DNA of 64,000 nt from Mycolicibacterium nivoides. GTDB taxonomy: Bacteria; Actinomycetota; Actinomycetes; Mycobacteriales; Mycobacteriaceae. A program made the translations under genes and the position numbers. Positions 1 to 64,000 of the stretch are shown one piece after another. Where the stretch lies: positions 6,212,403 to 6,276,402 of the forward strand of contig NZ_CP034072.1 of the NCBI RefSeq assembly GCF_003855255.1. The letters run 5' to 3'. Positions within the stretch are counted from its first letter, which is position 1, and the number at the start of each line of letters is the position of its first letter. The notes beneath the pieces are model-generated. The model was not told the origin of the DNA, ran no database searches, and saw only the letters and a list, made by a program, of their open reading frames with translations.

Positions 1-27
1 GGTTCGCCGACACCGCACGCTCGGGGC

Positions 28-969
28 CTACGCGGTGGCCGCCAGCGCCCGTGCGTCCTCGTCGGCGAACGTGTCCTCCAACGTCAGCGGTGAATAGTCG
101 AGGTCGATCTCCTCGAGCGGGCGGCCCCTGGCACTGCTGATCGTGCCGAATCGGCGCATGCCCTTGTCGGCGGAGTACTGCATGAACTCGTCCTGCTCCA
201 GGCCGAAGGGGATGTCCGGCGCATAGAGGGCGAATCCCTCCTCGGTGAGTCGCAGCGCCAGCGGGATGAGTTGGTTCATCCGGTCCTCGAAGACCGCCCA
301 GTTGGCATCGTCCGCGGCAACGTGGCGCCGACAGGTGAACGTGCCCCACGCCATGTGGCGACGCTCGTCGTCCCCGATCCGCTGGACCAGCTCCTGCATC
401 CCGGGCAGGATTCCTCGGTCGACGCAAATCTTGTGCCACGCATAGTATCCCGTGAGCGCCAGCATTCCTTCGACAATGTGGTTGTAGGTCACGGACGCCC
501 GGACCTGGGCTGCGGGAGACGGGTCTTTGTACAAGGCATCGAGCGACTCCGGCAGCTCCTCGTAGAACACCTGCCGGTACGCCGGGAGCTCGTCGAAGTA
601 GTTGTGCAGATCGTCGGTGATCCCGACGGCGTCGAGCCACATGCGGAACACCTGCGTGTGTTTGGCTTCCTCGAAGGCGAACTGCGTCAGATACATCTCG
701 TCGCCAAGGCGCCCCTCGGACCGCATCGCACTCATGAACGGCTGGATGTCCTTGGTGACGGCTTCCTCACCCGCGATGAACTCCGCGCACAGCCGGGTGG
801 CGTACTCGCGCTCCCGGTCCGTCAACGCCTCCCAGTCCGCCCGGTCGCGGGAGAAGTCGATATCGGCCGGATTCCAGAACTTCGCATTCCCCCCGGCGAA
901 CAATCGCAACGGCACACTGTCCCAATTGAGACCGCCCTTGGCCAGCGAACCGAACTTTGTGTGTGACAT
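28..969 (-). CDS. R2-like ligand-binding oxidase (R2lox), Rv0233/NrdB-type
   Basis: This 313-residue protein belongs to the ferritin-like di-metal carboxylate superfamily. It resembles the ribonucleotide reductase R2 subunit but is the Mn/Fe R2lox type, which binds a fatty-acid-like ligand. Every residue I know from the M. tuberculosis enzyme is present at the same number: metal ligands E68, E101, H104, E167, E202 and H205, and the V71/Y162 pair that forms the ether cross-link. The length is normal. It lies 14 bp downstream of a TetR gene on the same strand, as in M. tuberculosis (Rv0232-Rv0233), so the two are probably co-transcribed. The in vivo reaction of R2lox is not established. It should not be read as a ribonucleotide reductase subunit despite the legacy name nrdB. 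Confidence 0.95.
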
Positions 970-983
970 GGGAATTGACCTCC

Positions 984-1649
984 TCAGGTCTGGTGGGCTG
1001 CTTCGGTGGCCGGTGAGAATGCGGCCGCCAACACTGCGACGAGCCTGCGCACGGCGAGTGTCGGCTGCTCGGGGCTGGGCTCATCCAGGCCCAGGATCGG
1101 GTCCATCCCACGCACGTACGGCGCGAGGGCCAGATGCGGAAAGATCATCAACAGCAGCGACAACAACGCGCCTGCGTCGGCGTCCGCCCGCAGATCGCCC
1201 CGGGCCTGCGCCTCCTGCACGAGGGGTCGCAGCACCTCCAGATAGTGGCGGTGGATGACAGTCCGCACGCTGACCCGGGCGTCGGTGTCCACCTCGAAGC
1301 TCGCCGCGGCGTGCAACGAACGGTCCTGGGGATGGTCGGCGAAGTAGGCCACCCAGTCGTCGAGCAGGTCGGTCAGGAAATCGAAGAACGGCCGGTTCGG
1401 ATCGAGCGTGCGGATCCGATCCTCCATGTACACCCGCACGCGCTGGCTGCCGATGTCCGCGATGAAGGCGTACAGGTCGCGCTTGTCCGCGAAGTACTGG
1501 AACAGACTGCCTTTCGCCACGCCCGCGCGGCGGGCTATGACGTTGAGGCTTCCACGCGAGTACCCGTGCGCTCCGAACTCCGCCTCCGCGGCTTCCACCA
1601 CAGCGGCTCGTCGAGCGGGATCCAAACGTGCCCAGGTGACCGTCGGCAT
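984..1649 (-). CDS. TetR/AcrR-family transcriptional regulator (Rv0232-like)
   Basis: The protein has 221 residues. An N-terminal helix-turn-helix (about residues 10-55, including [16 protein letters not shown]) is followed by a helical ligand-binding domain. The ATG at 1649 is supported by a perfect 17-bp inverted repeat 17-33 bp upstream (1666-1682), a typical autoregulatory TetR operator. The gene sits immediately upstream of the R2lox gene on the same strand, so R2lox is the likely target. The ligand cannot be predicted from sequence. Confidence 0.9.
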
Positions 1650-1665
1650 CTGACTCTCCAGCCTG

Positions 1666-1682
1666 TATGACCACTGGTCATA
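1666..1682. promoter_or_regulatory. TetR operator, perfect inverted repeat
   Basis: The sequence TATGACC-ACT-GGTCATA is a perfect repeat with 7-bp arms and a 3-bp centre. It lies just before the TetR gene that starts at 1649, so it is read as the autoregulatory operator of the TetR-R2lox operon. Confidence 0.7.
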
Positions 1683-1686
1683 TTAC

Positions 1687-1702
1687 TGTGATCGGCCTCA
1701 CA
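1687..1702. promoter_or_regulatory. CRP-like site TGTGA-N6-TCACA
   Basis: TGTGATCGGCCTCACA matches the CRP consensus exactly, and the dyad extends one base further on each side (to A and T flanks). It lies 38-53 bp upstream of the TetR start and directly after the MFS gene. It could be a cAMP-receptor-protein site for the TetR-R2lox operon. The stem could also contribute to termination of the MFS transcript, although no T-run follows. Confidence 0.5.
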
Positions 1703-1703
1703 G

Positions 1704-3290
1704 TCAAGGAGTCTTCACCGCGATCAGATGGTGCGAGACCGGTTCGCCCTCGACCCAACGCTCAACCGCCTGCTCGATGACCAGGTCGTTACCTGTCAGC
1801 CGGGTGCGGTGCTGCCGCACGTGCTCATCCCAGGACCGCACCACGAAGGCCTCGACAAACACGCCTTCGCGCTCCACGGCACGAAACAACCGCCATTGCG
1901 TGGCCCCGGTGCGCTGCCGCGACCGGCCCAACACGCCCATCGCGGCGAAGAACTCAGTCTCGTGGTCAGGTTCGACGCGGTAGGAGGTCAGCACCAGCAC
2001 CGGACCGTCGGGCGGCTCCGGTTCGAACACCAGGGCGGGTTCGGGCCAGTGCGCCGACGGGGTCATGTCCAGATCACCGGTGCGCGCATGCAACGGCCAC
2101 CACCACGCCGACACGGCACAGAACACCAGCAGCCCGGCGCTGATCAGCAGCGCCGTGACGGTGCTGGTGGCACCGGCGACCAGCCCCCACACCAGGGAGC
2201 CGATGGCCTGACCACCCATGAACGTCAACTGGTACACCGACAGCCCGCGCGCCCGCACCCAGGCGGGCAGGCTCAACTGCATCGAGGCGTTGAGCGTGGA
2301 CAGTGCCAGCAGCCACGACGAGCCGCCGACAACGAGCGCCGCCAGGACGATGCCGAAACTGTGGACCAGGGCGAGAACCGCAGTGGCACCGGCGAATCCG
2401 AGAGCCGCGACGATCAACAACGTGTTCAGGCCGAAGACCGACTGCAATCGGCCCAGAACGAGGGCACCGAGCACGGCCCCGAACCCGAGCGCACCCAACA
2501 GCAACCCGTAGCCGGACGACGACAATCCCAGCTGCCTGTCGGCGACCACCGCGAGCAGGCCCCACAGCGCGCTGCCCGGCGCGATGAACAACACCGCCCG
2601 CAGCAGAATTCGCCTGACCATCGGCGACCTGCGGATGAACCGGCCGCCGGCGCCGAGTGCCGCCAAGGGCCGCTCGGCGGGCAACAACTGTTCCGCGACG
2701 GGGCGGCGCCAGAGCAGCAGTACCACAACGATGCCGACGAACGACACCGCGTTGAGCGTGAACACCAGGGTCGGACCGGACAGGGATACCAGCGCCCCGG
2801 CGATCGCCGGGCCGATCGCCCTGGCACCGTTCAAGCTCATGCTGCCCAGTGCGGCGGCGGCGGGGATCTGTTCGCGGGGAACGAGGTCCGGCTGGATCGC
2901 CTGCCAGGCCGGGGCCGTCAGCGCCTGCCCGCAGCCGATCAGAAACAGCAGGGTCAGCAGCACCGTCGGGGTGGCCAGCCCGGCACCGGTCAGGGTCGCG
3001 AGCGCCGCCACGCCGGCCGCCATGGCGGCCTGGGTGGCCAGCAGCAGCCTGCGCCGGTCGACCAGATCGGCGAGCACGCCGGAGGGCAGGGCCAGCAGCA
3101 TCACCGGCAATGTCGTTGCCGTCTGCACCAAGGGCACCAGCACCGGGGCGCGCGGATCGCCGACCAGCATCCACTGGGCACCCACCGTCTGCATCCACGT
3201 TCCGAGGTTGGAGACGAACTGCGCGATCCACAGCGCGCGGTAGATCGGCGACGCCAACGGCGCCCACGTCGACGTTGCGGTGACGGCCAT
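1704..3290 (-). CDS. MFS transporter with C-terminal soluble domain
   Basis: The 528-residue protein is an MFS_3 (EntS-like) major facilitator with about 12 hydrophobic segments over residues 1-410. The loop LVDRRR after the second helix is the MFS motif A region. The last ~100 residues (from about LVLTSYRVEPDHE) are soluble and look like a ferredoxin-like antibiotic-biosynthesis-monooxygenase/DUF domain, a fusion known in this family. I chose the ATG at 3290 because an upstream frame to 3350 would overlap the divergent GNAT gene. The substrate is unknown; siderophores or drugs are typical for the family. Confidence 0.85.
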   Translation of the reverse strand: MAVTATSTWAPLASPIYRALWIAQFVSNLGTWMQTVGAQWMLVGDPRAPVLVPLVQTATTLPVMLLALPSGVLADLVDRRRLLLATQAAMAAGVAALATLTGAGLATPTVLLTLLFLIGCGQALTAPAWQAIQPDLVPREQIPAAAALGSMSLNGARAIGPAIAGALVSLSGPTLVFTLNAVSFVGIVVVLLLWRRPVAEQLLPAERPLAALGAGGRFIRRSPMVRRILLRAVLFIAPGSALWGLLAVVADRQLGLSSSGYGLLLGALGFGAVLGALVLGRLQSVFGLNTLLIVAALGFAGATAVLALVHSFGIVLAALVVGGSSWLLALSTLNASMQLSLPAWVRARGLSVYQLTFMGGQAIGSLVWGLVAGATSTVTALLISAGLLVFCAVSAWWWPLHARTGDLDMTPSAHWPEPALVFEPEPPDGPVLVLTSYRVEPDHETEFFAAMGVLGRSRQRTGATQWRLFRAVEREGVFVEAFVVRSWDEHVRQHRTRLTGNDLVIEQAVERWVEGEPVSHHLIAVKTP

Positions 3291-3330
3291 CTGCCTGATC
3301 GTGCCAGCGGGGCTGCGGCATAGTGAGGAC

Positions 3331-3648
3331 ATGGCTGAAGTCCGCAACATTCCCGAAGCACGCCATTACGAGATAACCGTCGACGGCGAGCATGCCGGCC
3401 TTGTGGCCTACGTCGACTCCGGCGACCAGCGCATCTTCTACCACACCGAGATCGACGACAAGTTCGGCGGACAAGGCCTGGCCGCCGAACTGGTGTCGGC
3501 TGCGCTGACCGATGCCCGCGCGGCCGGCAAGCGCATCGTGGCGGTCTGCCCGTACGTCGCCAAGTACGTGCAGAAGCACCACGACTTCGACGACATCCTC
3601 GACCCCGTCACCCCCGAGCTGCTGGCCGTGGTCGAGGCCGCCAACTAG
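3331..3648 (+). CDS. small GNAT-family N-acetyltransferase (YjdJ type)
   Basis: The 105-residue protein matches the compact YjdJ-type Gcn5-related acetyltransferase domain. A beta-hairpin start (ITVDGEHAGLVAYV) precedes the acetyl-CoA pyrophosphate loop region FGGQGLAAELV and a CPYVAKYVQKH end motif. The ATG at 3331 follows GAGG by five bases. It is divergent from the MFS gene (40 bp), and its stop codon overlaps the stop of the convergent methyltransferase gene. The substrate of this family is generally unknown. Confidence 0.85.
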   Translation: MAEVRNIPEARHYEITVDGEHAGLVAYVDSGDQRIFYHTEIDDKFGGQGLAAELVSAALTDARAAGKRIVAVCPYVAKYVQKHHDFDDILDPVTPELLAVVEAAN

Positions 3649-4259
3649 ATCTTCGTCGCGGTCACCAGGAACCCGGGCATCTGCGTGCGGCCTTCGGGCA
3701 GGACCGCGTGCAGCTGGGCCGGGCGGATATCGTCGACCTGCCAGTACTTCGAAACCTCTTCGCGCAATTGGTCTTCGGTGAACTGGGTGGGGCCCGGGCC
3801 GTCGTGCTCGCCGAATGCGCCGGTGCCGAACGCGAGGATGTAGAAGCGGGCACCGGGAGCCGCCGCGTGATACATCGAGCGCAGGTAGCCGTCGCGCAGT
3901 TCTTCCGGCAGGGCGTGCAGCAGCCCGCTGTCGAAGATCGTGCCGAACCGCCCTTCGTACCCGGTGAGCGACGAGATGTCGGCGGCCGCGAACGTCGCGT
4001 CGGCGAGCCCGCGTTCCTGCGCGGCCGCGGCTGCAGCGGCGACGGCCGTCGGGCTCAGATCGATGCCGACGACGGTGTGGCCACGCGCCGCCAGCGCCAG
4101 CGCGAGCTCGGCGTGGCCACAGCCGGCATCGAGCACTTCGCCCCCTACGGCGCCGTCGGTGTCGATGATCGCGGCGTATTCCGGCTGTGGTGCGCCGATG
4201 CTCCAGGCAGGGGTCTGCTGCTGCCGGTAGGCGTCGTCCCAATCGATTCGATGAGTCAT
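3645..4259 (-). CDS. class I SAM-dependent methyltransferase
   Basis: The protein has 204 residues. Motif I (LDAGCGHAELALALAARG) and the following acidic strand end (VVGIDLSP) define the SAM site. The N-terminus RIDWDDAYRQQ.PAWSIGAPQPE resembles small-molecule methyltransferases of the thiopurine/tellurite type. The gene diverges from the MarR gene at 4381 across a 121-bp AT-rich intergenic stretch, so MarR may control it. The substrate is unknown. Confidence 0.85.
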   Translation of the reverse strand: MTHRIDWDDAYRQQQTPAWSIGAPQPEYAAIIDTDGAVGGEVLDAGCGHAELALALAARGHTVVGIDLSPTAVAAAAAAAQERGLADATFAAADISSLTGYEGRFGTIFDSGLLHALPEELRDGYLRSMYHAAAPGARFYILAFGTGAFGEHDGPGPTQFTEDQLREEVSKYWQVDDIRPAQLHAVLPEGRTQMPGFLVTATKI

Positions 4260-4380
4260 GCCATCCGTCCCTTCATTTAGTTAAAATCTGTACTATATTG
4301 ACTGTAGGTCGATATTTACCCATTGACAAGGCGATGCTTCACACTGTTCAAACCTGAATCAGTTGGCCGATTGGAGGAAC

Positions 4381-4851
4381 GTGGCGCGCAAGCTGTCCAC
4401 AGCCGAGGAGCGGGCCTGGCGGCCCTACATCGAGTCCAGCCTGCGCCTGGAAACGCTGCTCGACGAGCGTCTCCGGGAGGCCACGAATCTCACCCTGATC
4501 GACTACCACCTGCTGATGATGTTGGCGAACGCCACCGATCAGCGCCTGCGGATGAGTGAACTCGCCGAGAAGATGGTGTTCTCCCGCAGCCGGATCACCT
4601 ATCAGATCAACTCGATGACCAAACGGGGTCTGGTGCTGCGCGAATCGGTCCCCGAGGACCGCAGGGGCTACCGCGCGGTGCTGACCGCCACCGGCGCCGA
4701 GGCGCTGCGCATCGCCGTGCCACTGCACAGCGAGTCGGTGCGCGAACTGTTCTTCGACCAGATCGAGCCCGACGAACTCGACTGCATCGAACGGGTATTC
4801 ACCCGGCTACACACCCACTTGCAGACCGATCTCCTGCGACACGACGACTGA
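4381..4851 (+). CDS. MarR-family transcriptional regulator
   Basis: The protein has 156 residues and one winged helix (LRMSELAEKMVFSRSRITYQI as recognition region, followed by the wing at PEDRRGYRAVLTATG). I chose GTG at 4381 over an upstream TTG because GGAGGA ends four bases before it. The PPOX-type gene starts 11 bp downstream and is probably co-transcribed, and the methyltransferase diverges upstream. Such trios usually form a small detoxification unit under MarR control. Confidence 0.88.
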   Translation: MARKLSTAEERAWRPYIESSLRLETLLDERLREATNLTLIDYHLLMMLANATDQRLRMSELAEKMVFSRSRITYQINSMTKRGLVLRESVPEDRRGYRAVLTATGAEALRIAVPLHSESVRELFFDQIEPDELDCIERVFTRLHTHLQTDLLRHDD

Positions 4852-4862
4852 AAGCAGGCACC

Positions 4863-5279
4863 ATGACGTTCACCGCATCCGAACTGGCCTACCTGCGCGA
4901 GCAGCCGATCGGACGACTGAGCACCGTCGGCCGCGCCGGCGACCCGCAGATCCGCCCCGTCGGCGTCCACCTCAGTCCCGACGGGTCCGGCATCGACATC
5001 GTCGGACACGCCCTGGCGTCGACGCAGAAGTGGCGCAACGTGCTTCACAACCCCCAGGTGGCGTTCATCGTCGACACGGTGCTCTCGGTACGGCCACCGG
5101 ATGCCCGCGGCATCGAAATCCGTGGTACCGCAACAGCATTGTCCGGCGCGGGCACCACCGACGGCGGGCTCAGCGGCGACATCATCCGGATCGCGCCGCG
5201 CCGGATCATCAGCTGGGGACTCGACGGCGTGGGCACCACCGCCCGCGACTGGACCGAATCCACGCCCACAGCGGACTGA
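4863..5279 (+). CDS. PPOX-class F420/FMN-dependent oxidoreductase
   Basis: The 138-residue protein has the split beta-barrel fold of pyridoxamine-5'-phosphate-oxidase-like proteins. LAYLREQPIGRLSTVGRAGDP leads into RPVGVHLSPDG, then TQKWRNVLHNPQVAFIVDT, the usual cofactor-binding pattern of the Rv1155/Rv2074-type F420 reductases. It follows MarR by 11 bp. It probably reduces an F420-accessible electrophile, but the sequence does not identify which one. Confidence 0.85.
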   Translation: MTFTASELAYLREQPIGRLSTVGRAGDPQIRPVGVHLSPDGSGIDIVGHALASTQKWRNVLHNPQVAFIVDTVLSVRPPDARGIEIRGTATALSGAGTTDGGLSGDIIRIAPRRIISWGLDGVGTTARDWTESTPTAD

Positions 5280-5298
5280 CCGACCTAGCATCGGCGGC

Positions 5299-6270
5299 GT
5301 GCCGACAGTCAACACCGCCCACGGATCCATCGACACCGCAGACCTCGGCGTCACGCTCATGCACGAGCACGTCTTCATCATGACGGCCGAGCTGACCCAG
5401 AACTATCCGGAGTCCTGGGGTGACGAGGCCAGCCGGGAAACCGATGCGATCGCGCGGCTCACCGAACTCAAGGCCAACGGCGTCGACACCATCGTCGACC
5501 TCACGGTGATCGGTCTGGGCCGCTACATTCCGCGTATCGCCCGGATCGCCGAGGCCACCGACCTCAACATCGTGGTCGCCACCGGCTTCTACACCTACAA
5601 CGACCTGCCGCTGGCCCTGCACTTCAACGGGCCCGCTCCGGGCCAGATCGACCCGATGACCGAGATGTTCGTCCGCGACATCGAACATGGCATTGCCGAC
5701 ACCGGGATCAAAGCGGCGATCCTCAAGTGCGCCACCGACGAACCCGGCGTCACCTCCGGCGTCGAGCGGGTCCTGCGGGCCGTGGCCCAGGCCCACCGGC
5801 AGACCGGGGTGCCGATCTCCACCCATACCCACGCGGCCAGCCGGCGCGGCCTCGAACAGCAGCGCATCTTCGCCGAGGAGGGCGTCGATCCGTCCCGGGT
5901 GATCATCGGCCACTGCGGCGACACCACCGATATCGGCTACCTCGAGGAATTGATCGCCGGCGGCTCCTACATCGGCATGGACCGCTTCGGCGTCGACGTC
6001 TACCTCCCGTTCGAGGAGCGGGTCGCGACCGTCGCGACCCTGTGCGAGCGCGGCCACGCCGAGAAGATGGTGCTCTCGCACGACACCTGGTGCTACTTCG
6101 ACGCACTGCCCGACGACCTGACCGCCCACGCCCTGCCGAACAGTCACTACCTGCACATCCACAACGATGTGCTGCCTGCGCTGCGTGAGCGCGGGGTCAC
6201 CGAGCACCAGATCACCACGATGCTGGTGGACAATCCACGGCGGATCTTCGACCGCAAGGGCGGGTACTGA
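5299..6270 (+). CDS. php: phosphotriesterase-like lactonase/hydrolase (Rv0230c Php-type)
   Basis: This 323-residue TIM-barrel metallohydrolase of the phosphotriesterase family carries the complete binuclear metal set: H22 and H24 (MHEH), a carboxylated lysine K143 (ILKCATDEPG), H176 (STHTHA), H205 (IIGHCGD) and D262 (LSHDTW). Family members with this pattern are usually lactonases with weak phosphotriesterase activity. The GTG start at 5299 gives the normal length. It matches the position of php in M. tuberculosis, next to the acyltransferase Rv0228. A decayed acyl-CoA synthetase start follows immediately. Confidence 0.92.
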   Translation: MPTVNTAHGSIDTADLGVTLMHEHVFIMTAELTQNYPESWGDEASRETDAIARLTELKANGVDTIVDLTVIGLGRYIPRIARIAEATDLNIVVATGFYTYNDLPLALHFNGPAPGQIDPMTEMFVRDIEHGIADTGIKAAILKCATDEPGVTSGVERVLRAVAQAHRQTGVPISTHTHAASRRGLEQQRIFAEEGVDPSRVIIGHCGDTTDIGYLEELIAGGSYIGMDRFGVDVYLPFEERVATVATLCERGHAEKMVLSHDTWCYFDALPDDLTAHALPNSHYLHIHNDVLPALRERGVTEHQITTMLVDNPRRIFDRKGGY

Positions 6271-6271
6271 G

Positions 6272-6411
6272 ATGACCGGCGTCATTCCACCGATCCCCCA
6301 CCCGACCAGCCGGCGGTGACCTGCCAGGGCATCACGCGCACCCGCGCCGAACTGGACCGCTCCGCCAATCGACTCGCCCGCTCCTACGCTGAATGCGGTT
6401 GCGTGACGACG
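6272..6411 (+). pseudogene. N-terminal remnant of an acyl-CoA synthetase (fadD-like)
   Basis: An ATG one base after the php stop opens MTGVIPPIPHPTSRR and then hits a stop. In another frame the sequence continues DQPAVTCQGITRTRAELDRS and then ANRLARSYAECG, the typical beginning of AMP-binding acyl-CoA synthetases (the RPAVTxxG..LTRAELDxxSNRLARAYAE.GV region). A further frame shift restores LRDDVIAR. The rest of the gene is missing, because the region runs into the 3' end of the convergent acyltransferase gene. It is read as a deleted, frameshifted gene that was once coupled to php. Confidence 0.7.
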
Positions 6412-7650
6412 TCATCGCGCGGCTGGGGCAGGCTCCGGCTCGTCGGTGATCGAGCTGTCCAGCGGCGGCACGGGGCTCTCGTTCCGGTACTCCCAGCGCC
6501 GCAACGCTTCCCGGCACGGTGATTCCACCAGCGCGTAGCTCACCGCGGCGAGGGCGAAGCCGAACACCAGGGTCAGCACCAACACCACCAGCATCTGCCC
6601 GTTGAACAGGAACTCCCCGATCATCGGGAACACCATGGCCAATGCCGCCAGATGCCAGACGAACAGCCCGTACGACCAGCGGCCCAGCGTCACCATCACC
6701 CGGTTGCCCAGAATCGGGTGCCTGGTGTCGGGGTGATCGAGGACCAGCGGTGCCAGCAGCGCGCCCGCGACGATCGCGCCCATCGCGGTCTTCAGCGTCA
6801 CCTGGCCGACCGAGCCCGGGCGCAGCCCTTCCAGCCCGGCCAGCGGCGAGGCCGCGATCCCGAATGCCACCGCGGCGATGACGCCCATCAGGATCCGGCG
6901 CCGGGCCAACCGGTGCACCCAGCCGAATGGACTCACCGTGAGTTCAGCGAGCACCATGCCCGCGGCGAACCAGGAGAAGAACGCCGGCGGCCAGTTCCAC
7001 GGGTTGAGTCCGGTGGTGCCGGAGAACGGGATGCGTACCCACAACAGGCTCAGCGCCGCCAACGCGATGATCACGCCGACGCGGGCCCGCACCGGCAACC
7101 GCCGTGCCAGCAGCGCCAGTACCGGCAACGCAAGATAGAAACTGACCTCGACCGACAGGCTCCACATCTGGGTCAGCCCCGCGGTCAGCGTCAACGGCAC
7201 ATAGATCTGGGTCAGGGTCAGGTTCGCCAGCCACACCGTCAGATCGGCCTTGGCCTCCGGAAGCAGCAGGATGATCACCACGACGGCGACCACATAGCCG
7301 GGCATGATGCGCACGATGCGGGATCGCAGGTAATGGCCGGTGCGCGGGCGAGGGCGCAACCCTCGCGCCGCCGCGGCATGGCCGCGCCACAGCAGGAACC
7401 CCGAGAGCGCGAAGAACACGGCGACCGCGAGGTCGAACCGGCCGAAGAACCGGCCGCTCACCCCGGTGGTGTGTCCGGTCTGGAAGGCGACGTGGGTGAG
7501 AACCACACCCATGGCCGCGCACGCGCGCATGCCTTCGACGGCCGGCAGGAAGCTGCGGGTTCCTCCGACCTCTACATCCGGACCGGTTTCCGGGTCCGAT
7601 GCTCGGGTGGCCACGGCGACCAGTGTGCCGCGCCGTGGCAACCCCGCCAA
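6412..7650 (-). CDS. integral membrane acyltransferase 3 family protein (Rv0228-like)
   Basis: The 412-residue protein has about ten hydrophobic segments and the acyltransferase-3 signature near the N-terminus: FLPAVEGMRACAAMGVVLTH followed by FFALSGFLLWRG. These enzymes O-acylate sugars or envelope glycans at the membrane. The N-terminus is uncertain: TTG at 7650 gives a length near that of the M. tuberculosis protein, and GTG at 7614 is an alternative. It diverges from the lmcA-like gene, and the neighbourhood is cell-envelope glycolipid metabolism. Confidence 0.88.
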   Translation of the reverse strand: MAGLPRRGTLVAVATRASDPETGPDVEVGGTRSFLPAVEGMRACAAMGVVLTHVAFQTGHTTGVSGRFFGRFDLAVAVFFALSGFLLWRGHAAAARGLRPRPRTGHYLRSRIVRIMPGYVVAVVVIILLLPEAKADLTVWLANLTLTQIYVPLTLTAGLTQMWSLSVEVSFYLALPVLALLARRLPVRARVGVIIALAALSLLWVRIPFSGTTGLNPWNWPPAFFSWFAAGMVLAELTVSPFGWVHRLARRRILMGVIAAVAFGIAASPLAGLEGLRPGSVGQVTLKTAMGAIVAGALLAPLVLDHPDTRHPILGNRVMVTLGRWSYGLFVWHLAALAMVFPMIGEFLFNGQMLVVLVLTLVFGFALAAVSYALVESPCREALRRWEYRNESPVPPLDSSITDEPEPAPAAR

Positions 7651-7768
7651 ACTGCGGGTTAATGCACCCGCGGCGTGCCACCGGAGTAAGTGATGGCCTT
7701 AAATAGTGCTGTTAGGGTCGAACGGGTTTGCCTCACGACGAGTTGGCCCACACCGAAGGAGGCCCGGT

Positions 7769-8965
7769 TTGAACCGCGCAGTGGCGCTGCGTATCGCGGC
7801 ATGTGGACTGATGGGGCTGGGTGCTGCTCTGCTCATCGCCGCACTGTTGCTGACCACCTATACCAAGGGCAAGATCGCCAAGATCCCGCTCAATCTGGAT
7901 GCCAGCCTGGTCAGCGATGGAACCGCGACCGCTTTCGATCCGGCATCGCTGGTGGCACCGAAGTTCTCGGTGGACCGCAACGTGCCGGTCGCCCTCCAGC
8001 AACAGGTCAGCGTGGAATCACCGTCGAACGCCGAGGTGGTGACGCTGCAAGTGGGCAGCACACTGCGGCGCACGGACCAGCAGAAGGACTCCGGTCTGCT
8101 GTTGGCGATGGTTGACACCGTCACGATGAACCGCAGCACCGCGCTGGCCGTGTCCAGCGACAACAACCCGGGCGGCGCGCTGCAGAAGCCGCGGGCCATC
8201 GAGGACGAGAAGCCGCCGACGAACGTGGCGCTGCCGCACGAGGGCCTGACCTACCGGTTCCCGTTCGACACCGAGAAGAAGACGTACCCGTTCTTCGACC
8301 CGATCGCGCAGAAGCCGTTCGACGCGAACTACGACGGTGAAGAAGACGTCAACGGGTTGACCACCTACCGGTTCATCCAGAACGTGGGCTACGACTCCGA
8401 CGGCAAGCTCGCCGAGCCGGTCAAGTACTCCTCGCTCTACGAAGACGACGCCGACAGCTCGGTCACCGCGAGCCCCGAGATGTGGGGCGTGCCCGGCGAA
8501 CCCGACGAGCGGATCACGATGGACCGCTTCTACGCCGCGCAGCGCACCTTCTGGGTCGACCCGGTGTCCGGCACCATCGTCAAGGCGCAGGACCACGGCT
8601 ACCAGTACTACGCACGTGACGCGCTCAAGCCCGAGGTGACCTACGTCGACTACAAGGTCACCTACAACGAGGAGACCGTGGAGTCCCAGGTCGCGGCCGC
8701 TCAGGATGAGCGCGACCGGGTGTCACTGTGGACCCGCGTCCTGCCGATCACGTTCACCGCGCTGGGCCTGCTGGCACTCATCGGTGGCGCCGTGGTGGGG
8801 TCGTTCGCAGTACGTGCCGAGTCCACCCTGATCGATCCGGGACTCGACACCGCCGATCACGGCTTCTTCGACACCCAGGGCTTCCAGGTTCCCGGCGCTG
8901 AGGCGAAGACGGAGAAACTACCCGCTCAACGACCGTCCGACCTACCACCGGACCGGCCGATCTGA
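7769..8965 (+). CDS. lmcA: LmcA-like membrane protein, DUF3068 (Rv0227c-type)
   Basis: The 398-residue protein has one N-terminal membrane helix (about residues 5-30), a large extracytoplasmic DUF3068 domain and a second helix near residues 323-346, with a short acidic/proline-rich cytoplasmic tail. The corynebacterial homologue and M. smegmatis MSMEG_0317 are, from memory of the literature, required for lipomannan maturation and lipoarabinomannan synthesis. I chose the TTG at 7769 because AAGGAGG ends six bases upstream. The stop overlaps the likely CTG start of the next membrane-protein gene, so the two are translationally coupled. Confidence 0.85.
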   Translation: MNRAVALRIAACGLMGLGAALLIAALLLTTYTKGKIAKIPLNLDASLVSDGTATAFDPASLVAPKFSVDRNVPVALQQQVSVESPSNAEVVTLQVGSTLRRTDQQKDSGLLLAMVDTVTMNRSTALAVSSDNNPGGALQKPRAIEDEKPPTNVALPHEGLTYRFPFDTEKKTYPFFDPIAQKPFDANYDGEEDVNGLTTYRFIQNVGYDSDGKLAEPVKYSSLYEDDADSSVTASPEMWGVPGEPDERITMDRFYAAQRTFWVDPVSGTIVKAQDHGYQYYARDALKPEVTYVDYKVTYNEETVESQVAAAQDERDRVSLWTRVLPITFTALGLLALIGGAVVGSFAVRAESTLIDPGLDTADHGFFDTQGFQVPGAEAKTEKLPAQRPSDLPPDRPI

Positions 8966-10653
8966 GCCTGCGCTCTGCTCTGCTGCCGGCCTATGCGCTG
9001 GCACTGTCGTTGTCGATAACCGGGCCCCTGTTGGGGCCCGGTTATCTGCTTTTGCGCGACGCGGTCTCCACCCCGCGGTCGCATCTGACCGACGCGGCGC
9101 TGGGGTTGACCGAAGCCGCACCGAGGGCGCTGCCGCAGGACTTCTTTGTCGCGCTGACCTCCGCCGTGCTCGACGGCGGGGTGGTCGTCAAGATCATGTT
9201 GGTGGCGGGTCTGTGGCTGGCCGGCTGGGGAGCCGCGCGGCTGGCCTCGACCGTCCTGGGACCCGGCTTGCCGGGTCAGTTCATCGCGGCGACGCTGGCC
9301 ATCTGGAATCCGTACGTGGCCGAGCGGTTGCTGCAGGGGCACTGGAGCCTGCTGGTCGGCTACGGCTGCCTGCCCTGGGTGGCGGTGTGCGTGCTGCGCC
9401 TGCGGGGCAAGCCGGAGACGGGGCCGGTGTGGGGCCTGCTGTTCTGGATCGCGCTCGCCGGGTTGACGCCGACGGGCCTGATGCTGGCGGCGACCGTCGC
9501 GATCGTGTGCGTTGCGGCCCCCGGCGATGGCCGGCGGCGCCTGCAGGTCGCAGGGCTCGGGTTGGGGGCTGCCGTGCTGGCCGCGACGCCGTGGCTGGTG
9601 GCCGCGGCTGTCGGTGGAACAGTGTCATCCCCGGTGTCGGCGGTGGGAGTTCACGCCTTCGCGGCCCGCGCCGAGCCCGGGCTGGCCACCCTCGGCAGCC
9701 TGGCCGGCCTCGCCGGTATCTGGAACGGTGACGCCGTGCCCGGTTCGCGCACAACGCTTTTCGCACTGGTTGCCACCGCTGTCCTACTCGGAATCGTCGC
9801 GCTCGGCCTACCGGTGGTGGCGCGCAACCGCACGGCGGCACCGCTGCTGATCCTCGCCGCCGCGGCGGTATTGATCCCGGCAGCCATGGCTACCGGCCCA
9901 GGGCTCGCGTTCGTGGACGCGACGATCCGGGCAGTGCCCGGCCTCGGCGTGGTGCGGGACGGACAGAAATGGGTGGCGCTGGCCATGCCGGGCTACGTGC
10001 TGGCCGCGGCCGCCGCGCCGGTCACGTTGAGCCGGCTGCGGGTGCCGCCGGCCGCATCGGCCGCGGTGGCCTGCGCGGCGCTGATCGCGGTCTTGCCCGA
10101 TCTGGCGTGGGGTGTGGGCAATCACATGCGGGCCGTGCAGTATCCGCCCGGGTGGACCGTCGCCGCGGCGGCGATCAACGCCGATCCCCGACCGGTGGCA
10201 GTGCTGCCACCGGACAGCATGCGGTCGTTCTACTGGGCCGGTGCCGCACCGGTTCTCGATCCGCTGCCCCGGTGGCTGCGCGCCGAAGTGCTGTCCACCG
10301 GCGATCTGGTGATCGGTGCCGAAGTGGTGCCCGGAGAGGGAACGCGGGCCCAGGCAGTGCAGGACCTGCTGCGCTCAGGCGCAGACCGACAGACGGTGGC
10401 CGACGCCGGTGTCGGCTGGTTGGTAGTCGAAACCAACGGTGTGCCGGCGAAACTGGAACTTCCGGTGGCATATCGGGATGGCGATATCGCCGTGTACCGG
10501 ATCGGCGGCGACCACCCGGCCTCACCTCACCGAAACCTGTTGATCGCTGCCCACCTGGTGTGGCTGCTGGCTCTGGCCGGCGGGGCTGCCGGGATGGCGG
10601 TCAGTTTCTGGCGCCGTCCGCGCGTGCGGAACTCCGCGTTGACTTTGAGCTGA
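8962..10653 (+). CDS. polytopic membrane protein, Rv0226c-like (GT-C-like topology)
   Basis: The protein has 563 residues if translation begins at CTG 8962, which overlaps the lmcA stop as CTGA. The first canonical start (TTG 9010) would cut into the first membrane helix, and no ATG, GTG or TTG lies between the preceding in-frame stop and 9010. About ten hydrophobic segments extend to residue ~540, then a basic tail. A large loop before the last helix (GWTVAAAAINADPRPVAVLP onward) resembles the soluble parts of GT-C-type envelope enzymes. The function is unknown. Its coupling to lmcA and closeness to a GT4 gene suggest lipoglycan assembly. Confidence 0.8.
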   Translation: MSLRSALLPAYALALSLSITGPLLGPGYLLLRDAVSTPRSHLTDAALGLTEAAPRALPQDFFVALTSAVLDGGVVVKIMLVAGLWLAGWGAARLASTVLGPGLPGQFIAATLAIWNPYVAERLLQGHWSLLVGYGCLPWVAVCVLRLRGKPETGPVWGLLFWIALAGLTPTGLMLAATVAIVCVAAPGDGRRRLQVAGLGLGAAVLAATPWLVAAAVGGTVSSPVSAVGVHAFAARAEPGLATLGSLAGLAGIWNGDAVPGSRTTLFALVATAVLLGIVALGLPVVARNRTAAPLLILAAAAVLIPAAMATGPGLAFVDATIRAVPGLGVVRDGQKWVALAMPGYVLAAAAAPVTLSRLRVPPAASAAVACAALIAVLPDLAWGVGNHMRAVQYPPGWTVAAAAINADPRPVAVLPPDSMRSFYWAGAAPVLDPLPRWLRAEVLSTGDLVIGAEVVPGEGTRAQAVQDLLRSGADRQTVADAGVGWLVVETNGVPAKLELPVAYRDGDIAVYRIGGDHPASPHRNLLIAAHLVWLLALAGGAAGMAVSFWRRPRVRNSALTLS

Positions 10654-10697
10654 CGCCGAATTTGTGCGGGTAGCGGTGTGCGTGGTTTCAAAGTCAA
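10639..10697. terminator. inverted repeat between convergent genes, possible terminator
   Basis: TTGACTTTGA (10639-10648) and TCAAAGTCAA (10688-10697) are perfectly complementary 10-bp arms with a 39-base loop. They straddle the stop of the Rv0226c-like gene before the convergent glycosyltransferase gene. No T-run follows, so the terminator reading is tentative. Confidence 0.35.
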
Positions 10698-10720
10698 GCT
10701 ACGCCGGCATTCTCAGCGGC

Positions 10721-11890
10721 TCACACCAAGCCGCTGACGAAATTGCCCTCGTGCACGGCTCCCAGCACGGCGTGCATCGCGTCCGCGCTGAGCCTCCAGG
10801 AGAATTCGTCGCTGCGGGTCTGAGCCTTGCTACCCAACTGCACGCGCATCACCGGGTCGCTCAACAACTGGCGGATCCCCGTCACCAGGGCGTCACGATC
10901 CTCGACCAACAGCCCGGTGACCCCGTCGACGATCGAGTCGGTCAGCCCGCCGGACGCGCGATAGCCGATGGTTGGCACCCCGTGCTGGGCGGCCTCGGTG
11001 ACGGCAAGCCCCCAGCCTTCTTTGCGCGACGGCAGCACATGCACCCAGCTCTGCTGCAGGACACGGTGTTTGGTCTCTTCGTCGACATGACCGTGGAACG
11101 TCACCGAATCGGAGATGCCGAGAAGTTCGGCGTGCTCGACCAGCCGCCGCTGCCACCAGCCGCCGCCCAGGATGTCCAGGTGCAGTCCGGGGACCTCGGC
11201 ACGCAGTGCCGCGACCGCCTCCAGGGCGTCTTCGATCTGCTTGTGTGGCACCAGCCGCGACAGCACGACGAGCCGGGGGCTGGTCGACCGGGGCAGCTCC
11301 AGCGTCGGGCCGGGAGCTTCGTCAAGTCCGTTGCGCACCACCGCAATCCGGCCGGAGTCCACCCCGAGCTCGTTGAGATCGCGAGCGGAGGGAAGTGACA
11401 CGGTGACGTACTGGTTGCGGCGGTGCAGTCGCGGAGACAGTTTGGACTCGACGAACCAGCCGATCCGGCCCTTCATCGGGCCGGCCACCGGCCACAGTTC
11501 CCGGTGACAGTGATGCACGAGCACCGCCACCCGACGACCGAACGCCAGCCGGGCCAGGAACGGCAGCCCGTTCTGGGTGTCGACGACCACGTCGGGCCGG
11601 ACCCTGCGCAACGGCCCGAGGCCGACGCGGGAGGCCACCATGGCCAGCCCGGCCCAGATGTACACGCTGTAGGGACCGCCGGCCCGGCTGATCTGCACCC
11701 CGTCGACGATCTCGCGGCGGGCCGCCCCCGGGTAACGCGCGGTGCGCAACGTGACGTTGACACCGTCGTCGGCCAGACACGCGCCGATGCGCTGCAGATA
11801 GGCCTCGCTGCCGCCGCCCTGGGGGTGCCCGGTGTCGCGCCAGCACAGGAGCAGGACGCTCCTCAGGCGTGGATCAGGACGGGCAGACAT
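10721..11890 (-). CDS. GT4-family glycosyltransferase (Rv0225-like)
   Basis: The 389-residue GT-B glycosyltransferase has an N-terminal acceptor-domain motif CWRDTGHPQGGGSEAYLQ. The C-terminal donor domain carries VVLSRLVPHKQ and PSRKEGWGLAVTEAAQHGVP, whose E-x7-E pattern is characteristic of retaining GT4 enzymes. No membrane segment is seen, so it acts at the cytoplasmic face with a nucleotide-sugar donor. ATG at 11890 leaves 33 bp to the divergent methyltransferase. The envelope-gene context suggests glycolipid or lipoglycan synthesis; donor and acceptor are unknown. Confidence 0.88.
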   Translation of the reverse strand: MSARPDPRLRSVLLLCWRDTGHPQGGGSEAYLQRIGACLADDGVNVTLRTARYPGAARREIVDGVQISRAGGPYSVYIWAGLAMVASRVGLGPLRRVRPDVVVDTQNGLPFLARLAFGRRVAVLVHHCHRELWPVAGPMKGRIGWFVESKLSPRLHRRNQYVTVSLPSARDLNELGVDSGRIAVVRNGLDEAPGPTLELPRSTSPRLVVLSRLVPHKQIEDALEAVAALRAEVPGLHLDILGGGWWQRRLVEHAELLGISDSVTFHGHVDEETKHRVLQQSWVHVLPSRKEGWGLAVTEAAQHGVPTIGYRASGGLTDSIVDGVTGLLVEDRDALVTGIRQLLSDPVMRVQLGSKAQTRSDEFSWRLSADAMHAVLGAVHEGNFVSGLV

Positions 11891-11923
11891 CGTGTTGAGG
11901 GTACCGGTCAGTAGGTTGGGCGG

Positions 11924-12727
11924 GTGCAGCCCAGCGACATCTCCGCGCACTTCGCCCGCCGGGCGACCCTGAGCCGGTCGGTGCGCCTTCTGGCGCAGTT
12001 CCGGTTCGAGCAGAGCGAACCGGCCCGGTTCTACGGGGCGCTGGCCGCCGATACCGTCGCCTTGACCACCGATCTGTGGACGGCCGCCACCGGGGAATCC
12101 CCTGCCGGACGCACCGTCCTCGACGTCGGCGGTGGACCCGGCTACTTCGCGTCGGCGTTCGATCAGGCGGGCATGCGATACGTAGGGGTGGAGCCGGATC
12201 CTCGGGAGGCGCATGCCGGAGCCGCGAGAGCGGCGACATCCAGCCTGAGCCCGGCTGTCGATTCCGCATCGGGCACGTTCGTCCGGGCCTCCGGGATGGC
12301 CCTTCCGTTCGCGGACGGCAGTGTCGACATCTGCCTGTCCTCCAATGTCGCCGAGCATGTGCCGCACCCGTGGCGGCTGGGTAACGAGATGTTGCGTGTG
12401 ACGAAGCCCGGCGGCCTGGCGGTGTTGTCCTACACGGTCTGGCTCGGCCCGTTCGGCGGCCACGAGATGGGGTTGACGCACTATCTGGGCGGGGCCCGGG
12501 CAGCCGAACGGTACACCCGCAAACATGGTCATCGCCCCAAGAACGACTACGGCTCGTCGTTGTTCGCGGTGTCGGCGGCCGATGGCCTTGAATGGGCCGC
12601 CAGCACCGGCGCGCTGATCGCCGCTTTTCCGCGCTACCACCCACGATGGGCCTGGTGGATGACCGCGGTACCAGGGTTGCGTGAGTTCCTGGTGAGCAAT
12701 TTGGTGCTGGTTCTGCGGCCGTCCTGA
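11924..12727 (+). CDS. class I SAM-dependent methyltransferase (Rv0224c-like)
   Basis: The protein has 267 residues. SAM motif I is VLDVGGGPGYFASAF, with YVGVEPDPRE after it and SSNVAEHVPHPW as the post-motif loop of UbiE/MenG-like enzymes. The GTG start at 11924 is 33 bp from the divergent glycosyltransferase. M. tuberculosis has the same divergent pair (Rv0224c/Rv0225). The substrate is unknown; a sugar or lipid of the envelope fits the neighbours. Confidence 0.87.
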   Translation: MQPSDISAHFARRATLSRSVRLLAQFRFEQSEPARFYGALAADTVALTTDLWTAATGESPAGRTVLDVGGGPGYFASAFDQAGMRYVGVEPDPREAHAGAARAATSSLSPAVDSASGTFVRASGMALPFADGSVDICLSSNVAEHVPHPWRLGNEMLRVTKPGGLAVLSYTVWLGPFGGHEMGLTHYLGGARAAERYTRKHGHRPKNDYGSSLFAVSAADGLEWAASTGALIAAFPRYHPRWAWWMTAVPGLREFLVSNLVLVLRPS

Positions 12728-12735
12728 CCATCCAC

Positions 12736-12749
12736 TGGAACAGGTTCTC
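12736..12749. promoter_or_regulatory. KstR-like operator upstream of the aldehyde dehydrogenase
   Basis: TGGAACAGGTTCTC matches the KstR core TNNAACNNGTTNNA except at the last base. It ends 24 bp before the aldehyde dehydrogenase start. The M. tuberculosis counterpart Rv0223c is, as I recall, a member of the KstR (cholesterol) regulon, which supports the call. Confidence 0.6.
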
Positions 12750-12773
12750 GTTTTTCTGGGAAATCTGGGTAAT

Positions 12774-14258
12774 GTGACGCCCATGACACAAAGCGCAGCC
12801 GCCATAAGGACGGAATTCGACAAACTGTTCATCGGCGGCCACTGGGTGGAGCCTTCGACCTCCGAGGTCATCGAAGTCTTCTCCCCCGCGACCGGCGAGA
12901 AGGTCGGCCAGGTTCCGCTGGCCGCCGAGGCCGACGTCAACGCCGCGTGCGCCGCGGCCCGCAAGGCCTTCGACGAGGGCCCGTGGCCCCACAAGACGCC
13001 AGAGGAGCGCCAGGCCGTGCTGGCCAAGGCCGTCGAGCTCATCAACGAGCGGGCCGACGAGTTCAAGCACCTGCTGAAGCTGGAGACCGGGCAGCCGCCG
13101 ACCATCGTCGACATGATGCAGTTCGGCGCGGGCGTGTCGAGCCTGCAGTACTACGCCGGCGCAGCCGACAAGTACGACTGGAAAGACATCCGCGACGGCA
13201 TTTACGGCCAGACCCTGGTCATCAAGGAGCCGATCGGCGTTGTGGGCGCCGTCATCGCCTGGAACGTGCCCTTCTTCCTGGCCTGCAACAAGCTGGGTCC
13301 GGCCCTGCTCGCCGGCTGCACCGTCGTGCTCAAGCCGGCCGGTGAGACCCCGCTGACCACCAACCTGTTCGCCGAGGTGCTCACCGAGGCCGGCCTGCCC
13401 GAGGGCGTGCTCTCGGTCGTGCCCGGCGGACCGGAGACCGGTCGCGCCCTGACCGCCAACCCCGAGCTGGACAAGTTCACCTTCACCGGCTCCAGCGGCG
13501 TCGGCAAGGAGATCGGCAAGATCGCCGCCGAGAAGCTCAAGCCCTGCACGCTGGAACTCGGCGGCAAGTCCGCGGCGATCATCCTCGAGGACGCCGACGT
13601 GGACTCGACCCTGCCGATGCTGGTGTTCTCCGGCCTGATGAACTGCGGCCAGGCCTGTGTGGGCCAGACCCGCATCCTGGCACCGCGGTCGCGTTACGAC
13701 GAGGTCGTCGAGAAGCTGTCCGCCGCCGTCGCGGCGATGCCGGTCGGCCTGCCTGACGACCCGGCCTCGATGATCGGCCCGCTGATCTCCGAGAAGCAGC
13801 GCGACCGGGTCGAGGGCTACATCAAGAAGGGCGTCGAAGAGGGTGCGCGCATCGTCACCGGCGGTGGCCGCCCCGAGGGCCTGGATTCGGGATGGTTCGT
13901 GCAACCGACCGTGTTCGCCGACGTCGACAACTCGATGACCATCGCCCAGGAGGAGATCTTCGGGCCGGTGCTCGTGGTGATTCCGTTCGACACCGAGGAA
14001 GACGCGGTCCGCATCGCCAACGATTCGCCGTACGGCTTGGCCGGCAGCGTGTACACGACGGACTTCCCCAAGGCCGTCGAGATCGCCTCGAAGATCCGCA
14101 CCGGCACCTATGCGGTGAACATGTACGCCTTCGATCCCGGCGCCCCGTTCGGCGGCTTCAAGAACTCGGGTATCGGACGCGAGAACGGCCCGGAGGGCAT
14201 CGACGCCTACACCCAGGCCAAGAGTGTGCTGCTGCCGTTCGGCTTCACCCCGGAGTAA
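12774..14258 (+). CDS. NAD(P)-dependent aldehyde dehydrogenase (Rv0223c-like)
   Basis: The 494-residue ALDH-superfamily enzyme has catalytic C295 (NCGQACVGQTR), general base E261 (ELGGKSAAI) and oxyanion N164 (IAWNVPF). The closing motif PFGGFKNSGIGRENG is typical. It oxidises an aldehyde to a carboxylate; a sterol side-chain or fatty aldehyde is plausible because of the KstR-like box upstream. GTG at 12774 is used, and ATG at 12783 is an equally possible start. A strong hairpin follows the stop. Confidence 0.9.
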   Translation: MTPMTQSAAAIRTEFDKLFIGGHWVEPSTSEVIEVFSPATGEKVGQVPLAAEADVNAACAAARKAFDEGPWPHKTPEERQAVLAKAVELINERADEFKHLLKLETGQPPTIVDMMQFGAGVSSLQYYAGAADKYDWKDIRDGIYGQTLVIKEPIGVVGAVIAWNVPFFLACNKLGPALLAGCTVVLKPAGETPLTTNLFAEVLTEAGLPEGVLSVVPGGPETGRALTANPELDKFTFTGSSGVGKEIGKIAAEKLKPCTLELGGKSAAIILEDADVDSTLPMLVFSGLMNCGQACVGQTRILAPRSRYDEVVEKLSAAVAAMPVGLPDDPASMIGPLISEKQRDRVEGYIKKGVEEGARIVTGGGRPEGLDSGWFVQPTVFADVDNSMTIAQEEIFGPVLVVIPFDTEEDAVRIANDSPYGLAGSVYTTDFPKAVEIASKIRTGTYAVNMYAFDPGAPFGGFKNSGIGRENGPEGIDAYTQAKSVLLPFGFTPE

Positions 14259-14288
14259 AACTCGTGGGGAATCATCCCCGCGAACAGC

Positions 14289-14330
14289 CGCAAAACTGCC
14301 CCAGAACACCGGTTTTGGGGCAGTTTTGCG
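14289..14330. terminator. strong hairpin terminator after aldehyde dehydrogenase
   Basis: CGCAAAACTGCCCC (14289-14302) and GGGGCAGTTTTGCG (14317-14330) form a perfect 14-bp stem with a 14-base loop. It starts 31 bp after the aldehyde dehydrogenase stop. There is no poly-T tail, as is usual for mycobacterial intrinsic terminators. Confidence 0.75.
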
Positions 14331-14407
14331 TCTTCTCGGCCAGGAGATGGACAGCGTGCATTCAGGTTGGGCAACTACGGTGGGCGCCCCAACAACAAGG
14401 AGGCACC

Positions 14408-14629
14408 ATGGCAGTTTCCGTTGATCTGGCGAAGTCGCTCGACAAGGCCTACGAGGACAAGTCGCTCAAGGAGATCCTGGACGCCTCGCCCGCGGCACTG
14501 GCCGGGGTAACCGACGCCGACGCCGAACATCTCGCCGCGGCGTTCAACATCAAGACCGTGCGCCAGCTCGGGTCCAACAAGTTCTTCGCGGTTGCCGCGG
14601 CGCTGGTCGCGCTGGAGGCCGCCGGCTGA
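14408..14629 (+). CDS. small conserved protein of unknown function, helix-rich
   Basis: The 73-residue protein has a perfect ribosome binding site, AAGGAGG, four bases before the ATG. The sequence is soluble and helical (SLDKAYEDKSLKEILDASPAALAGV then ADAEHLAAAFNIKTVRQLG), which resembles small helix-hairpin-helix-like modules, but no defined family is recognised. It has its own promoter region after the upstream hairpin. Its stop lies 3 bp from the convergent echA1 stop. Confidence 0.85.
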   Translation: MAVSVDLAKSLDKAYEDKSLKEILDASPAALAGVTDADAEHLAAAFNIKTVRQLGSNKFFAVAAALVALEAAG

Positions 14630-14632
14630 TTC

Positions 14633-15430
14633 TCAGCGGCCCTGGAAGTTCGCGGCGCGTCGCTCGATGAAGGACTGCACACCTTCGGCGGCGTCAGCGG
14701 TGCCGAACAGTTCGGCAACCACGGGCCGCAGCCGGGCGATGGCCGCGGCGTCCCCTTCGCGGTGCGCGGTGTGCGCCGAGGCGAGGGTGGCCCGGACCCC
14801 GAGCGGCGCGGCGCGATCGGCGATGGTGTGCGCGATCTCCCGGGCTCGGGCGACGGCCGTATCGGTATCCGGCGCGACCTCCTGGATCAGCCCGATGCGG
14901 TGCGCCTCGGTCGCGTCGAACTCGTCACCGGTGAGCAGCCACCGCATGGCATTGCCCCAGCCGGTCTGGCGCGGTAGCCGCATGGTGGCGCCGCCGAACG
15001 GATAGATGCCCCGGAGCACCTCGATCTGCGCGAACCGGGCGTCCTGGGCTGCGACGCGGATGTCGGCGGCCAGGAGCAGTTCGATGCCGAGGGTCAGGCA
15101 TCGGCCCTGGGCTGCCGCGACGACCGGTTTCGTCCACTCGCCGTCGAGGCGCCACGGGTCGCGTCCGCCCTCGGGCATGGGCAGTTCACCGCTGGCGACA
15201 TACGGCGCCACGTCGACGAGATCGAGGCCTGCGGTGAAGTGCTCACCGTGGGCGAACAGCACACCGACGCGCAGGTCGTCGTCGGATTCCAGCAGTCCGT
15301 AGGCGAGCGAGAGATCGGTGAGCATCGCGACGTCGAACGCGTTGCGTTTCTCCGGGCGATTCAGTCCGATCAGCAGGACGTGGCCATCCCGCTGCAGGGT
15401 GAGGGTGCCCAGGGCCGGGTCTGTCGTCAT
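14633..15430 (-). CDS. echA1: enoyl-CoA hydratase/isomerase family protein EchA1-like (Rv0222)
   Basis: The 265-residue crotonase-fold protein has the oxyanion motif region LNRPEKRNAFDVAM and HGEHFTAGLDLVDV, then QGRCLTLGIELLLAADIRVA. FAQIEVLRGIYPFGGATMRLPR keeps one acidic catalytic position (E of QIEV). Crotonase-fold members vary in reaction, so hydratase is only the default. ATG at 15430 is used; a TTG at 15442, preceded by GAAGGGG, is an alternative start. A perfect inverted repeat (15456-15477) sits in its promoter, so the TetR protein at 15745 may control it. Confidence 0.88.
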   Translation of the reverse strand: MTTDPALGTLTLQRDGHVLLIGLNRPEKRNAFDVAMLTDLSLAYGLLESDDDLRVGVLFAHGEHFTAGLDLVDVAPYVASGELPMPEGGRDPWRLDGEWTKPVVAAAQGRCLTLGIELLLAADIRVAAQDARFAQIEVLRGIYPFGGATMRLPRQTGWGNAMRWLLTGDEFDATEAHRIGLIQEVAPDTDTAVARAREIAHTIADRAAPLGVRATLASAHTAHREGDAAAIARLRPVVAELFGTADAAEGVQSFIERRAANFQGR

Positions 15431-15455
15431 AGGGGCAGTCAACGCCCCTTCACAG

Positions 15456-15477
15456 AATTATGCAAGACATCATAATT
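15456..15477. promoter_or_regulatory. inverted repeat AATTATG-N8-CATAATT in the echA1 promoter
   Basis: This is a perfect repeat with 7-bp arms and an 8-bp spacer, 26-47 bp upstream of the echA1 ATG. A second repeat with the same TATG-N8-CATA core occurs 113 bp away. The position fits repression of echA1, most likely by the adjacent TetR-family protein. Confidence 0.55.
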
Positions 15478-15589
15478 TTGCTTCGATCCGTCACCCCGGC
15501 GAGGACCTGTTCAGAAGCAGTTCACCTGCTAGTCTCTTGCGTACAAGCATGTTCGTTGGATACTCGACACCATGCGAGGATTCCATCAT

Positions 15590-15611
15590 TTCTATGGTGG
15601 AAGACATAGAA
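15590..15611. promoter_or_regulatory. inverted repeat TTCTATG-N8-CATAGAA upstream of TetR gene
   Basis: This perfect repeat has 7-bp arms and an 8-bp spacer, and shares its TATG-N8-CATA geometry with the repeat at 15456-15477. It lies 134 bp before the TetR start and could be the autoregulatory operator. Confidence 0.5.
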
Positions 15612-15744
15612 GGGCGGTGCGCGATGTGGGTCGTTGAACTCAACCTCGCCGGTCACCGGTTCACCCGTCGGGTCCGCACACCACACACCCCGGTGCGCCC
15701 CATCACCCCTCGGATGCTGCTTCGCTGTTCCTCGCAGTTCCTGC

Positions 15745-16392
15745 ATGACCGGGTCGCCTGACACCGCCGCGAAGCCGCGCAACAAGCGTGGCTCCACCCG
15801 CGCCCGCATGCTCAGCAGCGCGGTCGAGGTGCTGCGCGAGCGGGGCGCCGCCGGCGTCACGATCGATGAAGTCCTCACCCGCAGCGGCGCACCACGCGGT
15901 TCGGTGTACCACCATTTCCCCGGCGGACGTCGCCAGATCCTGATCGAGGCGCTCCAGTTCGCCGCGGACAGAATCGGCGATGTCATCGGCGCCGAAACTT
16001 CCGACAGCGCATGGGATCTGGTGCATCGATTCGTCGAATTCTGGGAACGGGTGCTCATCGGAAGCGATTTCGCCGCAGGTTGCCCGGTCGTCGCGGTGGC
16101 GATCGCCGCCCCCGACGAGGAACCCGACCTCACCGCGGCGGCCGCCGCCATCTTCGACCGCTGGCGCACCGCCCTGGCCGGGGCCTTCGCCGCCGACGGT
16201 TTCGACGAGTCCGACGCCTCCTCCCTGGCGGTGATGTGCATCGCCACCCTGGAGGGCGCCGTGGTGCTGTGCCGGTCGTCCCGATCGGTCAATCCGTTGC
16301 ACGATGTCGCCCGGCAACTCGAATTCCTGATCAAGTCAAGGGAATTCGTCCGGCGCAACGGCGTGCCGCGGTTCAGTCGGCAGTCACCCTGA
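15745..16392 (+). CDS. TetR/AcrR-family regulator (LmrA/YxaF-like)
   Basis: The 215-residue protein has a basic N-terminus and then a helix-turn-helix: VTIDEVLTRSGAPRGSVYHHF ends with the GG-R-Q-I-L-I-EAL continuation seen in the LmrA/YxaF subgroup. The C-terminal domain (residues ~75-200) is helical and includes FAAGCPVVAVAIA, a subgroup hallmark. ATG at 15745 is chosen because residues upstream in frame do not resemble the family. Its 3' end overlaps the convergent DHFR-like gene by 20 bp. Likely targets are itself and echA1. Confidence 0.88.
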   Translation: MTGSPDTAAKPRNKRGSTRARMLSSAVEVLRERGAAGVTIDEVLTRSGAPRGSVYHHFPGGRRQILIEALQFAADRIGDVIGAETSDSAWDLVHRFVEFWERVLIGSDFAAGCPVVAVAIAAPDEEPDLTAAAAAIFDRWRTALAGAFAADGFDESDASSLAVMCIATLEGAVVLCRSSRSVNPLHDVARQLEFLIKSREFVRRNGVPRFSRQSP

Positions 16393-16903
16393 CCCATCGG
16401 ACACAGACGAAGTCGCCGTTGGTCCCGGATTCGGCCAGCGCCCACTCGGACCGAACCGGCAGGACCGGCGACCCCGCCCCCAATGTGCAGGGCGCGTAGC
16501 TGACGATCATCTCGTCGATCAACCCGCCCGTCACGAACTGGGCGGCGATGTCCCCTCCGCCGACCAGCCAGACGTCCTTGCCGGCCGCGGCCTCGACCAG
16601 CTGCGGGTGCAGCTCGGCGACATCGCCGGAGAACACCTGCACCGGGTAGTCGGTGGAGATGATCTGCGGCCGATGGGTCAGCACCCATGCCGGCTGCTCG
16701 TACCCCCACTCGTCGGGATGGTTCTTCACGATCCACTCGTAGGTGGACGACCCCATCGCCAGCGCACCAATGGTTTTGATGAATTCGTCGTACCCGAACG
16801 GGCCCTGCTGGTCGATGTCCCGCGAGATCAGCCAGTCCAGGCTGTCCTCGGTGTCGACGATGAACCCGTCCAAGCTCGAAGCGGTGTAGTACACGGTCTT
16901 CAC
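16373..16903 (-). CDS. dihydrofolate reductase-like (RibD C-terminal domain) protein
   Basis: This 176-residue protein belongs to the RibD_C/DHFR-like fold family, with the start motif YYTASSLDGFIVD, MGSSTYEWI and the NADPH-site strand DVWLVGGGDIAAQF. Such stand-alone proteins are common in actinobacteria and their substrate is usually unknown; they are not the folate-pathway DHFR. The GTG start at 16903 lies 3 bp after the stop of the AraC-DinB gene, so the two form an operon. Confidence 0.88.
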   Translation of the reverse strand: MKTVYYTASSLDGFIVDTEDSLDWLISRDIDQQGPFGYDEFIKTIGALAMGSSTYEWIVKNHPDEWGYEQPAWVLTHRPQIISTDYPVQVFSGDVAELHPQLVEAAAGKDVWLVGGGDIAAQFVTGGLIDEMIVSYAPCTLGAGSPVLPVRSEWALAESGTNGDFVCVRWVRVTAD

Positions 16904-16906
16904 CAG

Positions 16907-17830
16907 TCAGTCCTTCCTCATCCATTCCAGTGGGTCACCCCGGTCGACCTGGACACCATGTCGGGCCAACATTCCCCGCACGAGTGCCCGCCGATGCGCC
17001 GAATAGGTGAGCACGTGCGCGATGATCCCGTACAGCTGGAAGGATTCCGGCGGATCGCACAGCGCATCGATCACAGTGTCGCCCAGTCGCCCCGCGGCCG
17101 AGTATTCGGATATCAGTGTGGTCCAGCGCTTTCCGATGACACGATGGTGCGCCGCGAGCTGCCCGGCCGTCGCCTCGCCGGTCGTCGTACGCGAGGGGAA
17201 ATCCCGGCCCTCGATGGTCGCCAGCCAGACCTCCTTGGTCCACACGATCGCGCCGAGTACCGCCGCGACGCTGGGTTCCGGTCCGTCCCAGTCCAGTACC
17301 ACCTGGCCCGGTGAGATCTCCCGGCCCCATTGCTGTTCGGAAAGCTCGGCGGCGGTACCGATCAGGTAGTCGGTGTCGGCGACATCGTGCACAAGCATGA
17401 ACTGGGCGATATCCGGGCCGGCGGCCTCGCCCGGGTCGGCATCGCACCACAACGACTGCGGCGGATGGAAGTGCACTCCGTTGGGAGCGGTCAACCGGAA
17501 TCCGACATCGTCGGCGCGAGACGGCGGCACCCCGAAGGCGCGGCGGAACGCCCGGGAGAACACCTCGGCCGACGACCACCCTTCGGTCTCGGCCACCTCG
17601 GCCACCCCGGCCCCCTGCTGCAACCGCCAGGCCGCACGCTCGAGCATGACCCGCCGGCGCAGCGCCGCGGGTGGTTCCCCCGTGAGCCGGCGCACCTCGC
17701 GGGAGAAGTGAAACTCCGAGGCATAACTGCTGCGGGCCATGTCGCCGACGCCCGAGTTGTCGTCGTCGACGACTGCGTCGAGCAGTTCGCGTAGCCGGTC
17801 ACGGCCGTTCGGTTGGTCCTCCACGGTCAC
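16907..17830 (-). CDS. AraC-type HTH fused to DinB-like domain
   Basis: The protein has 307 residues. An N-terminal AraC double helix-turn-helix is visible (SSYASEFHFSREVRRLTGEPP and GVAEVAETEGWSSAEVFSRAFRRAFGVPP, about residues 33-105). The remainder, from about residue 130, is a DinB/DfsB-like four-helix domain (WTKEVWLATIEGRDF, AAHHRVIGKRW, IIAHVLTYSAHRRALVRGML), with the His pattern typical of metal-binding DinB proteins. It is translationally adjacent to the DHFR-like gene. The effector is unknown. Confidence 0.82.
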   Translation of the reverse strand: MTVEDQPNGRDRLRELLDAVVDDDNSGVGDMARSSYASEFHFSREVRRLTGEPPAALRRRVMLERAAWRLQQGAGVAEVAETEGWSSAEVFSRAFRRAFGVPPSRADDVGFRLTAPNGVHFHPPQSLWCDADPGEAAGPDIAQFMLVHDVADTDYLIGTAAELSEQQWGREISPGQVVLDWDGPEPSVAAVLGAIVWTKEVWLATIEGRDFPSRTTTGEATAGQLAAHHRVIGKRWTTLISEYSAAGRLGDTVIDALCDPPESFQLYGIIAHVLTYSAHRRALVRGMLARHGVQVDRGDPLEWMRKD

Positions 17831-17893
17831 CGAGTATGGTCGGCCGTCCGTCTGCGAACCATGACATTTCCTGCTGTGGTTGCCCGGGCCGAT

Positions 17894-18766
17894 TCAGCTG
17901 TCCAGCACCTGCGCCACCCGCGCCTCCACGTCGACGCCGTCGAGATCGGACAGGTTGACACCGAACCGCCCGGTGAGCGCGTCGAGAACCTCTGCGGCGG
18001 TGCCGAATCGGATGCGTTCGGTCTCACCGTGGCTGTGGATCGCCAGATTCCGGCCGCGCAAGTTGATCCTGGCATCGTCGGTGACGAGCGCCGCGGACAG
18101 CCCGACGATGAAGACCCCGCCGGGATGCGTTGAGACATACCAGCTTCCGACCTCGAGGTCGATCCGCGGTTGCGGCACGGCGGTGAACCGGTACAGCGGC
18201 TGCCACTGACCGCGGACCTGCGCGGCCAGTTCGTACTCAGGCTCGTGGCGGGTGGGCAACTGCAGCAGCCGGTAGGGCTCGTGGCGGGTCTGCTGCACCG
18301 CACCGGTCTGCAGCCGGATCGGCGACGACAGCGTCTGCCCGCCGAAGCCGACGTCGACCAGATACCGCCCGGCCTCCCCTGGCACCATCACGGCCAGCAC
18401 GTTGTGGGTGAGCGCGGGCAACGGGGCGCCGGGTTCCTTCATCCAGACCACCCGCCCGGCGAGACGTTCGACGCCGTAGCCCAGCTCGTCGAGGGCGTAG
18501 CCGAGCAGCCCGTTGTGCTCGTAGCAGTAGCCGCCGCGGCGCCGGCTGACCAGCTTGTCGGACAGCGCCGCGGCACTCAGATCGGCGACCGGGATGCCCA
18601 GCAGCGGGTCCAGGTTCTCGAACGGGATGGTGCGGCCGTGTGCGGCGATGACGCCCCGCAGGGTGTCGGAGTCCGGTTGAGTCGAACCGTCATAGCCGAT
18701 CCGGCCGAGGTAGCCGAGCAGGTCGAATGCCGAGTCAGACGGCGAGTCAGATGGCGATGAGCCCAT
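17894..18766 (-). CDS. nat: arylamine N-acetyltransferase
   Basis: The 290-residue NAT transfers acetyl (or propionyl) from CoA to arylamines. The catalytic triad is intact: C81 in RRRGGYCYEHN, H121 in ALTHNVL and D138 in LVDVGFGGQ, spaced exactly as in the M. smegmatis enzyme (C70/H110/D127). ATG at 18766 adds a Ser/Pro/Asp-rich leader (SSPSDSPSDS) absent from other NATs, so the true start may be slightly downstream. In M. tuberculosis nat sits in the hsa sterol cluster. Here it stands apart, as I recall it does in M. smegmatis. Confidence 0.93.
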   Translation of the reverse strand: MGSSPSDSPSDSAFDLLGYLGRIGYDGSTQPDSDTLRGVIAAHGRTIPFENLDPLLGIPVADLSAAALSDKLVSRRRGGYCYEHNGLLGYALDELGYGVERLAGRVVWMKEPGAPLPALTHNVLAVMVPGEAGRYLVDVGFGGQTLSSPIRLQTGAVQQTRHEPYRLLQLPTRHEPEYELAAQVRGQWQPLYRFTAVPQPRIDLEVGSWYVSTHPGGVFIVGLSAALVTDDARINLRGRNLAIHSHGETERIRFGTAAEVLDALTGRFGVNLSDLDGVDVEARVAQVLDS

Positions 18767-18951
18767 GCCGGCCAATGATGCTGCCTCAACCGTGGTTCAG
18801 GTCAACTCGACTGTGACGAATCCGTCGGTCTCATAGCCACGCGGCGCGACCTGTGGTTTTGAGAGGATTGTCCACAGCTACTCGGCGGTAGGCAGATGGA
18901 CCAGTGAAGCAAATGGGTTTTTTACCCTCCACCTGGGTACACTAGCAAAAC

Positions 18952-18965
18952 TAGAACACGTTCCA
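18952..18965. promoter_or_regulatory. KstR operator
   Basis: TAGAACACGTTCCA matches the KstR consensus TNNAACNNGTTNNA at every fixed position. It ends 20 bp before the GTG of the acyltransferase-fadD12-lipO operon, so this operon is predicted to be derepressed by sterol-derived CoA thioesters. Confidence 0.75.
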
Positions 18966-18985
18966 ATCCACATCAGGGGGACCCT

Positions 18986-19795
18986 GTGGCTGCGACCGAC
19001 ATCGATCCGTCCGAAATCACCAAGTGGGATCCGGGCCTGACCGAGAAGGTCATGGGCTTCTTACGGCCGCTCATCAAGGGCTACCACCGCGCCGAGGTGC
19101 GCGGGCTGGACAGCTTCCCCAATGGTGGCGCGCTCGTGGTGTCGAACCACTCCGGCGGCCTGTTCGCTCTGGACGTGCCGGTGTTCGCGACGGGCTTCTA
19201 CGAGAAGTTCGGCTTCGAGCGCCCCGTGTACACCCTCAGCCACGACATGCTGATGACCGGGCCGACCGCGGCCTTCTTCAAGAAGACCGGATTCATCCGG
19301 GCCAACCACGAGAACGCCGACGAGGCCCTGCGCTCCGGGGGCGTGGTCGTGGTGTTCCCCGGCGGTGACTACGACGTGTACCGGCCGACCCTGTCGGCCA
19401 ACAAGATCGACTTCGCCGGGCGCACCGGTTACATCAAGGCCGCGATCAACGCCGGCGTGCCGATCGTGCCGATGGTCGGCATCGGCGGCCAGGAGACCCA
19501 GCTGTTCCTGTCCCGCGGCACCGGGGTGGCCAAGGCCCTCGGCCCGATCGCGCGGCTGGCCCGCACCAAGATCGTGCCGGTGTCGTTCGGTTTTCCGTTC
19601 GGCCTGTCTGCCGTACTGCCGCTCAATGTGCCGTTGCCGAGCAAGATCGTGATGAAGACGCTGGAGCCGATCGACATCGAGGCCGAGTTCGGTGAGAACC
19701 CCGATATCGACGAGGTCGACGCGCACGTCCGCCGGGTCATGCAGCGCGCGCTGGACGAGCTGGCCGAAGAGCGCCGCTTCCCGGTGATCGGCTGA
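18986..19795 (+). CDS. lysophospholipid acyltransferase-family protein (Rv1428c-like)
   Basis: This 269-residue protein is of the LPLAT superfamily, subgroup resembling mono/diacylglycerol acyltransferases. The catalytic block is VVSNHSGGLFALDVPVF (H55), and FPGGDYDVYRP near residues 114-124 matches the conserved FPGG.(E/R) acceptor motif. An amphipathic N-terminus probably anchors it to the inner membrane. It starts at GTG 18986 behind a KstR box. fadD12 starts 6 bp after its stop, so one transcript is likely. Role: transfer of an acyl group activated by the downstream FadD. Confidence 0.87.
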   Translation: MAATDIDPSEITKWDPGLTEKVMGFLRPLIKGYHRAEVRGLDSFPNGGALVVSNHSGGLFALDVPVFATGFYEKFGFERPVYTLSHDMLMTGPTAAFFKKTGFIRANHENADEALRSGGVVVVFPGGDYDVYRPTLSANKIDFAGRTGYIKAAINAGVPIVPMVGIGGQETQLFLSRGTGVAKALGPIARLARTKIVPVSFGFPFGLSAVLPLNVPLPSKIVMKTLEPIDIEAEFGENPDIDEVDAHVRRVMQRALDELAEERRFPVIG

Positions 19796-19801
19796 ACACC
19801 G

Positions 19802-21439
19802 GTGAATCCGCTCGATCTGCTGACGGGACCGCTGGACCGGGTCACCGACACCGTCGGCCTGGTCACCACCATGCGCCGGGCCGGAATCATCACGGCGATG
19901 CGCCCGGACAAATACCTGCGCATCGCCGCCGCCATGGCGCGCGAGAACATGAGCGTCACTTCGGGTTTCGCGGCCTCGGCACAGCGCTGCCCGAATCGGC
20001 CCGGCCTGGTCGACGAACTCGGCACGCTGACCTGGCAACAGGTCGACCAGCAGGCCGACGCCCTGGCCGCCGGCCTGCAGGCACTGCCTGATGGTGAACC
20101 GAAGGTGCTCGGCATCATGGCCCGCAATCACCGCGGGTTCGTGCTGTCGCTGATCGCCGCCAACCGCATCGGCGCCGACGTGCTGCTGCTCAACACATCC
20201 TTCGCCGCGCCTGCGATGGCCGAGGTGATCAACCGCGAGTCGGTCGACGCCGTCATCTACGACGAGGAGTTCACCGACACCGTCGACCGCGCCCTCTCCG
20301 ACCGGCCCACCGCCGCGCGGATCGTCGCGTGGACCGACACCCACGCCCACGACGTCACGGTGGCCAAGCTGGTAGAGCAGCACCGTGGCGAGGAGCCCCG
20401 GCGGGCCGAGGAGAAGAGCAAGGTGATCTTGCTGACCTCGGGCACCACCGGAACTCCCAAGGGCGCCAAGCATTCCGGCGGTGGCCCCGAGGTGCTCAAG
20501 TCGATCCTGGATCGCACCCCGTGGCACACCGAAGAGCGCGTCGTGATCGTCGCGCCGATGTTCCACGCCTGGGGTTTCTCCCAGCTGGCCTTCGCGGCCT
20601 CGATGGCCTGCACCATCGTCACCCGCCGCAAGTTCGACCCCGAGGCCACGCTCGAGCTCGTCGACCGGCACCGGGCCAAGGGCCTGTGCGTGGTGCCGGT
20701 GATGTTCGACCGGATCATGGAACTGCCCGAGAACGTGCTGAACCGCTATGACGGACGCACGCTGAGGTTCGCGGCGGCATCCGGATCGCGCATGCGGCCC
20801 GATGTCGTCATCGCATTCATGGACCGGTTCGGCGACATCATCTACAACAACTACAACGCCACCGAGGCCGGCATGATCGCCACCGCGACGCCGGCCGACC
20901 TGCGCGCCGCCCCCGATACCGCGGGCAGACCCGCCGAGGGCACCGAGATCCGCATTCTCGACACGGAGTTCCGGCAGGTGCCCACCGGGGAGGTGGGCAC
21001 CATCTACGTGCGCAACTCGACCCAGTTCGACGGCTATACGTCCGGTACGACGAAGGATTTCCACGAGGGCTTCATGTCCTCGGGCGACGTCGGCTACCTC
21101 GACCAGGCGGGCCGGTTGTTCGTGGTGGGCCGCGACGACGAGATGATCGTCTCCGGCGGCGAGAACGTCTATCCGATCGAAGTGGAGAAGGTACTGGCCG
21201 GCCATCCCGATGTCGCGGAGGCCGCGGTGATCGGTGCCGACGACGCGCAGTACGGACAGCGGCTCGTCGCGTTCGTGGTGCTCTCCGGTGCGGTCACCCC
21301 CGATGAGCTCAAGGCGTATGTTCGAGAGAACCTGGCCAATTACAAAGTGCCGCGGGAGATCACCGTGCTCGCCGAGTTGCCGCGCAACAGCACCGGCAAG
21401 ATCGACCGACGCCAACTCCAGGAGAAGGTGAATGGCTGA
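19802..21439 (+). CDS. fadD12: long-chain acyl-CoA synthetase FadD12-like (Rv1427c)
   Basis: The 545-residue ANL-superfamily adenylating enzyme has the P-loop TSGTTGTPKG at residues 212-221. NNYNATEAG is the A5 motif, SSGDVGYLDQAGRLFVVGRDD holds the A7/A8 motifs, and the A10 lysine lies in NSTGKIDRRQL near the C-terminus. It activates a carboxylic acid to its CoA thioester. It follows the acyltransferase by 6 bp and overlaps lipO by 8 bp, the same order as Rv1428c-Rv1427c-Rv1426c. The KstR box suggests expression on sterols. Confidence 0.93.
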   Translation: MNPLDLLTGPLDRVTDTVGLVTTMRRAGIITAMRPDKYLRIAAAMARENMSVTSGFAASAQRCPNRPGLVDELGTLTWQQVDQQADALAAGLQALPDGEPKVLGIMARNHRGFVLSLIAANRIGADVLLLNTSFAAPAMAEVINRESVDAVIYDEEFTDTVDRALSDRPTAARIVAWTDTHAHDVTVAKLVEQHRGEEPRRAEEKSKVILLTSGTTGTPKGAKHSGGGPEVLKSILDRTPWHTEERVVIVAPMFHAWGFSQLAFAASMACTIVTRRKFDPEATLELVDRHRAKGLCVVPVMFDRIMELPENVLNRYDGRTLRFAAASGSRMRPDVVIAFMDRFGDIIYNNYNATEAGMIATATPADLRAAPDTAGRPAEGTEIRILDTEFRQVPTGEVGTIYVRNSTQFDGYTSGTTKDFHEGFMSSGDVGYLDQAGRLFVVGRDDEMIVSGGENVYPIEVEKVLAGHPDVAEAAVIGADDAQYGQRLVAFVVLSGAVTPDELKAYVRENLANYKVPREITVLAELPRNSTGKIDRRQLQEKVNG

Positions 21440-22667
21440 ACGCCGACGGCTGCTCGCAGCGGCCGCTGAGCTGCTCAACGCTGCCAACGCAGTGAAACCG
21501 ATCGGACGCAGGGGTTACGGCACGATCCTGGCCTTCGCGTTCGGCTGGCCCACCTCGGAGAACGCACCACTGGTGATCACCGGGTCGGCGCTCGATGCGC
21601 TGCGCCGCGCCATCCGTGGTGACTACAGGTCCGCGAGCGGACGAATCTCCTTGCTGCTCAAGACGATTTCCTGGGCATTGCTGGTGCTGGTGCACCGTCG
21701 CGGTGTGCAGTCCCGGCGCTACTTCGAAGATCCGGTACGCGAGACCCTGGCCGACGAGTACCCGTCGGCGCTGCGACCCCTGCGTCGCGGCGAGGTGTAC
21801 TCCACGTCCATGAGCCGGCGTCGCTATGTGAGCAAGACCGTGCACTACGGCCCGCATCGGGCCAACCTCGCCGACATCTGGATGCGCCCGGACCTGCCCC
21901 GCGACGGCAAGGCGCCGGTGCTGCTGCAGGTACCTGGCGGGGCGTGGATGATCGGCATGCGCCGGCCCCAGTCGTACCCGCTGATGAGTCACCTGGCCGA
22001 GCAGGGCTGGATCTGCGTGTCGATCGGCTACCGGATCAGCCCGCGCCATCCCTGGCCGAACCACATCATCGACGTGAAGCAGGCGTTGGCCTGGGTGAAG
22101 GCCAATATCGCCGAGTACGGCGGCGACCCCGACGCGGTGTGCATCACCGGCGGTTCGGCAGGTGGGCATCTGACCGCACTGGCCGCGCTGACCCCCAACG
22201 ATCCGAAGTGGCAGCCGGGTTTCGAGGACGCCGACACCTCCGTCGCCGCCGCGGTACCCGTGTACGGCCGCTACGACTGGTTCAGCACCGCCGGCACCGG
22301 GCGGGCCGAGTTCGTCGAGGTGCTGGAGCGGCTCATCGTCAAGCTGCCGCTGGCCGCCAATGATCAGGTGTACAAGGACGCCTCACCGATCACGCTGGTA
22401 CACCCCGATGCCCCACCGTTTTTCGTGCTGCACGGCGCCAATGACTCCCTCATCCCGGTGGGCGAAGGCCGCGAATTCGTCGCCGCGCTGCGCAAGGTGT
22501 CGAACTCGCCGGTGGTCTACGCCGAGATTCCGCACGCCCAGCACGCCTTCGACATCTTCGGCTCACCGCGCGGGCACTACACGGCCGATGCCGTCGCGGA
22601 GTTCCTGAACTGGGCCCGCGCCAGGGTCAGCTCTCAGAACACCGCGGAGATCGCTTCCGGTTACTAG
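21432..22667 (+). CDS. lipO: alpha/beta hydrolase, esterase/lipase LipO-like (Rv1426c)
   Basis: The 411-residue HSL-like esterase has an N-terminal extension of ~130 residues, then LLQVPGGAWMIGM (oxyanion, in place of HGGG), nucleophile elbow GGSAGG, acid region HGANDSLIPV and catalytic His in PHAQHAF. The start overlaps fadD12 by 8 bp, indicating coupled translation. It may release the acid that FadD12 then activates. It resembles the lipC product encoded at 46379-47602 in architecture. Confidence 0.9.
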   Translation: MAERRRLLAAAAELLNAANAVKPIGRRGYGTILAFAFGWPTSENAPLVITGSALDALRRAIRGDYRSASGRISLLLKTISWALLVLVHRRGVQSRRYFEDPVRETLADEYPSALRPLRRGEVYSTSMSRRRYVSKTVHYGPHRANLADIWMRPDLPRDGKAPVLLQVPGGAWMIGMRRPQSYPLMSHLAEQGWICVSIGYRISPRHPWPNHIIDVKQALAWVKANIAEYGGDPDAVCITGGSAGGHLTALAALTPNDPKWQPGFEDADTSVAAAVPVYGRYDWFSTAGTGRAEFVEVLERLIVKLPLAANDQVYKDASPITLVHPDAPPFFVLHGANDSLIPVGEGREFVAALRKVSNSPVVYAEIPHAQHAFDIFGSPRGHYTADAVAEFLNWARARVSSQNTAEIASGY

Positions 22668-22677
22668 AATTTCTGAG

Positions 22678-24051
22678 ATGTCCACACCGGACACCGAGAT
22701 CGCCGCACTGGCCGCCGAACTGCCGGACCACGCGGTGATCACCGATCCCGCCGTGATCGAGGGCTATCGGCGCGACGCCGCACTCGACCCGGAAGCGGGC
22801 CGGGCACGGGCCGTGGTGCGGGCCACCAGGACGGAGGATGTGCAGGCCGTGCTGCGGTGGGCCAGCGCACATGGTGTGCCCGTGGTGCCCCGGGGCGCGG
22901 GATCCGGGCTCGCCGGCGGCGCCAACGGGGTCGACGGCGGCATCATCCTCAGCACCGAACGGATGCGCGACATCCGCATCGACACCGCGAGCCGCGTCGC
23001 GGTGGTGCAACCCGGTCTGATGAACTCCGAGGTGAAGAAGGCAGCCGCTGAGCACGGGCTGTGGTACCCGCCCGACCCGGGCTCGGTCGAGATCTCCTCG
23101 ATCGGCGGGAACGCGGCGACCAACGCCGGCGGGTTGTGCTGTGTGAAGTACGGGGTCACCAGCGATTACGTGCTCGGCATGGAGGTGGTGCTGGCCGACG
23201 GCACGGCCGTGCGGTTGGGCGGCCCACGATTGAAAGACGTTGCCGGCCTGTCCTTGACCAAGCTGTTCGTCGGTTCCGAGGGCATCCTCGGGGTGATCAC
23301 CGAACTCACCCTGCGGCTGATCCCGGCGCAGCCCCCGGCTTCGACCGCGGTCGCGCTGTTCGGCTCGGTGCAGGACGCCGCCGACGCGGTGGTGGCCATC
23401 ACCGAGAAGGTCCGGCCCGCGATGTTGGAGCTGATGGACCACGCGACCATCAACGCCGTCGAGGACTATCGCCGCATGGGCCTGGACCGCTCGGCAGAGG
23501 CGATGCTGCTGGTTCAATCCGATGCACCCGGCGCCGCCGCCGAGGAGATCGCCCACATCGTCGAGGCCTGCGAGAAGTCCGGTGCCACCGAGGTTTACGC
23601 GACCGACGACGCCGAAGAGGGCGCCGCGTTCACCGCGGCCCGTCGGCTGGTGGGCCTGGCCCTCATGCAACTGGGCACGTTCTATCTCGAGGACGTCACG
23701 GTACCGATACCCGACCTGCCGGAACTGGTCGCCGGCATCAAGCGCATCGCCGACGACTGCGACGTGCTGATCTGCGTCGTCGCGCACGCCGGCGACGGAA
23801 ACACCCACCCGGTGGTGGTGTTCGATGCCGAGGATCCGGATATGAGCGAGCGCGCCCGTCAGGCGTTCGCCCGGGTCATGGAACTGGCGATCGCCATGGG
23901 CGGCACCATCACCGGCGAGCACGGCATCGGCCGGCTCAAAAGGGATTGGCTGCCACTACAAGTCGGCGATGACGTGATGGCGTTGACCCGCCGGATCAAG
24001 GATGCCCTGGATCCACAGGGCATCCTCAACCCGGGTTCGGTGTTGCGCTAG
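22678..24051 (+). CDS. FAD-linked oxidase, glycolate oxidase GlcD-type
   Basis: The 457-residue VAO/PCMH-fold flavoprotein has FAD-binding region PVVPRGAGSGLAGGANG and PPDPGSVEISSIGGNAATNAGG. The C-terminal FAD-oxidase domain carries VVAHAGDGNTHPVVVFD and ends with GGTITGEHGIGRLK and DPQGILNPGSVL, the motifs of D-2-hydroxyacid dehydrogenases (GlcD/D-lactate dehydrogenase). It starts 10 bp after lipO and may be the last gene of the KstR-boxed operon. The likely substrate is a 2-hydroxy acid; which one is unknown. Confidence 0.9.
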   Translation: MSTPDTEIAALAAELPDHAVITDPAVIEGYRRDAALDPEAGRARAVVRATRTEDVQAVLRWASAHGVPVVPRGAGSGLAGGANGVDGGIILSTERMRDIRIDTASRVAVVQPGLMNSEVKKAAAEHGLWYPPDPGSVEISSIGGNAATNAGGLCCVKYGVTSDYVLGMEVVLADGTAVRLGGPRLKDVAGLSLTKLFVGSEGILGVITELTLRLIPAQPPASTAVALFGSVQDAADAVVAITEKVRPAMLELMDHATINAVEDYRRMGLDRSAEAMLLVQSDAPGAAAEEIAHIVEACEKSGATEVYATDDAEEGAAFTAARRLVGLALMQLGTFYLEDVTVPIPDLPELVAGIKRIADDCDVLICVVAHAGDGNTHPVVVFDAEDPDMSERARQAFARVMELAIAMGGTITGEHGIGRLKRDWLPLQVGDDVMALTRRIKDALDPQGILNPGSVLR

Positions 24052-24070
24052 TTCCCAGACCGCTGACGAC

Positions 24071-24137
24071 GCCGAGGCTACGGTTTCTGACGTAATTCGC
24101 CGGATTTTCCGTCAGAAACCGTAGTCCCGGCGCGAGA
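24071..24137. repeat. 67-bp palindromic repeat element, copy 1
   Basis: A perfect 15-bp stem, CTACGGTTTCTGACG (24078-24092) with CGTCAGAAACCGTAG (24110-24124), is extended by imperfect outer pairs. It lies between the convergent glcD-like and Gly-rich genes. A second element of identical length (29835-29901) matches it at 53 of 67 positions by my count. It probably acts as a bidirectional terminator. Confidence 0.75.
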
Positions 24138-24139
24138 AA

Positions 24140-24751
24140 CTAGTTGGCCAGCACCCCGTGCAGGGCCTTCTTCGCCTCGGTGATCGCCGCGAGCAGGTTC
24201 GTCCGCACCTCACCGAGCTTGGCCTTCTGTTCGTCCGTGCCCGTGAACGCGATGGTGCGGGCCAGACCCGCGACCTCGTGCAGGCCGGTGCGGATCTTGA
24301 TTACATCCGCGAACTTGCCCACCTTGCCGAACAACGCGTGCGCGGTCTCGCTGGTGATGCCGCGCCAGGCCAGCAACTGGGTGCCGAATTCGGTCAGCGT
24401 GGCGACACCGCCGGACACAGTGACCACACCGCGGCCGGCCAGTGCGGCGATGGCCAATTCGACGATGTCCAGCGGTGGGGTGAAGGCACCGCCGGTGGCT
24501 TCGGTGGTGCGCTCGACGATCTGTTCAGCCGTGGCCGGTCCGTCGAGCAGCAGTGCCGCCGTGCCGACCGCCGCACGCTTGAGCGCGAAGCCCGGCCCGG
24601 AGCCCTTACCGAACCCGGGGCCGCCGAAACCGCCACCGAAACCGGGTGCGCCGAACGCCCCCGGACCGAACCCACCCTGCCCCTCGGGACCGCAGTTGCC
24701 GCCGCCGAATCCCACCGGACCCCAGCCGCCAAAGAATCCTCCAAAACCCAT
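24140..24751 (-). CDS. Gly-rich N-terminus plus PadR/winged-helix-like domain
   Basis: The 203-residue protein has a first ~55 residues composed almost entirely of Gly, Phe and Pro (GFGGFFGGWGPVGFGGG style). The rest resembles a PadR-like winged helix (LLLDGPATAEQIVERTTE then IVELAIAALAGRGVVTVSGG) followed by helices. ATG at 24751 is chosen because AAAGGA precedes it by eight bases. It diverges from a MarR gene, with a perfect operator between. A regulator role is inferred; the Gly-rich part could be a disordered interaction segment. Confidence 0.7.
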   Translation of the reverse strand: MGFGGFFGGWGPVGFGGGNCGPEGQGGFGPGAFGAPGFGGGFGGPGFGKGSGPGFALKRAAVGTAALLLDGPATAEQIVERTTEATGGAFTPPLDIVELAIAALAGRGVVTVSGGVATLTEFGTQLLAWRGITSETAHALFGKVGKFADVIKIRTGLHEVAGLARTIAFTGTDEQKAKLGEVRTNLLAAITEAKKALHGVLAN

Positions 24752-24807
24752 GTCACACATCCTTTTTCCAGATTTCAGCCGGACCAGCGGAGCGCGGCCC
24801 GACAGGT

Positions 24808-24826
24808 GTATCAAGTTCCTTGATAC
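24808..24826. promoter_or_regulatory. MarR-type operator GTATCAAG-N3-CTTGATAC
   Basis: This perfect inverted repeat (8-bp arms, TTC centre) lies in the divergent promoter region between the Gly-rich gene (start 24751) and the MarR gene (start 24941). Its ATCAAG half sites are usual for MarR/SlyA-type repressors. Confidence 0.65.
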
Positions 24827-24940
24827 GCCCCTATCCGGGCCAATTCAATGAGATCTGGCTGAGAACTGGTTGAGCTGTGGGCGAAACGGTGCGACCGATC
24901 CGCATGGTCGGCGAGTGCGGCGCATGTGAAGATGCCAGCT

Positions 24941-25387
24941 ATGACTGCCCCCGACAGCGAGCCGCTGGGATACCTCCTGCACCGGGTAGCTGCCACGCTG
25001 CGGCCAGAAGCGGCCGCGGTTCTCGCTCCGCTCGGACTCGGACTGGCGGAGTTCGTCTGCCTGCGGATCATCTCGCTGAACCCCGGGCTCACCAGCGCCG
25101 AACTGGCCCGCTTCACCAACGTCAGCGCGCAGGCGACCAACCAGCTGCTGCACCGCCTGGAAGCCGCGGGCGCGGTGCGCCGCCCCGATACAGCGGCGGC
25201 GGGCAAGGCGCTGCCCGCCGAACTCACTGCGTCGGGCCGAGCGTTGCTCACCCGCGCCGAGGAGGCCGTGCACACCGCCGATCAGCGGGTACTGGACCGC
25301 CTGACGCCCACCGAACAGCGGCAACTCAAGGCGTTGTTACGCAAAGCCGGACGGGGCGACAACCCGTGCGGTCCGGTCGGCCGCTGA
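24941..25387 (+). CDS. MarR-family transcriptional regulator
   Basis: The 148-residue protein has a winged helix: LTSAELARFTNVSAQATNQLLHRLEAAGAV is the HTH, with the wing at PDTAAAGKALPAELT. ATG at 24941 is taken; GTG 24926 is an alternative. It diverges from the Gly-rich gene and probably represses both through the repeat at 24808. Its last 51 bp overlap the 3' end of the convergent NorD-like gene. Confidence 0.85.
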   Translation: MTAPDSEPLGYLLHRVAATLRPEAAAVLAPLGLGLAEFVCLRIISLNPGLTSAELARFTNVSAQATNQLLHRLEAAGAVRRPDTAAAGKALPAELTASGRALLTRAEEAVHTADQRVLDRLTPTEQRQLKALLRKAGRGDNPCGPVGR

Positions 25388-27097
25388 CGCACGTCGCCGT
25401 TGCATCGGAGCGGCCAGCTCGGCCAGAGCGGACAAGAACAACTCATCCATCCGAGGACTCAGCTCCGACAGCGTCGCGGCGCCGGCATGACTGGCTGAGC
25501 CGAAGACCTGAACGAGTGCGTCCGGGTCGGCGGGCGCGCCAATGGACAGGCACAGGCAAGCCATGCCGTCGGCCCGCAGTTCTTCGAGCGCCTTGGCGGC
25601 GTCGGCCTGGGCATATCGTCCCTCGTAGCCGTCGTCGTACGGGTACCCGTCGGAGAGTACGAGCAGCAGCCGGTGTGGCGCTCCCGCTTGGGTTTTGAGG
25701 ATTTCACCGGCACCGCGGATCCCCGCGCCGAGACGCGTATATCCGAAAGGCTGAAGCTGGCCGAGCCGGGACCGCTCGGCGGCGCCGAAGCGTTGCTCGA
25801 AGGTCTTGATGGCAAGCAGATGCACGGCTTGGCGGCCTTGGGAGCGGAAACCGTAGACGGCCACCCGATCACCGAGTTCTTCGAGCGTGGCCGCTAGCGT
25901 CTCGGCCGCCTGCAACTGATGGTCGTGCACCGCCAGGCCCTCGGTGTCGGTGTCGGTGACCGAGCCCGACACGTCGAGCAGGATCAGAACACCTAGGTTG
26001 CGGTCCAGGTTCCGTCGTTCGGTGTAGATGTGCTCCGGTGGCGCATGGCCCGAACGCAGGTCTACGAACAAGTCGACGAGTGCCTCGGTATCCAGTTCGT
26101 CACCATCGGCGCGGCCACGCAGAATCTTCGGACCCAGGCCGACTCGCGATAGACGCTGTCGCAGCATGTGATCCGGCGCTGCCCCGGCGGGTGTCACCTC
26201 CGCCGCGGAGGTCAGCGGAAAATCGATGACCCGGCACCACTGCGGCCGGTAGCGGTCGTTGTGGGTATCCCATTCCGGGTACAGCGCACCTCCGGCGCTC
26301 ACCGCAACGTCCGGCCTGCCCTTGTCGGCGAACTCGATCCGGATGGGCAGAGGCCTGGCGTTCGCCCCAACCTGACGTGCCCGCCGAACCGCACCGATCG
26401 GCAGCTCGGCACCGGCGCTGTCATCGCCGAACGAACGCGAGCCGCCGAACATCTTCCGGAGGAATTCCGAGAGAGCTCGCGATGTGAAGGCCGGCGCCTC
26501 GAACAGCTTGAGGATCTTGCTCTCCTCGGTTGGCCCCTCGTCGTTGGCGTCGTCATCGTCAGCGTCGTCATCCGAACCGCTCGCCACCGGGTCGAATGCG
26601 AACCGCGCGTCGCGGGAGCACCCCGGACCTGTGGCGTCGCGGGCAGACCTCAGCAGCATCGTGGGCCTGATGACACCGAACCATTCCGGTGGATCGAACA
26701 CCGGGGCACGGCTTTTGGCCAGTGCCAGCGAATCGGCGGGACCGGCGGTGGAGTGTCGATTGACCGGACACAGGGTGGCCGCCAGCGGAACTCGGGAAGC
26801 CAACTCAGCCAGGGCTCGATGCCCCTCTTCGGACAGGTAACGCGAGGCCAGTGCCGGCCGGATGCGCAACGCCTTCACCCACTGGCGGTCCAGACTTCCG
26901 GCTGCCAGCAGCGCACATTGCAGCACCAGTTCACGGCGTTGCTCGGCCTCGGTCAGATCCGCCGAGACGAAGACGACGCGGCCGTCGGTATGCGCGAGCC
27001 GACCGGCCGGAGCCGGCGCCACATCGACTGCCCGGCCTACGATGAACGTCGCGAGCAATCGAAACCGCTGCAGCCCTGCGGGTTCGGTTCCGGTCAC
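25337..27097 (-). CDS. VWA-domain protein, NorD/CbbO-like
   Basis: The 586-residue protein carries a C-terminal von Willebrand factor A domain with a complete MIDAS: DVSGS near residue 375, TRLGAGIRGAG and LSDGYPYDDGYEG. A long acidic low-complexity segment (SDDDADDDDANDEGPTEES) lies near residue 175-195. NorD/CbbO proteins work with an AAA+ partner (NorQ/CbbQ) to insert metal into, or remodel, a target enzyme. The partner gene overlaps its start by 4 bp. No nitric oxide reductase or RuBisCO gene is nearby, so the client is probably something else. Confidence 0.88.
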   Translation of the reverse strand: MTGTEPAGLQRFRLLATFIVGRAVDVAPAPAGRLAHTDGRVVFVSADLTEAEQRRELVLQCALLAAGSLDRQWVKALRIRPALASRYLSEEGHRALAELASRVPLAATLCPVNRHSTAGPADSLALAKSRAPVFDPPEWFGVIRPTMLLRSARDATGPGCSRDARFAFDPVASGSDDDADDDDANDEGPTEESKILKLFEAPAFTSRALSEFLRKMFGGSRSFGDDSAGAELPIGAVRRARQVGANARPLPIRIEFADKGRPDVAVSAGGALYPEWDTHNDRYRPQWCRVIDFPLTSAAEVTPAGAAPDHMLRQRLSRVGLGPKILRGRADGDELDTEALVDLFVDLRSGHAPPEHIYTERRNLDRNLGVLILLDVSGSVTDTDTEGLAVHDHQLQAAETLAATLEELGDRVAVYGFRSQGRQAVHLLAIKTFEQRFGAAERSRLGQLQPFGYTRLGAGIRGAGEILKTQAGAPHRLLLVLSDGYPYDDGYEGRYAQADAAKALEELRADGMACLCLSIGAPADPDALVQVFGSASHAGAATLSELSPRMDELFLSALAELAAPMQRRRASAADRTARVVAPSGFA

Positions 27098-27924
27098 GTC
27101 ACGTCGAGCACACCGTCGGCCAGCTCACCGAGGGCACGCACGATGTCGGGATCATCGGACAGGGCCCGAACGATCGCCGCCTGTACAGCGCTACGTACCG
27201 GCAGGCCCTCGGCGATCAGTCCGCCGGCCAGGATCAGCATTCGGGTGGAGGACGCCTCACGTAGCGGTGAGCCCTGCAGCCCGCGGATGGCGTTGCCGAG
27301 GCGAACCAGGGCGCCTGCCGTTCGCCGGTCGATCCCGGCCTCATGAGCGACCACCTCGACTTCGATGTCGGCGGGCGGGAAGTCGAGTTCGATCGCTACG
27401 AACCGCTGGCGGGTCGATTCCTTGATGTTCTTCAGGATGCTCTGGTAGCCGGGGTTGTAGGAGATGACCAGTTGGAACCCGGGCGCCGCGGACAGGGTGG
27501 TGCCGAGCCGGTCCACCGGGAGTTCGCGCCGGTGATCGGCCAGCGGATGGATGACCACGGTGGTGTCCTGACGCGCCTCGACGATCTCGTCGAGATAGCA
27601 GATGGCCCCTTGGCGGACCGCCCTGGACAGCGGTCCGTCGACCCAGATTGTTTCCCCGCCCTTGAGCAGGAAGCGGCCCACAAGATCAGCAGAGGTCATG
27701 TCCTCATGGCCGGCCACGGTGATCAATTCGCGCCCGAGCTCGTGCGCCATCGCCTCCACGAAGCGGGTCTTCCCGCATCCGGTCGGACCCTTGAGCAAGA
27801 CCGGCAATCCGCGCCGGGCGGCCGCCCGGAACACGTCGGCCTCGTCACCGACCGAACGGTAGAACGGCGCGGGTGTGGCCGCAGACTCCACGGCGAGTTC
27901 CACGCTGTGATGATTGGTGGACAT
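27094..27924 (-). CDS. MoxR/NorQ/CbbQ-type AAA+ ATPase
   Basis: The 276-residue AAA+ protein has Walker A GPTGCGKT (residues 46-53), Walker B ICYLDEI near residue 110 and the sensor region VISYNPGYQS. The C-terminal CbbQ_C-like helices follow. It pairs with the overlapping VWA gene as an ATP-driven remodelling/metal-insertion chaperone. ATG at 27924 overlaps the stop of the upstream AveC-like gene, so three genes form one translationally coupled operon. Confidence 0.9.
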   Translation of the reverse strand: MSTNHHSVELAVESAATPAPFYRSVGDEADVFRAAARRGLPVLLKGPTGCGKTRFVEAMAHELGRELITVAGHEDMTSADLVGRFLLKGGETIWVDGPLSRAVRQGAICYLDEIVEARQDTTVVIHPLADHRRELPVDRLGTTLSAAPGFQLVISYNPGYQSILKNIKESTRQRFVAIELDFPPADIEVEVVAHEAGIDRRTAGALVRLGNAIRGLQGSPLREASSTRMLILAGGLIAEGLPVRSAVQAAIVRALSDDPDIVRALGELADGVLDVT

Positions 27925-29054
27925 CAGTTCTCCGGCATGAACGGTGTCACCGTCGGGAGTTGTGCACCCTCCGGCAGCACCAGCTGACCGTCGGTGTTGA
28001 TGAAGCCGGACCGCTTGGTGGGTATGGGTAGAACCGGGTCCGGACAGGGGGTGTCTGTGCCGGCACCGCAGATGCCGCCGGTGAAGTACGAGCGCTTCAT
28101 GTGATCCTCCGGCCAGGGGTCTGAGTGCATGCCGATCCACTGGGCGGGCAGGTTGTAGAAGAAGAAGAAACACGCGCTGACCCCGGCGAAGATCGCCAGG
28201 AAGCGGACGAACTGCTGTTTGGCGAATCCGCCTCGCACCCGGTCGATTCCACGCTCGACGATGGTGCGGCCGCGGTCATCGGTGAAGAAACGCAGACAGC
28301 ACAGGGCCGCCTGGACACCGCCCCACATCAGCCCCTCGTAGATCGGCCACTGGTAGTAGGTGCCGGCGTTGAACGAGACCGACCGGATCGCGCCCGGGTA
28401 GGTGTAGAACCCGATCGGCAGCATGACCAGCGCTTCCATCACGAAATCGAAGACGAATGCCATCGCATAGGTGACCAGGATCAGCCGCAGGTTGCTGATG
28501 CCCGGCCAGCGGTTCTTGATCTTGCGCATCAGCCAGCAGCCGACGATGGTGATCAGCAGGACGCCGTATGCGTAACCGGGCACGTTCGTCAGCAGCGGTT
28601 CGGCGACCTGGCGACCCGGTTCCTCCGGTGACACCCAGCCAGGGATGTTCGACGACCAGGAGCCACGGTTGAACAACCAGGTGTTGTAGGTGCACCAGGT
28701 GTTGAAGTAGTTCAGCAACGGGTCCTGGAAGAACATCAAGCCCATCGACACGAAAAGCATGCCGTCCAAGGTGATTCGCCGTTCGCGCCGCCACGGCCTG
28801 ATGAAGAACCACCAGATGGCGAACGGCAGACCGACCCAGAGCACAACCGCGTTCGCGATCAACGGGATCTTCATGTAGAGCGGCGGCTCATGGATGCCGC
28901 CCGGCACACGTTCGAAGTAGGGGCCGGTGAGCCAGCTGATCCAGACATACAGCTGCAGGGCCAGCAGCGCCCCGCCGACGATGGCCCAGACCTGGACCGG
29001 CTTGACCGACCGGTCCACCTCGACCACCGCGGGCTTGGTCTCAAGATCACTCAC
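27924..29054 (-). CDS. AveC-like (spirocyclase AveC family) membrane protein
   Basis: The 376-residue protein has about seven or eight hydrophobic segments (for example VWAIVGGALLALQLYVWISW, IANAVVLWVGLPFAIWWFF and FLAIFAGVSACFFFFY). It resembles the AveC family, whose founding member is a spiroketal cyclase/dehydratase in avermectin synthesis. Mycobacterial members are uncharacterised. GTG at 29054 is chosen because AAAGGAGG lies upstream at proper spacing. It is first in the operon with NorQ and NorD-like genes and may be their client. Confidence 0.78.
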   Translation of the reverse strand: MSDLETKPAVVEVDRSVKPVQVWAIVGGALLALQLYVWISWLTGPYFERVPGGIHEPPLYMKIPLIANAVVLWVGLPFAIWWFFIRPWRRERRITLDGMLFVSMGLMFFQDPLLNYFNTWCTYNTWLFNRGSWSSNIPGWVSPEEPGRQVAEPLLTNVPGYAYGVLLITIVGCWLMRKIKNRWPGISNLRLILVTYAMAFVFDFVMEALVMLPIGFYTYPGAIRSVSFNAGTYYQWPIYEGLMWGGVQAALCCLRFFTDDRGRTIVERGIDRVRGGFAKQQFVRFLAIFAGVSACFFFFYNLPAQWIGMHSDPWPEDHMKRSYFTGGICGAGTDTPCPDPVLPIPTKRSGFINTDGQLVLPEGAQLPTVTPFMPEN

Positions 29055-29168
29055 GCCACTGCCTCCTTTGGGGCGCGCCCTGATAGCACGCACGGCTCAA
29101 TGCTGGTGACGGGACGACGAAACACTCCTTGATGCAAGGGTTCTCGTTCACCGATCACGAATATACCG

Positions 29169-29185
29169 CTCAGTATCTGAGATAC
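29169..29185. promoter_or_regulatory. overlapping dyads, probable TetR operator
   Basis: CTCAG-TAT-CTGAG (29169-29181) and GTATC-TGA-GATAC (29173-29185) are perfect overlapping inverted repeats 37-53 bp upstream of the TetR start, in the divergent region shared with the AveC-NorQ-NorD operon. Confidence 0.55.
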
Positions 29186-29221
29186 CAAGAGGTTTTTCAG
29201 ATCTGTGGCAGAATTTCGGGC

Positions 29222-29824
29222 ATGGTCGAGCGGTGGACACGGGAACGGCGCCTGGAGCGCACCCGCTCTCTGCTACTCGACGCCGCCGAGGCCGTGTTCG
29301 CCGAAAAGGGCTTCACCGCAGCATCTCTCGATGACATCGCCCATGCCGCCGGCTACACGAAGGGCGCCATCTACAACCACTTCGCCACGAAGGAAGATCT
29401 CTTCCTGGCAGTGAGCGACAGATACTGGCGCCGGTATTTCGACAACTTCGCCGAGGTGATGTCCTCGTCGAGTCAGGTCGGCGAGCCCGAGCTCGACGAG
29501 ATCGCCAAGCGCTGGCGTGAACTGAGTCGTGACCGGGGCGCCGAGCACGCCGCACTCGGCCACGAATTCACCCTCTACCTGCGACGCAACCCCGACGCCC
29601 GGGAACGGGTGGCGGCCAAGCGGGCTGAGGTCGTCGAGGCGCTCAGCGCCTTCATCGCCACCGGCATGGAACGTCTGGGTGCGACGCTGCGGATCCCGGC
29701 GTCAACATTCGCCCAGGTGCTCATCGCCACCAGTGAGGGTGTGGTGCTGGGCAGCGAACTCGACGATGTCGACCTCTACCGGCCCATGGTGGAGATGTAC
29801 GTGTCGGCCATCAAGCTGCACTGA
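29222..29824 (+). CDS. TetR/AcrR-family transcriptional regulator
   Basis: The 200-residue protein has the helix-turn-helix FTAASLDDIAHAAGYTKGAIYNHFATKEDLF (about residues 33-63) and a helical C-terminal domain. ATG at 29222 removes a non-homologous leader. It diverges from the AveC-NorQ-NorD operon, with dyads in the shared intergenic DNA, so it probably represses that operon and itself. A palindromic repeat follows its stop. Confidence 0.88.
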   Translation: MVERWTRERRLERTRSLLLDAAEAVFAEKGFTAASLDDIAHAAGYTKGAIYNHFATKEDLFLAVSDRYWRRYFDNFAEVMSSSSQVGEPELDEIAKRWRELSRDRGAEHAALGHEFTLYLRRNPDARERVAAKRAEVVEALSAFIATGMERLGATLRIPASTFAQVLIATSEGVVLGSELDDVDLYRPMVEMYVSAIKLH

Positions 29825-29834
29825 CCACGCCTAC

Positions 29835-29901
29835 GCCGAAACTACGGTTTCTGATGGGGATCCGCCGAAATTCCGTCACAAACCGTAGTCTCGGCGCGAG
29901 A
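29835..29901. repeat. 67-bp palindromic repeat element, copy 2
   Basis: Arms CTACGGTTTCTGATGG (29842-29857) and CCGTCACAAACCGTAG (29873-29888) pair at 14 of 16 positions. It has the same length, ends and location type (between convergent genes) as the copy at 24071-24137. The arms are nearly identical between copies, while the central ~16 bp differ. Confidence 0.75.
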
Positions 29902-29904
29902 GTG

Positions 29905-31047
29905 TCAGAAGACGCGGACCTGACCTTCGAGCACCGGAACGGTGTCGGGCAGCTTGTAGGTCTGAATCCCGTTGCGGAACATGATGTTCTCCCGGGTGTG
30001 TTCGGGGAGGTGCTTGACCAACCAGCGAGGGTCGTCGAAGGTCCAGTGCGGGTAGTCGCTGGAGAACAGCAGGATCTTGTCGCACTCCATCCATTCGAAG
30101 GCCCGCGACAACTCGGTCTTGTCCTCGGGGTAGTCCAGCGGCTGGGTGGTGAACTTGATGTGGTTCTTGACGTACTCCGACGGCTTGCGCTTGATGTCCA
30201 TCCAACCCTTGCGCTTCTCGTAGATGGCATCCATCCGCCACATCAGGGGCAGGATCCAGGTGAACGCATGCTCGACGAACACCACCCGCAGCGTCGGGAA
30301 GCGGTCGAAAACCCCGTCGAAGATCAGGCTCATCACCTGATTGGCCGCCAGCAGCGAGTACGTGACCATGAAGTCGTGGTTGTAGCTGGGTAGTCCGACC
30401 GGCGGGAGCGGGAGTTCGTCGTACTCGCCGCGGGACAGGTGGCAGCTCACGGTGATGTCGTGCTTGGTCGCCGCCGCCCAGATCGGGTCGTACTTCGGAT
30501 CACCCCAGGATGGTCGCGGCTCGGCCTTGATCAGGATCTGCGCCATGTAGGGATGGCCGGCCCACCGCTCGATCTCCTGCGCCCCCAACTCCGGTGCTTC
30601 GACCGCCAGGCAGATGGATCCGCGCCAGCGCTCGTGCCAGTTGTTGTGACTGTCCAGCCAGTGGTTGGCCTGCCAGTCGTTCAGCGCGCAGTTCATCACA
30701 TGGTTGGCCTCGGGAATGTGGGCCGAGTATGCGGCGGGCTCCAGGATCGCGATGTCCGCGCCGGCCTCCATGATCAGCTGCCGGAACGCGAGATCGGGGT
30801 CACTGCCGGCGAATTCGCCGTCGGAGGGGAAGGAATCGGTCCGCATCGCGTAGGCATGCGCGTAGTCGGGAGCGTCGTAGTAGATCAGATCGCCGACATC
30901 GTGCGTGTTGAAGTATCTGGACCGCCACGGCTCCGGGATGTACTGACCGAGCTCGCCTCGTCGGGGCACGGGATGCACGTCGGAATCGACGCATCGCACC
31001 GCGATGCGTTCGGTGGCAGGAATCCTTGGCGACGTAGTAGTGGTCAT
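29905..31047 (-). CDS. amidohydrolase-2 family metal-dependent hydrolase/decarboxylase
   Basis: The 380-residue TIM-barrel protein is of the ACMSD-like amidohydrolase 2 family. It has the N-terminal DSDVHPVP (DxH variant of the HxH motif), strand-5/6 histidines in ITVSCHLS and VVFVEHAFTWILP, and SSDYPHW with the catalytic aspartate. Members hydrolyse or decarboxylate aromatic-ring cleavage products. ATG at 31047 is favoured by GAGAGG eight bases upstream. It follows the aldehyde dehydrogenase by 16 bp in the same operon. Confidence 0.88.
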   Translation of the reverse strand: MTTTTSPRIPATERIAVRCVDSDVHPVPRRGELGQYIPEPWRSRYFNTHDVGDLIYYDAPDYAHAYAMRTDSFPSDGEFAGSDPDLAFRQLIMEAGADIAILEPAAYSAHIPEANHVMNCALNDWQANHWLDSHNNWHERWRGSICLAVEAPELGAQEIERWAGHPYMAQILIKAEPRPSWGDPKYDPIWAAATKHDITVSCHLSRGEYDELPLPPVGLPSYNHDFMVTYSLLAANQVMSLIFDGVFDRFPTLRVVFVEHAFTWILPLMWRMDAIYEKRKGWMDIKRKPSEYVKNHIKFTTQPLDYPEDKTELSRAFEWMECDKILLFSSDYPHWTFDDPRWLVKHLPEHTRENIMFRNGIQTYKLPDTVPVLEGQVRVF

Positions 31048-31063
31048 CGTCATTCCCTCTCGA

Positions 31064-32524
31064 TCACCGCGTGGCCGCGACGGCGATGGACTTGGTCTCG
31101 AGATAACCGTCGAGCCCTTCACGGCCGAGTTCCCGGCCGTAGCCGCTGTCCTTGATACCGCCGAACGGTGCGAACGGATCCATCGTGTACCCCTGGTTTA
31201 CCCCGAAAGTCCCGGTTTGTACACGCTCGGCGATCCCGATTCCCCGCTCGGGATCGGCCGTCCACACCGAGCCGGCCAGGCCGTAGTCGGAATCGTTGGC
31301 GATCGCGACCGCCTCATCCTCGTCCCGGTAGCCGATCACGGTGAGGACGGGACCGAAGATCTCTTCGCGGGCAATACGCATCGAGTTGTCGGCGCCGGCG
31401 AACAGGGTGGGCCGCACATACCAACCGGTGTCCACGCCGTCGGGCAAATCTGTACCGCCGCAGACCAGCCGGGCGCCCTCGCGTCGGCCGAGGTCGATGT
31501 AGTCGCGTACCCGTTGCTGTTGCCGTCGGGACACGAGTGGTCCCAGCTCGGTGGCTGGATCGGCGGGATCGCCCACGACGAGTGCGTTCATCCGATCGGC
31601 CAGGGCGTCGACGAATTCGTGCTGACGCGTAACAGGAACCAGGATGCGGGTCAGCGCATTGCAGATCTGGCCGCTGTTGGACAGGCTGGCCGACCGCACC
31701 CCGGCCGCGACCACCGCCGGGTCGGCGTCATCGAGGATGACGGCCGCCGACTTTCCGCCGAGCTCGAGGCTCACCTTCGTCAGGTTGGCCGCGGCCGCCG
31801 CGGCGACGGCCCGTCCCGCGGCGCTGGAGCCGGTGAACGAGACTTTGTCGACGCCGGGGTGGCCCACCAGATGGGCGCCCACGGTGGCATCACCCGGCAC
31901 TACGGTGACCACGCCCTCGGGCAGGCCGACCTCCCTGAGCATCTCAGCCAAAAGCAGCGCGTCCAAAGGTGATTCAGGCGCGGGTTTGAGCACTACCGCG
32001 CAGCCCGCCAGCAACGCGGGCACGAGCTTGGTGACGATCAGGAACTGCGGCATGTTCCACGGCACGACGGCTGCGACGACGCCTACCGGGTCCTTACGAA
32101 TGTGGACGTCGGAACCGAAGAAACCGGTGCGCGTCTCGTGCCACGGGTGGGTCTCGGCCAGGTCGCAGAACGCCGACATCATCATCGTCGGCAGCCCGAC
32201 CTGCGCTCGCTGGGCAAAGCTGATCGGCGCGCCGATCTCAGCCGAGATCAACTGTGCCATCTCGCCGTGCCGCCGCGCGTAGACCTCGGCCAGGCGCCGC
32301 ACGACCGCAATGCGGTCCGCCGGCTCCAGGCGTGGCCACGGCCCCTGGTCGACCGCCGCGCGAGCCGCCACGACCGCGGCGTCCACGTCGGCAGGCTGGG
32401 CCTGCACCACACGAGCGATGGGCTGCTCGGTGTGTGGCGAGATGACCTCGATCGTGTCAACGGGGTCGCCGTCCAGCGACCAGTCGGCCTCGACACCGAG
32501 GTACTCCCCAAGATGCTGATCCAT
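31064..32524 (-). CDS. aldehyde dehydrogenase family protein
   Basis: The 486-residue protein has catalytic C288 (SNSGQICNALTR), general base E254 (SLELGGKSA), VPWNMPQF for the oxyanion Asn, and PFGGIKDSGYGRELG at the end. It is the first gene of an operon with the amidohydrolase-2 gene and diverges from the Rieske operon. A quasi-palindrome (32554-32573) in the shared promoter region also occurs before the reductase gene at 37304, so these operons are probably co-regulated. Confidence 0.92.
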   Translation of the reverse strand: MDQHLGEYLGVEADWSLDGDPVDTIEVISPHTEQPIARVVQAQPADVDAAVVAARAAVDQGPWPRLEPADRIAVVRRLAEVYARRHGEMAQLISAEIGAPISFAQRAQVGLPTMMMSAFCDLAETHPWHETRTGFFGSDVHIRKDPVGVVAAVVPWNMPQFLIVTKLVPALLAGCAVVLKPAPESPLDALLLAEMLREVGLPEGVVTVVPGDATVGAHLVGHPGVDKVSFTGSSAAGRAVAAAAAANLTKVSLELGGKSAAVILDDADPAVVAAGVRSASLSNSGQICNALTRILVPVTRQHEFVDALADRMNALVVGDPADPATELGPLVSRRQQQRVRDYIDLGRREGARLVCGGTDLPDGVDTGWYVRPTLFAGADNSMRIAREEIFGPVLTVIGYRDEDEAVAIANDSDYGLAGSVWTADPERGIGIAERVQTGTFGVNQGYTMDPFAPFGGIKDSGYGRELGREGLDGYLETKSIAVAATR

Positions 32525-32553
32525 TCGGATCCTCCCGCCTCACTCCGACCCAG

Positions 32554-32573
32554 AGTATCAACTACTTGTCATT
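32554..32573. promoter_or_regulatory. 20-bp quasi-palindrome, shared operator copy 1
   Basis: AGTATCAACTACTTGTCATT lies in the divergent region between the aldehyde dehydrogenase and the first Rieske oxygenase. The reverse complement of the element at 37274-37293 matches it at 18 of 20 positions. It also resembles the KstR2 core (CAAG-N2-CTTG) imperfectly. Confidence 0.65.
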
Positions 32574-32668
32574 GACGGAACCGCCGTCTACCGTCGAGCT
32601 GAAGCCCTGGCCGGCCGCCGCAGCCCATCTCGGCGCCGTCGGCCGAATCACATCGCAGAGGAGCGGGC

Positions 32669-33934
32669 ATGGCTCGGTTTCCCAAGCCGGCTGAAGGCAG
32701 CTGGACTCAGCACTACCCGGAGCTGGGCACCGGCCCGGTGTCGTACGAAGATTCGATCAGCCCGGAGATCTACGAGCTGGAGCGCAAGGCGATCTTCAAA
32801 CGTGCTTGGCTGAATGTCGGCCGGGTCGAACAACTTTCACGCAAGGGCAGCTACTTCACCCGGGAGATGAAGGCCGCCAACACCTCGATCATCGTGGTAC
32901 GCGGCAAGTCCGGCGAGGTCAAGGCCTTCCACAACGTCTGCCGTCACCGGGGTAACAAGCTGGTGTGGGACGACATGCCGCTGGAGGAGACCAGCGGGGT
33001 CTGCCGGCAGTTCACCTGCAAGTACCACGCCTGGCGTTACGACCTGGACGGCGAGCTCACCTTCGTCCAGCAGGAGGCCGAGTTCTTCGACCTGGACAAG
33101 AGCCGCTACGGCCTGGTTCCCGTGCACTGCGAGGTGTGGGAGGGGTTCATCTTCGTCAACTTCGCCAAGCTCCCCGAGCAGTCACTGCGCGAATTCCTGG
33201 GCCCCATGATCACCGATCTGGAGGGCTACCCGTTCGACAAGATGACCTCGAGATTCACCTATCGCTCTGAGGTGAAGGCGAATTGGAAGCTCTACATGGA
33301 CGCCTTCCAGGAGTTCTACCACGCACCCATCCTGCACGCGAACCAATCCCCCACCGCCTACTCGAAGGCCGCCGCGGAGTCCGGTTTCGAGGCACCGCAC
33401 TACCGGATCGACGGACCGCACCGGTTGGTGAGCACGTCCGGCGTGCGGGCCTGGGAGATGCCCGACGAGATGCGCAAGCCCATCGAAGACGTCTGCCAGA
33501 GCGGACTTTTCGGCCCATGGGACAAACCGGATCTCGGCGAGATGCCGGCCGGGCTGAATCCCGCCAAGTGCGATCCGTGGGGACTGGACTCGTTCCAGCT
33601 GTTCCCCAACTTCGTCATGTTGTTCTGGGGCCAGGGCTGGTATCTGACGTACCACTACTGGCCGACCTCGTTCAACACGCACACCTTCGAGTGCACGCTG
33701 TACTTCCCGCAGCCACGCACACCGCGGGAGCGGTTGGCCCAGGAGCTGGCTGCCGTCTCGTTCAAGGAGTACGGCCTGCAGGACGCCAACACCCTGGAGG
33801 CGACGCAGAGCTCCATCGAGACCCGGGTGGTCGACGAGTTCCTGCTCTGCGATCAGGAGATCCTGCTTCGGCACCTGCACAAGGAGACCGCGGCCTGGAT
33901 CGAGGACTACCAGCGCAAGACCGCGGGAGTGTGA
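32669..33934 (+). CDS. Rieske non-heme iron oxygenase, alpha subunit
   Basis: The 421-residue oxygenase has a canonical Rieske centre: C91-R-H93 (NVCRHRG) and C117-K-Y-H120 (CKYHAWRYDLDG). The catalytic domain has the mononuclear iron histidines in MDAFQEFYHAPILH. It needs electrons from a ferredoxin-type reductase, for which the protein encoded at 37304 is the likely source. A 109-residue companion follows by 4 bp. Its paralogue at 39169 lacks the Rieske His ligands. Substrate unknown; the surrounding hydrolases and dehydrogenases suggest an aromatic or alicyclic acid. Confidence 0.93.
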   Translation: MARFPKPAEGSWTQHYPELGTGPVSYEDSISPEIYELERKAIFKRAWLNVGRVEQLSRKGSYFTREMKAANTSIIVVRGKSGEVKAFHNVCRHRGNKLVWDDMPLEETSGVCRQFTCKYHAWRYDLDGELTFVQQEAEFFDLDKSRYGLVPVHCEVWEGFIFVNFAKLPEQSLREFLGPMITDLEGYPFDKMTSRFTYRSEVKANWKLYMDAFQEFYHAPILHANQSPTAYSKAAAESGFEAPHYRIDGPHRLVSTSGVRAWEMPDEMRKPIEDVCQSGLFGPWDKPDLGEMPAGLNPAKCDPWGLDSFQLFPNFVMLFWGQGWYLTYHYWPTSFNTHTFECTLYFPQPRTPRERLAQELAAVSFKEYGLQDANTLEATQSSIETRVVDEFLLCDQEILLRHLHKETAAWIEDYQRKTAGV

Positions 33935-33938
33935 ACCG

Positions 33939-34268
33939 ATGAGCACGAAACTGCCTGCCGAATTCGCCGACCTCGAACAGTTTTCGGACTGGTGCCTGTC
34001 CAGTGAGCCGCAGCGCTACAGCAAGCGGTTGGGCAGCACCATGACCGAGATGCAGGCGTTCTATGACGCGATCACGCCGCGAGCCGAGGAAGCGATCAGC
34101 TTCTGCGACAAGTTCAGCCTCGACACCTTGCCCGAGGACGTGCTCAACCTGATGCACCTGCTGTATTCGATGATCACGGTGTCGTTCCCGGTGGAGTGCT
34201 GGAAGCAGCCACGGGTGCCCGATTCCGGTGCGACATCGTTGGACTGCGTCGCCGAGCCCGTGCCGTGA
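33939..34268 (+). CDS. small Rieske-oxygenase companion protein
   Basis: The 109-residue protein of unknown family is paralogous to the one encoded at 40440. Shared features are the E-(Y/L)-W-C-L-(S/P) segment, (K/R)RL(G/A)STM(T/P)EM..FYDA, E(E/D)AI.(F/Y)CDKF.LD and LNL(M/L)HL(L/V)YS. The sequence is helical and has no Fe-S motif, so it is not a ferredoxin. Each copy follows a Rieske alpha gene within a few bases. A small structural (beta-like) or substrate-delivery subunit is inferred. Confidence 0.8.
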   Translation: MSTKLPAEFADLEQFSDWCLSSEPQRYSKRLGSTMTEMQAFYDAITPRAEEAISFCDKFSLDTLPEDVLNLMHLLYSMITVSFPVECWKQPRVPDSGATSLDCVAEPVP

Positions 34269-35530
34269 CCGAGGCCGAAGCCGCGACGACGATTCTGCGC
34301 GCTGCCCGTTGGGTGGACGTGGCCGGCGGCCAGGTCCGGACCCCTGCGGTCGTGCTCATCGAGGGCAACCGGATCTCCGCGGTCAACCCCGAAGGGCCAC
34401 TGCCGGATTCGGCCACCGTCATCGATCTGGGTGACGCCACCCTGCTGCCCGGCTTGATGGACATGGAGCTCAACCTGCTGATCGGCGGACCGGGCAATCC
34501 CGGCGGTCTGCCGACCCCCATGCACGGCGTGCAGGACGACCCGGCGTATCGGACCCTGCGCGGCGCCGTCAATGCCCGCACCACACTGGATGCCGGGTTC
34601 ACCACCGTCCGCAATCTGGGCCTGATGGTCAAGACCGGCGGTTACCTGCTCGACGTCGCCTTGCAGCGGGCGATCGACCAGGGTTGGCACCAGGGACCGC
34701 GCATCTTCCCGGCCGGTCACGCCGTCACGCCCTATGGCGGGCACCTCGATCCCACGGTGTTCCAGCGGCTGGCACCGGGCATCATGCCGCTGTCGGTCGC
34801 CGAGGGCATCGCCAACGGAGTGCCGGATGTCATCGCATGCGTCCGCTACCAGATCCGCCACGGCGCCAAGCTGATCAAGGTGTCGGCATCGGGTGGCGTG
34901 ATGTCCCACAGCACCGCGCCGGGCGCCCAGCAGTACTCCGATGCCGAGTTCGCCGCGATCGCCGACGAGGCTCACCGCGCCGGTGTCAAGGTCGCAGCTC
35001 ACGCCGTCGGGGACACCGCGATCCAGGCGTGCATCCGGGCCGGCATCGACTGCATCGAACACGGATTCCTGGCCAGTGACGAGACAATTCAGATGATGGT
35101 CGACCACGGCACCTTCCTGGTCTCGACCACCTATCTCACCGATGCGATGGCTATCGACCGCATCGCACCCGAACTGCGCAAGAAGGCCCTCGACGTCTTC
35201 CCACGGGCGAAAGCCATGCTGCCCAAGGCCATTGACGCCGGGGTGCGCATCGCCTGTGGCACCGACGCGCCCGCGGTCCCACACGGCGAGAACGCCAGGG
35301 AATTGTGTGCCCTCGTCGAACGCGGCATGACCCCGATGCAGGCGTTGCACGCCGCGACGGTGGTGGCCGCGGACTTGGTCGATGCCGCCGACGAGCTGGG
35401 GCAGCTGGCCCCGGGCTACCTGGCCGACGTCATCGCCGTTCCCGGCGATCCCAGCGTGGACATCGCGACGACGCTCGATGTCCGGTTTGTGATGAAGGAC
35501 GGAGTCATCTACAAGAACACGGTGCGCTAG
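34265..35530 (+). CDS. amidohydrolase-family protein with altered metal motif
   Basis: The 421-residue protein resembles imidazolonepropionase/prolidase-type amidohydrolases. The carboxylated-lysine region AKLIKVSASGG, AAHAVGD, IEHGF and CGTDAP are all present. The usual first metal motif HxH after PGLID(M/A) is replaced by E68-L-N70 (LPGLMDMELNLL). GTG at 34265 overlaps the companion gene stop as GTGA, so it belongs to the Rieske operon. It may bind a single metal or have changed activity; a hydrolase call is therefore only provisional. Confidence 0.85.
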   Translation: MTEAEAATTILRAARWVDVAGGQVRTPAVVLIEGNRISAVNPEGPLPDSATVIDLGDATLLPGLMDMELNLLIGGPGNPGGLPTPMHGVQDDPAYRTLRGAVNARTTLDAGFTTVRNLGLMVKTGGYLLDVALQRAIDQGWHQGPRIFPAGHAVTPYGGHLDPTVFQRLAPGIMPLSVAEGIANGVPDVIACVRYQIRHGAKLIKVSASGGVMSHSTAPGAQQYSDAEFAAIADEAHRAGVKVAAHAVGDTAIQACIRAGIDCIEHGFLASDETIQMMVDHGTFLVSTTYLTDAMAIDRIAPELRKKALDVFPRAKAMLPKAIDAGVRIACGTDAPAVPHGENARELCALVERGMTPMQALHAATVVAADLVDAADELGQLAPGYLADVIAVPGDPSVDIATTLDVRFVMKDGVIYKNTVR

Positions 35531-35563
35531 CGTCGAGTCAAGGCGTGTGGCAGGAGTACGAGG

Positions 35564-36016
35564 ATGGATCTGACCGAGAACACCTTGTGGTGGCTCAAAC
35601 AGGCGTTCTATTTCTCGCTCACCGAGGTCAACGAGTCGGTCAAAGAGCACGGGGTCACCACTGCCCAGATCGGCGTCCTGCGCCAGTTGACCAATCAACC
35701 GGGCCTGTCCGGCGCCGAGTTGGCCCGTCGGCTGCTGATCACCCCGCAGGGCGTGCAACTCGCACTCACCGCGTTGGAGAAGCGGGGCCTGGTCGAGCGC
35801 AAACAGGATCCCCAGCATGGGCGCATTTTGCAGGTCTTCCTCACCGACGAAGGCCGGGCGGTGGCCTCGGCCGTCGTCGCCGATGCCGTCGCGGCCCATG
35901 AGCGGGTGTTCGGCGTACTCAGTGACGAGGAGCAGGAGCAGTTGAAGGCACTCCTCCGCCGGGTGATCGAACAAGGTACGGGCCACACACCGCACTCCGA
36001 TCACATCGACCCATGA
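35564..36016 (+). CDS. MarR-family transcriptional regulator
   Basis: The 150-residue protein has the winged helix LSGAELARRLLITPQGVQLALTALEKRGLVERK with the wing QDPQHGRILQVFLT. GAGG lies before the ATG. It sits at the end of the first Rieske operon, 33 bp after the amidohydrolase stop, between the two occurrences of the shared quasi-palindrome. This makes it the best candidate regulator of the whole catabolic cluster. Confidence 0.88.
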   Translation: MDLTENTLWWLKQAFYFSLTEVNESVKEHGVTTAQIGVLRQLTNQPGLSGAELARRLLITPQGVQLALTALEKRGLVERKQDPQHGRILQVFLTDEGRAVASAVVADAVAAHERVFGVLSDEEQEQLKALLRRVIEQGTGHTPHSDHIDP

Positions 36017-36046
36017 AACGTCTCCCGACGGGGCGAGTAGCCAGGC

Positions 36047-37144
36047 CTATTTGCGGCGTCGCCGGCCGATGCTCAGCAGCCAGTCGGGAAACGCCAACCC
36101 ATGGATGATCCGTTGCGTCCGGAAGTACTGGCGCGGAAGCGATGCCGTGTTGTAGGGCAGGCCGTACTTCTCGCACAGTTCCCGCACGCGAACGCTGATC
36201 TGTGGGAGGCGGTTGCTCGGCAGGTCGGGGAACAGGTGGTGCTCGATCTGGTAGCACAGGTGACCGCCCGAGATCGCCAGCAAGGGGCTCGCGTTGAAGT
36301 TTGCGGTCCCTAGCATTTGCCGGAGATACCACTCGCCTTTGGTCTCGTCCTTGACCACCGACGGGTCGAACGTCTCGGCACCGTCGGGGATGTGCCCGCA
36401 GATGATGTTCACGTACACCCACAGGTTCCGGAGCACATTCGCCGTGATGTTGGCTGCCAGAGTCCGACGCCACCGGCGCAGGCTGAGTGCGGGCAGGAGC
36501 ACATAGTCCTTGCTCAACTGGCGGGCGATCTTTCCGAGAAACTTCCTCTTCTCCACTGCGACAGCGGCCGGCGTGTCGACCCGCTCGCGCTCGGAGCGGA
36601 TGCCGTGCAGACCGATGCCCCATTCGAAGGTCGCTGCCAGCAACAGGTTTCGTAACGGTGTCGCGAGGTACGCCCAGCGCCACGGTTGGTCCGGGGTCAC
36701 CCGCAGTAAGCGGTAGCCGATGTCGTCGTCCATACCCAGCACGTTGCTGAAGACGTGGTGCCGGTAGTTGTGCGAGTACCGCCACTGCGCGGAATGCCCG
36801 ACCATGTCCCACTCCCAGGTGGTGGAGTGGATTTCGGGATCGTTCATCCAATCCCACTGGCCATGGGAGATGTTGTGGCCGAGTTCCATGTTCTCGATGG
36901 ACTTCGCATATGCCAGCGCGCACGTTCCCACCAACCAACCGGTCTTCGACCGACTGCCGGCGATCATCAGCCGCGCCGCGACGTCGAGCGCCCGCTGGAA
37001 ATGGATCACGCGCCGGATATAGGCCGCATCCTCCGCCCCGAGCGACTCTTCGATGTCTCGGCGGATCACGTCGAGTTCATATGCGATCTCTTCGACGTCC
37101 GCGCTGCTGAGGTGCAGATAGGTGGAGACATCGGCGATCGCCAT
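36047..37144 (-). CDS. membrane fatty acid desaturase (DesA3-like)
   Basis: The 365-residue membrane di-iron desaturase has the three histidine boxes HNISH, HNYRHH and QIEHH in the right order and spacing. Hydrophobic stretches around the boxes are short compared with DesA3, and the N-terminus lacks the usual first pair of membrane helices seen in longer members. It diverges from a flavin/Fe-S reductase gene, like the Rv3229c/Rv3230c partnership, so that reductase is its probable electron donor. ATG at 37144 is used. Confidence 0.88.
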   Translation of the reverse strand: MAIADVSTYLHLSSADVEEIAYELDVIRRDIEESLGAEDAAYIRRVIHFQRALDVAARLMIAGSRSKTGWLVGTCALAYAKSIENMELGHNISHGQWDWMNDPEIHSTTWEWDMVGHSAQWRYSHNYRHHVFSNVLGMDDDIGYRLLRVTPDQPWRWAYLATPLRNLLLAATFEWGIGLHGIRSERERVDTPAAVAVEKRKFLGKIARQLSKDYVLLPALSLRRWRRTLAANITANVLRNLWVYVNIICGHIPDGAETFDPSVVKDETKGEWYLRQMLGTANFNASPLLAISGGHLCYQIEHHLFPDLPSNRLPQISVRVRELCEKYGLPYNTASLPRQYFRTQRIIHGLAFPDWLLSIGRRRRK

Positions 37145-37273
37145 CAAGGTGTCCTCGGGTGGGTGCAGCGTTGGAGCGGTGCAATCCGGGCCACCGCGAG
37201 GGCCAAACCGCAGCCTAGAGGTTCGGGCTGGACGACTGGTAATCGCGGTGGTGGATATCTACCACTTGAGATT

Positions 37274-37293
37274 AATGACAAGTACTTGATATT
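37274..37293. promoter_or_regulatory. 20-bp quasi-palindrome, shared operator copy 2
   Basis: AATGACAAGTACTTGATATT contains the perfect core CAAGTACTTG. It ends 10 bp before the reductase start and lies between it and the divergent desaturase. Its reverse complement matches 32554-32573 at 18 of 20 positions. Confidence 0.65.
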
Positions 37294-37303
37294 GTTGGCC
37301 GCG

Positions 37304-38362
37304 ATGGAGACATCGACGACACCCCGCACGGAATCCGCCGACGTGATCGACGCCGACGGGTTCACTCCCGTGCGGATCAAGCAGGTGATCCGGGAGACCT
37401 CCGACGCGGTCTCACTTGTTCTCGACATCCCCGCACCGAGCGTCGACCGGTTCCGCTATGCGGCAGGGCAATTCATCACCATTCGAGCGACAGTCGACGA
37501 GGGCGAACACCGTCGGTGCTATTCGATGTCGTCGTCACCGGCCGTCGATCCCGATCTGCGGATCACCGTCAAGCGTGATCGCGACGGCCTGGTCTCCAAC
37601 TGGATCAACGACTCCGTCAGCGTCGGCGATGAACTGCACGTGGCACCGCCCGAGGGGCGCTTCGTCCTCACCACCACCGAGCGCAACGTCGTCACGTTCG
37701 CCGGCGGCAGCGGCATCACCCCGGTGTTCTCGTTGGTGCATTCGGCCCTGGCCACCACCCGCAAGGTCCGGTTGTTCTACGCCAACCGCAACCTCGACTC
37801 GGTGATCTTCCGGGAGGCGCTGGCGACTCTCGCCGAGGGCAACAACGGACGCTTCGCAGTGCACCACCATCTGGACGAGATCGACGGAATGGTTTCGACC
37901 GAACACATCGCCCGCTTCATCGCCGACAGTGCCCGCGACAACACGGACTACTACATCTGCGGCCCCGCCCCGTTCATGGACACCGTCGAACGGGTCCTGC
38001 TCGACACCGGGATCCCCAAGCAGCAGATACATCTGGAGCGGTTCAGTGTCGCCGCGATCCCGCCACCCGACGCAACCGAACCCGTGGTCACCGAAGAGGT
38101 GACGATCGAACTCGGCCGCAGCACCGCCACCGCGCCGTACCGCGCCGGCAACACCCTGCTGCAGACCGCGCGACTGGCCGGCCTCAAAGCGCCGTCCTCG
38201 TGCGAAACCGGCTCGTGTGGAACGTGTATGGCGCAGGTGGTCGAGGGCAGCGCACGCATGCTCAACAACGACGCTCTCGACGACGACGAGGTCGCCGAGG
38301 GCTGGGTGGTGACATGCCAGGCACTGCCCACCAGTCGCACAGTGAGGGTGGTCTATGAGTAG
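37304..38362 (+). CDS. ferredoxin-NADP reductase-type oxygenase reductase (KshB/Rv3230c-like)
   Basis: The 352-residue three-domain electron-transfer protein has the FAD domain RCYSMSSSP (flavin motif RxYS), the NAD domain with GGSGITPVFSLV and ICGPAPFMDTVE, and a C-terminal plant-type [2Fe-2S] domain CETGSCGTC...C (C-x4-C-x2-C plus a distal Cys). It transfers electrons from NAD(P)H to a terminal oxygenase. Candidates are both Rieske proteins and the divergent desaturase. The SDR gene overlaps its stop by 8 bp. A shared operator lies directly upstream. Confidence 0.92.
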   Translation: METSTTPRTESADVIDADGFTPVRIKQVIRETSDAVSLVLDIPAPSVDRFRYAAGQFITIRATVDEGEHRRCYSMSSSPAVDPDLRITVKRDRDGLVSNWINDSVSVGDELHVAPPEGRFVLTTTERNVVTFAGGSGITPVFSLVHSALATTRKVRLFYANRNLDSVIFREALATLAEGNNGRFAVHHHLDEIDGMVSTEHIARFIADSARDNTDYYICGPAPFMDTVERVLLDTGIPKQQIHLERFSVAAIPPPDATEPVVTEEVTIELGRSTATAPYRAGNTLLQTARLAGLKAPSSCETGSCGTCMAQVVEGSARMLNNDALDDDEVAEGWVVTCQALPTSRTVRVVYE

Positions 38363-39113
38363 TACGAGTGTGAACAGGGTGGCCGTGGTGACCGGCGGGG
38401 CATCGGGCATGGGTGAAGCGACGTGCCACGAGTTGGGCCGGCGCGGCCATCAGGTCGCCGTCCTCGACGTCAATGCCGATGCCGCCCAACGTGTCACCGA
38501 TGACCTGCGGTCGGCCGGTGCCACCGCCTTCGCGGTCGGTGCCGACATCACCGACCGGGCCGCGGTCGAAGAGGCCTTCGGCAAGGTCCGCAGCGAACTC
38601 GGGCCGGTCGGCATCCTGGTGACCAGCGCGGGGATGTTCGGGTACGCCTCCTTCGCCGACATCACCGAGCAGTCCTGGGCGCAGATGGTAGAGGTGAACC
38701 TGAGCGGGACGTTCCGCTGCTGTCAGGTGGCCCTGCCGGACATGGTCGAAGCCGGGTGGGGTCGCATCGTGATGATCTCCTCGTCGAGCGCCCAGCGCGG
38801 TACGCCGTTCGCGGCCCACTACGCGGCCTCCAAAGGTGCGCTGTTGACCCTGACGAAATCACTGGCGCGCGAGTACGCGGCACACGGCATCACGGTCAAC
38901 AACATCCCGCCATCGGGTATCGAGACCCCCATGCAGCACCAGTCGCAAGCTGCGGGCTACCTGCCGCCCAATGAGACGATCGCCGCCAACATCCCCCTCG
39001 GCAGGCTCGGAACCGGAGCGGATATCGCTGCCGCCGTGGGGTTCCTGTGCTCCGAGGAAGCCGGCTTCATCACCGGCCAAACCCTCGGGGTGAACGGCGG
39101 CGCAGTGATGTAG
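38355..39113 (+). CDS. SDR-family oxidoreductase
   Basis: The 252-residue classical SDR has the nucleotide motif TGGASGMGE, SAG (NNAG equivalent), catalytic S in MISSSS and Y-x3-K in HYAASKGAL. It most likely oxidises an alcohol or cis-diol produced by one of the Rieske enzymes. It overlaps the reductase gene by 8 bp and precedes the second Rieske gene by 55 bp. Confidence 0.92.
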   Translation: MSSTSVNRVAVVTGGASGMGEATCHELGRRGHQVAVLDVNADAAQRVTDDLRSAGATAFAVGADITDRAAVEEAFGKVRSELGPVGILVTSAGMFGYASFADITEQSWAQMVEVNLSGTFRCCQVALPDMVEAGWGRIVMISSSSAQRGTPFAAHYAASKGALLTLTKSLAREYAAHGITVNNIPPSGIETPMQHQSQAAGYLPPNETIAANIPLGRLGTGADIAAAVGFLCSEEAGFITGQTLGVNGGAVM

Positions 39114-39168
39114 CGGCTCCCAAGCCGTCCGAGCAGTCCCAGAACGCACTAGTCACACGGAGGTTCAC

Positions 39169-40437
39169 ATGGCAACCAAGTGGCCCAAGCCGGCTGAAGG
39201 CTCCTGGACCGAGCACTACCCCGATCTGGGTACGGGCCCGATCCCGTTCCGGGACTCAATCTCCGAAGAGTTCTACGCCCTGGAGCAGGAGGCCATCTTC
39301 AAGCGGGCCTGGCTCAACATCAGCCGGGTCGAGGAGACGCCCGAGGTCGGCAGTTTCATCACTCGACAGATCGAGGCCGCCGCCGCGTCGCTGCTCCTGG
39401 TGAGAGACCATGACGGCGGCATCCGCGCCTTCCACAACCTGTGCCGCAGACGCGGCCACGCGCTGGTACCCCCAGACTTCCGCGCCACCGAATTACGCAG
39501 CACCGGCAGCGAGTTCGAATGCCGCCACTGTGGATGGCGTTACGGTCTGGACGGAAAGCTGATATCGCTGCCCGACGCCGACCGGTTCACCGACCTGGAT
39601 ACCGCGGACTACGGACTGGTCGGAGTGCACTGCGACGTCTGGGCCGGCTTCGTGTTCGTCAACTTCGACCGCGAACCGCGCCAGAGCCTGCGCGACTTCC
39701 TCGGCCCCATGGTGACCGCACTCGACGACTACCCGTTCGACAAGCTGACCGAGCGATACGACTGGGTGGCACACAACAACAGCAACTGGAAGATCTTCGC
39801 CGATGCCTTCCAGGAGTATTACCACGTACCGTCGCTGCACACCCAGCAGGTGCCGCCGGAAGTACGGGATCCCAACGCCGGCTTCACCTGTGGGCACTTT
39901 CAACTCGACGGTCCGCACCGGCTCGTCTCGACGGCCGGCACCCGGCGCTGGCTACTGGCGCCGGAATACATGTACCCGATCGAGCGGGCCACCCAGAGCG
40001 GTCTGGTGGGTCCGTGGCGGACCCCCGACATCGGTGAACTGCCGATGCACGGACTCAACCCTGGCAACATCGAACCGTGGGGGATCAGCAACTTCCAGAT
40101 CTTCCCCAACCTGGAGATCCTGATCTACGGCGGCTGGTACCTGCTCTACCGCTACTGGCCGACCTCGCACAGCACCCACCGCTACGAGGCGTTCACCTAC
40201 TTCCATCCAGCCCGCACCGTGCGAGAACGGATCGAGCACGAGGTGGCCGCCGTGGTGCTCAAGGAATTCGCCCTGCAGGACGCCGGCATGCTGGGCGGCA
40301 CCCAGGCCGCGCTCGAGTACGACGTCGTCGACGACTACCCGCTCAGCGATCAGGAGATCCTGGTGCGGCACCTGCACAAGATGGCGGTCGACTGGGTCGA
40401 GGACTATCAGCGTGACCGCGTACCGGCGGGAGCGTGA
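39169..40437 (+). CDS. Rieske-oxygenase alpha paralogue with non-canonical cluster ligands
   Basis: The 422-residue protein is homologous over its whole length to the oxygenase encoded at 32669, and its catalytic-iron region is intact (ADAFQEYYHVPSLH). The Rieske motifs are changed: C92-R-R94 (NLCRRRG) replaces CxH and C118-R-H-C121 (ECRHCGWRYGLDG) replaces CxxH, so both histidine ligands are lost. C92, C118, H120 and C121 remain as possible ligands. The frame is open and the rest is conserved, so this is not simple decay. It may hold a different cluster, none, or act as a partner subunit. Confidence 0.88.
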   Translation: MATKWPKPAEGSWTEHYPDLGTGPIPFRDSISEEFYALEQEAIFKRAWLNISRVEETPEVGSFITRQIEAAAASLLLVRDHDGGIRAFHNLCRRRGHALVPPDFRATELRSTGSEFECRHCGWRYGLDGKLISLPDADRFTDLDTADYGLVGVHCDVWAGFVFVNFDREPRQSLRDFLGPMVTALDDYPFDKLTERYDWVAHNNSNWKIFADAFQEYYHVPSLHTQQVPPEVRDPNAGFTCGHFQLDGPHRLVSTAGTRRWLLAPEYMYPIERATQSGLVGPWRTPDIGELPMHGLNPGNIEPWGISNFQIFPNLEILIYGGWYLLYRYWPTSHSTHRYEAFTYFHPARTVRERIEHEVAAVVLKEFALQDAGMLGGTQAALEYDVVDDYPLSDQEILVRHLHKMAVDWVEDYQRDRVPAGA

Positions 40438-40439
40438 CG

Positions 40440-40775
40440 ATGACCTCCGCCCGACTCCCCAGCGCCTTCGCCGAACTGGAACCGTATGCCGAAATATGGT
40501 GTCTGCCGACGGAGACCGAACGGTGGGATCGTCGCCTCGCCAGCACGATGCCGGAGATGCACGAGTTCTACGACGCCTTCTTCCCGCGCGTCGAGGATGC
40601 GATCGAGTACTGCGACAAGTTTCCGCTCGACGACATACCCGACGATGCGCTCAACCTGCTGCACCTGGTCTATTCGCTGATCATGGTCGCCATGTCGGTG
40701 GAGATCATGCACCAACCGGCCCCGACCGACTCCGCCGATGCCGTCATGATCCGCACCGGCGAACCAAAGCCGTAA
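40440..40775 (+). CDS. small Rieske-oxygenase companion protein, second copy
   Basis: The 111-residue paralogue of the protein encoded at 33939 shares STMPEMHEFYDAFFPR, EDAIEYCDKFPLD and LNLLHLVYSLIMV-type segments. ATG at 40440 has GGGAG seven bases upstream; the overlapping GTG at 40434 is less well placed. It follows the unusual Rieske gene directly, which repeats the gene pair seen in the first module. The family is unknown. Confidence 0.8.
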   Translation: MTSARLPSAFAELEPYAEIWCLPTETERWDRRLASTMPEMHEFYDAFFPRVEDAIEYCDKFPLDDIPDDALNLLHLVYSLIMVAMSVEIMHQPAPTDSADAVMIRTGEPKP

Positions 40776-40804
40776 CCGCCACCGAACACCGAAAGGACGC
40801 ACCG

Positions 40805-41650
40805 ATGAGTGTGTTGACCATCAACAAGCTGACCGCTTCGGTGGGCGCCGAGGTTGTCGGCGTCGACCCGGAACGGCTGGGCACCGACGACAGCCTGGGG
40901 GCCGCGGTGCTGGACGCCCTGGAGGACAACGGGGTGCTGGTGTTCCACGGCCTGCACCTGAATCCCGAAGCTCAAGTGGCCTTCGCACGGCGGCTGGGCG
41001 AGATCGACCGCTCAGCCGATGGCCATCACCCGGTGTCGGGCATCTACCCGATCACGCTGGACAAGACGAAGAACAAGGCCGCCGAATACCTCAAGGCGAC
41101 GTTCGACTGGCATATCGACGGTTGCACCCCCATGCATGACGAATGCCCACAGAAGGCCACGGTGCTGTCCGCCCTGGAAGTCGCCGCGCGGGGAGGGGAA
41201 ACCGAGTTCGCCAACACCTACGCGGCCTACGATTCGCTCGATGAAGCCGAGAAGGAGCGCTACCGCGGGTTGCGGGTGGTCCACTCCCTGGAAGCCTCGC
41301 AGCGGCGCGTCTATCCGAATCCGACCCCCGATCAGCTGAGCCGCTGGCAGGCCCGGCCAACCCACGAGAACCCGCTGGTGTGGACGCACCGAAACGGCCG
41401 AAAGTCCTTGGTACTGGGCGCTTCGGCGGACTACATCGTCGGGATGGATCGCGACGAGGGCCGCACGCTGCTTGCCGAACTCCTCGCCCATGCCACTACC
41501 GCAGACAAGGTGTACAGCCACAAGTGGTCGGTCGGGGACACCGTCATCTGGGACAATCAGGGCGTCCTGCACCGCGCCGCGCCCTACGAACCCAACTCCC
41601 CCCGCCACATGCTGCGCACTACGGTGCTCGGCGACGAACCGATTCAATAG
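40805..41650 (+). CDS. TauD/TfdA-family Fe(II)/2-oxoglutarate dioxygenase
   Basis: The 281-residue enzyme has iron ligands H103-x-D105 (FDWHIDGC) and H256 (QGVLHRAAPY). The 2-oxoglutarate-binding arginine lies in RHMLRTT (R267 or R271). Family members hydroxylate small acids (taurine, 2,4-D, alkyl sulfates) and often release a leaving group. It is the last gene of the second Rieske operon. The substrate is not predictable. Confidence 0.9.
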   Translation: MSVLTINKLTASVGAEVVGVDPERLGTDDSLGAAVLDALEDNGVLVFHGLHLNPEAQVAFARRLGEIDRSADGHHPVSGIYPITLDKTKNKAAEYLKATFDWHIDGCTPMHDECPQKATVLSALEVAARGGETEFANTYAAYDSLDEAEKERYRGLRVVHSLEASQRRVYPNPTPDQLSRWQARPTHENPLVWTHRNGRKSLVLGASADYIVGMDRDEGRTLLAELLAHATTADKVYSHKWSVGDTVIWDNQGVLHRAAPYEPNSPRHMLRTTVLGDEPIQ

Positions 41651-41671
41651 CAACGCGCATGACCTGCACGT

Positions 41672-42007
41672 TCAATGCGTGCTGCCGGCCGGACGCACGA
41701 TGATCTCGTTGACGTCCACTTCGACTGGTTGCCTGATCGCGAATGCGATGGCATCGGCGACAGCCGAGGCAGGTATGGCCAGGGCCCGATAGGTACGCAT
41801 GGCCTCGCGGGTTGCTGAATCTGAGATCGATTCCGCAAGTTCGGATTCCGTGACGCCTGGGGAGATCACGCTGACCCTGACGCCGTCTGCGTGTTCGTTG
41901 CGCAGTCCCTCCGAAATCGCCCACACCGCGAACTTCGTAGCGGAGTAGACCGCGGCGGTCGGCTCCACTTCGTGTGCGCCGATCGAGGCCAGATTGACGA
42001 AACCGCA
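41672..42007 (-). pseudogene. C-terminal fragment of an SDR
   Basis: The open frame encodes about 111 residues: VNLASIGAHE and then AVYSATKFAVWAISEGLRNE (the Y-x3-K catalytic motif) and the usual SDR C-terminus ISPGVTESEL. The nucleotide-binding half is absent; an in-frame stop at 42008-42010 and unrelated sequence lie upstream. It is read as a truncated remnant at the end of the SnoaL-MDR-cupin operon. Confidence 0.8.
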
Positions 42008-42063
42008 TTACGGCTGTTGGCGAACTGGCACACACCGATGAACATCACCACGAACCGGTGCGG

Positions 42064-42492
42064 TCAGGTCGGTAGCCGGCCCAGTTGTTGCAGGACCGAA
42101 TAGAGATTGGCCACGCCCCAGTGGTCGGTGATCTTGCCATCGCGCACTCGCATCGCGTCGACCGTCTCGAACTGAATGCGCTTGCCGGTCGGCGCGATTC
42201 CGAGAAAATCACCGTCATGGGTGCCGTGGTAGGTCTTGTAGGTGGTGACGATATCGCCGTCGACGGTCTGCCAGTGGATCTCGGGATGGAAGTCGCTGAA
42301 CGCATCGCGCAGCCGCTTGTAGAGCACCAACACGCCGGCCTTGTCAGGAGTCGTGCCGGGTTGCGGCGTGTGGTCAACGAAATCGTCGGCAAACAGTTCC
42401 TCGAAGAGGCCGAAATCGCCCTGGCCCTGAACCTGTTCGGTGTTACGGCGAACCACCGCTTTGATGGCCTCGGACGTATCAGGATCGGTCAT
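42064..42492 (-). CDS. SnoaL-like (NTF2-fold) protein, ester-cyclase type
   Basis: The 142-residue NTF2-fold protein has the pattern FADDFVDHTPQPG..., LRDAFSDFHPEIHWQTVDGD, TYHGTHDGDFLGIAPTGKRI and DGKITDHWGVANLYSVLQQLG, typical of SnoaL-like polyketide cyclases and small hydrolases. It follows the MDR gene by 5 bp. No polyketide synthase is nearby, so cyclase activity is not implied. Confidence 0.87.
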   Translation of the reverse strand: MTDPDTSEAIKAVVRRNTEQVQGQGDFGLFEELFADDFVDHTPQPGTTPDKAGVLVLYKRLRDAFSDFHPEIHWQTVDGDIVTTYKTYHGTHDGDFLGIAPTGKRIQFETVDAMRVRDGKITDHWGVANLYSVLQQLGRLPT

Positions 42493-42497
42493 TGGCG

Positions 42498-43466
42498 CTA
42501 CCTCTCTGTTGCTGCCGATAAGGGGAGTGCCCCGCTACCCATCAATACCTCGTCAACGACCCTGATGATCGTCTTTCCCGCGACGCGGTGTGCCGGGTCG
42601 AATGCCGACACCGCATCCGCGAGCGGAATCACCGCGCCGACGGACGGCCGCAGTCGGCCCCCGCGGAGTTTGCGCTCGAGCACGGCGAGTTGCGTCCGGT
42701 CGGGCTCGACGACGAAGAAGACGGCTCGTGCGTCTGCCGGCTGGACCCGCGGCGGTTCCGCGATGGTGACCAGGGTGCCGCCCGGCCGCACCAACTGCGC
42801 CGAGAGATCCAGGATCTCACCGCCGATGACATCGAAGACCACGTCCACCTGACCGACGTCCTCGGCCCACCCCGGTTCGAGATCTACGAACACGTCGGCA
42901 CCCAGTTCGAGTGCGGCGTCCCGCTGCGCGGCTCGCCCCGTACCGATGACCCGGGCTCCGCGTGCGTGCGCCAACTGCGCCGCGATCGATCCGACAGCGC
43001 CGGCCACGCCGTGGATCAGCACGGTCTGCCCGGTCGCGAGGTGTCCGTGGTCGAACAATCCCTGCCAGGCCGTCAGGCCCGAGATCGGAAGTGCCGCCGC
43101 GACGGTGTGGTCGACATCGGCCGACAGTGGCGCCAGATTGCGCGCCTCGACCGCGACATACTCGGCGAGCGTGCCGTTGCGAGCCCAGTCGCTGATGCCG
43201 AAAACCCGCTGACCTATCGTCAGACCCGTTGTGCCATAGCCAAGTTCGACGACCGTTCCCGATACTTCGTGACCCGGTACAGTCGGTGTCCTGTCACGGC
43301 CGGCGCGATCCGTCCACGTTCCCGGCCAGTCAAGCTCGCCGGGGGTGAACGCCGCTGCGTGCACCCGGACGATGACGTCATTCTCAGCCGCGTGCGGATA
43401 TGGCACCTCGGACACCGACAGCCCGGCGAAACCCGCCGCACGGTCGCTGGTGATCACTGCTTGCAC
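42498..43466 (-). CDS. zinc-independent MDR oxidoreductase (quinone-oxidoreductase type)
   Basis: The 322-residue NADP-dependent alcohol dehydrogenase-like protein has an N-terminal GroES domain (GHEVSGTVVELGYG) and the Rossmann motif VHGVAGAVGSIAAQLA. The Cys ligands of the structural zinc are absent. It belongs to the QOR-like reductases of enones or quinones. GTG start at 43466. It lies between the cupin and SnoaL genes, under probable LysR control. Confidence 0.88.
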   Translation of the reverse strand: MQAVITSDRAAGFAGLSVSEVPYPHAAENDVIVRVHAAAFTPGELDWPGTWTDRAGRDRTPTVPGHEVSGTVVELGYGTTGLTIGQRVFGISDWARNGTLAEYVAVEARNLAPLSADVDHTVAAALPISGLTAWQGLFDHGHLATGQTVLIHGVAGAVGSIAAQLAHARGARVIGTGRAAQRDAALELGADVFVDLEPGWAEDVGQVDVVFDVIGGEILDLSAQLVRPGGTLVTIAEPPRVQPADARAVFFVVEPDRTQLAVLERKLRGGRLRPSVGAVIPLADAVSAFDPAHRVAGKTIIRVVDEVLMGSGALPLSAATER

Positions 43467-43487
43467 GGTTGTCTCCTAGTTTCTCGG

Positions 43488-43901
43488 TCAACGACTCTTG
43501 GTTTGACGCGCGCTCGGGTGGCGAAGATGGTCGCGGGCCACGATCTCGTCGGGATCCAGCATGGTGATCATGTCGACGCCCGGCGCACAGAGGCAGACCG
43601 CCAGGAACACGCTGCGGTTGTGCTGCTCCAGATTCGCGACCTGGTAGTGGATCACATCCCCGCCCGGCTCCCAAAAAGCCTCGCCCGCAACAATTTTCCT
43701 GGTCGCCTCGCCCTCCAGCTCGAACAGGATCGAACCCTCCAGGACGTAGCCGAACACGGGCCCGGAGTGGCGGTGCGGTTGCACCCCCTCGTCGGCGGGC
43801 GGGATCTCGACGATCTGGGTCATCGCATGTGCGCCCTCGGGAATCCACGGTGGGGTGACGCACAGCAGATCGGTGACCGTGACGTTGCCTGCAGTCAGCA
43901 T
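43488..43901 (-). CDS. cupin-domain protein
   Basis: The 137-residue single cupin has motif 1 in PHRHSGPVFGYVLEGSILFELEG and motif 2 around PGGDVIHYQVANLEQ. Metal-binding histidines H-x-H are present. Such proteins are often dioxygenases, isomerases or sensors for aromatic or aldehyde compounds; none can be chosen here. It is the first gene of the operon divergent from LysR. Confidence 0.87.
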   Translation of the reverse strand: MLTAGNVTVTDLLCVTPPWIPEGAHAMTQIVEIPPADEGVQPHRHSGPVFGYVLEGSILFELEGEATRKIVAGEAFWEPGGDVIHYQVANLEQHNRSVFLAVCLCAPGVDMITMLDPDEIVARDHLRHPSARQTKSR

Positions 43902-43985
43902 TGTTCATTTCCTTCGTTCGAACCTTCGCCCTTCCATCAGACCAACGCGGCACTATCAAGTCCAACGAACAATATTGATCATCTC

Positions 43986-44002
43986 TATCGCGAAACGCGA
44001 TA
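43986..44002. promoter_or_regulatory. inverted repeat TATCGCG-AAA-CGCGATA before LysR gene
   Basis: This perfect 17-bp repeat ends 8 bp before the LysR start in the 109-bp divergent region to the cupin operon. It does not have the T-N11-A spacing, so it may be an autoregulatory site rather than the activator site. Confidence 0.5.
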
Positions 44003-44010
44003 CTGCGAAC

Positions 44011-44919
44011 ATGGAACTTCGCCAGCTTGAGTACTTCATCGCCGTGGCCAGTGAGATGAGCTTCTCCCGCGCCGCGAACCAGACGCACGTCGTCCAGTCA
44101 GCGCTGTCCACTGCGGTGGCGAAATTGGAGAAGGAACTCGGAGTGCAGCTGTTCGACCGCTCCAAACACCAAATCAGAATCACGCCTGCGGGAGAGTTGT
44201 TCCGTGAGCACGCCCGGCAAGTGGTCCAGACCGCCCGGCTGGCCAAGGACGCGGTGAGCGCGTACCACGGGGAGCTGACGGGAACAGTCGATCTCGGGTC
44301 ACTGATCTCGTTCGGCACACTCGACGTCCCGAAGGTGCTCGGCGACTTCCACCGCGACTACCCATTCGTCCGCATCAGGTTGCGGCAGAGCCAAATCGGT
44401 TCTCTGGCTTATCTTTCGGCGATCGCTGACGGGTCGCTCGACCTGGCCCTGATCTCGGCCCCCGACCGGTTCCCCACCCGGGTCGAGATGCAGTTGCTGT
44501 GCCAGGAGCCGATGGTGTTCGTCTGCCGCACCGATCATCCCCTTGCACACCGCGACGCCGTCGGGGTCACCGAGCTCTGCGATGAGGACCTGATCGGCTT
44601 CCCACCCGAGTTCGGGCTCAGACGTCTCGTCGACGCCGCATTCACTGCCGCAGGCGTTGCGCCCCGGGTGTCCCACGAGGTGGCCCTCGAGTATTCGATC
44701 GCCGGACGCCTGGTCCGACACGGGCTGGGCACCATCGTCATGCCGGCCAGCGAAGCGGCCCACTATCCGGACCTGCGCGCCATCGAGATACGGCCGGCGA
44801 TCGTGTGGGAGATCTACCTGGCTTCGGCCGAGCAATCGCGGCTCGGCCCCGCCAGCGCCAAGCTGGCCGAGTTTCTCCTCGCCTCGGCCGAGCCCGGTCA
44901 GCGCACAACGTCACGCTGA
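44011..44919 (+). CDS. LysR-family transcriptional regulator
   Basis: The 302-residue protein has the N-terminal helix-turn-helix MELRQLEYFIAVASEMSFSRAAN...VVQSALSTAVAKLEKELG and the effector domain (from residue ~90) of type 2 periplasmic-binding fold. It is divergent from the cupin-MDR-SnoaL operon, the usual arrangement for a LysR activator and its target. The inducer is unknown. Confidence 0.92.
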   Translation: MELRQLEYFIAVASEMSFSRAANQTHVVQSALSTAVAKLEKELGVQLFDRSKHQIRITPAGELFREHARQVVQTARLAKDAVSAYHGELTGTVDLGSLISFGTLDVPKVLGDFHRDYPFVRIRLRQSQIGSLAYLSAIADGSLDLALISAPDRFPTRVEMQLLCQEPMVFVCRTDHPLAHRDAVGVTELCDEDLIGFPPEFGLRRLVDAAFTAAGVAPRVSHEVALEYSIAGRLVRHGLGTIVMPASEAAHYPDLRAIEIRPAIVWEIYLASAEQSRLGPASAKLAEFLLASAEPGQRTTSR

Positions 44920-44933
44920 GTCTTGTTCGGCCG

Positions 44934-46352
44934 CTACTGCGGCATCGCGGACTCCACGACCGTCAGTTTCTCCGAAAGCCCTGCCACCCTGCGGATCTCG
45001 CGGAATTCCTCGACCATGCCGTCGGTGACCTCGTGGGGATCGTCGACCGTGGCGTCGTCGGAGAGCACCGAGATGTTGAGCTGGTCCACATAGCTCCACA
45101 CCGTGATGTTGAGCCCGCTGCCGGTGGTGATCGGACCGACCGAGTAGATCTCGGTGACCGTGGCCCCGCCGACCTTGCCGCGTTCCCGCGGCCCCGGCAC
45201 GTTGGAGATGTTGAGGTTGAGCACCTTGTTCTGGCCATCCTTGTGGGACAGCCATTTGAACGCCGCCTCGACCGGAGCCGGCGGCATGTATGCGGCCCAG
45301 CGCGCGATCAGTTCCGGACCGATGAGTTGATGGCTTTCCTTGGCCAGCGCGGCGGCGTCGTGTGCGCGCTGCACCCGCTCGGCGGTGTCGGCGACGTCCA
45401 CCGGCAATGCCACCAGCACGCCGCTGAACCGGTTGCCCGAGATCCGGTCCGGCGAGAAGTCGAAGCTCATCGGCACCGAGGCCAGCAACGGATGATCGGC
45501 CTTGCCGTCGTATTTGAGCGACAGCTTGCGCAGCGCCCCCGACGACATGGCCAGCACCAGGTCGTTGATGGTGACCCCGAGCGCCTTGCTGGTCTCCTTG
45601 ACATCGGCCAATGCCAGTGTGGCCGTGGCGAACAGGCGTTTCTCGTCCAGTATGTGGTTCATGAAGCTGGGCGGCGGGGTGAAGGGGCGGGTCAGCTCCG
45701 GCGACAGCTTGCGGCTGCTGCGTCGCACCCGTCCGACCCCTTGGGTCGTGTAGCGGACGGTCCCGGGCAACCTGCCGAGCTGACGCATGTGATCGGCGAA
45801 CGCCGAGCGCACCAGCTCCGCGCTGCTGGGCGCAGGATCGGGGACGTACGACTCGTCGTCACGCTGCGGGCCGTCGCGCAGGTCCATCCCCCTGGCCAAC
45901 AGATTCGCCGAGGCGACCCCGTCTGCCAGGGCGTGGTGGATCTTGCCGACCACCGCGATACGACCATCGGCCAGGCCCTCGACGAAGTACATCTCCCACA
46001 ACGGCCGACTGCGGTCCAACTGGGTGCTGCCGATCTCGCCGATGGCCTCGTCGAGTTCACGGCGCCCACCTGGCGCGCGGACCCGCCATGGGCGGACGTG
46101 GTACTCCAGGTCGACGTCGCAGTTCTCCCGCCACATCGGGTGATGGAACTTGAAGGGGATGTCGACGAGCTGGTAGCGGAACGGGTCGAGCTTGTGCAGC
46201 CGTCCGCGGATCACCTCTCGGAACTCGTCGATCCCGAAAGTCCGGTCCCCCATGTCATCGAACGCGATGACCGCGATCTTCAACGTGTGCATGTGCACGT
46301 TGGGTGTCTCTGTATAAAGCAGGAACGCGTCCCACCCACTCAACCGCTTCAC
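44934..46352 (-). CDS. wax ester synthase/diacylglycerol acyltransferase (Rv0221-like)
   Basis: The 472-residue WS/DGAT has the active-site motif HHALADG (HHxxxDG) near residue 140 and the conserved N-terminal L(S/G)xxDAxFLYxE-type start. The C-terminal NISNVPGP and PI region match the family. It makes triacylglycerol or wax esters from acyl-CoA. The GTG start is 26 bp after the lipC-like stop; the pair matches Rv0220-Rv0221. Confidence 0.93.
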   Translation of the reverse strand: MKRLSGWDAFLLYTETPNVHMHTLKIAVIAFDDMGDRTFGIDEFREVIRGRLHKLDPFRYQLVDIPFKFHHPMWRENCDVDLEYHVRPWRVRAPGGRRELDEAIGEIGSTQLDRSRPLWEMYFVEGLADGRIAVVGKIHHALADGVASANLLARGMDLRDGPQRDDESYVPDPAPSSAELVRSAFADHMRQLGRLPGTVRYTTQGVGRVRRSSRKLSPELTRPFTPPPSFMNHILDEKRLFATATLALADVKETSKALGVTINDLVLAMSSGALRKLSLKYDGKADHPLLASVPMSFDFSPDRISGNRFSGVLVALPVDVADTAERVQRAHDAAALAKESHQLIGPELIARWAAYMPPAPVEAAFKWLSHKDGQNKVLNLNISNVPGPRERGKVGGATVTEIYSVGPITTGSGLNITVWSYVDQLNISVLSDDATVDDPHEVTDGMVEEFREIRRVAGLSEKLTVVESAMPQ

Positions 46353-46378
46353 GGTGTCCTCCCCAGGTGTGGAAACGT

Positions 46379-47602
46379 CTATATGACTGCTTTAGCCTCG
46401 TCCATCGCCCGGTTTCGGTGAATCTGGTTGAGGAACAAGCCGATTGCGGTGGCCATCGCACCGGTCCTGGCCCCGTCCGTCATGTCGAAGGCGTGGCCGG
46501 CGCCGGGCAGCTCAATGTAGCCGACCACGGCTCGCGACACGGCCTTGAGCCTGTCGACGAAACTGCGGGCCTGCGCCACCGGAATGACGCTGTCACCGGT
46601 GCCGTGGATGACCAGGAACGGCGGAGCGTCGGGATGGATCTGCGCGATCGGCGAGGCCTGCCGGTAGATCTCCGGATAACGGTCGAGCTTGCGGCCCACC
46701 ACAATCCGCTCCAGGAAGTCGACGAACCGGACCCGCTCCTCGGTGGACCGGTCCTCCCAGTCGTAGCGCCCGTAGATACCCACCACGGCGTCGACCGACG
46801 TGTCGGCACCGTCGGGCAGATCGCCCTGAAGGTCCGGATCGTTCGGGGTGAGGCCGGCGAGTGCGGCCAGGTGCCCACCGGCCGAGCAGCCCGCGACGGC
46901 AACGAAATTGCGGTCGCCACCGAACTTGTCGACGTTGGCCCGCGCCCAGGCGATCGCGGCCTTGACGTCGGTGATGTGCCGCGGCCATCGGTGATGCGGG
47001 GCCACCCGGTAGTCGATCGACAGACACACCCAGCCCTGCCGCGCCAGATGCGACATCAGTGCGTGCCCCTGCAAGATCCGGCTGCCGTGCACCCAGGCAC
47101 CGCCCGGGACGAACAGCAGCACCGGCGCCGGCTCGGCGGGCAGGTGCTTGGGCCTCCACACATCGAGCAGCTGGGTCGGGTCGTCGCCATAGCGCACCGA
47201 GGTCCGGTACACGTCGCGCCGGTACTCCAGGGTGTGCCACAGCGGCGGCATGCTGTCCGGGGCCGGCCAGTCGACGGCCAGGTCAGCGGGCGAGACCACA
47301 CCGCGCAGTGCCTCCTGGGCGACCGCGTTGGTCTGCTCCCGCTCGGCATTGCGAAGTTCGGTGTTGTCCGGGGCGAACCAGGACTTCGCCGAGGAGGCGA
47401 CGAATTCGGGCAGGTGACGGAACCCCCAGACGCTCATCGCCGTAATGGCGCCGAGCGGTTCCAGGTGCTTACCCACCACTGGTAGCGAAGCTGATGCCAC
47501 GCTAAGCGCCAGCATGTGGTCGGCAGGCTTGGCATGCAGCAACCATCGTGCTCGATCAGCGAGCGTCGGTGCGGGGTACCGGGTATCCGGTCGTGCCGTC
47601 AT
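46379..47602 (-). CDS. lipC: alpha/beta hydrolase esterase LipC-like (Rv0220)
   Basis: The 407-residue HSL-type esterase has oxyanion LLFVPGGAWVHGS, nucleophile elbow GCSAGG, acid region HGTGDSVIPV and catalytic His in PGAGHAFD. Its long N-terminal region is as in M. tuberculosis LipC, a cell-surface esterase. Encoded upstream of the WS/DGAT gene, it may hydrolyse lipids that feed it. It diverges from the acyl-CoA dehydrogenase gene. Confidence 0.92.
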   Translation of the reverse strand: MTARPDTRYPAPTLADRARWLLHAKPADHMLALSVASASLPVVGKHLEPLGAITAMSVWGFRHLPEFVASSAKSWFAPDNTELRNAEREQTNAVAQEALRGVVSPADLAVDWPAPDSMPPLWHTLEYRRDVYRTSVRYGDDPTQLLDVWRPKHLPAEPAPVLLFVPGGAWVHGSRILQGHALMSHLARQGWVCLSIDYRVAPHHRWPRHITDVKAAIAWARANVDKFGGDRNFVAVAGCSAGGHLAALAGLTPNDPDLQGDLPDGADTSVDAVVGIYGRYDWEDRSTEERVRFVDFLERIVVGRKLDRYPEIYRQASPIAQIHPDAPPFLVIHGTGDSVIPVAQARSFVDRLKAVSRAVVGYIELPGAGHAFDMTDGARTGAMATAIGLFLNQIHRNRAMDEAKAVI

Positions 47603-47672
47603 TGCGCGAGCGTACCCCGCAGGGGATTGGCGGACGGGACAACTTCGCCGACTTGTTCACCTGGCGCACAAA

Positions 47673-47688
47673 TGTGACCTGCATCACG
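47673..47688. promoter_or_regulatory. CRP-like site TGTGA-N6-TCAC
   Basis: TGTGACCTGCATCACG matches the CRP consensus at nine of ten fixed positions. It lies 38-53 bp upstream of the acyl-CoA dehydrogenase start, in the divergent region with lipC. Confidence 0.5.
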
Positions 47689-47725
47689 TCGACGCCCCGA
47701 GAAACCCCCGTTAGCTTCGCTAAAC

Positions 47726-49888
47726 ATGACTAAGTCTGCGCTGGCCATCACCGAAGAGCACCAGGACCTCGCCGACGCGACGTTCGGGCAGCTGAAGCGC
47801 CTCGACAGCCGCGCAGCCGCCCGCGCCACGCTGGAGAAGGCCGGCACCTACAGCAGTGAGATCTGGTCCGCCGGCGCCGAACTCGGCTGGAATGGACTGG
47901 CCATCTCCGAGGAATACGGCGGCTCTGGATTCGGGCTGCCCGAACTGGCGGTGGTCGCCGAGATCGCCGGCCGGGAGCTGTGCCCGGGTCCGTTCCTGCC
48001 GACCGTGTCGGCTTCGGTGGTCATCGACCGCTACGCGCCGGACGCCGTTCGGGCCGAACTACTTCCCGGTCTCGCCGACGGTACGACGGTCGCGGCGCTC
48101 GGGCTGGCCGGTTCGGTGAGCGTCGGCGCCGACGGCCTCCTCGGCGGACAGGCCCGCGCGGTGCTGGGTGCACCCGACGCCCACGTGCTCGTGCTCGCCG
48201 CCGGCGAGGACCTCGTCGTGCTGGATGCCACGGCCGACGGGATCACCGTCACCGCACAGGATTCCCTGGACACCACCCGCAGCATCGGCGCTGTCGACCT
48301 GCGCGCGGTGGCAGTCGACGAGAGCCGGATCCTGCGCGGCGCAGCGCGGGAGGCGCGCACGGTGTTCCGCATCCTCGGCTCGGCGGAGGCGGTGGGCGTG
48401 TCCTGGGCCGCGCTCGACATGGCCGTCGAGTACGCGAAGGTGCGCGAGCAGTTCGGCCGCACCATCGGCACCTTCCAGGCCGTCAAGCACCACGCGGCCA
48501 ACATGCTCGTCGACGCCGAACAGACCACCGCCGCGGTATGGGACGCCGCCCGGGCCGACAACCTCGAGGGCGCCCGGTTCGCCGCCGCGGTGGCCGCCGC
48601 CCACGCCATCCGGGCCCAGATCTTCTGCGCGCAGACCAACGTTCAACTCCACGGCGGCATCGCATTCACCTGGGAACACGACGCACACCTGTACCTGCGC
48701 CGCGCCCGGACCCTGGCCGCGGTGCTCGGCGACGGTGCCGACCCCCTGATCGACGTCGTCGACGGGCAACGCGACGGGCAGGCGCACGGCGCGTCGTTCG
48801 CGCTACCGGACGAGGCCGAGCAGTACCGCCAGGACGCCAGGGACGCCGCGGCCGCGGTGCACGCACTGTCCGAGGACAAGCGCCGCGACTACCTGGTGGA
48901 TTCCGGCTATCTGGTGCCGCACTGGCCCAAGCCATGGGGCCGGGCCGCGAATGTGTTGGAGCAGTTGGTGATCGAGGAGGAGTTCACCGACGTCGAGCGG
49001 GCAGACATGGGTATCACCGGTTGGGTGACCCTGACCATCGCCCAGGCCGGCACCGACGATCAGCGCGAACGCTGGGTGGAGCCCGTGCTGCGCGGGCAGG
49101 TCATGTGGTGCCAGCTGTTCTCCGAGCCGGGCGCCGGCTCGGATGCGGCCGCGGTGCGCACCGCGGCCAAAAAGGTCGACGGCGGCTGGCGGGTCACCGG
49201 CCAGAAGGTGTGGACCAGCCTGGCCCAGCACTGCCAGTGGGGCCTGGCCACGGTGCGCACCGACCCCGACGCCCCCAAGCACGCCGGTGTCACCATGATG
49301 GCAATCGACATGAAAGCACCTGGGGTGACGGTGAATCCGTTGCGCGGGCTGACCGGCGACGCCCATTTCAACGAGGTGTTCTTCGACGATGTGTTCGTCC
49401 CGGACGCCGATGTGGTCGGCGATGTGAACAAGGGCTGGCTGGTCGCTCGCGCCACCCTGGGCAATGAGCGCATCTCTATCGGCGGCGGTTCGGCCGCTCC
49501 GACGGGATTCGACGCCGACGAGCTGGTGGCCCTGATCGACGCGGATCCCGACGGGGCCCGCTACGTGCGCCGCGCCGGCGAGGTGATCGCCGTGGGCCAC
49601 ACCCTGCGGCTGCTGAACCTGCGCCGGGTCAGCCGCGCCATCGCAGGCACCGAGCCCGGACCCGAGGGCAACGTCACCAAGCTGCTGGTCGCCGAGCATT
49701 CTCAGCATCTGACCGAACTGGGCATGGATCTGGTCGGCACGGCCGGGGTGACCGGCGAGACGCCGAAACTGACTCGCGCCTATCTCGGCAACCGAGCCAT
49801 GACGATCGCCGGCGGAACGTCCGAGATCACCCGCAACACCATTGCCGAGCGCATCCTGGGCCTGCCCCGCGATCCGCTGCTGAAGTAG
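47726..49888 (+). CDS. tandem-domain acyl-CoA dehydrogenase (FadE6-like)
   Basis: The 720-residue protein is a head-to-tail fusion of two acyl-CoA dehydrogenase domains (about 1-360 and 365-720). The second half has the intact FAD/substrate blocks CQLFSEPGAGSD and VWTS, and the C-terminal AGGTSEITRNTIAERILGLPRD. The first half is more diverged but keeps REQFGRTIGTFQAVKHH and ends with HGGIAFTWEHDAHLYLRRA. Such fusions form internal heterodimers for bulky or branched acyl-CoAs. A CRP-like box precedes it. Confidence 0.92.
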   Translation: MTKSALAITEEHQDLADATFGQLKRLDSRAAARATLEKAGTYSSEIWSAGAELGWNGLAISEEYGGSGFGLPELAVVAEIAGRELCPGPFLPTVSASVVIDRYAPDAVRAELLPGLADGTTVAALGLAGSVSVGADGLLGGQARAVLGAPDAHVLVLAAGEDLVVLDATADGITVTAQDSLDTTRSIGAVDLRAVAVDESRILRGAAREARTVFRILGSAEAVGVSWAALDMAVEYAKVREQFGRTIGTFQAVKHHAANMLVDAEQTTAAVWDAARADNLEGARFAAAVAAAHAIRAQIFCAQTNVQLHGGIAFTWEHDAHLYLRRARTLAAVLGDGADPLIDVVDGQRDGQAHGASFALPDEAEQYRQDARDAAAAVHALSEDKRRDYLVDSGYLVPHWPKPWGRAANVLEQLVIEEEFTDVERADMGITGWVTLTIAQAGTDDQRERWVEPVLRGQVMWCQLFSEPGAGSDAAAVRTAAKKVDGGWRVTGQKVWTSLAQHCQWGLATVRTDPDAPKHAGVTMMAIDMKAPGVTVNPLRGLTGDAHFNEVFFDDVFVPDADVVGDVNKGWLVARATLGNERISIGGGSAAPTGFDADELVALIDADPDGARYVRRAGEVIAVGHTLRLLNLRRVSRAIAGTEPGPEGNVTKLLVAEHSQHLTELGMDLVGTAGVTGETPKLTRAYLGNRAMTIAGGTSEITRNTIAERILGLPRDPLLK

Positions 49889-49896
49889 CCGCCGGC

Positions 49897-50667
49897 CTAC
49901 ACCGTCGGCACCGTGCCGCCGTCGACCACCACATCGGCACCCACGATCGAGGATGCGGCGTCGGACACCAGGAACCCGACCACCTCGGCGACTTCGGCCG
50001 GCTGGGCCGGCCTACCCAGCGGGATACCACCGAGCACGGACATCAACGATTCGAGTGCCTCCTCACGGGATCCGTCGGCGGCTGCGGCGATACGATCGAT
50101 CAACGCCTCGGCTGCCGTGGTCTGGATGAAGCCCGGGGATACGGTGTTGACCCGAATGCCCTTGGGCGCCAACTCATTGGCCAGCCCCTTGCTATAGGCC
50201 CGAAGGGCAGCCTTTGCCGCGGCATACCCCAGGGTGCCGTCATACAGCGGCATCCGACTCTGAATCGACCCGATATGCACCACCGTGCCCGTGGCTGCCT
50301 CGATCATCATCGGCAGCAGTGCCCGGTCGAGCCGAACCGCCGCCAACAGGTTCAGGTTGAGCTCGTCGGCCCAGTCCTGATCGCTCAGGGCCGCGAAACC
50401 TCCGGGTGGTGCCCCGGAGCCGCCCGCCGTGTGAACCAGGATCTGGGCGCCGCCGTTCCGGCGAATATGAGAAGCCAGATCGGCGACGTCGGTCACCGAG
50501 GTGAGGTCCGCGGCGACGAATTCATCTGCGGCCAGGACGCCGTCACCCTGGTGACGCGCCACTGCGGTCACGTGTGCACCCGCGGCCTGCAGCCGAGCGA
50601 CAATCGCGGCGCCCGCACCCTTGGTGCCGCCGGTGACCACCGCGCGCCGTCCCTGCAACGCGCTCAT
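49897..50667 (-). CDS. SDR-family oxidoreductase
   Basis: The 256-residue classical SDR has [11 protein letters not shown] (cofactor), HTAGG, IGSIQS (catalytic Ser) and [10 protein letters not shown] (Y-x3-K). It ends with [14 protein letters not shown]. It is coupled to the MerR gene by a 4-bp overlap, so it is the probable target operon of that regulator. The substrate is unknown. Confidence 0.92.
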
Positions 50668-51491
50668 GCGTCAGCCCGAAAAACCGGCCAGCACAATGTG
50701 GTCAACCATTCCGTGGAATCGTCTGTGTCCCAAGAGAACCGCTCGTAGTACTCACGCAGCGGACCCTCGATACTGATTTCGTGGCGGTTCGCGTACTCGC
50801 CGAGAGCGCCGTAGGCCAGGTCGACGTCGTCATGCGATCCGCGGTGACGCATGACCGCGAGCTCGGCCGCCGGGATGACGACGTCCTGCACGCGCCCGGC
50901 GGGCCGCACACCGCGTTCGACCGGAATGAACACCGTTGCGGTGCCGTGATCGTGGGCGAAGATGTCGAAGTCGAACAGCGCCGCGGGCGCACCGGCAGCC
51001 CCCGAGTTCGCATCTGCGGCGACCGTTGCCCGTAGTTCGCCCATAGCGCCATGCCACCAAGGCAATAGATCGTCGCGGTCAACGGTCGCTGTGATCGCGG
51101 CGGCCGAGGTCGCCGCGACACTGATGTGCTCGATCACCGCAGCTGCTGAATTCCCCCCGGGACGTTCGAGGATCGCACGCAGGGATTCGACGGCGCTGCG
51201 GGTTTCGGCGAGCTGCTCTTCCAACCGTTGCAGGTGACCGGTGATCAGCCTGTTGCGGTCGGCGGGGGCTGACGCGAGTACCGCTCGCACATCGGCGATG
51301 GGCATGCCCAGCTGACGGAGCCGGCGCACCACCTGGGCCGTCGGCACCTGGTCGGCGACGTAGTACCGATACCCGGTGCTCGAATCGATACGGTCTGGCT
51401 CGAGCAGGCCGACCTCGTGATAGTGCCGCAGCGTCTTGACTGAAAGCTGCGTCATTCGGGAGAAATCTCCGATGGACAGATCGATCGTCAT
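50664..51491 (-). CDS. MerR-family regulator with effector-binding domain
   Basis: The 275-residue protein has the Mer[31 protein letters not shown] and the STGYRYY signature, followed by a coiled-coil (about 80-125) and a C-terminal GyrI/BmrR-like ligand domain ([44 protein letters not shown]). It overlaps the SDR gene. A MerR-type promoter with a 19-bp spacer and dyad immediately precedes it, and the transcript may be leaderless. Confidence 0.9.
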
Positions 51492-51497
51492 GAGGTC

Positions 51498-51528
51498 AGT
51501 GTGAAGGCTCCCCCAAGGGGAGACTCAA
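51498..51528 (-). promoter_or_regulatory. MerR-type promoter with 19-bp spacer and operator dyad
   Basis: On the minus strand TTGAGT (-35) is followed by a 19-bp spacer containing CTCCCC-TTG-GGGGAG and then CACACT (-10). The ATG of the MerR gene lies only six bases after the -10. Over-long spacers with a central dyad are the hallmark of MerR-activated promoters. Confidence 0.7.
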
Positions 51529-51580
51529 GGTTCGGTCTCGGCCTTGACCCTCCGCTTACCGACGGGTCGACGCTGTCGGC

Positions 51581-51943
51581 ATGTCCATTGAACATATGTG
51601 TGAAACACCCGCCGCGGCGCGCCGCTACGTCGACGCTGTCAATGCCTTCGATGTCGAAGCGGTCCTGGCCGCTCTCACTCCTGACGCGCTGGTCCACGAC
51701 AACCAGCGCGAGTTCACCACTCCAGACGCCATCCGCACCTGGGTGCGCGACGAAATCGTCGGCGATCGAGTCACCATGCAGGTCGTCGAGGTGGTGGAGC
51801 GGTCCGGGGTAACGGTACTGCGAGCCCGTTATGACGGCGACTACGACAAGACGAATCTGCCCGAGGAGTTGATCCTCACCAACTACATCGTGACCCGCGA
51901 GGACCTGATCGCCGCGTTGTTCATCGTGTTCAACAAGTCCTGA
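51581..51943 (+). CDS. SnoaL-like (NTF2-fold) protein
   Basis: The 120-residue NTF2-like protein has AARRYVDAVNAFDVEAVLAALTPDALVHDNQREFTTPDAIRTW, typical of SnoaL_2 proteins, followed by a beta-rich C-terminus. ATG at 51581. It diverges from the MerR-SDR operon. No enzymatic function can be assigned. Confidence 0.82.
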   Translation: MSIEHMCETPAAARRYVDAVNAFDVEAVLAALTPDALVHDNQREFTTPDAIRTWVRDEIVGDRVTMQVVEVVERSGVTVLRARYDGDYDKTNLPEELILTNYIVTREDLIAALFIVFNKS

Positions 51944-52045
51944 CGGACCGGCCAGCTCAGGCATAGGCGTCTGCGCGGCACGTTCGCCGATGACGACGCA
52001 GGGCCTGCTTGACATGCCGCCGAGATCACCGGGTAGAACGTAAGT

Positions 52046-52948
52046 GTGACCTCAAGCACAGACGCCCGGCCCGCGTTCCATCCGGACCTCGAACGCATCG
52101 CCCGCTTCATCCCACGTCGGCTGGTGTCCAGACGCACGCTGCCGCTGCTGCAGCGGCTGACGGTGCTGCAGAACCGGCAGACACCCAGGGATGTCGAGGT
52201 CCTGACGCTCAGCTCGGGTGTCGGGGTGCGACTGTTCCGGCCGGCCAGGGTCACCGAACCGGCACCGGCCCTGCTGTGGATCCACGGCGGCGGCTATGTG
52301 CTGGGCAGCCCGGCGCAGGACGACGCCCTGTGCCGACGGTTCGCCAGGGAACTCGGCATCACGGTGGCAGCCGTCAAGTATCGGCTCGCTCCGCAGAACC
52401 CCTACCCGGCCGGGCTGGAGGACTGCTACGACGCGCTGAAATGGCTCGCGGGACTTCCCGCGGTCGACCCCTCACGGGTCGCTGTCGCAGGCGCCAGCGC
52501 GGGCGGCGGACTGGCCGCTGCCCTTGCTCTACTGGCCCGTGATCGCGGTGAGATACCCCTTGCCGCACAGATACTCGTGTATCCGATGCTCGACGACCGC
52601 TCGGTGGGCCCGGAGCTGGAGAACCCCGGTCACCGGTTGTGGACACAGGGCAGCAACCAGTTCGGCTGGTCGGCCTATCTCGGAGGTGCCGACCCCGCCA
52701 CCGCGGTACCCGGCCGCCGTGAAGATCTGGCCGGACTGCCGCCGGCATGGATCGGTGTGGGCACCCTGGACCTGTTCCACGACGAGGACATGGCCTACGC
52801 CGAGCGCCTGCGCGCCGCCGGGGTCGAATGCCAGGTCGAAGAGGTGTACGGGGCGTTCCACGGATTCGACCAGATCGCCGCGAAAACACCGGTGGCTCAG
52901 GCCTTCATGGCCAGTCAGGTCACGAATCTACGCGCGGCGTTTGCCTGA
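52046..52948 (+). CDS. alpha/beta hydrolase, hormone-sensitive-lipase family
   Basis: The 300-residue esterase has HGGGYVLGS (oxyanion), nucleophile elbow GASAGGG, GTLDLFHDED (acid) and FHGFDQI (His), the LipH/LipN-like pattern. GTG start at 52046. The 3' end overlaps a convergent small gene by 21 bp. Substrates of this family are short to medium acyl esters. Confidence 0.9.
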   Translation: MTSSTDARPAFHPDLERIARFIPRRLVSRRTLPLLQRLTVLQNRQTPRDVEVLTLSSGVGVRLFRPARVTEPAPALLWIHGGGYVLGSPAQDDALCRRFARELGITVAAVKYRLAPQNPYPAGLEDCYDALKWLAGLPAVDPSRVAVAGASAGGGLAAALALLARDRGEIPLAAQILVYPMLDDRSVGPELENPGHRLWTQGSNQFGWSAYLGGADPATAVPGRREDLAGLPPAWIGVGTLDLFHDEDMAYAERLRAAGVECQVEEVYGAFHGFDQIAAKTPVAQAFMASQVTNLRAAFA

Positions 52949-53173
52949 TTCCCGCTGGTGCCGCAGGTACCGGCAGGCGCGTTCCAACAAGCCGCGGTCG
53001 GCCGCGGACAATGCCTTGGCCCTGGGCACCTGACCGGCGACGATCCCGGCGAACCGAACGCACAACTGTTCAGCGGTCATGCCGAACTCGAGCCAGACGT
53101 CGTCCTCGCGCGGACCCCCATAGGGAGCCCACGCGAGGACGAACTTCAGCAGGAGACGTTCGAAGGAATCCAT
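52928..53173 (-). CDS. small actinobacterial protein, DUF3263-like helix-turn-helix
   Basis: This 81-residue soluble protein has FERLLLKFVLAWAPYGGPREDDVWLEFGMTAEQLCVRFAGIV, which resembles the DUF3263 helix-turn-helix protein found throughout actinobacteria, with a basic C-terminus. It lies 51 bp downstream of the permease gene on the same strand. Function unknown; DNA binding is possible. Confidence 0.75.
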   Translation of the reverse strand: MDSFERLLLKFVLAWAPYGGPREDDVWLEFGMTAEQLCVRFAGIVAGQVPRAKALSAADRGLLERACRYLRHQRESGKRRA

Positions 53174-53224
53174 CTACCGGCCCGGTCGCTGACCCAGTCG
53201 CTGATGAATACGGTCTTGAACTTC

Positions 53225-54760
53225 TCAGTCTCGAACAACGTTGTCCTCGAACACGATCCGGCCGATCAACTCGTAGCGGCGCGGATCGCGCAGCTTGAAG
53301 TAGGTGGCCATGCCCGCGCCCAGGACGAAGATGCCCACCACGATCCACGGCGTCAGCTTGAACAGCATGGTGCCGGAAGCGGTGCCCGCCGCTGCGTCCT
53401 TGTGCTCCCACAGCAGGTACACGACGTAGAGCATGCCGAGCCCACCGAGGCCGGGGGCGACCAGTGTCTTGAACCAGTGCTTGGACACCGGGTGGTTCTT
53501 GCGGATGTGGAAGTAGCTGATCACCGAGAACGCGCACAGCGACTGCACGATCAGGATCGCCATGGTGCCCAGGATCGCCAGCAGCGTGTACATGTGCACA
53601 TAGGGGTCCATCCCGGCGAGAAGGAAGGCCAGGATGATCACCAGGGTGATCCCACTCTGCACGAATGAAGCGATATGCGGAGAACCGTGCGTGGGATGCG
53701 TTGCGCCGATGGTCTTCTGCAGGCTCTTGGACAGTCCTTCGCGGCCCAGCGCGTACAGGTAGCGCGACGCGCAGTTGTGGAACGCCATGCCGCAGGCGAA
53801 CGACCCGGTGACCAGCAGGATGTTGAACACCGTGATCGCCCACTCGCCGTAGGCACTACGCACCGGACCGAAGAAGATCTCCGACGAGGTCGCGGAATCC
53901 TGCGCGAGTTCCACCGCGTGCTGCGGCCCTGTGCCGGCGATCGCCATCCAGGAGACGAACACGTAGAACAGGCCGACACCGAGGACGCTCAGCATGGTGG
54001 CCCGGGGAATGATCTTCTTGGGGTTACGCGACTCCTCGCCGTACATCGCGGTCGATTCGAAGCCGACCCACGACCAGAAGGCGAAGAACAGGCCCAAACC
54101 GGCACTGGCACCGGCGATTCCGGCAGCCGGGGAGAACGCACCGATGGGGTTGATGGTCTCGGCGACCGCGAAACCCTGCGGACCGCCGCCCTTGACCAGC
54201 ACCGCCAGCGCGCCGAGGGCGAGCATGACGATCTCGGTCACCAGGAATACGCCGAGCACCTTCGCGGTCAGGTTGACGTCGAAGTAGGTCAGGATCGCGT
54301 TGACCGTCAGCATCAGCAGCGCCGGGATGATCCAGTGGATGTGGATACCCAGTTGGGATTGCATGAAGTTCTGGAAGAAGAACGAGAAGATCCCGATCAG
54401 CGAGGCCTCGAACACCACATAGGCCATGGTGATCAGTCCGCCGCTGGCCATCCCGACGATGCGGCCCAAGCCGTGGGAGATGTAGCCGTAGAACGCGCCG
54501 GTGGTGGTTATGTGCTTGGCCATCGTCGCGTAGCCGACGGCGAAAAGACCGAGGACAACGGTTGCGACGATGTAGCCGGCCGGCGCATGTGAACCATTTC
54601 CGAAGCCAACGGCGATCGGCACATTGCCGACCATTGCCGTGATCGGGGCGGCGGTCGCCACCGCCATGAAGATGACGCCGACGGTGCCGACGGCGTTGCG
54701 TTTCAGTCTCTGGACGTCGTGAGCTGTGTCTTTACTCCCGGCGACAGCTTGATCGGTCAT
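53225..54760 (-). CDS. APC-family amino acid/amine permease
   Basis: The 511-residue permease has about 12 hydrophobic segments, with APC motifs VGTVGVIFMAVATAAPITAMVGNVPIA in TM1 and SWVGFESTAMYGEESRNPKK in TM6 and the following loop. It diverges from the aminotransferase gene of the microcompartment locus. A GntR-type repeat shared with the regulator gene lies between them, so it probably imports the amine substrate (for example 1-amino-2-propanol or aminoacetone). Confidence 0.92.
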   Translation of the reverse strand: MTDQAVAGSKDTAHDVQRLKRNAVGTVGVIFMAVATAAPITAMVGNVPIAVGFGNGSHAPAGYIVATVVLGLFAVGYATMAKHITTTGAFYGYISHGLGRIVGMASGGLITMAYVVFEASLIGIFSFFFQNFMQSQLGIHIHWIIPALLMLTVNAILTYFDVNLTAKVLGVFLVTEIVMLALGALAVLVKGGGPQGFAVAETINPIGAFSPAAGIAGASAGLGLFFAFWSWVGFESTAMYGEESRNPKKIIPRATMLSVLGVGLFYVFVSWMAIAGTGPQHAVELAQDSATSSEIFFGPVRSAYGEWAITVFNILLVTGSFACGMAFHNCASRYLYALGREGLSKSLQKTIGATHPTHGSPHIASFVQSGITLVIILAFLLAGMDPYVHMYTLLAILGTMAILIVQSLCAFSVISYFHIRKNHPVSKHWFKTLVAPGLGGLGMLYVVYLLWEHKDAAAGTASGTMLFKLTPWIVVGIFVLGAGMATYFKLRDPRRYELIGRIVFEDNVVRD

Positions 54761-54798
54761 CTATCGGGGTACCTTCCAGGTAACAGTGGGATCCCCGA

Positions 54799-54814
54799 TG
54801 TGGCCTGGGCCACA
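54799..54814. promoter_or_regulatory. palindrome TGTGGCC-TG-GGCCACA near permease promoter
   Basis: This perfect 16-bp palindrome lies 39-54 bp upstream of the permease start. It is unlike the GntR repeat 17 bp away, so a second regulator may act here. Confidence 0.4.
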
Positions 54815-54830
54815 GCCGGGACCTACGTAT

Positions 54831-54845
54831 ATTGGCACTACCAAA
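54831..54845. promoter_or_regulatory. GntR operator copy 1 (microcompartment promoter)
   Basis: ATTGGCACTACCAAA is an inverted repeat with the same arms and 5-bp spacer as ATTGGCTGTACCAAT at 61962-61976, next to the GntR gene. The common core is TTGGC-N2-TACCAA. It lies between the divergent permease and microcompartment operons. Confidence 0.75.
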
Positions 54846-54868
54846 ATCGATTGGCAAGCACTTCCTGG

Positions 54869-54903
54869 AACCATTGACATAAATGGTTGCGACCGTTTAC
54901 GGT
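54869..54903 (+). promoter_or_regulatory. sigma-70-type promoter of the microcompartment operon with dyad
   Basis: TTGACA (54874-54879) and TACGGT (54898-54903) are separated by 18 bp, 41 bp before the aminotransferase ATG. A perfect repeat AACCATT-N6-AATGGTT (54869-54888) covers the -35 box, suggesting repressor binding. GGAGAGGGAG precedes the start codon. Confidence 0.6.
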
Positions 54904-54944
54904 GAGGCCCATCACAGCTACCGGATAGCTGGAGAGGGAGCCGC

Positions 54945-56225
54945 ATGTACGACTACGGCACGTTCACGTTCGAATCCAAAGCCGAAGTGCTGGATAAGGC
55001 GAAGACGTTCTGGAATCCAGACAAGACACAGTTCTGGACTGATACCGGTGTCGATCTGGTGATCGACCGCCGCGAGGGATATTTCCTGTGGGATATGGGC
55101 GGGCGCCGCCTGATCGATCTGCATCTCAACGGTGGTACCTACAACCTCGGGCACCGCAATCCCGAAGTGATGCAGGCGATCACCGAGGGCATGGAGCATT
55201 TCGACGTCGGCAACCACCACTTCCCGTCGGTGGCCCGCACCGCACTGGCACAGCGCCTGGTAGAAACCGCACCGGCGTCGATCACGAAGGTGGCGTACGG
55301 GTCCGGAGGCGGTGAGGCGATCGACATCGCGCTCAAGAGTGCCCGGCACGCGACCAAACGCCGCAAGATCGTCTCGATCGTCAAGGCCTACCACGGCCAC
55401 ACCGGCCTGGCCGTGGCCACCGGCGACGACCGGTTCGCCAAGTTCTTCCTGGCCGACCAGCCCGACGAGTTCCTCCAGGTGCCGTTCAACGACATCGAGG
55501 CGATGGAACGGGTGCTGGCCCCCGGCGATGTCGCCGCGGTGATCATGGAGACCATCCCGGCCACCTACGGATTCCCGCTCCCCGCACCGGGTTACCTCGA
55601 AGCCGTCAAGGCCATCACCGAGAAGCACGGCACTCTGTACATCGCCGATGAGGTGCAGACCGGCCTGATGCGCACCGGTGAGCTGTGGTGCATCACCAAA
55701 CACGGCATCGAGCCCGACATCCTGGTGACCGGCAAGGGCCTGTCCGGTGGCATGTACCCGATCACCGCGGCCCTGCTCAGCGATCGCGCGGCGAAGTGGC
55801 TCGACGAGGACGGCTTCGGCCACATCTCCACCTTCGGCGGTGCCGAGCTGGGCTGTGTCGCCGCGCTGAAGACGCTCGAGATCTCCACCCGCCCCGAAGT
55901 GCGCTCGATGGTCCACTACATCGCCGACATCTTCGACCACGGGCTGCAGCGCATCCAGGCCGACCACCCCGACTGGTTCGTCGGGATCCGGCAGAACGGC
56001 GTGGTGATCGGTCTGGAGTTCGACCACCCCGAAGGCGCCAAGTTCGTGATGCGGGAACTCTACGAGAACGGAGTGTGGGCGATCTTCTCGACGCTGGATC
56101 CCCGTGTCCTGCAGTTCAAACCGGGTCTCCTGCTCTCGCGCGAACTCTGCGAGGACGTCCTGGACCGCCTCGCCGTCGCGGTGGCCAGGGCCGAGACCGT
56201 CGTGAGAGGACGTAAAGCATCATGA
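54945..56225 (+). CDS. class III aminotransferase / amino-propanol phosphate phospho-lyase
   Basis: The 426-residue PLP enzyme has K264 (VTGKGLSGG) as the Schiff-base lysine and D235 (ADEVQTG) as the pyridine-N partner. YGSGGGEAIDIAL binds the cofactor phosphate. In Rhodococcus/Mycobacterium microcompartments this protein is thought to act on phosphorylated 1-amino-2-propanol, eliminating phosphate and ammonia to give propionaldehyde, as related phospho-lyases do. It is the first gene of the operon and overlaps the aldehyde dehydrogenase gene by 4 bp. Confidence 0.88.
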   Translation: MYDYGTFTFESKAEVLDKAKTFWNPDKTQFWTDTGVDLVIDRREGYFLWDMGGRRLIDLHLNGGTYNLGHRNPEVMQAITEGMEHFDVGNHHFPSVARTALAQRLVETAPASITKVAYGSGGGEAIDIALKSARHATKRRKIVSIVKAYHGHTGLAVATGDDRFAKFFLADQPDEFLQVPFNDIEAMERVLAPGDVAAVIMETIPATYGFPLPAPGYLEAVKAITEKHGTLYIADEVQTGLMRTGELWCITKHGIEPDILVTGKGLSGGMYPITAALLSDRAAKWLDEDGFGHISTFGGAELGCVAALKTLEISTRPEVRSMVHYIADIFDHGLQRIQADHPDWFVGIRQNGVVIGLEFDHPEGAKFVMRELYENGVWAIFSTLDPRVLQFKPGLLLSRELCEDVLDRLAVAVARAETVVRGRKAS

Positions 56226-57781
56226 CCAGTACCGCACAGGCCGGCCACATGCTGGAACGGGCCGGTTGGGCCGCGGCAGCCTACGCCGATTACGACGCCG
56301 CGGCGGTGAACAACATCGTCAACGCGGTGGCCGACGCGGCCTACGCCGCAGCCGAACGGTTCGCCGCCGAGGCGGTGGCCGAGACCGGGATGGGTGTGGT
56401 GGCCGACAAGGTCACCAAGAATCGGGCCTGCTCACGCGGAATCGTCGACTACTACGCTCGGGGCGAATCCGCGGGCGACTTTGTGTCGCCGCGCGTCGAC
56501 GAGGCCCGCAAGATCGTCGAGCTGCCCCGGCCGGCGGGCGTGGTGCTGGCGTTGACGCCGACCACCAATCCCGTTGCCACGGTGTACTTCAAGGTGATCC
56601 TGGCGCTGATGACCCGCAACGCCGTCGTCGTCGCTCCGCACCCGCGGGCCAAGCAGTGCTCGGCCGACGCGGCCCGGCTGCTTGCCGAGGCCGCGGTGGC
56701 CGCCGGCGCACCGGACGGCATCGTCCAGGTGGTGGAGGAACCGTCCATCCCGCTGGTTCAGGCTCTGATGGCCGATGAGCGCACCGACGTCATCGTGGCG
56801 ACCGGGGGCACCGGCGTCGTGCGTGCGGCGTACTCCTCCGGCAACCCCGCACTCGGTGTCGGCCCCGGCAATGTCCCGGTGTTCGTCGAGGCCAGCGCGG
56901 ACATCAACGCCGCCGCCAAGCGCATCGTGGACAGCAAGGCCTTCGACAACTCGGTGCTGTGCACCAACGAATCCGTCCTCATCGCCGAGGATGCGATCGC
57001 GGGCAAGCTCAACGGCGCACTGACCCGTGCCGGGGCGCACATCCTCGACGAGGACGGCGCACGGCGCCTGCGGGCCTACATGTTCGCCGACGGTCACCTC
57101 AACACCGACGTGGTGGGCCGGGATGCCTCCTGGATCGCGGGGCAGGCCGGGCTGCGGGTCACCCCGAAGACCCGGGTGCTGATCGCGCCGTTCAATGACG
57201 TGATCTCCGAGGAGATGCTGGCCCACGAGAAGCTGTCCCCGGTGCTCGGCATGACCACCGCGGCCGACGCCGCACGAGGTATCCGCGCCGCCCGGGCAGT
57301 GGTGCGGATCGGCGGGGCCGGTCACTCGGCGGCGATCCACAGCGACAATCCTTCGGTGATAGCCGATTTCGCCGCCCTGGTGCCGGTGCTGCGGGTGTCG
57401 GTCAACGTGGGCAACAGCACCGGCAGCTCCGGGCTGGAGACCAACCTGGCGCCGTCGATGACGATCGGCACGGGGTTCGTCGGGCGCAGCTCGATCGGGG
57501 AGAACCTGCAACCGCAGAACCTGATCAACTGGGCCCGCATCGCCTACAACAGCGATTCCGCCGTGCCCATGGGCAATTTCGCGGGTATCAATCCGTGGCA
57601 CTCACCGGCCGGACCGGTGCCGGAATACCCGCGCGCCTCCAATGACCGTCACGGTGCGCCTGTCACGCCCCGCCGGCCGTACCCGACTACCAATCGGTCG
57701 TCGGATCCCGGACTGGACGTGCTGCGCGCCGAACTGCGCGCGCTGGTCGCCGAAGAACTCGCACAACTGATCAAGAGGTAG
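56222..57781 (+). CDS. microcompartment CoA-acylating aldehyde dehydrogenase with cargo peptide
   Basis: The 519-residue PduP/EutE-type enzyme converts propionaldehyde to propionyl-CoA. Catalytic C247 lies in NSVLCTNES, and [11 protein letters not shown] and GVGPGNVPV are family motifs. After the enzyme domain, a Pro/Arg-rich linker (about residues 463-494) leads to a C-terminal amphipathic helix, [19 protein letters not shown], the expected encapsulation peptide. The motif ELRALV recurs at the N-terminus of the protein encoded at 58388. It overlaps the aminotransferase gene. Confidence 0.92.
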
Positions 57782-57785
57782 GGCT

Positions 57786-58391
57786 GTGGCTGAACTTCGT
57801 TCCTTCATCTTCATCGACCGGCTGCAACCGCAGACCATGTCGTATCTGGGCACCTGGATCAAGGGTGCTCTTCCCCGTGCCGATCAGGCCGCCCAGATCA
57901 TCGAGGTGGCCCCCGGACTGGACATCGAGGGCGTCACCGACGTCGCCCTCAAGCACGCCGAGGTCAAGGCCGGAATCCTGGTGGTAGAAAGGCAATTCGG
58001 CTATCTGGAGTTCCACGGCGAGACCGGAGCGGTCAAAGCCGCCGCGGACGCCGCACTGGACGAGCTTGGCGGCAACACCGGAAGCGCGGTACAGCCGAAC
58101 GTGCTGGCCTCACGAATCATCTCCAGCGTCGACCACCAGCATGCATTCCTGATCAACCGCAACAAGATCGGCTCGATGGTGCTTCCCGGGGAATCACTGT
58201 TCGTGCTGGAGGTGGCCCCCGCGTCCTACGCCATCCTGGCCACCAACGAGGCCGAGAAGGCCGCGGATATCAAGGTGGTCGACTTCCGGATGATCGGCGC
58301 CACCGGCCGCGTGTACCTGTCCGGGACCGAAGCCGATGTTCGTACGGCAGCCGAGGCAGCCCAGGACGCGCTGGCGAGGGCCACCGCGTGA
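57786..58391 (+). CDS. tandem BMC-domain shell protein (BMC-T), first copy
   Basis: The 201-residue protein contains two BMC folds and forms trimeric pseudo-hexagonal shell tiles. Recognisable stretches are RLQPQTMSYLGTWIKGALP, VDHQHAFLINRNKIGSMVLPGESLFVLE and LATNEAEKAADIKVVDFRMIGATGRVYLSG, the last being the BMC core. It is paralogous to the protein encoded at 59457. GTG at 57786; the next gene overlaps its stop (GTGA). Trimers of this class can stack and gate a large pore. Confidence 0.9.
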   Translation: MAELRSFIFIDRLQPQTMSYLGTWIKGALPRADQAAQIIEVAPGLDIEGVTDVALKHAEVKAGILVVERQFGYLEFHGETGAVKAAADAALDELGGNTGSAVQPNVLASRIISSVDHQHAFLINRNKIGSMVLPGESLFVLEVAPASYAILATNEAEKAADIKVVDFRMIGATGRVYLSGTEADVRTAAEAAQDALARATA

Positions 58392-58900
58392 GTATCAACC
58401 GGGACGAACTGCGCGCCCTCGTGCGCGAGGTGGTGCGAGAGGCCGTCCGCGATGTCGGCGCTGCCACGAAGACTCCGGGGCCGGTGGCTGTCCCCCCACC
58501 ACCGGCCCCGGCTCCACCCGCCCCGCCGACGGTCGCCGACCAGTTCGGCGTGGAACCCACCGGTCCCCGAGCCGTCGACGGCAAGAACCGCACCGAGACA
58601 GTGCAGTTGACCAATGACCGAGACCTCGACAGCTTCGTCCGGAAGCTCTTGCGACTCTTCGAAAGCCCGAAGACCCGGGCCGACCTCAAGGCAGGTCGGC
58701 TCAGCTTCCGGCTGGCGGGATCGACCCGGTCATCCGGCGCGGGCGCCAGCAGGCGCATCGAAACCGGCGCGGTAACCGAACGGCAGATCGCCGACATGGC
58801 CGGCGGCACGCTCGTGCTCGGCCGCAAGGCGGTGCTCACCCCGCTGGCCCGGGAGAAGGCCCGCACTCTGGGCATCACGATTGAGAAGGAGCGCAAATGA
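58388..58900 (+). CDS. microcompartment protein with N-terminal cargo-like helix (MSMEG_0274-type)
   Basis: The 170-residue protein is of unknown function. Residues 3-22 (INRDELRALVREVVREAV) form an amphipathic helix like a BMC encapsulation peptide, followed by a Pro/Ala-rich linker (to about residue 57). A small basic alpha/beta domain follows (LDSFVRKLLRLFESPKTRADLKAG, ERQIADMAGGTLVLGRKAVLTPLAREKARTLGI). It overlaps both neighbouring shell genes by 4 bp. It probably nucleates or tethers cargo to the shell; no catalytic motif is seen. Confidence 0.85.
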   Translation: MSINRDELRALVREVVREAVRDVGAATKTPGPVAVPPPPAPAPPAPPTVADQFGVEPTGPRAVDGKNRTETVQLTNDRDLDSFVRKLLRLFESPKTRADLKAGRLSFRLAGSTRSSGAGASRRIETGAVTERQIADMAGGTLVLGRKAVLTPLAREKARTLGITIEKERK

Positions 58901-59160
58901 TCTCAGCGGTTGTCACCGGCAACGTGTGGTCGACCCGTCGGATCGACGGCATCCCGCCCGGTGCGTTCCTCGAGGTCGAGATCGACGGCACCGGTTCCAA
59001 GCTGATCGCCTTCGACGTCCTCGGCAGTGGCGTGGGCGAACGGGTCCTCGTGGCCCAGGGCTCCGTGGCCTCGGGCTGGTTCACCGGCACCCCACCGCCG
59101 GTCGACGCACTCATCATCGGATCCATCGACGCTAAACCCGACACCAACCCCAAGAAATAA
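58897..59160 (+). CDS. pentameric vertex shell protein (EutN/CcmL family, BMC-P)
   Basis: The 87-residue beta-barrel protein caps the vertices of the shell. It begins SAVVTGNVWSTRRIDGIPPGAFL and continues KLIAFDVLGSGVGERVLVAQGS, ending with VDALIIGSID, all standard for EutN/CcmL. Start and stop overlap or abut its neighbours. Confidence 0.94.
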   Translation: MISAVVTGNVWSTRRIDGIPPGAFLEVEIDGTGSKLIAFDVLGSGVGERVLVAQGSVASGWFTGTPPPVDALIIGSIDAKPDTNPKK

Positions 59161-59172
59161 GGAGAAACACCT

Positions 59173-59454
59173 ATGTCCAGCAACGCAATCGGACTGATCG
59201 AAACCAAGGGCTACGTGGCTGCGCTGGCCGCCGCCGACGCCATGGTGAAGGCCGCCAACGTCACCATCACCGATCGCCAGCAGGTCGGCGACGGCCTGGT
59301 CGCCGTGATCGTCACCGGTGAGGTGGGCGCCGTCAAGGCCGCCACCGAGGCCGGTGCCGAGACCGCCTCGCAGGTGGGCGAACTGGTGAGCGTGCACGTC
59401 ATCCCGCGTCCGCACAATGAACTCGGCGCGCACTTCGCGGTCGCCAGCAAGTAG
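59173..59454 (+). CDS. hexameric shell protein (BMC-H)
   Basis: The 93-residue single BMC domain has NAIGLIETKGYVAALAAADAMVKAANV and the pore loop V-G-D40-G, where PduA has Ser at the same position. GEVGAVKAATEAGAETA follows. The acidic pore residue would favour entry of positively charged amines such as aminopropanol. GGAG precedes the start. This should be the most abundant shell tile. Confidence 0.95.
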   Translation: MSSNAIGLIETKGYVAALAAADAMVKAANVTITDRQQVGDGLVAVIVTGEVGAVKAATEAGAETASQVGELVSVHVIPRPHNELGAHFAVASK

Positions 59455-59456
59455 CC

Positions 59457-60119
59457 ATGCCGACCAAAGCAGAGGAGAGTACGCGGATTCGCACCCAGAT
59501 CCGCGTCTACCTGTTGGTGGAGGACCTGCAGCGCCAGTTCGCCGCCTACCTCGGAACGCCGACCCGGGCCCGGGGTTACCCACCGTACGAGGGTGAGCAC
59601 GCGCTGATCGTCGAGGTGTCCCCCGCCTTGGCGATCGAGCGGGTGATCGATCTGGCGCTGCGCGAGGTCCCCGGCATCCAGCCCGGAATCCTCTACGTGG
59701 AGCGCCAATTCGGTGTTCTCGAGATCCACTCGGCCAATCTGGAGGATGTGCAGCGGGCCGGCGAGGCGATCCTGGCCGGCACCGGCAACAAGGCTTCCGA
59801 CCAGCTGCGGCCGCAGGTGCTGTACCACGACATCATCGAGAACATCACCGATCAGCACGCGGTGATCCTGAACCGCAACCGGCAGGCATCGATGATCCTG
59901 CCCGGGCAGTCACTTCTGGTGTACGAGATGACCCCGGCGTTGTTCGCAGCGGTGGCGGCCAATGAGGCGGAGCGGGCCGCACCTGGGCTTACTGTGGTCG
60001 ACGTGCAGATGATCGGTGCCGCTGGAAGGCTCTACATCGGCGGCAGCACCGCTGACGTAACCGTGGCAAGGGACCGGATCACGGCGGTGCTTGATGGTAT
60101 TGAAGGACGGGATCACTGA
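59457..60119 (+). CDS. tandem BMC-domain shell protein (BMC-T), second copy
   Basis: The 220-residue paralogue of the protein encoded at 57786 has an N-terminal extension of about 15 residues. IRVYLLVEDLQRQFAAYLGTPTR, TDQHAVILNRNRQASMILPGQSLLVYE and AANEAERAAPGLTVVDVQMIGAAGRLYIGG show the two BMC folds. ATG lies two bases after the BMC-H stop. Confidence 0.92.
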   Translation: MPTKAEESTRIRTQIRVYLLVEDLQRQFAAYLGTPTRARGYPPYEGEHALIVEVSPALAIERVIDLALREVPGIQPGILYVERQFGVLEIHSANLEDVQRAGEAILAGTGNKASDQLRPQVLYHDIIENITDQHAVILNRNRQASMILPGQSLLVYEMTPALFAAVAANEAERAAPGLTVVDVQMIGAAGRLYIGGSTADVTVARDRITAVLDGIEGRDH

Positions 60120-60150
60120 TGAGCGCTTGCGCGAAGAGGAGAAGGCGCTG

Positions 60151-61146
60151 ATGGTCATCACCGACGAGATCGATGTCGCCCAACTGGCGTTACGCCAGTA
60201 CGACATCGGGACGGACGCGACGCTGCGGTTGCTGAACCTGTCCGAGAATGCCACCTATCTCGTCGAAGATGCCGGCGCCCAGTCGATCCTGCGGGTGCAC
60301 CGGCAGGACTATCACCGGCCGCACGAGATCGAGTCGGAACTGGACTGGCTGCAGGCGTTGCGGGCCGACAGCGACGTCACGGTGCCCACCGTGCTGCCGG
60401 CCCGCGACGGCCGGCGGCTGGTCACCGTCAACGCCGATGGAACCGACCGCCACGCCGTGCACTTCGGCATGGTCGCCGGGGCCGAGCCCGACGAGGGCAC
60501 GTTGACCCTCGACGATTTCCACACGCTGGGCCGGATCACCGCTGCGCTGCACGATCATTCGCAGCGGTGGGAGCGCCCGCCCGGGTTCGGCCGGTTCTCC
60601 TGGGACTGGGAACACAGCCTGGGGGCGGCTCCCCGATGGGGCCGCTGGCACGATGCCGAAGGCGTCGGCACGGCCGAGCAGCAGGTGCTGGAGCGCGCCC
60701 AGGCGCTGCTGCACGATCGGCTGCACGCCTACGGCACCGGACCCGACGTCTACGGCCTGATCCACGCTGACCTGCGGTTGGCCAATCTGCTGGTGGACCC
60801 TGACCCCGTGGGAACTCCCAAGATCACGGTCATCGACTTCGATGACTGCGGATTCGGTTGGTATTTCTATGATTTCGGCACCGCGGTGTCGTTCATAGAG
60901 GACGACCCGGCACTGCCGGAATGGCAAGACGCCTGGGTGAGCGGCTACCGCACGCGACGCGACCTGCCTGCCTCGGACGAGGACATGCTGGCGTCGTTCG
61001 TGCTGCTGCGCAGGCTGCTGCTGCTGGCCTGGATGGGCAGCCACAGCCACTCCAGGGAATCGGCGACCAAGGCCATCAGCTACGCCGCGGGTAGCTGCGA
61101 ACTCGCCGAGCGCTACCTTCGCTCCAACGGCCTCACCCTCACCTGA
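60151..61146 (+). CDS. (S)-1-amino-2-propanol kinase (APH/choline kinase fold)
   Basis: The 331-residue aminoglycoside-phosphotransferase-like kinase has the catalytic loop [15 protein letters not shown] (HxDxxxxN) and the metal motif [11 protein letters not shown] (DFD). The M. smegmatis homologue (MSMEG_0270) was, as I recall, characterised as the amino-propanol kinase of this locus. I chose ATG at 60151 because AGGAGAAGG lies five bases before it; an upstream ATG at 60094 would overlap the BMC-T gene. It phosphorylates the substrate for the phospho-lyase. Confidence 0.9.
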
Positions 61147-61166
61147 CTCTCAAAAGGACCCCAAAC

Positions 61167-61946
61167 ATGTTCGCATCGCTTCAGGGCCGTTCGGCCATCG
61201 TCACCGGCGGCAGCAAGGGCATCGGCCGCGGCATCGCCCAGACCTTCGCCAACGCCGGCGTGGACGTCCTCGTCACCGGGCGCAACCAGTCCGACCTCGA
61301 TGAGGCGGTCGCGGCGCTCGCCGACGCCCCGGGTCGGGTCAGTGCCCTGCGCGCGGACGTGACGAGCCCCGAGGACGCCCGCCAGGTGGTCAGTGCCGCC
61401 GTCGAGCGGCACGGCGGGCTGGACATCGTCTGCGCCAATGCCGGCATCTTCCCGTCCGGACGCCTGGAGGACCTCACCCCCGACGACATCGACCAGGTCC
61501 TTTCGGTGAACTTCAAGGGCACCGTCTACATCGTGCAGGCCGCACTCGCGGCGCTGACCGCGAGCGGCCACGGACGCGTCGTCATCACGTCGTCGATCAC
61601 GGGCCCCATCACCGGCTACCCCGGCTGGTCGCACTACGGGGCATCCAAGGCCGCCCAGCTGGGCTTCCTGCGCACCGCCGCGATGGAACTGGCCCCGAAG
61701 AAGATCACCATCAACGCCGTCCTGCCTGGCAACATCATCACCGAGGGCCTCGTCGAAATGGGCCAGGACTACATGGACCAAATGGCCTCGGCCGTACCCG
61801 CCGGCCGACTCGGATCGGTCGCCGACATCGGCAACGCGGCGCTGTTCTTCGCCACCGACGAAGCCGCGTACATCACCGGACAGTCGCTGGTCGTGGACGG
61901 CGGACAGATTCTGCCCGAATCTCACATGGCAATCGCTGAACTCTAG
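61167..61946 (+). CDS. SDR oxidoreductase of the microcompartment locus (amino-alcohol dehydrogenase type)
   Basis: The 259-residue classical SDR has [23 protein letters not shown] (Ser), [11 protein letters not shown] (Y-x3-K) and [14 protein letters not shown]. In this locus type it is the proposed aminoacetone reductase/1-amino-2-propanol dehydrogenase feeding the kinase. It follows the kinase gene by 20 bp. Confidence 0.9.
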
Positions 61947-61961
61947 TTCAACCTGGATAGA

Positions 61962-61976
61962 ATTGGCTGTACCAAT
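61962..61976. promoter_or_regulatory. GntR operator copy 2 (autoregulatory)
   Basis: ATTGG-CTGTA-CCAAT is a perfect 15-bp inverted repeat that ends 19 bp before the GntR start. The related repeat at 54831-54845 lies in the microcompartment promoter, which links regulator and target. Confidence 0.75.
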
Positions 61977-61995
61977 ACACGGGCAGGGGGCCGGG

Positions 61996-62763
61996 GTGGC
62001 AGTTCACAGCGAGGAGTTGCGCAGGCGCATCGTCGGCGATATCAACGCGGGCACCCCCGGCGCGAAACTGGGCAGTGAGCGTGACCTGGCCGAGCAGTAC
62101 GGCACAAGCCGCTCCAGCCTGCGCCAGGTATTGGCCGCATTGGAGGAAGCCGGGCTGGTGCACCGGGTGATCGGCCGGGCCGGCGGCATCTTCATCAGCC
62201 ACGGCCAGGTCGAGCGACACCTCTCCGATGTGGTCGGCGTGCCCGCCTTCCTGGCCAATCAGGGGTACGTCGCGGGCACCCGAGTGCTCTCGACGCGCAT
62301 CACCACCCCCGACGACGCCACCAAGACCGCCCTTCGCCTGGGGCCCGGCGACTACGTCATCGAGATCCAGCGAGTCCGCCTGGCCGACGGCTCCCCCATC
62401 TCGCTCGAACACGCGCAGTTCCCCGCCGACGCCTTCCCGGGCCTGCTCGATCAGCAGCTGGGCGGATCACTCTACGAAATCCTGGAATCCCAATACGGTT
62501 TGGTCACCGGCCGGGCCGATGAGCGGATCGAGGCGGTCAGCGCGACCAGCAGCGAAGCCACCCTCCTGGGTATCAAGCCCAAGGCGGCACTGCTGTTGAT
62601 CACCCGGGTCACCTACGACCAGAACGGTTCTCCGTGCGAGTTCTCCCGCGACCTGTTCCGCGGAGACCGCACGGCACTGGCCGTCACGGCGAAGGGCAGC
62701 GGTATCGCCACCCACGCCGATGCCAACACCGCCTCGGTCACGCTGCAACGTCAGGCCGGCTGA
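61996..62763 (+). CDS. GntR-family regulator (HutC/UTRA type)
   Basis: The 255-residue protein has an N-terminal GntR winged helix (LRRRIVGDINAGTPGAKLGSERDLAEQYGTSRSSLRQVLAALEEAGLV) and a C-terminal UTRA domain (about 95-245: LRLGPGDYVIEIQRVRLADGSPISLEHAQFP). GTG at 61996 is preceded by a GGGGG ribosome binding site. It is the last gene of the microcompartment region and the probable amine-responsive repressor of both the permease and shell operons. Confidence 0.88.
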   Translation: MAVHSEELRRRIVGDINAGTPGAKLGSERDLAEQYGTSRSSLRQVLAALEEAGLVHRVIGRAGGIFISHGQVERHLSDVVGVPAFLANQGYVAGTRVLSTRITTPDDATKTALRLGPGDYVIEIQRVRLADGSPISLEHAQFPADAFPGLLDQQLGGSLYEILESQYGLVTGRADERIEAVSATSSEATLLGIKPKAALLLITRVTYDQNGSPCEFSRDLFRGDRTALAVTAKGSGIATHADANTASVTLQRQAG

Positions 62764-62796
62764 CACCTCGGCGCGCCTGCGGCGTCGTGCCTCGGG

Positions 62797-62979
62797 TTAC
62801 TCCGGCTCCTCGGCGGCAAGCTTGCGGTCGAGCGTCTCCTCGGTGTCTGCCCGGTCGGCACCCTGCCACCGGTCGGGTGCGTCCACCACATCGTCGCCGT
62901 CGGCGTTCTTGATCTCGTCAGAATCCGTCGACTCGCTCGGCGACAGCGTGTCATCAGGACCCACGTCGGTATCACTCAT
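62797..62979 (-). CDS. short acidic protein, DUF5709-like
   Basis: The 60-residue strongly acidic, disorder-prone protein has a tail, TEETLDRKLAAEEPE, that resembles the C-terminus of DUF5709 proteins of actinobacteria. GGGAGAA lies before the ATG. The function is unknown. Confidence 0.65.
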   Translation of the reverse strand: MSDTDVGPDDTLSPSESTDSDEIKNADGDDVVDAPDRWQGADRADTEETLDRKLAAEEPE

Positions 62980-63235
62980 GAGATTCTCCCGAATCAGGCT
63001 GGTACGGCATCGGTTTCACGGTCCCACACCCGATGCTGAGCCAATGCCGCAACAACGGCGTCGATGAACTGGGGTCTGACTCTTTGGCCATCACGGCTCC
63101 TCATGCATACGGCCATCGACCGACGTCTCCGGTCAACTGGCACCTGCTGCGGAGTACCCGGAGGCTGCGATGGAGAAACCGTGGGCCGACTCGCGACGAA
63201 GCCTTCGACGGACTGGTTGCCGACCTCCGCACCGC
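62980..63235. other. 256-bp intergenic region without a recognisable gene
   Basis: This lies between the acidic-protein gene and the decarboxylase stop. A short frame (63033-63320) is open, but it runs into the decarboxylase antisense and resembles nothing known. No hairpin or repeat of note was seen. Confidence 0.5.
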
Positions 63236-64000
63236 CTACGCCACGACCCGAACCGTGTGCAGCGCAGGATCAGCGGGGTCGGGAACATTCATCCCCGCCG
63301 CGAGCCCGGTGCGTAGGTAATCCAGCACGGCTTCGTTGAGCCGTTCACCTGGAACCACTGCGGGAATCCCTGGCGGGTATGGAGTGATCTGCTCAGCGGA
63401 AATCCGGCCCACCGCCTTCTCCACCGGGACATCCTCGACGCTGCCGAAAAACGCATCCCGGGGCGCCACCACAGTCTCCAGTTCCAGCTCATCGGGCGTC
63501 GGCAGATCAACTCGCGGCGGCGGGGCGAAATCGTGCGCGGCCTTGCGCCACAGCTTGAGCGCCTCGACCAGCCGGCCCGTGGTATCCAGACCATCGGCCA
63601 GCGACATGGTGGCCAGCACCCGGCGATGGTCGGTCATCCCCAGGTCGAGCCGGCAGTACTCCCGCAACCAATCGGCGGCCTGGTAGCCCGAGGTGCCCGT
63701 CGCCGACACGTCGATCAGCACCTGCAGCCGATCCAGATCATGCGAGGCCTGCTTACCCAGCAGTTCCTGGTCGAGGACCTCGATATCGTCGATCTCCTCA
63801 ATCTCGCGCCGGGTATCGGCCGCCAAATCCAGTGCAGCACCCATCAACTCGTGCCCATGTTCGACCATCTGCCGTCGCCAACCGTCAATCGCGCTGTACA
63901 CCAGCACATTCGGGCTCGTCGTCATGAGCAGATCGGCGCATGCTGACAGCCTGTTCTCGTCAACGAGATCACCCTGTAGATGAAACACCGAGCCCAGTAG
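63236..64000 (-). CDS. Orn/Lys/Arg decarboxylase, C-terminal part (Rv2531c-like, partial)
   Basis: 255 codons are present, and the start lies beyond the window edge. VFHLQGDLVDENRL is the region after the PLP lysine of fold-I ornithine/lysine/arginine decarboxylases. The C-terminal domain includes ISAEQITPYPPGIPAVVPGERL, a strong family signature. The enzyme decarboxylates a basic amino acid; the exact substrate needs the missing N-terminal half. Confidence 0.85.
   Translation of the reverse strand, partial: LLGSVFHLQGDLVDENRLSACADLLMTTSPNVLVYSAIDGWRRQMVEHGHELMGAALDLAADTRREIEEIDDIEVLDQELLGKQASHDLDRLQVLIDVSATGTSGYQAADWLREYCRLDLGMTDHRRVLATMSLADGLDTTGRLVEALKLWRKAAHDFAPPPRVDLPTPDELELETVVAPRDAFFGSVEDVPVEKAVGRISAEQITPYPPGIPAVVPGERLNEAVLDYLRTGLAAGMNVPDPADPALHTVRVVA

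What the first reader, a model, noticed from the sequence alone, without database searches (positions are those of the whole stretch)
39442..39531. Rieske-oxygenase paralogue lacking both histidine ligands of the [2Fe-2S] cluster
Compared with its intact neighbour (C91-x-H93, C117-x2-H120), the protein encoded at 39169-40437 has C92-x-R94 and C118-R-H120-C121. Both canonical His positions are changed, yet the frame is open, the mononuclear iron site is kept and the companion gene is retained. The remaining C92, C118, H120 and C121 could make a 3-Cys/1-His set, as in mitoNEET-type clusters, or the subunit may have lost the cluster and depend on the other alpha subunit within a mixed oligomer. 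The DNA codons (tgc cgc aga; tgc cgc cac tgt) were read directly.
Basis: partly seen in the sequence, partly recalled or inferred. Interest (0 to 1): 0.8.

Follow-up and report, generated by a model that had tools for sequence, protein, structure and literature searches.

The report
Oxygenase subunit with rebuilt Rieske site
In many mycobacteria one of two paired oxygenase subunits keeps its oxygen-activating iron site but has lost or rebuilt the iron-sulfur site that normally passes electrons on, while its partner keeps that site, which suggests an enzyme that shares one wiring centre between two subunits.

Summary
The protein at 39169-40437 (A2) has C92-R-R94 and C118-R-H120-C121; its paralogue at 32669-33934 (A1) keeps CxH/CxxH. 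It is neither an error nor strain-specific. Of 279 distinct A2 sequences, 144 have altered ligands (a sample enriched near the window): CxH+CxxC (46), first His lost with CxxC and His97 (41), CxxC+CxxC (43), more degraded (14). H94 is never lost while H121 is kept (0 of 279). The catalytic iron triad and bridging Glu216 stay in 143 of 144; the exception is truncated. An intact A1 accompanies altered A2 in 7 of 7, 21 of 22 and 28 of 29 loci of three overlapping sets. The altered Rieske domain evolves about 3-5 times faster than the catalytic domain (1.5 times in intact A2) but stays under purifying selection. Best reading: A2 is an acceptor-only alpha subunit whose iron is reduced by A1's cluster in a mixed oligomer, with a residual Cys-rich site kept in most lineages. 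Two of the natural states match engineered archaeal Rieske mutants (PMC2946596). Metal, oligomer and substrate are untested; no structure was obtained (server busy).

The parts
39169..40437 (+). A2: Rieske-oxygenase alpha subunit with altered cluster ligands, mononuclear iron site intact
39442..39459 (+). first ligand loop C92-R-R94-R95-G-H97 (canonical C-x-H)
39520..39531 (+). second ligand loop C118-R-H120-C121 (canonical C-x-x-H)
39814..39840 (+). bridging Glu216 and iron ligands His219, His224
40279..40281 (+). iron ligand Asp371
40434..40775 (+). s2: ~110-aa companion of unknown family, downstream of A2
32669..33934 (+). A1: paralogous alpha subunit (53% identity) with intact CxH/CxxH and intact iron site
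33939..34268 (+). s1: companion of A1, 50% identical to s2
37304..38362 (+). reductase with FAD/NAD domains and plant-type [2Fe-2S] domain (PaaE/GbcB-like), likely electron donor
38355..39113 (+). short-chain dehydrogenase, conserved in the cluster
34196..35530 (+). amidohydrolase, conserved in the cluster
35564..36016 (+). MarR-type regulator, conserved in the cluster
40805..41650 (+). TauD-type 2-oxoglutarate dioxygenase, conserved in the cluster

Best explanation
A1 and A2 are two alpha subunits of one Rieske oxygenase system. Ancestrally both carried a Rieske cluster and an iron site. In a large group of relatives A2 lost its role as electron donor. The outer His of the second loop (H121) became Cys; the His of the first loop (H94) was lost later and several times, with a Cys-rich site (C92, C118, C121, plus His97 or Cys95) usually kept. 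A2 still does chemistry at its mononuclear iron. In a head-to-tail ring its iron, through Glu216, is reduced by the Rieske cluster of a neighbouring A1 (acceptor-only subunit). The remaining Cys site in A2 is most likely structural (Zn or Fe) or a low-potential cluster not needed for turnover, and some lineages have lost it. Shown here: the ligand changes, that H94 loss is seen only with H121 gone, the intact iron site and A1, the conserved pairing and the relaxed constraint. Inferred: the mixed oligomer, the direction of electron flow and the metal.
For: Iron triad plus bridging Glu in 305 of 305 distinct alpha sequences (A1-type, A2 and a few further paralogues) and in 143 of 144 altered A2. 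A1 canonical in 21 of 21 genomes that hold A2 among 61 searched. Among 80 named loci, 21 of 22 altered A2 have an intact A1; the other (L068) ends at a contig edge. Among 79 further genomes, 28 of 29 altered A2 have an intact A1; in the exception no A1 is found in the genome (best hit 63%, a different paralogue) and A2 homology stops at residue ~279. Rieske/catalytic distance ratio 3.6-4.8 in altered A2 against 1.6 in intact A2 and 1.1 in A1. dN/dS ratio of the two domains 2.9-3.9 in altered groups against 1.5 in intact A2 and 1.3 in A1. In CntA electrons cross between neighbouring subunits of a head-to-tail trimer and the bridging Glu205 (equivalent to Glu216) is essential (passages of PMC7948474). 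NdmC is a precedent for an oxygenase subunit without its own Rieske cluster (passages of PMC4408171).
Against: No direct evidence that A1 and A2 touch. A trimer cannot alternate two subunits evenly, so some sites would stay unserved. A1 keeps its own complete iron site, so the division of labour is one-sided. C92 is kept in 144 of 144 and C118 in 141 of 144 altered A2, more than simple loss predicts. The altered Rieske domain still has dN/dS well under 1, and its interval in the window-type group (0.15-0.28) overlaps that of intact A2 (0.10-0.20); the contrast lies in the ratio to the catalytic domain (3.5, 2.3-5.9, against 1.5, 1.05-2.3). Most A2 outside the altered group are intact beside the same A1, so the pairing itself does not require the loss.
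Confidence: 0.52

Rival explanations
1. A2 still carries a working but altered cluster: a 3Cys/1His [2Fe-2S] (C92, H94 or H97, C118, C121) of lower potential, and in the CxxC+CxxC lineage a rubredoxin-like or zinc-ribbon-like site. Electrons still run through A2's own kind.
For: Two natural states have engineered counterparts in S. solfataricus ARF: H64C assembled a low-potential 3Cys/1His cluster and the triple change to CxxC+CxxC gave mononuclear Fe(Cys)4, while H44C failed and H44C/H64C was largely impaired (passages of PMC2946596). H94 is never lost with H121 kept (0 of 279). All 43 altered A2 with Pro93 have all four Cys. H97 is in 41 of 41 of the state that lost H94 but kept all three Cys, and in 0 of 135 intact, 0 of 43 four-Cys and 0 of 14 degraded sequences.
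Against: Fourteen sequences lack a usable ligand at 118 or 121 yet keep the iron site. Two of these (P0009, P0033) lost H94 without H97. Constraint on the domain is relaxed. H121 corresponds to the His that meets the bridging carboxylate of the next subunit (NDO His104, recalled), so its loss should hurt donation first. The H97/H94 association rests on 4 independent contrasts on supported branches, p 0.125 at best, and other positions score nearly as high. H97 is in only 10 of 46 CxH+CxxC sequences. CntA has RGH at this place with canonical ligands (alignment).
Confidence: 0.22
2. A2's iron is reduced directly by the reductase's plant-type [2Fe-2S] domain or another ferredoxin, without A1's cluster, as NdmD's extra Rieske domain serves NdmC.
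For: A reductase with its own [2Fe-2S] domain lies upstream of A2 in 25 of 27 altered loci tallied. NdmCDE is a precedent.
Against: The same reductase lies in 30 of 66 intact loci, and is missing from both four-Cys loci of that tally, so it does not simply track ligand loss. It does not explain why A1 is kept.
Confidence: 0.1
3. A2 is a non-catalytic or decaying subunit that only supports A1.
For: The Rieske site is degraded and evolves fast; one genome holds only a broken A2.
Against: The catalytic domain has dN/dS about 0.05-0.06 in the window clade and the iron site is unchanged in 143 of 144 altered A2; a decaying enzyme would lose it.
Confidence: 0.12
4. Sequencing error or a strain-specific mutation.
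For: None found.
Against: The same residues occur in many genomes and independent assemblies.
Confidence: 0.01

Closest known systems
Caffeine-pathway oxygenase NdmC with NdmD/NdmE (Pseudomonas putida CBB5)
   Same: A mononuclear-iron oxygenase subunit without a Rieske cluster that is thought to take electrons from a Rieske cluster on another polypeptide (passages of PMC4408171).
   Different: There the Rieske domain is fused to the reductase and a GST-like protein is needed; here the presumed donor is a paralogous complete alpha subunit, and A2 keeps a recognisable, rebuilt Rieske domain.
Micromonas chlorophyllide a oxygenase in two polypeptides
   Same: A Rieske oxygenase on two chains (passages of PMC9615114). 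That one chain keeps the Rieske site and the other the iron site is recalled from Kunugi et al. 2013, which was not held.
   Different: A eukaryotic pair; as recalled, loss is complementary. Here A1 keeps both sites and A2 only one.
Engineered Sulfolobus ARF Rieske variants (H64C; H44I/K45C/H64C)
   Same: The same ligand positions and two of the same states as the natural A2 series: 3Cys/1His and CxxC+CxxC (passages of PMC2946596).
   Different: Laboratory mutants of a stand-alone Rieske protein; here the states are natural, inside an oxygenase subunit, with unknown metal. The CxR+CxxC state of the window has no counterpart among the mutants in the passages seen.
Carnitine monooxygenase CntA / glycine betaine monooxygenase GbcA
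   Same: Bridging Glu and His-His-Asp iron site (CntA); best NCBIfam hit is GbcA (93 bits against a cut-off of 670); CntA is the second-best PDB match by sequence.
   Different: CntA has canonical Rieske ligands (GbcA likewise, recalled); A2 is far below the GbcA cut-off, so not an equivalog.
mitoNEET-type 3Cys/1His [2Fe-2S] proteins
   Same: Same ligand chemistry if the cluster exists.
   Different: Different fold and spacing (recalled); no relation tested here beyond A2 matching the Rieske family.

Membership tests
Rieske non-heme iron oxygenase alpha subunit | Ring_hydroxyl_A catalytic domain with His-His-Asp iron site | tested here: met
   PF00848 170 bits; H219/H224/D371
Rieske non-heme iron oxygenase alpha subunit | Rieske domain with C-x-H and C-x2-H ligands | tested here: not met
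   Domain recognised (31 bits) but both His positions changed
Rieske non-heme iron oxygenase alpha subunit | Bridging acidic residue next to the iron ligands | tested here: met
   Glu216, 305 of 305 sequences; CntA Glu205
Rieske [2Fe-2S] protein | 2Cys/2His ligand set for the [2Fe-2S] cluster | tested here: not met
   Both His ligands replaced in A2; whether any cluster is bound could not be tested
Glycine betaine monooxygenase GbcA (NF058607) | Score above curated cut-off | tested here: not met
   93 bits vs 670
3Cys/1His [2Fe-2S] (NEET-like ligand set) | Three Cys and one His binding a [2Fe-2S] | not testable with these tools
   Candidate ligands C92, C118, C121, H97 present in 41 of 41 of this state (the three Cys by definition of the state); metal unknown
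Rubredoxin/zinc-ribbon site (four-Cys relatives) | Two CxxC knuckles binding Fe or Zn | tested here: inconclusive
   43 of 43 altered sequences with Pro93 have all four Cys; in three four-Cys proteins scanned, two have zinc-ribbon hits only at E about 0.2, and Rieske is below cut-off (two) or not listed (one)
Split/hetero-subunit Rieske oxygenase (NdmC-NdmD, Micromonas CAO) | Iron site and donor Rieske on different polypeptides in one complex | tested here: inconclusive
   Genetic pairing and complementary state found; complex not shown

The most novel reading that the evidence does not exclude
A natural rebuilding of a Rieske [2Fe-2S] site inside a working oxygenase subunit: 2Cys/2His to 3Cys/1His (H121C), then a shift of the remaining His ligand from position 94 to 97, then to a four-Cys rubredoxin- or zinc-ribbon-like site. 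It passes through states that engineering of an archaeal Rieske protein showed to be possible and avoids the one that failed, and is freed by an intact paralogue that supplies electrons across the subunit interface.
Probability: 0.3. Interest if true: 0.87.

Novelty: new variant of a known kind. Interest (0 to 1): 0.7.

Why it matters
In Rieske oxygenases each iron is fed by the cluster of the neighbouring subunit. A pair in which one subunit has dropped its donor site while keeping its acceptor site would be a natural test of that wiring, in culturable bacteria. The series of ligand states would show how one metal site can turn into another without loss of the protein, and could test whether the engineered states of the archaeal Rieske protein are also natural ones. 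Some source annotations call altered members '(2Fe-2S)-binding protein', which may be wrong for the cluster.

Tried and rejected
Strain-specific mutation or error: rejected. Compensating reductase gained with ligand loss: the reductase is in 30 of 66 intact and 25 of 27 altered loci, absent from both four-Cys loci, and in 1 of 7 loci left unclassified; no clear tracking. H120 as the fourth ligand: 34 of 41 in this state and no firm contrast, so less likely than H97. Significance of the H94/H97 association: first of 98 positions scored (2.84) but with others close behind (position 103: 2.72), and too few independent contrasts for a test. A clean step-by-step ladder toward the four-Cys form: not resolved, because in both trees sequences that lost H94 (P0069-like, P0083) branch off before CxH+CxxC sequences (P0072, P0077) there. 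Zinc-ribbon membership of the four-Cys form: no significant Pfam hit. A first synteny run used an out-of-frame reductase query (the 'Red' column); it was replaced. The 'Red' flag had no length limit and is not used. Literature: the listings (titles and starts of abstracts, at most 20 shown per search) held no description of this pair or of natural His-to-Cys/Arg changes in oxygenase Rieske domains; most subscription papers are not held, so this is weak evidence of novelty. A search of PMC1847435 for the residues at the subunit bridge found nothing. No structure was obtained.

Full report
WHAT IS THERE. The window lies in a 6.9-Mb single-contig genome. Its kind is inferred from relatives: the closest A2 proteins with names are from Mycolicibacterium, among them M. 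peregrinum (96%) and a partial M. fortuitum sequence (96%). The protein at 39169-40437 (A2, 422 aa) is a Rieske oxygenase alpha subunit by Pfam (Ring_hydroxyl_A 170 bits, Rieske 31 bits). The paralogue at 32669-33934 (A1, 53% identity) has the canonical CRH and CKYH. Each alpha gene is followed by its own ~110-aa companion (s1, s2; 50% identical), with no Pfam or NCBIfam match.

MAPPING TO A KNOWN ENZYME. CntA binds its Rieske cluster with C86, H88, C106 and H109, its iron with H208, H213 and D323, and uses bridging E205 (passages of PMC7948474). By motif and spacing these are A2 C92, R94, C118, C121; H219, H224, D371; E216. So A2 keeps the acceptor half of the wiring and has changed the donor half.

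ORTHOLOGUES. In 61 genomes, 21 have an A2 orthologue (72-100% identity), and the same 21 have the A1 type (51-54% to A2). In those 21, A1 is canonical in all and A2 is altered in 7. In 80 named loci, A2 is altered in 22; 21 of the 22 have an intact A1 in the same locus, and the remaining one (L068) ends at a contig edge. Of the 58 with intact A2, 52 show an intact A1 and 6 show no long A1, all 6 at contig edges. For a third set, 144 of 396 same-genus genomes carry an exact 45-base A2 signature; I fetched regions from 79 of these 144. A2 is altered in 29 of the 79, and 28 of the 29 have an intact A1; all 50 with intact A2 have A1, one of them split into two frames. The exception (G174, locus L186) has no A1 in its genome (best hit 63%, like a different paralogue found in other genomes). 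Its A2 homology covers only residues 10-279, inside a longer open frame, and apart from a neighbouring SDR the other cluster genes tested are not in the fetched 12.5 kb. The three sets overlap in part (for example L056 and G021), so they are not added up.

LIGAND STATES. After removing identical sequences there are 279 A2 sequences, recognised by a catalytic-domain signature: intact 135; CxH+CxxC 46; first His lost with CxxC 41; CxxC+CxxC 43; more degraded 14. These numbers come largely from searches started from the window's protein and from a four-Cys relative, so they are not population frequencies. Sequences without that signature (A1, further paralogues and three proteins nearer A2) are canonical in 95 of 95 and in 151 of 153; the other two are pieces of split frames (L142 and L177). 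H94 is never lost while H121 is kept (0 of 279); H121 is lost with H94 kept in 58; both are lost in 86. Among the 144 altered A2, C92 is kept in 144, C118 in 141 and Cys stands at 121 in 131, while neighbours nearly invariant in intact A2 (R114, Q115, Y120) have turned over. The iron triad and Glu216 are present in 305 of 305 sequences of the first set and in 143 of 144 altered A2, the last being the broken L186.

ORDER OF CHANGE. A tree of the catalytic domain alone (133 A2 representatives, three A1 as outgroup; IQ-TREE) puts 61 of the 68 altered representatives in one clade (support 90/88), with a separate group of six CxH+CxxC sequences and one single H121N. Fewest changes on the finished tree: three at position 121 and six at 94 (four and seven on the unfinished one). 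A quicker tree of 210 A2 sequences placed some CxH+CxxC groups elsewhere, so the number of origins of H121C is uncertain. That H121 changes first rests mainly on the missing class (0 of 279) and on the many CxH+CxxC sequences. In the window's own group the H94-less sequences lie among CxH+CxxC ones in both trees. In the group that leads to the four-Cys form the order is not clean: sequences that lost H94 (P0069-like, P0083) branch off before two CxH+CxxC ones (P0072, P0077), followed by H94-less ones and then the four-Cys clade; several of these nodes are weak.

A POSSIBLE LIGAND SHIFT. Position 97 is His in 41 of 41 sequences that lost H94 but kept C92, C118 and C121 without C95; in 10 of 46 with CxH+CxxC; and in 0 of 135 intact, 0 of 43 four-Cys and 0 of 14 degraded. 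Two degraded sequences (P0009, P0033) lost H94 without His97. On the tree, over four independent contrasts on supported branches, His97 goes with loss of H94 in 2.9 on average, against in 0.1; the sign test gives p 0.125 at best, so this is suggestive only, though it ranks first of 98 positions. CntA has an RGH at this place with ordinary ligands, so His97 need not be a ligand.

CONSTRAINT. The ratio of Rieske-domain to catalytic-domain protein distance is 1.1 in A1, 1.6 in intact A2, and 3.6, 3.7, 4.1 and 4.8 in the four altered groups (up to 600 pairs per group sampled). dN/dS by Nei-Gojobori: Rieske/catalytic 0.20/0.06 in the window-type group (21 sequences), 0.23/0.08 in the four-Cys group (10, L186 left out), 0.38/0.10 in CxH+CxxC (10), 0.14/0.10 in intact A2 (the first 25 taken), 0.16/0.12 in A1 of altered loci (44). 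The Rieske intervals of the window-type group and of intact A2 overlap; the ratios are 3.5 (2.3-5.9) and 1.5 (1.05-2.3). So the altered domain is relaxed relative to the rest of the protein but not neutral, and the catalytic domain is tightly kept.

NEIGHBOURHOOD. The core A1-s1-amidohydrolase-MarR-SDR-A2-s2-TauD is found in nearly all of 100 loci, intact and altered alike (64-66 of 66 intact and 26-27 of 27 altered for each gene, 7 unclassified; the A1 and s1 counts include cross-matches to A2 and s2 at contig edges). A PaaE/GbcB-like reductase (37304-38362) lies in the locus in 30 of 66 intact and 25 of 27 altered loci, in neither of the two four-Cys loci of that tally. In four four-Cys genomes its best match is only 44-47% identical and lies elsewhere. 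The substrate is unknown.

HOW IT MOST LIKELY WORKS. In Rieske oxygenases electrons pass from the cluster of one subunit to the iron of the next (passages of the review PMC12445004). In naphthalene dioxygenase the entry side is proposed at His83 and the exit through Asp205 (passages of PMC5407579); that Asp205 contacts His104 is recalled. A2's positions 94 and 121 match His83 and His104. The ligand that changes first is thus on the exit side, as expected if A2 no longer needs to pass electrons on. I conclude, at about 0.5, that A2 works as an acceptor beside A1. What fills its remaining Cys site is open. The parallel with the archaeal ARF mutants is close: H64C makes a 3Cys/1His cluster, H44C fails, H44C/H64C is largely impaired, and the CxxC+CxxC triple mutant makes Fe(Cys)4 (passages of PMC2946596). 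The natural series has the first and last of these states and lacks a first-loop change alone; the window's own CxR+CxxC state was not among the mutants described there.

KNOWN OR NEW. Rieske-less oxygenase subunits are known (NdmC; two-chain CAO). I saw no report of this pair or of natural ligand changes of this sort in the search listings. It is a new variant of a known kind; if the metal-site series is real in the protein, it would be more than that.

Noticed in passing
window 33939-34268 and 40434-40775: Two ~110-aa companions, one after each alpha gene, of an uncharacterised family (972 homologues found, no Pfam on the 120 listed; some carry an unlikely 'Xaa-Pro dipeptidase' label). They may be a third kind of subunit.
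   Followed up: partly
L186 (genome G174): The only genome of the 79 fetched with no A1 holds a broken four-Cys A2 and has lost most of the cluster genes tested nearby: a natural remnant.
   Followed up: yes
L076 5513-6832 (M. asiaticum DSM 44297); L142 looks like the same record: A1 is split into two frames; assembly error or real break not decided.
   Followed up: no
window 36047-37147: A fatty-acid desaturase gene inserted in the cluster, seen in 10 of 27 altered loci, all close relatives of the window, plus unclassified L056; a 65% match also lies in one intact locus, L093.
   Followed up: partly
G000:C1:2495559-2496818 (L054): A third alpha paralogue with its own companion, 58% to A1, canonical ligands, elsewhere in the same genome.
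   Followed up: partly
P0135 (Nocardia callitridis): An A2-type protein that keeps both His but has an unusual first loop (C-P-H, then one residue fewer) and C-R-C-H second loop.
   Followed up: no
window 34061-36004, minus strand: A 647-codon antisense open frame over the amidohydrolase and MarR genes, probably a high-GC shadow frame.
   Followed up: no
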